A stretch of DNA of 24,864 bases, taken from the IMG/VR virus record IMGVR_UViG_3300011114_000643, positions 1 to 24,864 of that record; one strand, 5' to 3'. The notes under the pieces are model-generated. The model worked only from the letters and a program-made list of their open reading frames with translations, was not told the origin of the DNA and searched no databases. The DNA comes from a virus. Shown in pieces: positions 1 to 24,864 of the stretch. Both the position numbers and the translations under genes were made by a program. Numbering within the stretch: position 1 is the first letter of the stretch; the number at the start of each line of letters is the position of its first letter.

Positions 1-1969
1 AGGTTTCTGTGTCCGGCCCAGAGATGACAAAAAACACGCCATTTTCAACCCGAATTAGGTTCGCTTTTTGCGCCCAATTGAGGCTGCGCGACCATGCTTT
101 TGCTTTAGTATCGGCGGCTTTTCCTGAGCCGAGGTCGGCAAAAAAGACCTTTTTAGCGTCCCCGACAGGGGTTCCCATTTGGGCTGCTTTGAGGAATTTC
201 CCGTAATTTGAGTCCTGGCGGGCGGCGACTGCGGCAACGAGGGCGGAGACTTGGTTCGTATAAATAGCGGCAAGGGAGGTGATTTCGTCGCCGTCCTCGT
301 CGTGATCCAGAACGTGCCGGACGCATTGGAAATTAAGGTTTTCGATCTTATCGCCGTCTTTTTGCTTGAGGCATTCCATTGTGGCGATTGGATCTTCCTT
401 TTCCTTGAACACGCCGAACAGGAAGTCGAGATCGGCAATAAAGGCGCTGGAGCCTCTGGGTCGCTCGTTGGTGCTGTGGCCTGTGTGGTGGATGAGGAGA
501 ACGGTGCAAGCAAAGCGGGCGCGGATCTGAGCGCCGAGGGAACGCAGGTAAGCGGCGGCTTCTTCGCGCTTGTTCTCGTCCCCGGCAAAGGTCTGGGAGA
601 GGGTATCGACGACCACCATTCTGGGTTCGATGCTGAGGTCTAGGATGGCTTTCTGGACGGCGAGAACGCTTGCTTCCTCACCTAGATTGACGGCAACGGG
701 GCAGACGTAAAAGGGGATGGAGCCAATCGCCAGCTTGCGGTCGAGATGCCAAGCGCGGATGCGGTTCCAGAGTCCTGCGCCGCCTTCGGCTGCAATGTAG
801 ACCACCGCCCCACCCCGAGTCTTGCGGTCGAGCCACGGGAGGCCGTGGGCCATGTGGAGGCCGAAATCTAGGGCAATAAAGGATTTGTATGTGCCGGAGG
901 CTCCAAAGAACATTCCGATGGAATTGTCCGGGATAACGTGCTTGACCAACCATTTGAGGCCGGAGGCGCGTTCGCGGAGTTGGTCGAGGTTGAGGATGAG
1001 TCCGTCAGGGTTAAGTGGCTCACTAGATGAGCCTGTGCGTTTTATGGTCAGCGGATTAACCCAACCCACGGCTTGGGCGCGAGAGAACAGGGTCTTAATG
1101 GTTACGCCCGCCTGTCGGTTGCGACCAAAAGACACCCACTTGGCCCGTTGCAACTTGTGGTCGAACTTGGAGGAATCCTGCGACCAGTTTACCCAGGTTT
1201 GATAAGCGGCATTTCCAAGGCCGGTGGCATGAAGGGCCATGCCCGCCTCAATCCATTGGTGATACTCGTCTGCGTCGAGATGGGAGAGGGCATCGGCGGC
1301 TTCTTGAAGCTGGACGGGGAGGGTCACGATTCCGAGGTTGGGCGAATTGGGCGAAATGTTTCCGCCCAGAGGCTCAAGCAGCATCCTTTCCAGCCAAACT
1401 GGGGCTTGTGCGGGCATAAACCCTTGGAGTGGGTCTAGACCATCATCCCAAGCGTAGCGCCGCCCTGAGTGGTGTATGGAGGGTTCTGCAACGATGTAGC
1501 CGTTGGCCTTGATGTCGATCCCCGGCCCGAGCTTGCCACGGACGCGGGAGATCATGGCGGGGTCGATCCTGACTAGGTAATGTTGCCCGTTGCCGGTGCG
1601 CTGGGTAGGGGTTTCGGGGAGTTCGCCGTTCTGGGCGAGGATCTGTTCCCAGGTCAGGTGACCGAGATTGCGGGTGTCTATGTCGATTGCAACACACCCG
1701 GCATCGCCCATTGCGAGGCCGATGTTTGCTTGAGGCCATTTGCTCCACCATCCCCGGATGGTCATTTCGTCGTTGCTGGCTTCCTGTGCGCCGTGCAGGG
1801 TGAGTGGATGTTTTGCGGGCGTTCTGCACTCCTGGTCGCCGCAAGAGCAGATGCCCGACTTGATGGTGTGCAGGGGCAGGACGCGAAAGCCGCGCTCGGC
1901 GTACTTGAGGGCCGCATCCATGAGCACTTTTGGATGGATCTCCACGACTGTATTTGTTTCATCTGCCAT
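1..1969 (-). CDS. Prim-Pol / RepA-like helicase replication protein (3' end outside window)
   Basis: The frame is open from the ATG at 1969 to the left edge, giving 656 codons without a stop. Residues 15-190 match the bifunctional primase-polymerase N-terminal family: a CSCG..EC...KHP zinc-like knuckle (C41, C43, C48, H54), the GWW...P.ANIG stretch, the metal-binding AIDID at 94-98, TGNGQHY at 125-131 and GPGIDIKANGYIVAEPS at 149-164. Residues 220-303 resemble the PriCT-2 primase C-terminal domain. Residues 330-500 are a RecA/RepA-type ATPase with Walker A GASGTYKS (356-363), Walker B MVVVD (451-455) and LLIHHTGHS (491-499). Such proteins prime DNA and unwind it at phage origins. A GGGAG ribosome site lies 7 nt before the ATG. 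The gene is the first after the Cro-like regulator and presumably shares its promoter. The C-terminus cannot be judged. Confidence 0.93.
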   Translation of the reverse strand, partial: MADETNTVVEIHPKVLMDAALKYAERGFRVLPLHTIKSGICSCGDQECRTPAKHPLTLHGAQEASNDEMTIRGWWSKWPQANIGLAMGDAGCVAIDIDTRNLGHLTWEQILAQNGELPETPTQRTGNGQHYLVRIDPAMISRVRGKLGPGIDIKANGYIVAEPSIHHSGRRYAWDDGLDPLQGFMPAQAPVWLERMLLEPLGGNISPNSPNLGIVTLPVQLQEAADALSHLDADEYHQWIEAGMALHATGLGNAAYQTWVNWSQDSSKFDHKLQRAKWVSFGRNRQAGVTIKTLFSRAQAVGWVNPLTIKRTGSSSEPLNPDGLILNLDQLRERASGLKWLVKHVIPDNSIGMFFGASGTYKSFIALDFGLHMAHGLPWLDRKTRGGAVVYIAAEGGAGLWNRIRAWHLDRKLAIGSIPFYVCPVAVNLGEEASVLAVQKAILDLSIEPRMVVVDTLSQTFAGDENKREEAAAYLRSLGAQIRARFACTVLLIHHTGHSTNERPRGSSAFIADLDFLFGVFKEKEDPIATMECLKQKDGDKIENLNFQCVRHVLDHDEDGDEITSLAAIYTNQVSALVAAVAARQDSNYGKFLKAAQMGTPVGDAKKVFFADLGSGKAADTKAKAWSRSLNWAQKANLIRVENGVFFVISGPDTET

Positions 1970-1983
1970 GTAAATGCTCCCAA

Positions 1984-2175
1984 TTATTTGGATTTCTTTT
2001 TCTTGTACTTGGCCTCGTCCACCACAAGGGCATTCTTTGTCATCACCTGGAGCCGGTAGGCCATCCCTCGCGCTACCAGTTTTCCCCATTGCTCGACCGC
2101 CTGCCGACTGATCCCCAACGCTTCGGCAAGCTGCCTGCGCCCTCCGAAATGTTGCACCGCGTCATCCGTATACAT
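1984..2175 (-). CDS. Cro-like helix-turn-helix regulator
   Basis: A 63-residue protein of the small Cro family. The core AVQHFGGRRQLAEALGISRQ followed by AVEQWGK is a helix-turn-helix, with AYRLQVMT following as in Cro homologues, and the tail is very basic (KYKKKKSK). It most likely binds operators in the divergent promoter region just upstream and represses its own and/or the early transcript. Two in-frame ATGs lie 6 nt apart, at 2181 and 2175. An AGGA motif abuts the first but sits 6 nt before the second, so the 2175 start is chosen. The stop lies 14 nt before the replication gene, consistent with a two-gene leftward transcript. The family assignment comes from motif recognition only. Confidence 0.85.
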   Translation of the reverse strand: MYTDDAVQHFGGRRQLAEALGISRQAVEQWGKLVARGMAYRLQVMTKNALVVDEAKYKKKKSK

Positions 2176-2202
2176 TGTCATTCCTGTGGTTGTCGATGAT
2201 GC

Positions 2203-2231
2203 AATATACCTTGTATAAATATATTTTCCAA
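2203..2231 (-). promoter_or_regulatory. Leftward sigma70-type promoter for regulator/replication genes
   Basis: On the minus strand, TTGGAA (complement of 2226-2231) and TATATT (complement of 2203-2208) are separated by exactly 17 bases and lie about 30 nt before the regulator start. The -35 box matches consensus at 4 of 6 positions and the -10 box at 5 of 6. The placement between divergent gene sets supports it. It was not tested. Confidence 0.55.
2205..2217. promoter_or_regulatory. Inverted repeat, candidate operator
   Basis: TATAC-CTT-GTATA is a perfect 5+3+5 inverted repeat that overlaps the leftward -10 box (2203-2208). An operator there would let the Cro-like protein repress its own promoter. 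A related GTATAC palindrome occurs at 2168-2173 inside the start of the regulator gene. The link to the regulator is inferred from position only. Confidence 0.4.
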
Positions 2232-2237
2232 TAATGC

Positions 2238-2266
2238 TTGCAAGGCAAGAATAGTTGCTTTATGAT
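2238..2266 (+). promoter_or_regulatory. Rightward sigma70-type promoter for the early operon
   Basis: TTGCAA at 2238-2243 and TATGAT at 2261-2266 are separated by a 17-base spacer. This is close to the sigma70 consensus (4/6 and 5/6) and sits about 34 nt upstream of the first early gene. The palindrome CTTGCAAG (2237-2244) overlaps the -35 box and could be a second regulator site. Confidence 0.6.
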
Positions 2267-2284
2267 CCATTCATCGAAGCAAAT

Positions 2285-2303
2285 AACCGGAGCAACAAAA
2301 TGA
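2285..2303 (+). repeat. Duplicated translation leader, copy 1
   Basis: The 19 bases AACCGGAGCAACAAAATGA, including the ribosome site and start codon, recur exactly at 2732-2750. Exact reuse over the whole initiation region points to duplication of a leader module rather than chance. Confidence 0.8.
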
Positions 2304-2689
2304 AATATCAATACAACGATGGAGGCCGCAAGGCCGCAGGCTTCAAGGGCACAGCAGGCGACTGTGGCGCTCGCGCAATGACAATCGCATTGCGCCTCGA
2401 CTACAGCGCCGTATACAAGGAACTGGCTCAAGCCAACGCCGACAACGGTCGCGCAAAGTCTGCCCGTAACGGGGTGATGAAGGATGTCTACACCGAAGTT
2501 CTAAAGCGTCACGGCTGGGTGTGGATGCAGGCTCCTAAGTTTGACGGTCGCAAAGCTCGTTGCAATGACCTCATAGGCGTGGTGATCGCTAAGCAGGCCC
2601 GTCATTTTGTAGCGGTAATTGACGGTGTAGCAAACGACATTTGGGACTGCACCCACAAAATGGTTTACGGGTATTGGGCAAAGGCATAA
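2300..2689 (+). CDS. Papain-like small phage protein, function unknown
   Basis: First gene of the early operon, 129 residues from the ATG at 2300 with GGAG 7 nt upstream. The layout looks like a compact papain-like/cysteine-peptidase fold: an N-terminal NDGGR...GDCGARAMTIAL segment with a candidate nucleophile C22, then RHFVAVIDGVANDIWD near the C-terminus with candidate H102 and D113 or D116. Proteins of this general pattern are common in phages and usually lack a known function. Being first after the divergent promoter suggests immediate-early expression, for example acting on a host protein, but that is inference. An in-frame ATG at 2255 exists, but it lies within the promoter's -10 area and has no ribosome site. 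Confidence 0.8.
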   Translation: MKYQYNDGGRKAAGFKGTAGDCGARAMTIALRLDYSAVYKELAQANADNGRAKSARNGVMKDVYTEVLKRHGWVWMQAPKFDGRKARCNDLIGVVIAKQARHFVAVIDGVANDIWDCTHKMVYGYWAKA

Positions 2690-2692
2690 GAC

Positions 2693-2712
2693 GGGGCTTA
2701 GGAATACGCAGC
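2693..2712 (+). repeat. Intergenic direct repeat, copy 1
   Basis: GGGGCTTAGGAATACGCAGC is exactly repeated at 2930-2949. Similarity continues for about 18 more bases with scattered changes. Both copies lie just upstream of an early gene and bracket the 53-residue gene at 2747. Confidence 0.8.
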
Positions 2713-2731
2713 TAAAGCGAATCTACCAAAC

Positions 2732-2750
2732 AACCGGAGCAACAAAATGA
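2732..2750 (+). repeat. Duplicated translation leader, copy 2
   Basis: Exact second copy of the 19-base leader at 2285-2303, here initiating the 53-residue gene at 2747. Confidence 0.8.
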
Positions 2751-2908
2751 CCAACGAAAAAGCAATAGAGTTTGAAGTAAAAGCAGCACGGTGGTTGCAC
2801 GAAGCAAACCTCGCCTCTGAAAGCGGCAAAAAAGAAAAAGCCGAAAAGCTCTACGAAAAAAGCCAGTACTGGCACGACAAGATGAATCAAGCACTTGGCA
2901 ATACCTGA
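2747..2908 (+). CDS. Small charged helical protein, unknown
   Basis: A 53-residue ORF starting with MTNEKAIEFEVKAARWLHEA, almost entirely predicted helix, rich in K/E, with aromatic residues at regular spacing (W16, Y36, Y41, W42). It has a strong ribosome site, GGAG 7 nt before the ATG, within a leader copied exactly from the preceding gene. The shape recalls small helical-hairpin phage proteins, but I do not recognise a family. It lies between the two copies of the 20-base repeat. Confidence 0.65.
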   Translation: MTNEKAIEFEVKAARWLHEANLASESGKKEKAEKLYEKSQYWHDKMNQALGNT

Positions 2909-2929
2909 TTCCTCTGCTCCTGCTCTGCG

Positions 2930-2964
2930 GGGGCTTAGGAATACGCAGCCAGAGCGAGTCTGGC
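2930..2964 (+). repeat. Intergenic direct repeat copy 2 with hairpin
   Basis: Second exact copy of the 20-base repeat (2930-2949). It continues into a perfect hairpin, GCCAGA (2948-2953) - GCGAG - TCTGGC (2959-2964), directly upstream of the ribosome site of the gene at 2981. Copy 1 does not preserve this hairpin. Confidence 0.65.
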
Positions 2965-2980
2965 AAAACTTGGAGATGAC

Positions 2981-3325
2981 ATGAGCACACAGAACGAAGC
3001 CCACGGGGACGAAGACCAGCGCCGCGAATTGACGGAAAGAGAGTTGGAGTTGGCGCTTGAGGAAATCATTGACACCATCCTCGACCACGGTGGCTACCCA
3101 GCACAAGGTCGCCGTCAATTCGATTTGTACGAATGGCTTATCGAAGAGCGCGATTCATCCTACGCCTGGGAAATGTACGTCTGCTCTCTGAGCGGCAATA
3201 CCCGCGCACTAGAAATCCGCATTGAACGCGAACTAAAACTAGTTGAGGCATTGCTTGATAAACACCTGACGGGTTCCGACATGGTGCAAGACTTGGCAAA
3301 TCAACGCGCCTCGGAAAACAAATGA
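2981..3325 (+). CDS. Hypothetical acidic helical phage protein
   Basis: A 114-residue protein, highly charged and acidic, with a long helical segment (RRELTERELELALEEIIDTI) and a second helical half. GGAG sits 5 nt before the ATG. The stop overlaps the next start as ATGA, so translation is probably coupled. No catalytic or binding motif is recognised. Its position just before the Sak4-like gene suggests an early role in DNA metabolism or host takeover, but this cannot be resolved from the sequence. Confidence 0.75.
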   Translation: MSTQNEAHGDEDQRRELTERELELALEEIIDTILDHGGYPAQGRRQFDLYEWLIEERDSSYAWEMYVCSLSGNTRALEIRIERELKLVEALLDKHLTGSDMVQDLANQRASENK

Positions 3326-3402
3326 GCATCAGCGAGATTTGCTCTTACGCTTGCGCCATCGGAGCGGTGGTTTGTTTCTTAATCTTGATCTGGGGAAATT
3401 AA
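3322..3402 (+). CDS. 26-residue single-span membrane peptide
   Basis: This tiny ORF begins in an ATGA overlap with the upstream gene and ends in TAA directly abutting the ATG of the Sak4-like gene. Residues 7-24 (CSYACAIGAVVCFLILIW) form one membrane span. Its last codons carry the GGGGA ribosome site for the downstream gene, so it may act mainly as a translation relay. It could equally be a real membrane peptide, and I cannot decide. Confidence 0.5.
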   Translation: MSISEICSYACAIGAVVCFLILIWGN

Positions 3403-4143
3403 ATGGCAATCGACCTTAAAGCAATCCGCAAGAACTCCGACTTCATGCCGCCGAGGATCATGCTGTACGGCCCGCACGGTTTGGGCAAGACGACATTCGG
3501 AGCCAGCGCCCCGGCCCCGATCTTCATCCTGACGGAAGACGGTCTTGGACAATTGGAAGTCGACCACTTCCCGCTTGCGACCAGTTTTGAACAGGTGCAG
3601 GAAGCCCTTGCCGCGCTCCAAGGCAAGCACGAATTCCAGACGGTGGTGATCGACAGCCTTGACTGGTTGGATAACTTGATCTGGGAGCAAATCAATACCA
3701 AGTATGACGCGAAGGATCTGGCCTACGGCAAAGGCGCGGTCATTGCTGCCGATTACTGGCGCAAGGTGCTCGACGCGCTGAACGGGCTGCGGGCTAAAGG
3801 CATGGCGACCGTCATGCTGGCCCATTGCGAGATCAAGCGTTTTGACTCGCCTGAGGTTGAACCGTATGAGCGTTATCAGCCAAAGCTGCAAGCCAGGTCA
3901 TCGGCGCTGGTGCAGGAGTGGGCGGATTGCGTGTTTTTCGCCAATTACAAGACCGTGGTCAAGTCTAGCGAGGTCGGATTTAACCAGAAAGTTACACGCG
4001 GGATCACAACGGGTGAGCGGCTTATGTATACGTCCGAGCGCCCTGCGTACCTCGCAAAGAACCGCTATTCGCTGCCGGATGCCCTGCCGTTAGATTTTCA
4101 GGCATTCATGACAGCGATATCGGCAGCAGCAGTAAAGCAGTAA
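3403..4143 (+). CDS. Sak4-like RecA-family ATPase
   Basis: A 246-residue AAA_24/Sak4-type protein. Walker A is GPHGLGKT (23-30), Walker B is VVIDSLDW (81-88), and the sensor-like VMLAHCEIKRF contains H141. The family signature RPAYLAKNRYSLPDALPLDF is at 213-232. Sak4 proteins are phage single-strand annealing/RecA-like ATPases that work with an SSB partner in recombination and replication. The next two genes encode a DUF669 protein and a Cas4-like nuclease, the usual partners, so this reads as a phage recombination module. A GGGGA ribosome site lies in the tail of the preceding small ORF. Confidence 0.9.
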   Translation: MAIDLKAIRKNSDFMPPRIMLYGPHGLGKTTFGASAPAPIFILTEDGLGQLEVDHFPLATSFEQVQEALAALQGKHEFQTVVIDSLDWLDNLIWEQINTKYDAKDLAYGKGAVIAADYWRKVLDALNGLRAKGMATVMLAHCEIKRFDSPEVEPYERYQPKLQARSSALVQEWADCVFFANYKTVVKSSEVGFNQKVTRGITTGERLMYTSERPAYLAKNRYSLPDALPLDFQAFMTAISAAAVKQ

Positions 4144-4170
4144 AACCAACCAACCCAAGGAAAAAGCAAA

Positions 4171-4647
4171 ATGGCAAACCTTAAAACGCTCCAACTTCCC
4201 ACCGACGTTGAGCCGATGCAGTCGTTTTCCCCGCTTGAGGCGGGACGGTACGAGGTCATCATTACGGACAGCGAACTGAAGGACACCAAGGCCGGGACAG
4301 GCCAGTACCTCCAGTTCACGTTTGAGGTGGTGGGCGAGAAGAACGCCGGACGCAAACTCTGGTCGCGGCTCAATCTGGCAAACCCGAACAAGACCGCCGA
4401 GGAGATCGCTCACAGGGAACTGGCTGCGATCTGCCAGGCGACCAAAATAGAATACCCGCCGGAAGACTCGGAGAACCTCCACAACATCGTGCTGTTTGTG
4501 GATGTGGTGCAGGAGAAGAACCCGGTGAACGACAGCATGACCAACCGGATCAAAGGCTACGCTCCGGCGGAATTGTTTGAACCCGCCGCCAAAGCGCCGC
4601 CCAAAGCGGCCCCGGCTGCACCCGCCCGCCCGTGGGCGAAGAAGTAA
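4171..4647 (+). CDS. DUF669-family single-stranded DNA-binding protein
   Basis: A 158-residue protein with the DUF669 pattern: PLEAGRYEVIITDSELKDTK..GTGQYLQFTFEVVGEKNAGRKLWSRLNLANPN, roughly residues 22-70, an OB-fold-like beta core. A Pro/Ala-rich flexible tail (about 137-158) ends in WAKK. DUF669 proteins are encoded beside Sak4-like ATPases in many phages and are thought to coat single-stranded DNA and stimulate annealing. Here the gene lies between the ATPase and the nuclease, which fits. An AAGGA ribosome site is present upstream of the ATG. Confidence 0.85.
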   Translation: MANLKTLQLPTDVEPMQSFSPLEAGRYEVIITDSELKDTKAGTGQYLQFTFEVVGEKNAGRKLWSRLNLANPNKTAEEIAHRELAAICQATKIEYPPEDSENLHNIVLFVDVVQEKNPVNDSMTNRIKGYAPAELFEPAAKAPPKAAPAAPARPWAKK

Positions 4648-4649
4648 TT

Positions 4650-5771
4650 ATGACCATGCTGCCAGAGCGTCAGAACTCGACCGTCACCGCGATCTTCAAG
4701 CACTACGAGAAGGTTGCGGAGGCGGGGCAGCGCCCGCACCTGGGCGCGTCCGAGATCGGGCAGGAGTGCGAACGGGCCTTGTGGCTGTCGTTTCGCTGGG
4801 CCAAGCAGCCCGATTTTGATGGGCGGATTCTGCGGTTGTTTGAGTCCGGGAACCTTGCAGAACCGCGTCTGATCGAAAATCTCAGGGCAATTGGGGTCGA
4901 GGTATCAGACCGGGACGAGGACGGCAACCAATGGCGGTTCAAGGCTATTGGTGGGCATTTTGGCGGGAGCATGGACGGCGCTGCTCTGGGGTTACCGGAA
5001 GCACCCAAGACCTGGCACGTTTTGGAATTCAAGACCGCAAACGCCAAGAGTTTTGCGGCAATGCAAAAAAAAGGGGTAAAGGATTCCAAGAACCAGCATT
5101 GGGTTCAGATGCAATTGTATATGGGCTGGGCCGGTCTTGACCGGGCAATGTATATGGTCGTGAACAAGGACACCGACGATATTTATGCCGAGCGGATTGA
5201 GGCTGATCCGGCAGCGTTCAAGGCGGCGCTGGCAAAGGCCGAGCGGATCATTACTGCGCCGGAACCAGCAATCCCGCTGGGCGAGACTGCGGCGGCGTTT
5301 GTGTGCAAGTTTTGCAGGTTCAAGGGGCAATGCCACGAAACGGAAGCCCCGCAGGTTAACTGCCGTACCTGCGCCCACGCAACCCCAGAACTGGGCGACG
5401 ATGCCCGGTGGAGTTGTGCGGAGCACAAAAAGGATCTGACGGTAGACGAGCAACGGGCGGGATGCCGCGACCACCGGCACATCCCTGTCCTGCTGGGCCG
5501 GTTTGCCGAACTTGTGGACGCGAACGAGAATAACCTGCTGACGTACAAAAACAAGCTCACCGGAACCGAGTTCCAGCAGCCGGTTTACGGGAGCCAGGAG
5601 ATCACCGACTGCCAAGATAAGCGGATGCTGGGCGACGAGTTTACGACCGCAATGAAGATCGAGATGGATGCAACGATTGTTCCGAATTCAGCGTTTGAGG
5701 GAATGACAGACGATATCCCGTGGACGAATGGCGAAATGATTATCACAGGGAGCAAACAATGGAAAAAGTAA
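4650..5771 (+). CDS. Cas4-like PD-(D/E)XK exonuclease
   Basis: A 373-residue nuclease. The catalytic core is GGSMDG with D109, EFK with E126 and K128, and the helix motif QMQLYM (Q153, Q155). C40 plus C219-x2-C222-x5-C228 match the four-cysteine arrangement that holds a 4Fe-4S cluster in Cas4/AddB/Dna2-type nucleases. A second cysteine set (C238, C241, C256, C272; NCRTCAHA ... SCAEH ... GCRDH) probably binds zinc. It likely resects DNA for Sak4/SSB-mediated recombination. The start is set at 4650; a GTG at 4632, inside the upstream gene, is in frame but lacks a ribosome site. The stop overlaps the next gene by 13 nt. Confidence 0.88.
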   Translation: MTMLPERQNSTVTAIFKHYEKVAEAGQRPHLGASEIGQECERALWLSFRWAKQPDFDGRILRLFESGNLAEPRLIENLRAIGVEVSDRDEDGNQWRFKAIGGHFGGSMDGAALGLPEAPKTWHVLEFKTANAKSFAAMQKKGVKDSKNQHWVQMQLYMGWAGLDRAMYMVVNKDTDDIYAERIEADPAAFKAALAKAERIITAPEPAIPLGETAAAFVCKFCRFKGQCHETEAPQVNCRTCAHATPELGDDARWSCAEHKKDLTVDEQRAGCRDHRHIPVLLGRFAELVDANENNLLTYKNKLTGTEFQQPVYGSQEITDCQDKRMLGDEFTTAMKIEMDATIVPNSAFEGMTDDIPWTNGEMIITGSKQWKK

Positions 5772-5929
5772 TCAAGCCTTGTCCGTTCTGCGATTACGAT
5801 GATCCTGAAGTTGACGAAATCGAAATCGGAATAATCGCGGTGTGCTGCCCAGAATGCAATGCAATTGGGCCGAGGAACAAGGCGGCGCAGTCCCTGCGTG
5901 ATGCCATTGCTAAATGGAATTGCGAATGA
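5759..5929 (+). CDS. Lar-like zinc-finger protein
   Basis: A 56-residue protein with CPFC at 8-11 and CCPEC at 29-33, followed by GPRNK and a final AIAKWN. This is the pattern of Lar-family restriction-alleviation proteins: two CxxC knuckles and a C-terminal WN. Lar proteins modulate type I restriction, but many phage members are annotated on the zinc pattern alone, so that activity is not established here. The start is chosen by GGGAG 6 nt upstream. Confidence 0.75.
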   Translation: MEKVIKPCPFCDYDDPEVDEIEIGIIAVCCPECNAIGPRNKAAQSLRDAIAKWNCE

Positions 5930-5976
5930 CTCCCGCCAAAGCAATCCGCAGGTTCGGGAGAAAAACGCATGAATAA
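5926..5976 (+). CDS. 16-codon bridge ORF
   Basis: MTPAKAIRRFGRKTHE starts in an ATGA overlap with the Lar-like gene and stops in an ATGAATAA overlap with the gene at 5969. It carries the ribosome site of that gene. MTPAKAIRR resembles the N-terminus of small phage zinc proteins that begin MTPxKAIR, so it may be a truncated relic kept for translational coupling. Confidence 0.35.
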   Translation: MTPAKAIRRFGRKTHE

Positions 5977-6205
5977 CGTAATCAACGTTAAAAAAATACA
6001 TCCAAAATGTTTGACTGTAGGGTGTAACCATTTTGCGTATTTGCCAAAAAAAGGCAAAGGAATGGGAAAGGGCATTTGCAGAGGGTGTAGATCTATGGCA
6101 TCAAGAGCGCGACAACAGGGCATTAATATTTCAGGATGGGATGTAATTCAATTAAAAAAAATATTTTGGAATCTTCGGGAAAAAAAAGCATTGGAGGCGA
6201 AATGA
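5969..6205 (+). CDS. Small four-cysteine zinc-binding protein, unknown
   Basis: A 78-residue protein with C14-x4-C19 and C37-x2-C40, very basic, ending in a helical segment (WDVIQLKKIFWNLREKKALE). The cysteines suggest one zinc knuckle of the kind found at the N-terminus of several phage nucleases, but no H-N-H or other catalytic motif follows. The DNA is notably A-rich compared with its neighbours. GGGAG lies 8 nt before the ATG. The stop overlaps the next start as ATGA. Confidence 0.7.
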   Translation: MNNVINVKKIHPKCLTVGCNHFAYLPKKGKGMGKGICRGCRSMASRARQQGINISGWDVIQLKKIFWNLREKKALEAK

Positions 6206-6354
6206 CCCAAGCCGAGAAACTGCAAGCCGCCATCGAATGGCTCGACAACAGATGGGTTTTGCATCCTGAAAATAGGGTTCCGAAACTCAAAGAGCCGTTA
6301 CCGGAGGTCTTTACATGGACTCCGAAAGTGCTAAAGAAAGGAGCGAAGAAATGA
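6202..6354 (+). CDS. Hypothetical 50-residue phage protein
   Basis: Begins in an ATGA overlap with the preceding gene (MTQAEKLQAAIEWLDNRW) and ends in an ATGA overlap with the next. It has an N-terminal helix, a proline-rich middle and a basic tail (KKGAKK). GGAGG lies upstream of the ATG. No family is recognised. Confidence 0.65.
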   Translation: MTQAEKLQAAIEWLDNRWVLHPENRVPKLKEPLPEVFTWTPKVLKKGAKK

Positions 6355-6506
6355 TCGAAGTCAAACTGCTTGGCCCGAAAGACGATCAATGGGCCGTAAT
6401 AAGCCTTGGTAGCCAATGGCTGGCGACAACGAGGGCAGTTTATGCGGTGGCGGTGAAAGCTGCGATTGCCGCCGCTATCGCCCAGCAATCTACGCCGTCC
6501 AATTAG
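6351..6506 (+). CDS. Hypothetical 51-residue phage protein
   Basis: Starts in an ATGA overlap, with GGAG 7 nt upstream. Residues 1-25 look like two or three beta strands (MIEVKLLGPK...WAVISLGSQWLA), followed by an Ala-rich helix (AVAVKAAIAAAIAQQ). It is the last gene before the only sizeable non-coding gap of the early operon. Confidence 0.65.
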   Translation: MIEVKLLGPKDDQWAVISLGSQWLATTRAVYAVAVKAAIAAAIAQQSTPSN

Positions 6507-6562
6507 GAATAACAGCAATCAAAATTTGAAAATTGAGCAACCAGGAGCGTTGTAGTTGATAT

Positions 6563-6664
6563 GGGGCGGTCTTCACGATGCGGGGATCGTAGCTGGAGCA
6601 AGGTGGGCAATCCTTGCAAAGCAACAGAAGGCTTAGAGGGGTTCAACTCCCCGCCGCTCCCCCA
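6563..6664 (+). ncRNA. tRNA/tmRNA-like RNA candidate
   Basis: In the gap 6507-6683, GGGGCGG (6563-6569) pairs over 7 bp, with one G.U, with CCGCTCC (6654-6660). A discriminator C and an encoded CCA (6662-6664) follow. Just before the 3' acceptor strand is a T-arm-like hairpin, GGGG (6638-6641) / CCCC (6649-6652), with loop TTCAACT (6642-6648), the tRNA/tmRNA consensus; its basal pair is an A-G mismatch. Inner hairpins are ACGAT/ATCGT (6575-6590), GCAAGG/CCTTGC (6598-6617) and AAGC/GCTT (6619-6634). At 102 nt it is too long for a normal tRNA, too short for tmRNA, and no canonical anticodon loop is seen. The 3' end is strikingly like that of tmRNA. Confidence 0.45.
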
Positions 6665-6683
6665 AAACTACAGGAGAAACAAA

Positions 6684-6998
6684 ATGAACAAGCAGCACCC
6701 CTTTATCAAAAAAGTAACGTGGGTTCCTACGGGCGCTCCCGCCAGCTTCAAGTTTTTTGACCCGCTGCGGGCGGCTCACGTTGCGGGTGGGGAATGGTCG
6801 CCCACAAGCCTCGTCTTGATGGTGCGCGAGGAAGACGGTGGCGTGTGGTTTATGCAGCGCGAGTGCGTCAAGTTCACCCCGGCGCAAGTTTTCCGGCGCT
6901 ATCGCCGGATGCGGGTGGGGCGCTACGAGCGGAAGGTAAACGCGCCGATCGCGGAAATGAAGCGGTGGCTGAACAGTATTGATTTGGGAAACCAATGA
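6684..6998 (+). CDS. Hypothetical 104-residue phage protein
   Basis: First gene after the RNA-like gap. The ATG at 6684 has AGGAG 8 nt upstream. The protein looks mainly beta (VTWVPTGAPASFKFFDPL, SLVLMVREEDGGVWFMQREC) followed by a basic helical part (FRRYRRMRVGRYERK). The end overlaps the next gene as ATGA. An upstream in-frame ATG at 6561 would read through the RNA-like element and is not credible. No known function. Confidence 0.75.
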   Translation: MNKQHPFIKKVTWVPTGAPASFKFFDPLRAAHVAGGEWSPTSLVLMVREEDGGVWFMQRECVKFTPAQVFRRYRRMRVGRYERKVNAPIAEMKRWLNSIDLGNQ

Positions 6999-7204
6999 AG
7001 ACCTCGCTTAGATTTGTTGGCAACACACCATCGCATCGCTTGAGTTACGACAGCGTAGCGGTGGACAGGGACGGCAATTTTTATAAGAAATGGGCGTGTG
7101 ATCCAGACTTCGATCACCCCTACAAAGCCGTAGCAGAATGCCCGGTGCTCGATCGCGACGACCAAGCCTCAGACACGTTTTATGACGAAGAGGTGGAACC
7201 GTGA
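6995..7204 (+). CDS. Hypothetical 69-residue acidic phage protein
   Basis: Joined to the preceding gene by an ATGA overlap. The C-terminal half is strongly acidic (DRDDQASDTFYDEEVEP) and the N-terminal part looks like beta strands. The small acidic form is common among phage early proteins, some of which mimic DNA, but nothing here is specific. Confidence 0.65.
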   Translation: MKTSLRFVGNTPSHRLSYDSVAVDRDGNFYKKWACDPDFDHPYKAVAECPVLDRDDQASDTFYDEEVEP

Positions 7205-7245
7205 TCGCCCCCGCCTTCGATAACAGCGATTTGGGGGGAAAATGA
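7201..7245 (+). CDS. 14-codon bridge ORF
   Basis: A GTG start in a GTGA overlap with the preceding stop encodes 14 residues and ends in an ATGA overlap with the gene at 7242. It carries the GGGGGGA ribosome site of that gene. It is probably a coupling device rather than a functional peptide. Confidence 0.3.
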   Translation: MIAPAFDNSDLGGK

Positions 7246-7460
7246 ACTCTGCGGAAATGGCTTTCAAAGTGGCAAACGATTGGGGAACGCTCCAATCATC
7301 GGCTCAAACGATGGCGACTGCGTTGCTCGTTGTCAGGCAGCGAATCTCTGCCACGGACAGCGTGGAGGTCAGGGCCGCAGTCACCAGCATTGAGTTTGCC
7401 CTGGAGCAATGGAAGCGTACTGCAAAGCAGATCGGCGTGGAACATGGCTGCGATGACTGA
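7242..7460 (+). CDS. Hypothetical 72-residue helical phage protein
   Basis: Ala-rich and almost wholly helical, with two likely helices (MAFKVANDWGTLQSSAQTMA and SVEVRAAVTSIEFALEQWKR) and an acidic end. A strong GGGGGGA ribosome site is present. No family is recognised. Confidence 0.65.
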   Translation: MNSAEMAFKVANDWGTLQSSAQTMATALLVVRQRISATDSVEVRAAVTSIEFALEQWKRTAKQIGVEHGCDD

Positions 7461-7470
7461 CGGGGGAAAC

Positions 7471-7947
7471 ATGAAAGACAAAGAGACGGGCTGTTATGCC
7501 CCACGGGAACCCTTGCGGCTTGATCTGGAAGATATCCGGTGCTGGCTGCTGGAGCAAATCGACGGAGGCGAGGAGGTGAAGGGCCACGACTCTATGTTAA
7601 GCACCTACATCAACACGATTGACAATGCTTTGGCTGCGCTCTCGTCGGAGATGGGGGCGATTGGCCTTGAGCCACGCGGTTGCCCGACACCCGGCAGTTG
7701 CTCTGCCGTGGAAGAACTTGCGGATCTCAAGCAGAGGTTGTTGCCGCAATTTCAGGGACGGGCGCAGAGGGCAGAGCACGAACGCGATGCGTTGCTTGAG
7801 CAGTTGATTGTCCACCGGACAACAATCGCAAACCTGCATAGCGAGATCGACGGGATGCGGGAGAAGCTACGGGCGGCGACAACGATGGTCTGCGAAATGA
7901 CGGAAGGAGTTGCAACGTGGGCAGACGCATGGAAAGAAAGCAAATGA
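7471..7947 (+). CDS. Coiled-coil phage protein, unknown
   Basis: 158 residues from the ATG at 7471, which follows a GGGGG motif. An in-frame ATG at 7453 would overlap the upstream stop by 8 nt and is a plausible coupled alternative. Residues 15-60 are helical (DLEDIRCWLLEQIDGGEE), followed by a Cys/Pro patch (GCPTPGSCS, about 74-82), then a coiled coil at about 84-140 (EELADLKQRLLPQ ... LLEQLIVHRTTIANLHSEIDGMREKL). No catalytic signature. The stop overlaps the next start as ATGA. Confidence 0.7.
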   Translation: MKDKETGCYAPREPLRLDLEDIRCWLLEQIDGGEEVKGHDSMLSTYINTIDNALAALSSEMGAIGLEPRGCPTPGSCSAVEELADLKQRLLPQFQGRAQRAEHERDALLEQLIVHRTTIANLHSEIDGMREKLRAATTMVCEMTEGVATWADAWKESK

Positions 7948-8315
7948 GCAACACGCCAAGAACGGATGCTGCCGCCGTGGACTTGGGCAAAGTGACGGTG
8001 CATATTAACGGCGAATGGGTTGGAGCGCCCTTCGCCCGTCAACTTGAACGCGAGTTGATTGCTTACAAGGGTCACCTTGCGGCGGCGGAAACGCAGTTGC
8101 AGGAGGCATGGAGGCAAGTCGCGTCAGCTACGGACGCGCCGCGATCCGCAAGGGCAGCGCCCCTTGTGGAAGAAAAAGCCGTAGGCCACGCCCGGTACGA
8201 GTATTTACGCACACTCAACCCGAGGAAGTTTTCCGCGTTGTACAACGAGGCGATGGTGGGTGTCCATCAGTTTGACGATTTAGTGGATCGCTACCGTGAC
8301 GCAAAACAGCCATGA
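7944..8315 (+). CDS. Conserved phage protein of the MSNTPRTDAA type
   Basis: A 123-residue protein opening with MSNTPRTDAAA and then FARQLERELIAYKGHLAAAE, an arrangement often seen in uncharacterised phage proteins: a short PRTDAA tag, then a coiled coil. The C-terminal third (ARYEYLRTLNPRKFSALYNEAM) looks globular. It is linked at both ends by ATGA overlaps, with RBS-like GAAAG upstream. Function unknown. Confidence 0.7.
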   Translation: MSNTPRTDAAAVDLGKVTVHINGEWVGAPFARQLERELIAYKGHLAAAETQLQEAWRQVASATDAPRSARAAPLVEEKAVGHARYEYLRTLNPRKFSALYNEAMVGVHQFDDLVDRYRDAKQP

Positions 8316-8476
8316 AAAAATTCAATCCTAATTTCATGCCGACATTCCGGGACGTTACCAAGTACATCCGGCAGAGCATGATCGGCAAGCCCGAGCGCCG
8401 CATCGCGTTCTTGAAAGCGCGGCTGCGGCTTAGGTCGAGGCTGGATCGCTACTACACCACAGGGGAGAAACCATGA
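8312..8476 (+). CDS. Small very basic phage protein, unknown
   Basis: A 54-residue ORF starting in an ATGA overlap. The middle is strongly basic and helical (RRIAFLKARLRLRSRLDRYY), suggesting nucleic-acid contact. It ends in an ATGA overlap with an 11-codon ORF. The overlap at both ends and the consistent base composition argue that it is real. Confidence 0.6.
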   Translation: MKKFNPNFMPTFRDVTKYIRQSMIGKPERRIAFLKARLRLRSRLDRYYTTGEKP

Positions 8477-8508
8477 TGGCTCCTATACGCGAGGAGAGCG
8501 ATAAGTGA
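8473..8508 (+). CDS. 11-codon bridge ORF
   Basis: MMAPIREESDK starts in the ATGA overlap with the gene at 8312 and ends in the GTGA overlap with the GIY-YIG gene at 8505, whose GGAG ribosome site it contains. Confidence 0.3.
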   Translation: MMAPIREESDK

Positions 8509-9038
8509 CAAACCCAGCCGCTATAGCTGGCGCTGCCGAATGGCGTAGGAAGGTAAAAACAGGAGAAATTGAAGCCCCTTGGGTTAGAAAAAGGCGTGAG
8601 AAAAAAACTCAGAACGAGCAAGGCGCTTTGATTTTTGGAGACTACACAGAGAGGATCAAAAAGGCAAAAGAAGAACTCGCGGCGCTAGAAAAACATAAGG
8701 CTTACGCTGCGAAGTCAATCGCCCTAACCGGCGCTTCATTGCTGCGTCATGAAGAAATATCGGCAGCAGCAAAGCCAATAGAGGAAAGTTCCGGCGTTTA
8801 CTTTCTTGTCTCTTGTGGGGAAGTTGTCTACGTTGGGCAATCCGTTCAGGTGATGAACCGAGTGCAGGAACATCGTGCATTAAAGACGTTCGATTCGGTG
8901 GCGTATATCCCATGCAAGCCGGAAATGCTCAATAAATTAGAGTCGTTGTACATCCATATTCTGCGCCCAAAAACAAATGGGAAGATGCCGGATCAGAGCA
9001 TGAACGCGCCTATCAAGTTAATGGAATTGTTCGGCTGA
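8505..9038 (+). CDS. GIY-YIG domain nuclease
   Basis: A 177-residue protein. Residues 1-75 are basic and helical (AEWRRKVKTGE ... VRKRREKKTQ), probably a DNA-binding arm. The C-terminal half is a GIY-YIG domain: SGVYFLV at 96-102, VYVGQS at 108-113, R119, H123, the metal-binding E146, and N158 in RPKTNGK. Such nucleases make single- or double-strand cuts and include free-standing homing endonucleases and repair enzymes. The start is a GTG in a GTGA overlap with GGAG 8 nt upstream. Whether it is a homing enzyme cannot be told here; a group I intron without its own nuclease lies elsewhere in the window (24548-24786). Confidence 0.85.
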   Translation: MTNPAAIAGAAEWRRKVKTGEIEAPWVRKRREKKTQNEQGALIFGDYTERIKKAKEELAALEKHKAYAAKSIALTGASLLRHEEISAAAKPIEESSGVYFLVSCGEVVYVGQSVQVMNRVQEHRALKTFDSVAYIPCKPEMLNKLESLYIHILRPKTNGKMPDQSMNAPIKLMELFG

Positions 9039-9070
9039 TGGTTCCTATTGCAAAGGAGAACAACAAATGA
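9038..9070 (+). CDS. 10-codon bridge ORF
   Basis: MVPIAKENNK begins in a TGATG overlap with the GIY-YIG stop and ends in an ATGA overlap with the gene at 9067, whose AAGGAG ribosome site it contains. It is the fourth such bridge in the operon. Confidence 0.3.
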   Translation: MVPIAKENNK

Positions 9071-9171
9071 TTGCCAAAGTAATAGACGCGGTAATGACCG
9101 TAGGAGAGGTCACTTTACCAATAGCGTGGGCGGTCGCGGTAGTTGTGGCAATTGAATGGTCGCGCCAATGA
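9067..9171 (+). CDS. 34-residue membrane peptide
   Basis: A small ORF with AAGGAG upstream. Residues 14-29 (EVTLPIAWAVAVVVAI) form one membrane span followed by EWSRQ. It ends in an ATGA overlap with a second membrane peptide. The pair may act together at the inner membrane, for example in superinfection exclusion, but nothing in the sequence proves it. Confidence 0.5.
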   Translation: MIAKVIDAVMTVGEVTLPIAWAVAVVVAIEWSRQ

Positions 9172-9251
9172 AACCGTGGCCTGACTGGGCGCTTTGGATG
9201 ATGTTTGTCTTGTGCCTGGTCGCCAGCGTTGGCATTGCCCTGTTCGCATAA
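9168..9251 (+). CDS. 27-residue membrane peptide
   Basis: Starts in the ATGA overlap with the preceding peptide. A Trp-rich head (MKPWPDWALWMM) leads into a span (FVLCLVASVGIALFA) that runs to the end of the protein. The single-span layout is typical of tiny phage membrane proteins. No family is recognised. Confidence 0.5.
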   Translation: MKPWPDWALWMMFVLCLVASVGIALFA

Positions 9252-9260
9252 AGGACTAAT

Positions 9261-9812
9261 ATGATTCTGCTAGGTGATACGCCATACATCGAATGTTTCG
9301 TGCGTAACGAATTTCTGTTTGACGAAAAGCGGGGCCACGGCGAATTTACGCCAGCGGTTGCCTTTGCGTTTCGCGCCGAGCCAGCGCGTGTACCGATGTT
9401 CCAAGTCATGCTGGATTCTGGCGCACAATGGGCGCGAGTACCGATTCACATGATATGCAGCAAGCCCTGCGACCCTCTGCCGGTAGAGCAGTCCTGCTGG
9501 TGGGATTCTTACGGATACGAGTTCACCGTGATCGCGCTGCCGTTCCTCAAAAACCATGCGGTGACGGCGCTGGGCCGAGACGGTGAGATCCGCAAAGGAA
9601 ACTACTTGTTCACGGTAGATTGGATGCAGACCGGCTGGAGCGAGGTTCCAGATCAGCACAAGAACCATCATGTGATTGCGCTAGAGTCAGGCCCGTGGAT
9701 TGCGTACCCCAACAACAGGTTGGTTTGGCACGACCTGTCGTGGATCACGCCAGCGCCAAACAAGGAGTGGCAGACTCCAACCCGCAGCTACTCGGTCGAA
9801 GGTTCGGTTTGA
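9261..9812 (+). CDS. Hypothetical phage protein, last gene before the early terminator
   Basis: A 183-residue, mostly beta-looking protein rich in Trp, Phe and Tyr, with a Cys-containing stretch (HMICSKPCDPLPVEQSCWWDSYGYEF) around residues 63-88 and WMQTGWSEVPDQHKNHHVIALE near 120-140, where the His pair might bind metal. AAAGGA precedes the ATG. Uncharacterised proteins of this sort occur in proteobacterial phages. It is followed by a strong terminator, so it closes the main early transcript. Confidence 0.75.
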   Translation: MILLGDTPYIECFVRNEFLFDEKRGHGEFTPAVAFAFRAEPARVPMFQVMLDSGAQWARVPIHMICSKPCDPLPVEQSCWWDSYGYEFTVIALPFLKNHAVTALGRDGEIRKGNYLFTVDWMQTGWSEVPDQHKNHHVIALESGPWIAYPNNRLVWHDLSWITPAPNKEWQTPTRSYSVEGSV

Positions 9813-9850
9813 CGTAGCGAGATCTGCTCCTATCACTCGCTGCGTTTTTG

Positions 9851-9884
9851 GCGGCTGGCTTGCACAGGTCAGCCGCTTTTTTTT
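9851..9884 (+). terminator. Rho-independent terminator of the early operon
   Basis: GCGGCTG (9851-9857) and CAGCCGC (9870-9876) form a perfect 7-bp GC-rich stem with a 12-base loop, followed directly by eight T residues (9877-9884). No A-run lies on the opposite side, so it works in the rightward direction only. Confidence 0.85.
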
Positions 9885-9901
9885 CTAACTTTTAGACAAC
9901 A

Positions 9902-10081
9902 ATGACAAAACGAAAAACGCCTGTAGAGATAATGCCCCTTCCATCATGGCTCGCGCCGCCCAAACTCCCGTCTGCTGATTGCGATCAGGTAACGGTCATT
10001 CGCCAAGGAATTAACACGCCGGATCAGATTGAGAAGAAATACCAACGAGCTCGAGTGGCCTTGAGGATGAGGAAACTATGA
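9902..10081 (+). CDS. Hypothetical 59-residue protein beyond the terminator
   Basis: MTKRKTPVEIMPLPSWLAPP opens a small basic protein with a proline-rich first half and a helical second half (PDQIEKKYQRARVALRMRK). It lies 17 bp downstream of the terminator and shows no good ribosome site, so expression would need readthrough or a promoter that I do not see. It ends in an ATGA overlap with the next gene, which supports both being real. Confidence 0.55.
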   Translation: MTKRKTPVEIMPLPSWLAPPKLPSADCDQVTVIRQGINTPDQIEKKYQRARVALRMRKL

Positions 10082-10236
10082 ATAAGGACACTAACCCTAG
10101 TCAAAAATTATGCGGCGCTTGCCAGATGAACGTTGCAGTTAAGCTGGTTCCGAAGGGGCGAGGCGGCAAGATCAAGACCTGGCGCTGTCAAAGTTGCTTA
10201 CACCGCCGCCAGCCCAGTTGGATCAGCGGGAAATAG
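10078..10236 (+). CDS. Zinc-ribbon small protein, convergent with endolysin
   Basis: A 52-residue protein with C12-x2-C15 and C37-x2-C40 around a basic loop, the shape of a zinc ribbon. Its last 39 bases overlap the 3' end of the minus-strand endolysin gene, so early and late transcripts run into each other here. The start lies in an ATGA overlap with the 59-residue gene. Role unknown; small zinc ribbons often bind nucleic acid or RNA polymerase. Confidence 0.6.
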   Translation: MNKDTNPSQKLCGACQMNVAVKLVPKGRGGKIKTWRCQSCLHRRQPSWISGK

Positions 10237-10650
10237 CCTCGTCCCCTGTTTGTCGATAATCAGCGCCATCTTGCGGGGTTTTGCCGGCAAGTTGGGTATG
10301 CTGATATGGGTCCAGGCATCGAACTCCTTGATGAGTTGGTCGTAGGCCAACCCAGAGGCTCGCACAGCCCTCACCACCGCGTCTGGAGTCATCCCCAGTA
10401 CTCTGATGTCAGCCGCGCAGCCGAGCCTGTGCTGGCTGCTTTCGCGGCTCCCACAGGCTGCATTGACTGCCGCGCTACGGTAGGCAGAGTTGATTACCAC
10501 CATTCTGTTCCCCAGCGCCTCCCTGACTTGCTCCAGAAACGCCGCCAGCCGGGTCAGATTGGCTAGGGCTGTGGGATCTGGAGTGTTGTCGAGTGTCCGG
10601 TGGTCGGTAGCCGTTAATTCCGCAAAGGTGAAATGCTCACTTAGGTTCAT
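10198..10650 (-). CDS. Endolysin, peptidase M15A family
   Basis: A 150-residue M15A-type peptidase that should cut peptidoglycan cross-bridges. It opens with NLSEHFTFAELTATDHRTL, the usual start of this family. The zinc ligands are H74 (SSQHRLG), D81 (CAADIR) and H115 (DAWTHIS), and the SAYRS motif lies at 55-59. The length is normal for a single-domain phage endolysin. There is no signal peptide, so release depends on a holin. The gene overlaps the upstream membrane-protein gene by 14 nt and is the last gene of the late operon. Confidence 0.92.
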   Translation of the reverse strand: MNLSEHFTFAELTATDHRTLDNTPDPTALANLTRLAAFLEQVREALGNRMVVINSAYRSAAVNAACGSRESSQHRLGCAADIRVLGMTPDAVVRAVRASGLAYDQLIKEFDAWTHISIPNLPAKPRKMALIIDKQGTRLFPADPTGLAAV

Positions 10651-10855
10651 TTTGATTGACCTGTATTCCCGCTAACAATCCAATAAACCCGCCAACGATG
10701 GTTTGAAAGGCTGGGCCTATCAGCTTGAATATCTCGGAGTTATCCACAACAGGGTCAAACAACCCAGCGCACATCACCGCAACCATAGACAACAAGATCA
10801 AGCAAAGAGTCACGCTAACCATCCCGATTACGACGATCAGCGTTTTCTCTTTCAC
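10637..10855 (-). CDS. Two-span membrane protein, probable holin
   Basis: 72 residues, GTG start in a GTGA overlap with the upstream stop. It has two hydrophobic segments, 6-31 (LIVVIGMVSVTLCLILLSMVAVMC) and about 45-64 (IGPAFQTIVGGFIGLLAGI), and a polar C-terminal tail. Direct overlap with the endolysin gene and the two-span layout suggest a class II holin or a holin-associated protein. The neighbouring 56-residue protein is an equally good holin candidate. Confidence 0.65.
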   Translation of the reverse strand: MKEKTLIVVIGMVSVTLCLILLSMVAVMCAGLFDPVVDNSEIFKLIGPAFQTIVGGFIGLLAGIQVNQNEPK

Positions 10856-11022
10856 TTGTTGCTCGGATCTGCCCGTCCAGCCGCACCCAGACCCAACGCA
10901 GCCGCCAGACCCTGCACAAGCATTTGATACTGCGGAGGAACCATCGGGATGCCAACCGCAAACAGAATCCCCAGACCAGCAAGCGTCGAGGGTTCGCCAA
11001 ACCGTTTCCTGAGAAAGCCCAT
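10852..11022 (-). CDS. 56-residue membrane protein, holin candidate
   Basis: MGFLRKRFGEPSTLAGLG then a hydrophobic stretch (ILFAVGIPMV), a short turn (PPQYQ) and an amphipathic Ala/Gly/Leu segment (LVQGLAAALGLGAAG). A strong AGGAG ribosome site lies 6 nt before the ATG. Similar short proteins sit beside endolysin genes in many phages. It is followed by an overlapping GTG start of the two-span protein, so the pair may form a holin/antiholin set; that is inference. Confidence 0.65.
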   Translation of the reverse strand: MGFLRKRFGEPSTLAGLGILFAVGIPMVPPQYQMLVQGLAAALGLGAAGRADPSNK

Positions 11023-11031
11023 AATAGTCTC

Positions 11032-11553
11032 CTAAAAGTTTCCGCCTACGGGGTTCAACACTCCAACCGGAGCATCGGTAATGATTGTAGTACCCGGCTT
11101 GATATGCCCATTTGTAAAGGGTGATTCGTTGATCGGGCCGTAGCAGGACGCAAGCTGTACGCCGTTGGTTTTCTTGGTTTGTTTATCGCAAATGAAACTC
11201 CACATATTGCTCATGCCTTCTGTCTTGCTCAAGACAAAGGTGCGGTGAACCAGCGGAGCCACGGCCCATGTGGGGGCTTGCGGGGCTTCTGTCACGGTGC
11301 TGAACAGGCTCCAGACCTTCCCGGCAGGAGCATCACATGAGTTATTCATCAGCGCACCGTTAGCTACGCTGCGGCCCGTAAGTACCGGGCAGACTGCCAT
11401 CCCCTCCGCAAACTCCTTGCCCTTGACCATGATCTTCTTGCCGGTGGGCGTAGAGCCAGACGCAGCACACAGCGCATATTCGCCGTTGCAGATCATCAGA
11501 TCGGCAGCAGACACGCTAACCGGCAGCAACGCAAGGAGAAGCAGCTTTTTCAT
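11032..11553 (-). CDS. Exported cysteine-containing protein in lysis cassette
   Basis: 173 residues. The N-terminus MKKLLLLALLPVSVSA is a clear Sec signal peptide with cleavage expected after SVSA (residue 16). The mature part contains several cysteines (in ICNGEYALC, AVCPV, NSCDAP, FICDKQ, ASCYG), consistent with disulfides in the periplasm. It is not a lipoprotein, since no lipobox Cys follows the signal. No catalytic family is recognised. The position between lysis genes suggests a role in envelope disruption or superinfection immunity. AAGGAG is not seen; a GGTATAAAC stretch precedes the ATG. Confidence 0.7.
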   Translation of the reverse strand: MKKLLLLALLPVSVSAADLMICNGEYALCAASGSTPTGKKIMVKGKEFAEGMAVCPVLTGRSVANGALMNNSCDAPAGKVWSLFSTVTEAPQAPTWAVAPLVHRTFVLSKTEGMSNMWSFICDKQTKKTNGVQLASCYGPINESPFTNGHIKPGTTIITDAPVGVLNPVGGNF

Positions 11554-11555
11554 GT

Positions 11556-11720
11556 TTATACCTTTAGGACAAGATGAATGAGCAAGGCAATGATAAAACC
11601 CGCAACGGTAAAGCCGATATGCTCAATCCGCTTCAACCGGGCGTTGATGGTGTCATACCGCAGTTCGCATACAGCCTCATGCGAGGTCAGGCGAACGTCG
11701 AGTTCGTTGACGGTAGCCAT
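11556..11720 (-). CDS. XhlA-like coiled-coil/membrane protein
   Basis: A 54-residue ORF. The N-terminal part is a helical coil (ELDVRLTSHEAVCELRYDTINARLKRIE) and the C-terminal part a single membrane span (IGFTVAGFIIALLIHLVL). This matches the layout of XhlA-like haemolysin/holin-accessory proteins. The start lies in a TGATG overlap with the upstream gene; an ATG one codon earlier (11723) is also possible. Assignment is by architecture, not by sequence identity. Confidence 0.6.
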   Translation of the reverse strand: MATVNELDVRLTSHEAVCELRYDTINARLKRIEHIGFTVAGFIIALLIHLVLKV

Positions 11721-11878
11721 CATTCTTCTTTGACTACGGGTTTGGTCAGTTCTTCAATCCTACGCCCAGCCGCAGCCAGCAGCGCACGGAGATGGACGAC
11801 CTCATTCAATGCTGTGTCCCGCTGCATCTGTACGGCTTGCACAATGTCCTGCGGTTCAGTTTTCAGTTCTTCGCTCAC
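11720..11878 (-). CDS. 52-residue coiled-coil protein, GTG start
   Basis: Begins at a GTG with AAGGA 6 nt upstream. A single long helix is predicted (DIVQAVQMQRDTALNEVVHLRALLAAAGRRIEEL). There is no membrane span. It overlaps both neighbours by a few bases. The coil could pair with that of the XhlA-like protein just downstream. Function unknown. Confidence 0.6.
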   Translation of the reverse strand: MSEELKTEPQDIVQAVQMQRDTALNEVVHLRALLAAAGRRIEELTKPVVKEE

Positions 11879-11952
11879 GGTGTGTCCTTACGGGTGGGAG
11901 TTGATTGGAGCAGCGTTAGGGCGATGCAGAGCGCGAGAGGGAGGTAGGTCAT
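11875..11952 (-). CDS. 25-residue membrane peptide between tail fibre and lysis genes
   Basis: MTYLPLALCIALTLLQSTPTRKDTP starts one base after the tail-fibre stop and ends in a GTGA overlap with the next gene. It has one hydrophobic span and a short polar tail. The Cys at position 9 is preceded by LAL, which is not a lipobox, so it does not look like an Rz1 lipoprotein. An AAGGG motif lies 9 nt upstream. Confidence 0.45.
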   Translation of the reverse strand: MTYLPLALCIALTLLQSTPTRKDTP

Positions 11953-11953
11953 G

Positions 11954-13534
11954 TTATGTAACCCTTTGCGCCTTCATGGACGAGCCACGAAAAACAGTAA
12001 GGGAAGTTCCGGTGGATATTTCTTGTGCAAACTGCATTAATACGTTCCCCGCACCCGAGGCAGTAACCCTTGCGCTGACATTAACAATGGCGCTTCCGCC
12101 GTATACAATAGCCGCTGCCGTGTAATCGATCCGAGCCGCATCTGTTGTGGTTTTTTTAGCCATTGCGGGGCTAGTGTAGACGCTGCTAAGTACGTCGAGA
12201 GCGTCTGGAATGTACTGGTAAAACACATCTTGCGTTGCACTCGCTGGCGTATCAACAGCCAGCCCTAATCCCGTTTGCTCTAGGTTTGTACCAACAAAAA
12301 GTTTCCACTCAATTAGCCACGTTTCGCCAGCCCCGATTGCAACAGTCAAATCAGATAGCGTGGTTAGTGTTGTGCTGCTGTTTAACTGATTATCAGCAGT
12401 AAGGTATGCGATTTTCAAGCCCAAGACATTGCTGCCGGTGCCAATAGTTGCGCCGCCGGTCAAGGTTGAAACCCCCGTCACGCCGAGGGTGCCGGGTATG
12501 GTTACTCCAGTTGAAGTAAGAAGAATTGAATCAGCAGACGTACCCAAGACAAGTTTGCTGCCACTGTTTTGATACTGAATATATGCCCGGTTGGTGCCTA
12601 CCTGTCTGATATAGATTAGCGGGTTCCCGCTTGCGGAACTGCTAGACACATACATAGCATCGTCACCCGCAGTTCCGGTTGCGAATAGCTGCGGACAAGT
12701 TACAGCCCCACTCGCATTGATCGCCGCCATCGTGCTGGTGCCGGTCACGCCCAAAGTCGTCCCAACCGTCAGCGATCCCGAAAGAGTCTGGCTCGCAGCG
12801 CCAATCGTTCCCGTCAATGTCGGGGAGGCAGACATAACCACCGAGCCGGTGCCGGTCATCGCGTTGGAGACAAGACCTTTCGATGCGTCCGAGAACACGG
12901 GCAGGGAGGCGGTCAGGCTGGACAGGATCGGCTGGGCTGTTAGGGTAGCAACGCCGGTGACGGCTAAAGTTGTCCCGACAGTCAGCGCACCCGAAACCGT
13001 CAAATTAGTAAAAGCGTTTGCGTTGATTAGTTGGAACCGCGTCCCGTCATACTCAACGATTGCCATCTGACCCGAAACCAAAGCGCCAGCAGCCAAAGCG
13101 ACCGCCCCGGTTCGCGTTACGGCTTTTGCACCAAGACCGTCAATGTTCAGCGTAACCGCAGTCGTGTTAGTACCCGCAGCAACAAATGAGAATTGCTGCC
13201 CCGTTGCATAAGCTGTCAGCGTCTGCACCAGAGTGCCGGTAATCGTGTCAGCACCCGCAACCGTTATCAGCGTTGCGACAGGAGCGTTCTGAAGCTGCCC
13301 GAACTGAGCCGCGTCCGTAGCCGAGGTTCCAGCGCCCAGGCCGGTGAGCTTGAAGCCGCCCATCGGGATATTGGCTGTAGGAACGGTTTGCCCGTCCTTC
13401 GTCATCGCCGTTGTTAGTCCGGTTGCCAGATCCGCTGTGAGCGCGTTAAACGCGGTCGTGGTGATCGTTGTACCGGGGACAACAGGCTGACCCGCGCTGT
13501 TGATGAGGAATGTGCCGTTTCCTGAGTAGCTCAT
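11954..13534 (-). CDS. Tail fibre / receptor-binding protein
   Basis: 526 residues. The N-terminal section has the fibre signature MTKDGQTVPTANIPMGGFKL and TGLGAGTSATDAAQ (about 44-78), which usually anchors fibres to the virion of short-tailed phages. A repetitive beta-rich shaft follows, with units such as LTVGTTLAVTGVATL, LTVGTTLGVTGTSTM and GTLGVTGVSTLTG at roughly 183-370. The last about 150 residues (from LGLKIAYLTADNQ) are non-repetitive and likely form the receptor-binding head. No S74 or pectate-lyase motif is visible. The position just before the lysis cassette is typical. Confidence 0.85.
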   Translation of the reverse strand: MSYSGNGTFLINSAGQPVVPGTTITTTAFNALTADLATGLTTAMTKDGQTVPTANIPMGGFKLTGLGAGTSATDAAQFGQLQNAPVATLITVAGADTITGTLVQTLTAYATGQQFSFVAAGTNTTAVTLNIDGLGAKAVTRTGAVALAAGALVSGQMAIVEYDGTRFQLINANAFTNLTVSGALTVGTTLAVTGVATLTAQPILSSLTASLPVFSDASKGLVSNAMTGTGSVVMSASPTLTGTIGAASQTLSGSLTVGTTLGVTGTSTMAAINASGAVTCPQLFATGTAGDDAMYVSSSSASGNPLIYIRQVGTNRAYIQYQNSGSKLVLGTSADSILLTSTGVTIPGTLGVTGVSTLTGGATIGTGSNVLGLKIAYLTADNQLNSSTTLTTLSDLTVAIGAGETWLIEWKLFVGTNLEQTGLGLAVDTPASATQDVFYQYIPDALDVLSSVYTSPAMAKKTTTDAARIDYTAAAIVYGGSAIVNVSARVTASGAGNVLMQFAQEISTGTSLTVFRGSSMKAQRVT

Positions 13535-13536
13535 TT

Positions 13537-15435
13537 TTAATTCCTATCCATAGTTTCAGAAAGAACGCGGGCAAGACCTGCCCCACCTGTTTGTCCTGCG
13601 GCGCGAATAATTTCTTCTCCTTGTCCTGCTTTTTTTAACGCCTCTGCTAATGCTTTTGGATTTTGCAACAATCTTGCAAGTTCTTGCTCGTTCATTTTTG
13701 ATATTTTTGCAAGTATTGTTTCTGCCGCAGCCCCACCAATAGCTCCTGCCGGTGTCAATGAGGCAATCCCGCTTCTAGCTACCCGTCCCAATGCACTCGA
13801 TCCTCTTTGCGCCGCAGCAGCATTTCCTGCGGTTGCGCTTCCGACCATCCCTTGCGCTTTCATGCTTGAAGCCTGATCTGCCAAGTCTTGCTGCAAGATG
13901 TTTATCCACGCTCTATCCGTAGGGGTCAATTGATCGAAAGTTTTACTTCCGAACATTTTCTCCCCTTCTTTTTTCGCCAACCTGCCTACGGTAGCTGGCG
14001 CAGGGGATGCGCCCATACTCTGGGGAACCACACCTTCTCCGAGGCCACCTCTGAGGCTAGATTGAATCTTTTGCAACGCAGAACCGGACGCAATCTCTGG
14101 CGACAAAGCCTTGTATTTCGCCATGTACTCGCCATAGCTTCCGCCGCTTACCGTGTCCAGCGCATCGTCGATCAGCCTTACCAATTCCATACGCTGAACC
14201 CGCGCACCTTTCAAAGACGCACCCAACTGGTCGTTCATTCCCTTCGGGATATTTTCTGTCATCAATTTTCTGACTTCGTACAATTGCCCTGGCGTAACTT
14301 TGTCAAGATTTTCATCAAGCCAATTTGCCATACGTTGTACGTCTTGGTTTGGCTTAGTGCTTCCGGTACGCAGTTCATTAATTTTTTGCTTTATCGGAAG
14401 AAGAACGCCAGAGGGAACGCCTTCACTATTTGCCATGGCAGACGTTATATCCCCAGCGTTCAATGCTTCGTCGCGCAACGCTGTTGTTTTTATTTCCCTT
14501 TCCGCTCTGAGAGCAGCATTTGCAGAGGGGTCTGCCCTTCTTGCCATTTCTTCCCAACGTGCTTGTGCATTTGCTGCGTCAACCGGCGACCACAAACCGC
14601 CTTCTCTAGTCCTAGAGCCAAGCTCCCACACTTTTAGCTCAGGATTTCCTGAAACCATTGCAGACGTTGGGTTTACGCCGTATCCCCTCGCTGGGTAATT
14701 ATCGTTTGACAATAGGTCTGCAAGTTTTCTTGATTTTTCTGTTCCAACATCTTCAATTATTTTTTCTGCTATTCCAATTTCTTTGCCTGTTCCTGTTATT
14801 TGCCTTCTTGCGCCTTGCATAGATGCTGTTACGCCAGTTGGAATAGCCGCTCCTGCTGCACCGAAAGCAGCAGCGCGTGAACGGTCTTCCCAGTTTCCCG
14901 GCTCTGTAATTGCGCTCAATCCGCCGCCAGTAAGGGTAGCGTCTGCAACTGTGCCAGTTCTGCCCAACTGCAACGCAGAAGGGACTTTCCCGCCAACAAC
15001 GCGAATGCCTGGAGCAATAACCTGTGCGCCCACTCGTCCCGGCAAGATTGAAAAAGGAATTGCAGTACCAATACCGCCGCCAATTTGCGAGGGAATTGTT
15101 GATTCTTGCAATGCTTTGTTTTCCTCTATTTCTTGAGGGGAAACATCTCCACCAAAGAATTGTTTTATTCCTTGCACGAGTCGCATTGCACCAGCACCGG
15201 CCCCTGCATAACCTTGTTGTACTGGGGTTTCAATCCTCATTTCGCCCCTAATATCACCGGGCAATCGCGCTTGGCTGGACTGAAATGCTGTGCTCGTAAT
15301 TGCAGGATTGTTAGAGCCAAGAATCCGTTGCATCTGAAGTGTAAATTCTTTTACAAGAGCAGGATTATTGGCATTAACTGCTGCCTCGATTGCTGCCTCA
15401 AGGGGTCTAAGCTGATCTAGGATCGGATCTTTCAT
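13537..15435 (-). CDS. Large probable internal virion / DNA-ejection protein
   Basis: 632 residues. The N-terminal about 60 residues are helical (DQLRPLEAAIEAAVNANNPALVKEFTLQMQ). Residues 75-200 are unusually rich in Gly/Ala/Val with weakly hydrophobic stretches (AGAGAGAMRLVQG, IGGGIGTAIPFSILPGRVGAQVI, AAAFGAAGAAIPTGV). The rest is mostly helical and charged, and the end (ARSGIASLTPAGAIGGAAAETILAKIS) is again Gly/Ala-rich. Such alternation of membrane-active Gly/Ala blocks and helices is seen in ejection proteins of podoviruses, but I recognise no specific family. The start overlaps the upstream stop as ATGA. The DNA is AT-richer than its neighbours. Confidence 0.65.
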   Translation of the reverse strand: MKDPILDQLRPLEAAIEAAVNANNPALVKEFTLQMQRILGSNNPAITSTAFQSSQARLPGDIRGEMRIETPVQQGYAGAGAGAMRLVQGIKQFFGGDVSPQEIEENKALQESTIPSQIGGGIGTAIPFSILPGRVGAQVIAPGIRVVGGKVPSALQLGRTGTVADATLTGGGLSAITEPGNWEDRSRAAAFGAAGAAIPTGVTASMQGARRQITGTGKEIGIAEKIIEDVGTEKSRKLADLLSNDNYPARGYGVNPTSAMVSGNPELKVWELGSRTREGGLWSPVDAANAQARWEEMARRADPSANAALRAEREIKTTALRDEALNAGDITSAMANSEGVPSGVLLPIKQKINELRTGSTKPNQDVQRMANWLDENLDKVTPGQLYEVRKLMTENIPKGMNDQLGASLKGARVQRMELVRLIDDALDTVSGGSYGEYMAKYKALSPEIASGSALQKIQSSLRGGLGEGVVPQSMGASPAPATVGRLAKKEGEKMFGSKTFDQLTPTDRAWINILQQDLADQASSMKAQGMVGSATAGNAAAAQRGSSALGRVARSGIASLTPAGAIGGAAAETILAKISKMNEQELARLLQNPKALAEALKKAGQGEEIIRAAGQTGGAGLARVLSETMDRN

Positions 15436-17093
15436 TGAGCCCCCGGAATAGGAATGTTGTTTTTCTTCATAAATTCAATTGCCTCAGGCGAAAGATTTGT
15501 TCCAACCTTTGGCTGTCCCAAAGGCGGTAAATCTGGAACGTTGCCCCAGTATTCAAGGTTTTGAAATTTAGCTTTTTCAGCGCGTTTCATTTTTTCGTTA
15601 TGTTGTGAAACATCATTCCGCGCTTGTTTATCAAATATGGTTAACAACGCATTCAATTCAGAAGGAAGCAAATTTTGTACGCCGGATTTTGCTTTTACCA
15701 AAAGCTCGCGCTCTCCTTCTGTAATTGCGCCCTGCCCTCGCATTGTTGAAGCACCAGACAAAGCAAGATCAGAAAGCCCTTGGATAACTTGCTGAGTTTC
15801 AACCATGCTTTTTTTGTTTCCGGGGCCGAACGCAGACTCGCCTACTCGTTGCAGCCATGTTGCCGCAGTTGCTCCGGGGCCAAGGATTGCTTTGTTGGTT
15901 GCAATCGCCCCATGTATTTGCTGAATTGTTTGATGCCTTTTTTCTGCATTCTTTGCTATTTCAAGCGATTCGCTAAGCTCTGCCGGAATTCTTGCCATTG
16001 TGGATTCCGCACCTTTTTCCATGCCTTTGAGTTCAGCCGCGCCTAGCGGTTTTGGCGATTCCATGCCAATGCCGCCAGGTGTATTAACGCCGATGTTTAC
16101 CTTTATTCCGTAACGATTAGCAACGCTGGCTGCAAGTTCTGCGGTCTTCAAATCCGGCGCGGTTTGCGTAGCAAGTGCGCTGGCTATGTTATTCGGCAAG
16201 CGAACCTTCTGATCTGTGCCGGGAATGGTGAAGTCAACCAACGTGGCTTCTTGAGCCTCCAAACGACCGCTTGGGTCTAGGACGCGCCGCACTCCTTGAG
16301 GCGAATCTATCGGAATCCCAGCCGCAGTAAGTTGTTGCTGTAGGTCAGATGGCTTATTTGCAGCCGCAAGTGCCTTAAACAGTTCAGGGCCAAACGTGCC
16401 AGCACCCAGCAACGCAACAGGCGGCATCCACGAAGGAATTGGGCTTTGCGGGGCATCTTGAGGTTGACCGGGAGCGAGCACCGTCCCAGAACCAACAGCA
16501 GAACCTGGCGCTGTGTCAGTAGTGCTTGGCGCTGTTCCTTGCTTTTTTCCGTAATCGCCTAACGCACGAGTCAATGCATCCATATTAAACTGGCTTCCAA
16601 TTCTTTGAGTAGCCATCGGCCCTACGATTTGCTGGGCCATAGGATTTTTCATTGAAATGGCTAAAGCGCGGTAGGGATCTGCTTTTTGAGCGGGAATCGG
16701 TGCAGGCGCTTGGGTTCCTTGATCTGCCATTTGTTCCCGTTCTTGCGGGTCAAGAACAGCAGCACGAGCAGGAGTATCTTGCATCGCCTCAAGACTGCGG
16801 CGAATAGCGTCTTGCCCTTCAGACTGATACCTTTCTCCCAGCGCCTTTTGCTCCTCTAGACCCTTTTCCTGCATCTGCATAGCAGTAAAACCTTGCAGCA
16901 TTTTGGCAAGGCCAGCCGTCACAGGACTCCGCGCTTCAATGCCCTTGTAGCTATATCGCTCAGTCGGCTGAAGCGATTGCGCTTGAAGCAGTTCAGCCAT
17001 CTTCTGTTGCTGGGCGATCTTGTCCAGATCCGCTTGGTACGGACTCGGCAAGTTAAAAGAGTGCGTTGGATTTTTAATACCGGAATCAGCCAT
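15432..17093 (-). CDS. Probable internal virion / structural protein
   Basis: 553 residues from the ATG at 17093, with GAGGG 6 nt upstream; a TTG two codons earlier is in frame but unneeded. The N-terminal 130 residues are helical and Gln-rich (DLDKIAQQQKMAELLQAQSLQ), the region about 185-225 is a Pro/Thr/Gly-rich linker, and the C-terminal half is helical (AELSESLEIAKNAEKRHQTIQQIHGAIA). It has no enzyme motif. With the downstream 632-residue gene (ATGA overlap) and the upstream Q/N-rich protein it likely belongs to a set of internal or ejection proteins. Local base composition is AT-richer than the flanks. Confidence 0.65.
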   Translation of the reverse strand: MADSGIKNPTHSFNLPSPYQADLDKIAQQQKMAELLQAQSLQPTERYSYKGIEARSPVTAGLAKMLQGFTAMQMQEKGLEEQKALGERYQSEGQDAIRRSLEAMQDTPARAAVLDPQEREQMADQGTQAPAPIPAQKADPYRALAISMKNPMAQQIVGPMATQRIGSQFNMDALTRALGDYGKKQGTAPSTTDTAPGSAVGSGTVLAPGQPQDAPQSPIPSWMPPVALLGAGTFGPELFKALAAANKPSDLQQQLTAAGIPIDSPQGVRRVLDPSGRLEAQEATLVDFTIPGTDQKVRLPNNIASALATQTAPDLKTAELAASVANRYGIKVNIGVNTPGGIGMESPKPLGAAELKGMEKGAESTMARIPAELSESLEIAKNAEKRHQTIQQIHGAIATNKAILGPGATAATWLQRVGESAFGPGNKKSMVETQQVIQGLSDLALSGASTMRGQGAITEGERELLVKAKSGVQNLLPSELNALLTIFDKQARNDVSQHNEKMKRAEKAKFQNLEYWGNVPDLPPLGQPKVGTNLSPEAIEFMKKNNIPIPGAQ

Positions 17094-17095
17094 TT

Positions 17096-17341
17096 TCAAC
17101 CCTCGTAATTGACGTACTGCGAAGCGGGGTCGTAAGTCGTAGACCGCTCTTCGACAGGGGCTTGTTGAAACTGTGAGCGTTTCATGTTCTTCATCATTTC
17201 ACTCAGTCCACCCATCATGCCAGCAGATGACGGTGAACCCATCGGCCCCTTGTATCGCTGATACGGGCTGGCTGAGTTCTGCAACAGCGCAGCCAGAGCC
17301 ATGCGCTTTTCGTCTGGGTTGAAGTTGTAGAGTTCGTTCAT
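17096..17341 (-). CDS. Small structural-region protein, unknown
   Basis: 81 residues opening with MNELYNFNPDEKRMALAALLQ (helical), then a Gly/Ser/Met-rich low-complexity part (GSPSSAGMMGGLSEMMKNM) and an acidic/aromatic end. The start overlaps the stop of the S74-domain gene as ATGA, and the stop region carries the ribosome site of the next gene. Probably a minor virion or assembly protein. Confidence 0.6.
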   Translation of the reverse strand: MNELYNFNPDEKRMALAALLQNSASPYQRYKGPMGSPSSAGMMGGLSEMMKNMKRSQFQQAPVEERSTTYDPASQYVNYEG

Positions 17342-19305
17342 TGCAGCATCCCGTAGTCAACCTGCATGAATCCAGACGGGTGAACCGACACGGCATTCGG
17401 CATCACGTTCAGAACCTCGTCAGCCATCACACCGCGCTCACGATTCCCGAATATGTCGTATTCGTAAATGCCGATCCCGAGCGGATGTGTGCCAACCTGT
17501 TCAATGTTTGACTTAAGGCGGCGGTCGCTAAACTTAGCCGCCATCAACCCAGCGCCAGCGAGGTTGTAAAGCCCTGCGTTCTGCGCGTTTACGTTAGAGG
17601 ACTGAATCCCGTATTGATCCATTGCAGCTTGCCCAGCAGCCTGTGCTCCAGCAAAGACCGGAGCCGCAGCAATGTTGCTGCCTTGGTAGCCCTGAAACTG
17701 TGGCATCTGGATCTGTGATCCGCCCATGAGTCCGGTGATCTCGTTCAGCGGCTGATTACGCAACGCAAGCTGTTGTTGCAGGCTTTGCTGCTGGGCAGTA
17801 TTGCCGAACTGACCGCCTTGCAGCAGTTGGTTAAATTGCTGGTTTTGTGCAGCAAGTGCGGCTTGTTGCTGCTGCAATGCAGCCTGCTGATTCTGAGTGA
17901 TTGCTTGGTTGCTTAGTTGCTGCTGCGTAACATTTTGCCCGAAACCTTGTTGCTGGGCGGCAAGCTGGGCTTGCTGCTGAGACAATGCGGCTTGCTGGTT
18001 CTGACCGACTGCTTGATTCTGCAAGCCTTGCACACCCATATTTTGGTTGTAAAGTTGTTGGGCAGCAGCGTTTTGAGCTTGCTGAGCCGACAAGCCTTGA
18101 TTGAAATTCTGCCCAATGGCGGCATTTTGTGCAGCGTTTGCGGCTTGTCCTTGCCCGAAATTCTGGGCAATGCCAGCGTTTTGCAATTGCTGGGCAGTCA
18201 CACCTTGCCCAAAGTTTTGCCCAACCGCTTGGTTGCCAAATTGCCCCGCTGCCAACGCCTGGTTGAACCCTTGCGCGTTCGCGGCAGTATCCAGACCGAT
18301 CCCTTGCAATGCAGCCTGGCTCAGCAAATCGTTTTTTTGCTGATTTTGCGAAAGCATGGCGTTTTCGTACGCTTCTCCACCAGCAACTAAACCTTGGTTT
18401 GCAAGCCTTTGCCGCATTGCTGCATCAGACTTTTCAAGCTGCGGAGCCAAACGGTTCATAATCGCTTGCTGGCCCGTCATTCCTGCGCTGACCGGCATGG
18501 CGGCAACGTTGCTTGTGTTTAGACCGCCGCTTGCGAATCCGTATTGCCCAGCACTCGGGCCACCTGCGTATCCGTATTGCCCCGCACTCGGGCCGCCGCT
18601 CGACATTCCATACTGCCCCGCTTGTGGCCCTGCATTTACGCCTTGCGCGTTGACGTTCGCGCCAGCCATGCCGTACCGCGAAAGCTCGGGCGCTTGCGAA
18701 ATCTGCCCCGCGTTGACGTTCCCGCTTGCCTGACCGTATCTGCTCAGATCCGGCGCTTGGGAAATCTGCCCAGCATTGCCGAGGTTTGTCTGAAGTCCTG
18801 CGAGGTTTGGATTAAAGCCAGTTCCAAGCACTCGGCTGGCAGTCCCTAGCCCTTGCTCACCTAGCCCTGCCAGAGCGCGTTGGACGCGCTGTTGAGCGTC
18901 TAGCGTTTGTTGTGCTTGCGGGGTCAGGGTCTGCGTAATTGTTGGCTGGTCGCCGCCCGTGGTGGTTGTGTATTGCTCCCTCGTGGGCGCGTTCGTTCCT
19001 GCCGCCCATTTGTTCATTGCATTCTGGTAGCCAGCGGTATCGAACCCTTCCTCTGTGTAGAATTGGTTCTGCATCGGAACCGCCCCACGCGGGCTGGCTT
19101 GATACGCCGACATTGCTTTGTCGTAATTTGCCTGGTCAAAACTCGGCGTTCCAAACGTTACCGTCTGGCTTCCAAGTGGGCCGGAAATGTTGGGATTGTT
19201 CATCCGCCCCTGAAGGCGGGCAGTCTCAACGTTCGCCGCACCTTGGGCCGTTGCCGCTCCAGCGTAGTCAGGCGCGGCGGGGGGTGCTGGACTGTCTTTG
19301 CCCAT
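17338..19305 (-). CDS. Q/N/A-rich repetitive virion protein with C-terminal S74 chaperone domain
   Basis: 655 residues. Residues 1-150 are mixed. At about 175-275 there are tandem units (NAGQISQAPDLSRYG, NAGQISQAPELSRYG, GPSAGQYG repeats). Residues 300-560 are very rich in Gln, Asn and Ala (GQNFGQG, QNQQAALQQQQAAL). The last 63 residues, SDRRLKSNIEQVG...YEYDIFGNRERGVMADEVL, are a peptidase S74 intramolecular chaperone with the self-cleavage serine at S593 and K598 of the RLKS motif. S74 domains normally trimerise fibres or spikes and then cut themselves off. This one is short and lacks the usual long C-terminal extension. AGGAG lies 6 nt before the ATG, inside the end of the GNAT gene. Confidence 0.8.
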   Translation of the reverse strand: MGKDSPAPPAAPDYAGAATAQGAANVETARLQGRMNNPNISGPLGSQTVTFGTPSFDQANYDKAMSAYQASPRGAVPMQNQFYTEEGFDTAGYQNAMNKWAAGTNAPTREQYTTTTGGDQPTITQTLTPQAQQTLDAQQRVQRALAGLGEQGLGTASRVLGTGFNPNLAGLQTNLGNAGQISQAPDLSRYGQASGNVNAGQISQAPELSRYGMAGANVNAQGVNAGPQAGQYGMSSGGPSAGQYGYAGGPSAGQYGFASGGLNTSNVAAMPVSAGMTGQQAIMNRLAPQLEKSDAAMRQRLANQGLVAGGEAYENAMLSQNQQKNDLLSQAALQGIGLDTAANAQGFNQALAAGQFGNQAVGQNFGQGVTAQQLQNAGIAQNFGQGQAANAAQNAAIGQNFNQGLSAQQAQNAAAQQLYNQNMGVQGLQNQAVGQNQQAALSQQQAQLAAQQQGFGQNVTQQQLSNQAITQNQQAALQQQQAALAAQNQQFNQLLQGGQFGNTAQQQSLQQQLALRNQPLNEITGLMGGSQIQMPQFQGYQGSNIAAAPVFAGAQAAGQAAMDQYGIQSSNVNAQNAGLYNLAGAGLMAAKFSDRRLKSNIEQVGTHPLGIGIYEYDIFGNRERGVMADEVLNVMPNAVSVHPSGFMQVDYGMLQ

Positions 19306-19756
19306 TGCAATCTCCTAAAGTGACGGAAAACGATTTAATGCGTTCTGCATATCGTTCTCCTGTGTACCGGCACGAATCCCGCGCCAGCGTCAAAAATACA
19401 ATGTCACCGTCCGGGCGACCGTCTTTGATTCTGCCTTCTTCAACAAAACCCATTTTTTTCACTAGCCGCAAGCTTTCGTCGTTCTCGCTTCCAACAGGCA
19501 CGATAATTTTGTCCACTTGGCAAATATTGAACGGGTAATCAAATATCGCCGCCAGGTACTTTGGCGTAAGCCTTCCTTCAACCGCTATGTGACACCAGAT
19601 GCTCCGGTGGTTCCAGTTCTCGTAGATCACACCAGCAACAAGCTCCTCGTCACGCTCAAGACCGATTGCGGTAGATCGGCCCTCAAAATACCCGCCACGC
19701 ACTCGCTTTGCGACCCAATGGCCCACGCCTGCCCGAGTGGTTATATTCCAGCCCAT
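19268..19756 (-). CDS. GNAT-family N-acetyltransferase
   Basis: 162 residues from the ATG at 19756. The motif-A region is VDKIIVPVGSENDESLRLVKKMGFVEEGRI (81-110), where N92..S95 and KMGF match the acetyl-CoA-binding end of GNAT enzymes; RPDGDIVFLTLARD (114-127) is the usual final strand. Phages often carry such an enzyme next to head-tail genes, with unknown substrate. It overlaps the upstream gene by 16 nt and the downstream gene by 38 nt. A GTG at 19789 is in frame but lies deeper in the upstream gene with no better ribosome site. Confidence 0.8.
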   Translation of the reverse strand: MGWNITTRAGVGHWVAKRVRGGYFEGRSTAIGLERDEELVAGVIYENWNHRSIWCHIAVEGRLTPKYLAAIFDYPFNICQVDKIIVPVGSENDESLRLVKKMGFVEEGRIKDGRPDGDIVFLTLARDSCRYTGERYAERIKSFSVTLGDCNGQRQSSTPRRA

Positions 19757-21291
19757 CCGCTCTGGTACACAATGTCCGTTGAGGCCCACTCAATATGCAG
19801 ACCTTGAGAACTGCTCTTTAGTTGAATCCCGCCGCAATATCCCAATCCTGTAATCCCTTGCCAGTTGTTTGTGATTTGCAGCCCAGTACCCCAGATGGAC
19901 GAATCCCATAAGGATGTATTCCAAATCGCTACAGGGCTGGGAGAAAACGACAACGTTGCGGTTGTGTCTGCAAGGTCAAAATCGACGTTCATTCCGACAG
20001 CGACCGAAGGAAGACCGTCCGTAAACAAGCTAGGCCGCGCTCTTGTAAAGTATTTCTTTACACCGCGAGACTCAAAATAATTGAACGCTTGCAGCGCAAC
20101 GGTCGTGATGTTGTTTGTGTCGTCGATATACTCGCTATCCCAAGCCTTGCCGACAAAACCATTGCCGCCAAAGTAAGGATCGTCATTAAACGTTTCCCAA
20201 GCGTTTGCGTTCCAGCCGGTAAAGTTGCACCAGCTTTTTGTGATGTTGTTCATCACATACTGCTCTTGGCTTGCGCCTTCCTGTACCGGAACGTTGATCC
20301 AGAGCGCGTTATTCTTGGATGAATAGAGAATTTCCCACCCGAAATTACTTCCGTAAGTTGTCACCGCAGTCGTAATCGCACCTTGGATTTTGTTCGATAG
20401 TGCGATTCGAGGATCTAGGCGAGAGGACTGCAATGATCCCGCCAAAGGAACCAGGCCGTCCAAGGTGATAATCAACAGATCGCCGCCGTATTTCATCATG
20501 CAGCGATTTCCCACGGGAGAGCCGAGCTTCCAGACACCGATTAACGCCCAAGTGCTTGCGCTGGAGGGGTCTGTTCCGCTGTAGACGATGGCTTCACCGT
20601 TGCTGGTGATGAACACTAGGTTATCGTCCACGCCGTAGCCGGCGTCGAGCGTCCATGTGTCGAGGTCTACAAGCGTCCCGCCGTACTTGGCAATGGCGCT
20701 TAGATCCAGAACCTGCGCCGCCCCGCCAACCGCGTTTACGGGCAAATACCAAGCCTTCAGAGTGTTTTTTTGAATGAACCAGACACGGCTCTTGTGCAAC
20801 GCAATATTAGAGAGGGTGGTTGTTGTAACGCCCGTAATCGCAATTGTCGATATTGCGGTGACGCTTGCCCAAGTCGAATTATCGTAAAGCAGCGGGGCAT
20901 CGACCCCGTTTACGCAGTACAGATAGCTTCCTCCGGCTGTGGTGACGTTTATATGCTCCCAGCGTGAGTTAGTCAGTCCTGTCTTTACCGCAGCGCCCAC
21001 GACCCCTGTAGACGTAACGTCATAGATTTTTCCTCCCGCCCAGGCAAACAATTTATCCGCCGCGCCGCTTGAGTAATTGACAAGCGATTCGACCTGCCCC
21101 GTAATGCCTGTCACCCATTGGACGTATCCGCCGCGCAGGACAACGTTGCTCACGCTGGGAAAGAAATTCGTCAGTTGTACCGCGTCCAGAGGGTCCATGT
21201 TCGCAATCGAATCCCGAGCATTCCAGCCGCCCACGGGCGCGGGAACAGACGCAACCCTGGCTGCGGTTTTCTGAACCAGATTACGGGCCAT
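19741..21291 (-). CDS. Head-tail stabilisation protein, P22 gp10-like
   Basis: 516 residues. The N-terminal APVGGWNARDSIANMDPLDA and QLTNFFPSVSNVVLRGGY are typical of the tail accessory/packaged-DNA-stabilising proteins of short-tailed phages. The remainder is a run of beta strands with regular Trp and Gly (SLVNYSSGAADKLFAWAGGKIYDV, HKSRVWFIQKNTLKAWYLP), compatible with a beta-propeller. It probably plugs the tail below the portal. It sits directly downstream of the gp4-like gene, and the two overlap by one base. Confidence 0.75.
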   Translation of the reverse strand: MARNLVQKTAARVASVPAPVGGWNARDSIANMDPLDAVQLTNFFPSVSNVVLRGGYVQWVTGITGQVESLVNYSSGAADKLFAWAGGKIYDVTSTGVVGAAVKTGLTNSRWEHINVTTAGGSYLYCVNGVDAPLLYDNSTWASVTAISTIAITGVTTTTLSNIALHKSRVWFIQKNTLKAWYLPVNAVGGAAQVLDLSAIAKYGGTLVDLDTWTLDAGYGVDDNLVFITSNGEAIVYSGTDPSSASTWALIGVWKLGSPVGNRCMMKYGGDLLIITLDGLVPLAGSLQSSRLDPRIALSNKIQGAITTAVTTYGSNFGWEILYSSKNNALWINVPVQEGASQEQYVMNNITKSWCNFTGWNANAWETFNDDPYFGGNGFVGKAWDSEYIDDTNNITTVALQAFNYFESRGVKKYFTRARPSLFTDGLPSVAVGMNVDFDLADTTATLSFSPSPVAIWNTSLWDSSIWGTGLQITNNWQGITGLGYCGGIQLKSSSQGLHIEWASTDIVYQSGWAGI

Positions 21292-22199
21292 CAGTTCGCT
21301 CCGTAGCCGGAATCCGGGATGTTGTCGTAGCCTATCAACACACTACCCGGACGCGGCGCGAAGCTCAGGTTCGCAGACGACATATCCAGCGCCATTGCTG
21401 CTTCAAGCTCGTAGGCGAAGTTTCTGAACATTGCTGTCGTGTCAAAGCCTTTCGCCTCAAAATACTTCAGCTTCGTCATGAGAACCATGAGGCGCGAGGG
21501 ATAAATACAGGTGTCCGTGTCCACCGTGAAACTCGTTTTCACCGCACCCGCTGCGCTTAACGCCCAGCCGTTCGACCTGTACTCAAAACCAAGACATTCG
21601 GCATTGGAGAAACCGGGCCAGATTTGGAAGTACGATCCGAGCAAGCGCCAGCGAATCCTTGGGCCGGTTGAGATGTAGCCAGAAAGCAGCCATTCCCATT
21701 GCTGGGCGCTTTCGGGGCCGAGCATTTCCCAATGCTTGGATTTGTCCCACATCGTGCGAGGAACAAGGCTTTCGTAGTCGCTGGGCAAGTCGTACTTCAT
21801 CTTCTGAAAGTACGCCGTAGCAGCCGTCCCAGCGGCAGCGAAGTCTTGATTGACCGTTACCTGCGTTGAAGAATCAACCGAGGCGATGAACGTGTTTTGG
21901 TTGATCCCCGTACCCGTCACCATGTAGGTAGTGTCCAGCCCCACGGTGCTTGGGATGCCGGTAATCGTGCGGGCTGCGGTCGTCCACGTTCCTGTCGTGG
22001 TCAGGTACTCTGTGTAAAATATTTTCTGCTTTGTAAGCTCGCGCCAATCAGCTTTACGCAGCAATTCATAACCGCAAGCGTTCATGAGCGCGAGGATCTG
22101 CACAACGTCCTGGTTGGTATTACCGGCGACAGAGGCGGGAGTCGATACCCCGAGTTCGTTCGTTACCTGTTGCACCAACTGGAGCATCGTGCTCGACAT
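21291..22199 (-). CDS. Head-tail adaptor protein, P22 gp4-like
   Basis: 302 residues. The N-terminal LQLVQQVTNELGVSTP and ALMNACGYELLRKADWREL (about 6-55) are the helical opening of podovirus tail accessory/adaptor proteins. An inserted beta domain (TITGIPSTVGLDTTYMVTGTGI, about 78-130) follows, then SDYESLVPRTMWDKSKHWEMLGP and YFQIWPGFSNAECLGFEYRSNGW. It likely forms the ring under the portal. The next gene (gp10-like) begins at its stop codon. Confidence 0.75.
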   Translation of the reverse strand: MSSTMLQLVQQVTNELGVSTPASVAGNTNQDVVQILALMNACGYELLRKADWRELTKQKIFYTEYLTTTGTWTTAARTITGIPSTVGLDTTYMVTGTGINQNTFIASVDSSTQVTVNQDFAAAGTAATAYFQKMKYDLPSDYESLVPRTMWDKSKHWEMLGPESAQQWEWLLSGYISTGPRIRWRLLGSYFQIWPGFSNAECLGFEYRSNGWALSAAGAVKTSFTVDTDTCIYPSRLMVLMTKLKYFEAKGFDTTAMFRNFAYELEAAMALDMSSANLSFAPRPGSVLIGYDNIPDSGYGAN

Positions 22200-22201
22200 A
22201 G

Positions 22202-22726
22202 CTAAACCTCTTTTTTAGGTCGTCCCGGCTTGCGTTTTTCTGCCAGCAGTTCTGCCATCTGTTCTTTGAGTTCTTCCAGTTCTGTGCGCGTTTTCGCCAG
22301 TTCTGAGGAACTCTCGCTCTGATTTTTGTTCAGCAAATACGCCCGCGCTTTATCCCGCAAACCAGTTGCGCCCATGCCGACACGCTGAAGCTGACCATCC
22401 GAGGCCGTGGCGACTTGTTCAACAGTCTGGAATTTCAGGATTTGCAGTTCTGCCATCTGGTAATCGGTAAACTCTACCGGCTGATCCTTGCACCATTCCT
22501 GCAACGGAGTGCCAATCGCTTGCGGCGCACCTTGCATCTGGAAATGCAGCCATTGCCGGGGAAACCGTGCTTTGTGGTCATCCCTGACTGGTTGATCTAC
22601 AACGTTCGTCTTGTCACCGGGGACGATGATCCGCACAAAAGGACGATCCTTGTACGGCTCTTTGTCGTAGGTGTAGAACTCAACGTGCAAGTGCTGGTCT
22701 CCGTTACCGATATCACTATCAAGCAT
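22202..22726 (-). CDS. Phage structural-region protein with coiled coil and AT-hook-like tail
   Basis: 174 residues from the ATG at 22726, chosen because AGGAG lies 6 nt upstream; a longer reading from 22771 lacks one. Residues 10-90 are a beta-rich domain (QHLHVEFYTYDKEP, RPFVRIIVPGDKTNVV). Residues 98-130 resemble a helix-hairpin-helix (QTVEQVATASDGQLQRVGMG). A coiled coil runs at 138-163 (SELAKTRTELEELKEQMAELL), and the end is KRKPGRPKKEV, an AT-hook-like basic motif. Possible roles are DNA packaging or head assembly; no assigned family function is known to me. Confidence 0.7.
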   Translation of the reverse strand: MLDSDIGNGDQHLHVEFYTYDKEPYKDRPFVRIIVPGDKTNVVDQPVRDDHKARFPRQWLHFQMQGAPQAIGTPLQEWCKDQPVEFTDYQMAELQILKFQTVEQVATASDGQLQRVGMGATGLRDKARAYLLNKNQSESSSELAKTRTELEELKEQMAELLAEKRKPGRPKKEV

Positions 22727-22746
22727 TTTGATCTCCTGTGGGGAAA

Positions 22747-23109
22747 TTACGCGCCAGCAATCGAAACCCAAGTGGTTGCGGAAGTGGCGACAAACAGAAC
22801 ACGCGTTGTAGCTGTAACCGAAAGGCTTGTGGCTCCAGCGTTAATCGTTGAAGACGTATTGAACGGGTAAACGGTCAAGGTTTGCGCGCCGCCGTTGTAA
22901 ACCACAACCATTGCGCCCGCTTCAGTCGGCGGCAGCTTTACGCCGGTCGATGAAGCAGCAGTACCGATTGAGTTGTAGCAGGCCGACAGTTGCAGCGCAT
23001 CGCTTGCAGCCGAGCCGGTTGCCGTGAGGCCCGTTGCGCCATCACCGCAGATGCTGATAGTTGACAGCGGGGAGTTGCCGGACGAGAGAACACGCGAAGG
23101 GATAGCCAT
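22747..23109 (-). CDS. Small head-region protein, possible decoration/fibre
   Basis: 120 residues, rich in Ser, Thr, Ala and Gly, with alternating strand patterns (TEAGAMVVVYNGGAQTLTVYPF, SLSVTATTRVLFVATSATTWVSI), indicating an all-beta domain. Proteins of this look occur just downstream of capsid genes in podovirus-like genomes. AGGA precedes the ATG. Function inferred from location only. Confidence 0.65.
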   Translation of the reverse strand: MAIPSRVLSSGNSPLSTISICGDGATGLTATGSAASDALQLSACYNSIGTAASSTGVKLPPTEAGAMVVVYNGGAQTLTVYPFNTSSTINAGATSLSVTATTRVLFVATSATTWVSIAGA

Positions 23110-23112
23110 TTT

Positions 23113-23907
23113 TTAGATCCTTTGTGTTAGGGGAATAGACATGGCTTTCGCCATTGCATAGAGCAAACCTGAACCACAGACTTCGATTACCACATCTTCC
23201 TGCGCGAATTCTCGCGCAATGTTCTGGAAGTCTTTCACTTGCTGGCACATCCACGGGGCAGCTTGGTATTTCTGTTCGTGGATCGAAGCCGTGATGATTG
23301 TTTCGCCATCGTTCGACTCTTGCTTGTAAACGTGGTGCTGATCTTCTGAGTAGCTAGAGTCCATGCCGAATAGGTAAATGCGCTTATAGCCTTTCAGCTT
23401 CGCAAGAACCATTGCCAGCATCCCGACAGTCGTAAAGCCGCCCATAAGATGCACAGGACGCTCTTTCTCGTCCTCAAGGTACTCGTAGACTCCTTCAGTC
23501 TGAACGTGTACCAGATCGACGTTAAAGTCCTTCAGAGCGTCGAATATGCAGGGATCACATTGGCTGGCAATGTAGAACTGCGTCTGCGGCTTTGGATTCT
23601 TCACAAACCGCACGTTTTCCGGTCGTGCATCCAGCATCACATGACCGTCTGGGACAATTCCTTTTTCCAGCAGCCAATCGTATGAACCGTTGACGCTCCA
23701 GACTTGAGCGCCGTTCTCAAAACGCGCCGCCAGTTGTGGGAACGATTCGCTAAGACTCGGCCCACCACCGACGATGCAAATGCTTTCCTCGTTCGACTTC
23801 TCATCGAAATCGAACCAAGAAAGCTGCCTTTTACAAGACAGCTTTACGTTCCCCAGCATTACGCTGGGGGCCGTATTTCCAACAACGTCTAAAACTGCTT
23901 CGACCAT
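23113..23907 (-). CDS. DUF115/MptE-like Rossmann protein
   Basis: 264 residues with the motifs of the DUF115 (6-hydroxymethylpterin pyrophosphokinase MptE-like) family: ICIVGGGPSL at 43-52, WSVNGSYDWLLEKGIVPDGHVMLDARPENV at 70-99, GGFTTVGMLAMVLAKLKGYKRIYLFGMDSSY at 156-186. In bacteria, relatives include flagellin-modifying Maf/PseE-type sugar transferases; in archaea, pterin kinases. The phage form lies among head genes and its substrate is unknown; modification of a virion or host surface component is one possibility. The ribosome site is weak, and the start is one base from the upstream stop. Confidence 0.75.
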   Translation of the reverse strand: MVEAVLDVVGNTAPSVMLGNVKLSCKRQLSWFDFDEKSNEESICIVGGGPSLSESFPQLAARFENGAQVWSVNGSYDWLLEKGIVPDGHVMLDARPENVRFVKNPKPQTQFYIASQCDPCIFDALKDFNVDLVHVQTEGVYEYLEDEKERPVHLMGGFTTVGMLAMVLAKLKGYKRIYLFGMDSSYSEDQHHVYKQESNDGETIITASIHEQKYQAAPWMCQQVKDFQNIAREFAQEDVVIEVCGSGLLYAMAKAMSIPLTQRI

Positions 23908-23908
23908 A

Positions 23909-24460
23909 TTAAGTGATCTGGCCTTGCAGGTGAGGACGGTTCAGCGTCACCGTGACCGTTGAAACAGTCGCAGCAATCGTTGCAAGGTTTGCCGAACGTG
24001 CTCCAAGAATTTGAAGACCCGCAGAGGCAAGAACCTTGACGCGACCAGCAGTACCGGACAGGAACAGCGTCACCTGCGGAGTCACCGCAACTGCCGTCTT
24101 CTTGACCACCGCGTTGCCTTCGATCTGATACCAGCCAAACGTTCCAGCGAGGTTAGCAGACATCGCAACCGCGACCGGACAGGCCTGGTTACCCGTGTTC
24201 GGAACCAGAACCGTCTGATAGGTCGTTGCGTTGTACGACACCAGCGAACCGACAACCGTTGAAGCCACCCCGACGAGCAGGATGAATTCGCCTTCGCCGT
24301 AAGTCGGATCGTCAGCACGAACGATCTTCCCGAGGACGTTGGGCGGTGACGGGATAACTGTAGCCGAGCCGGACGAAACGCCGCCCGGAGAGGTCACACC
24401 CGTGTCGATGGTGGCGATCTGAAGCAGACCGGCTTGGTTTTCAATGATAGTAAAAGCCAT
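23909..24460 (-). CDS. Capsid decoration / head protein, probable
   Basis: 183 residues, all-beta in appearance and Gly/Val/Thr-rich (FILLVGVASTVVGSLVSYNATTYQTVLVPN; CPVAVAMSANLAGTFGWYQIEGNAVVKK). This AMSANLAGTFGWYQIEGNA pattern occurs in head decoration-type proteins with a triple-stranded barrel, usually encoded right after the major capsid gene. AAGGAG lies 7 nt before the ATG, directly behind the capsid stop. It likely binds the outside of the shell. Confidence 0.7.
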   Translation of the reverse strand: MAFTIIENQAGLLQIATIDTGVTSPGGVSSGSATVIPSPPNVLGKIVRADDPTYGEGEFILLVGVASTVVGSLVSYNATTYQTVLVPNTGNQACPVAVAMSANLAGTFGWYQIEGNAVVKKTAVAVTPQVTLFLSGTAGRVKVLASAGLQILGARSANLATIAATVSTVTVTLNRPHLQGQIT

Positions 24461-24472
24461 TTTGCTTCTCCT

Positions 24473-24864
24473 TTAAGCGATCAAAACGCCGCAAAATTGC
24501 GGGCCGGAGGACGTAAGATTGCCCGCCCATCCGATCAATTTCACAATCATTCTGTTACTTTCAGCCTTTCGGCTTACTGACCATCTTTCGATGGCGGGGA
24601 AACCGCTTCGGATCTCCCTCACCGACTTCAATAAAGTTATATCGGTGCTCAGACTATCGCTTCCGCTTTCGCGGCCCTCTCACTTAGTCGTTCACGCTGC
24701 TTTCGCTTGCGCCCTGTCGCCCGCTTCCGGGCTTCCAAGTCAATCAGAGAAGGTTTATAGACACCATTTTAATGAAACGTTGGTTTAGCGTCTTGGTTAA
24801 CGGCTTGCCGTTCGCCGCCAATCGGTACGAAATTCCTGTCAACGTGGGGCCGGAACATCATGTA
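24473..24864 (-). CDS. Presumed major capsid protein, 3' part, split by a group I intron
   Basis: The upstream exon occupies 24787-24864 and enters the window in frame, encoding YMMFRPHVDRNFVPIGGERQ then AVNQDA. The downstream exon is 24473-24547 and encodes IVKLIGWAGNLTSSGPQF then CGVLIA, ending in TAA just ahead of the AAGGAG site of the next gene. The two join in frame when 24548-24786 is removed. The identity as capsid protein rests on position (directly upstream of a decoration-like gene in a head module) and on the C-terminal strand-rich tail; the rest of the gene lies to the right of the window. If unspliced, the frame continues KPTFH and stops at TAA (24769-24771). Confidence 0.7.
24548..24786 (-). 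ncRNA. Group I self-splicing intron, 239 nt, no ORF
   Basis: Read on the minus strand. P1: exon AGACGCU (24793-24787) pairs with the guide GGUGUCU (24765-24759), with a U.G at the splice site. P3: CCUUCUC (24753-24747) with GAGAGGG (24681-24675), 7 bp. P5 hairpin GCCCG-GAAG-CGGGC and a P6-like stem capped by GAAA lie between. P7: GACUA (24689-24685) with UAGUC (24656-24652). P8: CCGC-GAAA-GCGG (24674-24663). J8/7 is AAGCGA. P9: CACCGA/UCGGUG. Further hairpins are CCAUC-GAAA-GAUGG and AGCC-GAAA-GGCU. The intron ends in G (24548), and the 3' exon AUU can pair with AAU before the guide (P10). There is no endonuclease gene and no clear P2. Confidence 0.82.

Follow-up and report, generated by a model that had tools for sequence, protein, structure and literature searches.

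A conserved, non-coding RNA with a tRNA-type end in the early operon of a freshwater phage, and TLD-only tmRNA-like RNAs in other phages

The window analysed here is the DNA of a freshwater phage (24,864 bases, a whole IMG/VR viral record). Its early-gene operon holds a 102-nt RNA that is conserved, non-coding and non-decoding and has a tRNA-type end. This RNA is tentatively read as a discrete, non-decoding tRNA mimic carried in the early-operon transcript, which may serve as a decoy for host factors. Unannotated RNAs that resemble the tRNA-like domain (TLD) of tmRNA, without the rest of that molecule, were also found in other phages. The parts of the window RNA are as follows.

6563–6664, + strand: tRNA-like RNA, 102 nt, with an encoded CCA end; acceptor, T-arm and CCA present, found in three phages, non-coding by frame
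6563–6569, + strand: 5' strand of the acceptor-like stem, GGGGCGG, with G3.U70 formed with 6658; GGAGCGG (A3-U70) in relative L005 keeps the pair
6575–6590, + strand: hairpin A, ACGAT-GCGGGG-ATCGT; an A-U to G-U change in relative L004 keeps the pair; other foldings are possible
6598–6617, + strand: hairpin B, GCAAGG-TGGGCAAT-CCTTGC; 8-nt loop, no U33, invariant in the three copies
6618–6637, + strand: variable linker with a conserved AACAGAA; an AAGC/GCTT hairpin in the window copy only
6638–6652, + strand: T-arm, GGGG (6638–6641), TTCAACT (6642–6648), CCCC (6649–6652); A6637.G6653 mismatch at 49-65
6654–6660, + strand: 3' strand of the acceptor-like stem, CCGCTCC
6661–6664, + strand: discriminator C73 (6661) and CCA (6662–6664), the same in L004 and L005

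The acceptor strands pair at all seven positions, with G3.U70 as the single wobble. The T-stem has four G-C pairs, its fifth pair being the A.G mismatch, and the T-loop fits the UUCRANY of canonical tRNA. The combination was measured against 4103 dinucleotide-shuffled windows, both strands being searched for a T-arm, a 7-bp acceptor with its 5' strand 45–99 nt upstream of the T-arm and at most one G.U, and NCCA. It was expected 0.00024 times per shuffled window and occurs exactly once in the real one; it is not a product of chance. The original observation of these elements in about 102 nt was confirmed; its interpretation was supported in part, the likeness to tRNA or tmRNA being confined to the acceptor and T-arm half.

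ARAGORN found no gene in any of the three copies or in the whole window, and Rfam gave no match in the window at gathering thresholds. The best permissive Rfam match of the RNA was tRNA-Sec (RF01852), with 22 bits against a gathering score of 47, and the tmRNA models in Rfam did not match it even at an E-value of 10. It contains no 5-bp stem with a 7-nt loop and U33, no D-arm in register and no mRNA-like domain; hairpin B (6-bp stem, 8-nt loop) cannot be an anticodon arm because its loop is of eight nucleotides and lacks U33. The RNA is neither tRNA nor tmRNA, and the suggestion of an odd long tRNA is disfavoured by the missing anticodon arm and the ARAGORN result.

With tmRNA (ssrA; RF00023 and relatives) the RNA shares a GGGGC.G/C.GCUCC acceptor with G3.U70, a UUCRANU T-loop and CCA, but it lacks the tag reading frame, the pseudoknots and the GG.UUCGAC D-loop, and has C73. 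Alanine tRNA has a similar G3.U70 acceptor (two of the three copies), T-arm and CCA (encoded in the window RNA); the window RNA differs in its length of 102 nt, in C73 and in having no anticodon arm or D-arm in register. The mascRNA/menRNA family (RF01684) and viral 3' tRNA-like structures are likewise non-decoding, with acceptor, T-arm and CCA, but they matched only weakly and in part (14.5 and 12.2 bits), far under their gathering thresholds, and their context is eukaryotic or in viral 3' UTRs, unlike that of the window RNA.

The RNA also occurs on two further IMG/VR contigs (L001/L004 and L002/L005), which brings the copies found to three. Outside the linker, 79 of 82 positions are identical between the window and either relative; over the full RNA the values are 94/103 and 93/103. 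Only 61 of 104 third codon positions (59%) are identical in the gene that follows, and a degraded tRNA, one of the earlier suggestions, is disfavoured by this comparison. A one-base indel near the middle of the RNA is compensated after the CCA, so that about 26 codons are shifted in frame between copies while the DNA is nearly identical. As the same bases stand in different reading frames, selection acts on RNA or DNA and not on a peptide. G3.U70, the alanine identity pair, is present in the window and L004, and C73 in all three copies; since L005 has A3-U70, that pair is not conserved. A profile of the three copies run against all collected loci gave no further homologues, and blastn and tblastn searches of phages and plasmids with the locus and the downstream protein gave no relatives. 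With a looser motif (GTGGGCAA followed by the T-arm), the other matches in viral contigs were ordinary tRNAs or unrelated sequence.

All 22 proposed pairs (acceptor, hairpins A and B, T-arm) are kept in the three copies. Two pairs vary, each on one side with pairing retained (G3.U70 becomes A3-U70 in L005, and an A-U of hairpin A becomes G-U in L004). Three copies are too few for compensatory changes. Acceptor and T-arm pairing, the loss of which in related phages had been named beforehand as a possible refutation, is preserved in both relatives. Of three internal hairpins originally described, ACGAT/ATCGT and GCAAGG/CCTTGC are intact in all copies, whereas AAGC/GCTT (6619–6634) is found in the window copy only. 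The minimum free energy (MFE) fold of the window copy has −40.3 kcal/mol, against −38.7 with the acceptor and T-arm forced; both this fold and the RNAalifold consensus of the three copies are structures other than the tRNA-like one, and the z-score against shuffled sequences is only −1.0. The tRNA-like fold is not singled out by thermodynamics alone.

In the operon, the RNA is preceded by genes for a Sak4-like annealing protein, a single-strand binding protein, a Cas4-type exonuclease and a Lar-like protein (restriction alleviation; 5720–5929). Its immediate neighbours are listed below.

6315–6506, + strand: upstream gene, 63 aa; L004 and L005 have different genes in this place
6507–6555, + strand: tail of another reading frame, closing with LKIEQPGAL and a stop; it resembles how the upstream gene of L004 ends and is a recombination remnant
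6684–6998, + strand: downstream gene, 104 aa, function unknown; it accompanies the RNA and is 81–82% identical in L004/L005

An AGGAG stands at the proper distance from the ATG at 6684. The 104-aa protein has no relative in Pfam, PHROG or PDB, and its predicted structure (pLDDT 42) was unusable. L014 and L023, closely related to the window phage (exonuclease 96–99% identical), lack both the RNA and the downstream gene, which marks the pair as an accessory module. Outside the RNA, TGTAGTT (6551–6557) can pair with AACTACA (6666–6672) beside the ribosome-binding site of the 104-aa gene; the relatives keep only a shorter GTTG/CAAC. A promoter in the conserved 38 nt upstream of the RNA was rejected, the stretch being the end of a reading frame. 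Origin as an integrase attachment site is unlikely, since conservation extends to the 5' half and interior of the RNA.

A weak blastn match led to Arthrobacter phage Elezi, in which an RNA of some 77 nt, absent from the annotation, has the acceptor and T-arm of the window RNA. A search pattern was then used in which GGGGCNG, the T-loop with its flanking bases and CNGCTCC were fixed and the spacing was abnormal. At least 120 viral contigs matched; at least 106 matches were not called as tRNAs, and at least 86 of these were distinct, a few of them probably being chance matches or odd tRNAs. More than 80 distinct viral sequences were thus obtained, mostly TLD-only tmRNA-like RNAs of about 75–80 nt (about 78; L041–L157, for example L041:7635-7712, − strand; L084:4907-4984, + strand; L138:3264-3342, − strand). 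Almost all of the TLD-only RNAs found are missed by ARAGORN.

A typical TLD-only RNA has a G3.U70 acceptor, a GG.UUCGAC-type D-loop, an H2 helix that a small hairpin closes, a GAC spacer, the T-arm and A73. Pair 6-67, left free in the pattern, is complementary in 80 of the 86 distinct sequences among the matches listed, with one further G.U, and A73 is present in 81 of the same 86. An H2 helix of 6 bp or more occurs in 43 of 53 TLD-only RNAs, against 19% of shuffles. The D-loop motif GGNUUCGAC after the acceptor is nearly invariant in alignment A3 and less strict across the broader collection (39 of the 86 distinct sequences among the matches listed). Aligning 12 sequences gave two-sided changes at 13 of 22 pairs and a covariation score of 0.587; shuffled controls scored 0.143 and slid controls at most 0.136.

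A covariance model of the TLD-only RNAs (R1) found further loci, the best 58 scoring 38.5–87 bits. Unannotated TLD-only RNAs lie within tRNA gene clusters of the Streptomyces phages Shaeky (L234:801-879, 85 bits with R1) and LuckySocke (L233:801-878, 75 bits); both retain G3.U70 despite changes in other acceptor pairs. The Elezi RNA (L026:848-924) scores 39.8 bits with R1, has no anticodon and lies just 5' of small genes and an HNH endonuclease gene at the genome end. At 13 of the 86 distinct loci among the matches listed, genes for the head maturation protease, the major capsid protein or both adjoin the TLD-only RNA on its own strand, and at five it lies between the two. Loci with the RNA beside such genes are L041, L056, L090, L116 and L154, and also L153, L123, L124, L157 and L066.

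The pattern scan of 398 bacterial genomes (one phylum) gave two matches, both ordinary tRNA-Ala. The TLD-only model found none in 694 bacterial genomes, in each of which only 11–15 candidates were scored; this negative is therefore weak, and the pattern scan is the better one. A pattern of acceptor, D-loop and T-loop gave five chance matches in bacterial genomes, none tRNA-like. The matches of a first acceptor pattern were for the most part ordinary tRNAs, tRNA-Met among them, with motifs that lay upstream by chance. It also surfaced two tRNA-like sequences with no ARAGORN call, L030:9653-9741 (− strand) and L032 at about 3278–3362 (+ strand), the latter with acceptor GGGAGCG/CGCTCCC and an 8-nt loop where the anticodon loop would be.

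Other tRNA- or tmRNA-like sequences were noted on the way. Longer G3.U70 tRNA-like RNAs (82–106 nt) with other interiors (for example one with GGAAAGCCCG) are possible further subfamilies (L076, L092, L141, L149, L181, L186, L195 and L203; L161 and L168; L146, L187, L219 and L221). Mesorhizobium phage Cp1R7A-A1 carries an unannotated permuted tmRNA of alphaproteobacterial type (L027:796-1181, 112 bits). In Mycobacterium phage Peanam a tmRNA-like 3' end (T-arm and acceptor strand; L235, about 801–832), which is probably an attachment site in ssrA, lies 88 nt 5' of a tyrosine integrase gene.

In the literature searched, one TLD-only case is named, that of mycobacteriophage DS6A, by Hudson et al. 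(2014; PMC4131195). The same text, citing Mao et al. (2009), has TLD-only RNA inhibiting tmRNA strongly, whether chargeable or not, perhaps by titration of SmpB. Phage tmRNAs detected with ARAGORN are counted in PMC9004378; such counts would miss nearly all TLD-only RNAs found here. The literature searched gave no account of these RNAs as a common phage class, which does not prove that none exists.

The window RNA shares with the TLD-only RNAs the tmRNA-type acceptor, G3.U70 (two of three copies), the T-arm and the lack of an anticodon and of a tag. The original prediction of a tmRNA-like 3' end holds to that extent; it does not carry over to the D-loop motif, H2 and A73 of the phage RNAs. In place of GGNUUCGAC the acceptor is followed by TCTTCACG, the discriminator is C73, and no conserved helix ends 3 nt before the T-stem in the three copies. 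The DS6A RNA, compared by description, is also phage-encoded, with tmRNA-type acceptor and T-arm and neither mRNA-like domain nor anticodon; the window RNA is longer than the TLD-only set found here. R1 aligns it end to end (6563–6661) as the sole match in the record, with 16–19.1 bits, while ordinary tRNAs score 13–18 in two named phages and about 22–31 elsewhere. Given the missing elements and this score, the window RNA was not filed as a TLD-only member. It is a distant outlier beside that set and may work like a member of it.

The reading as a tRNA mimic draws on the chance expectation (0.0002), the 22 retained pairs, the conserved core, the frame-changing indels, G3.U70 in two of the three copies and the absence of a tRNA or tmRNA call and, by analogy, on the existence of phage tRNA-like RNAs with this acceptor and T-arm and no mRNA-like domain. 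It has against it the structure preferred by the folding programs, C73 in all copies, A3-U70 in L005, the lack of the SmpB-contacting D-loop motif and of H2, the tRNA-level R1 score and a sample of three copies. The main rival, somewhat unlikely in our judgement, is a cis-acting element of the early operon mRNA that regulates the downstream gene. It would be a tRNA-like leader or processing punctuation before the 104-aa gene, cut by RNase P or another nuclease, or controlling the ribosome-binding site just after the CCA. The RNA is always 5' of this gene, whose ATG follows the CCA by about 20 nt, while the upstream gene changes, and the outer pairing lies beside AGGAG. However, that stem is poorly conserved, and a cis element needs neither an encoded CCA nor a canonical T-loop.

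It is unlikely that the RNA is a phage sRNA structured as RNAalifold predicts (a 5' hairpin and one long hairpin), acting by base pairing or protein binding and tRNA-like by accident. The invariant internal segments suit this reading, as does the fact that its fold is the MFE and consensus structure for each of the three copies, but the folding energy is unremarkable against shuffles, this fold too lacks support from covariation, and acceptor, T-arm and CCA are improbable together by chance. Rather more doubtful is descent, by decay or strong divergence, from an alanine tRNA or the tRNA-like domain of a tmRNA, with loss of the D-loop motif, H2 and A73. The acceptor type (GGGGC.G/C.GCTCC with G3.U70) and T-arm, identical to those of viral TLD-only RNAs, and the end-to-end R1 alignment point that way, and in many viral TLD-like RNAs the D-loop and length vary, but the score is no higher than that of ordinary tRNAs, and so strongly conserved an RNA speaks against decay. 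That the stretch codes for an N-terminal extension of the 104-aa protein is highly improbable. Although frames are open in all three phages (6561–6998; L004, 2800–3312; L005, 2851–3312), the shifted codons turn near-identical DNA into unrelated peptides, and AGGAG is properly spaced for ATG 6684. An unusual decoding tRNA, tRNA-Sec-like or with an intron, is largely refuted, since the tRNA-Sec match, the best in Rfam, has under half of the gathering score, begins at 6583 and breaks the acceptor pairs, and the anticodon-loop and ARAGORN results are negative.

For the tRNA mimic, the following course is envisaged. Host tRNA-maturation enzymes would excise the RNA from the mRNA between two genes, RNase P cutting the 5' end and 3' exonucleases trimming to the encoded CCA. 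The product would fold as an acceptor/T-arm stack with a CCA tail, without anticodon or mRNA-like domain, and could occupy host factors that recognise this part of a tRNA or tmRNA, acting as an early decoy during infection. Prime candidate targets would be AlaRS, EF-Tu and SmpB of the alanine/tmRNA pathway, or a defence nuclease directed at tRNA. A decoy or regulatory role would be our best guess. The reported inhibition of tmRNA makes a decoy plausible for TLD-only RNAs; as the window RNA lacks the SmpB-contact elements, another factor that reads acceptor, T-arm and CCA is more likely in its case. A wider reading, possible though on the doubtful side, is that phages encode a large, unrecognised set of tRNA/tmRNA mimics, without anticodon or mRNA-like domain, through which they manipulate the host's ribosome rescue or its handling of tRNA. 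On that view the window RNA would be a far-diverged form that dropped the SmpB-contact elements, kept the acceptor/T-arm/CCA end and is aimed at a different factor.

If expressed, the mimic could give a phage a small, well-defined RNA with which to turn off or redirect one of the host's translation factors. The wider collection of viral sequences, mostly TLD-only, matters more: whether phages use RNA decoys against trans-translation is now a directly testable question.
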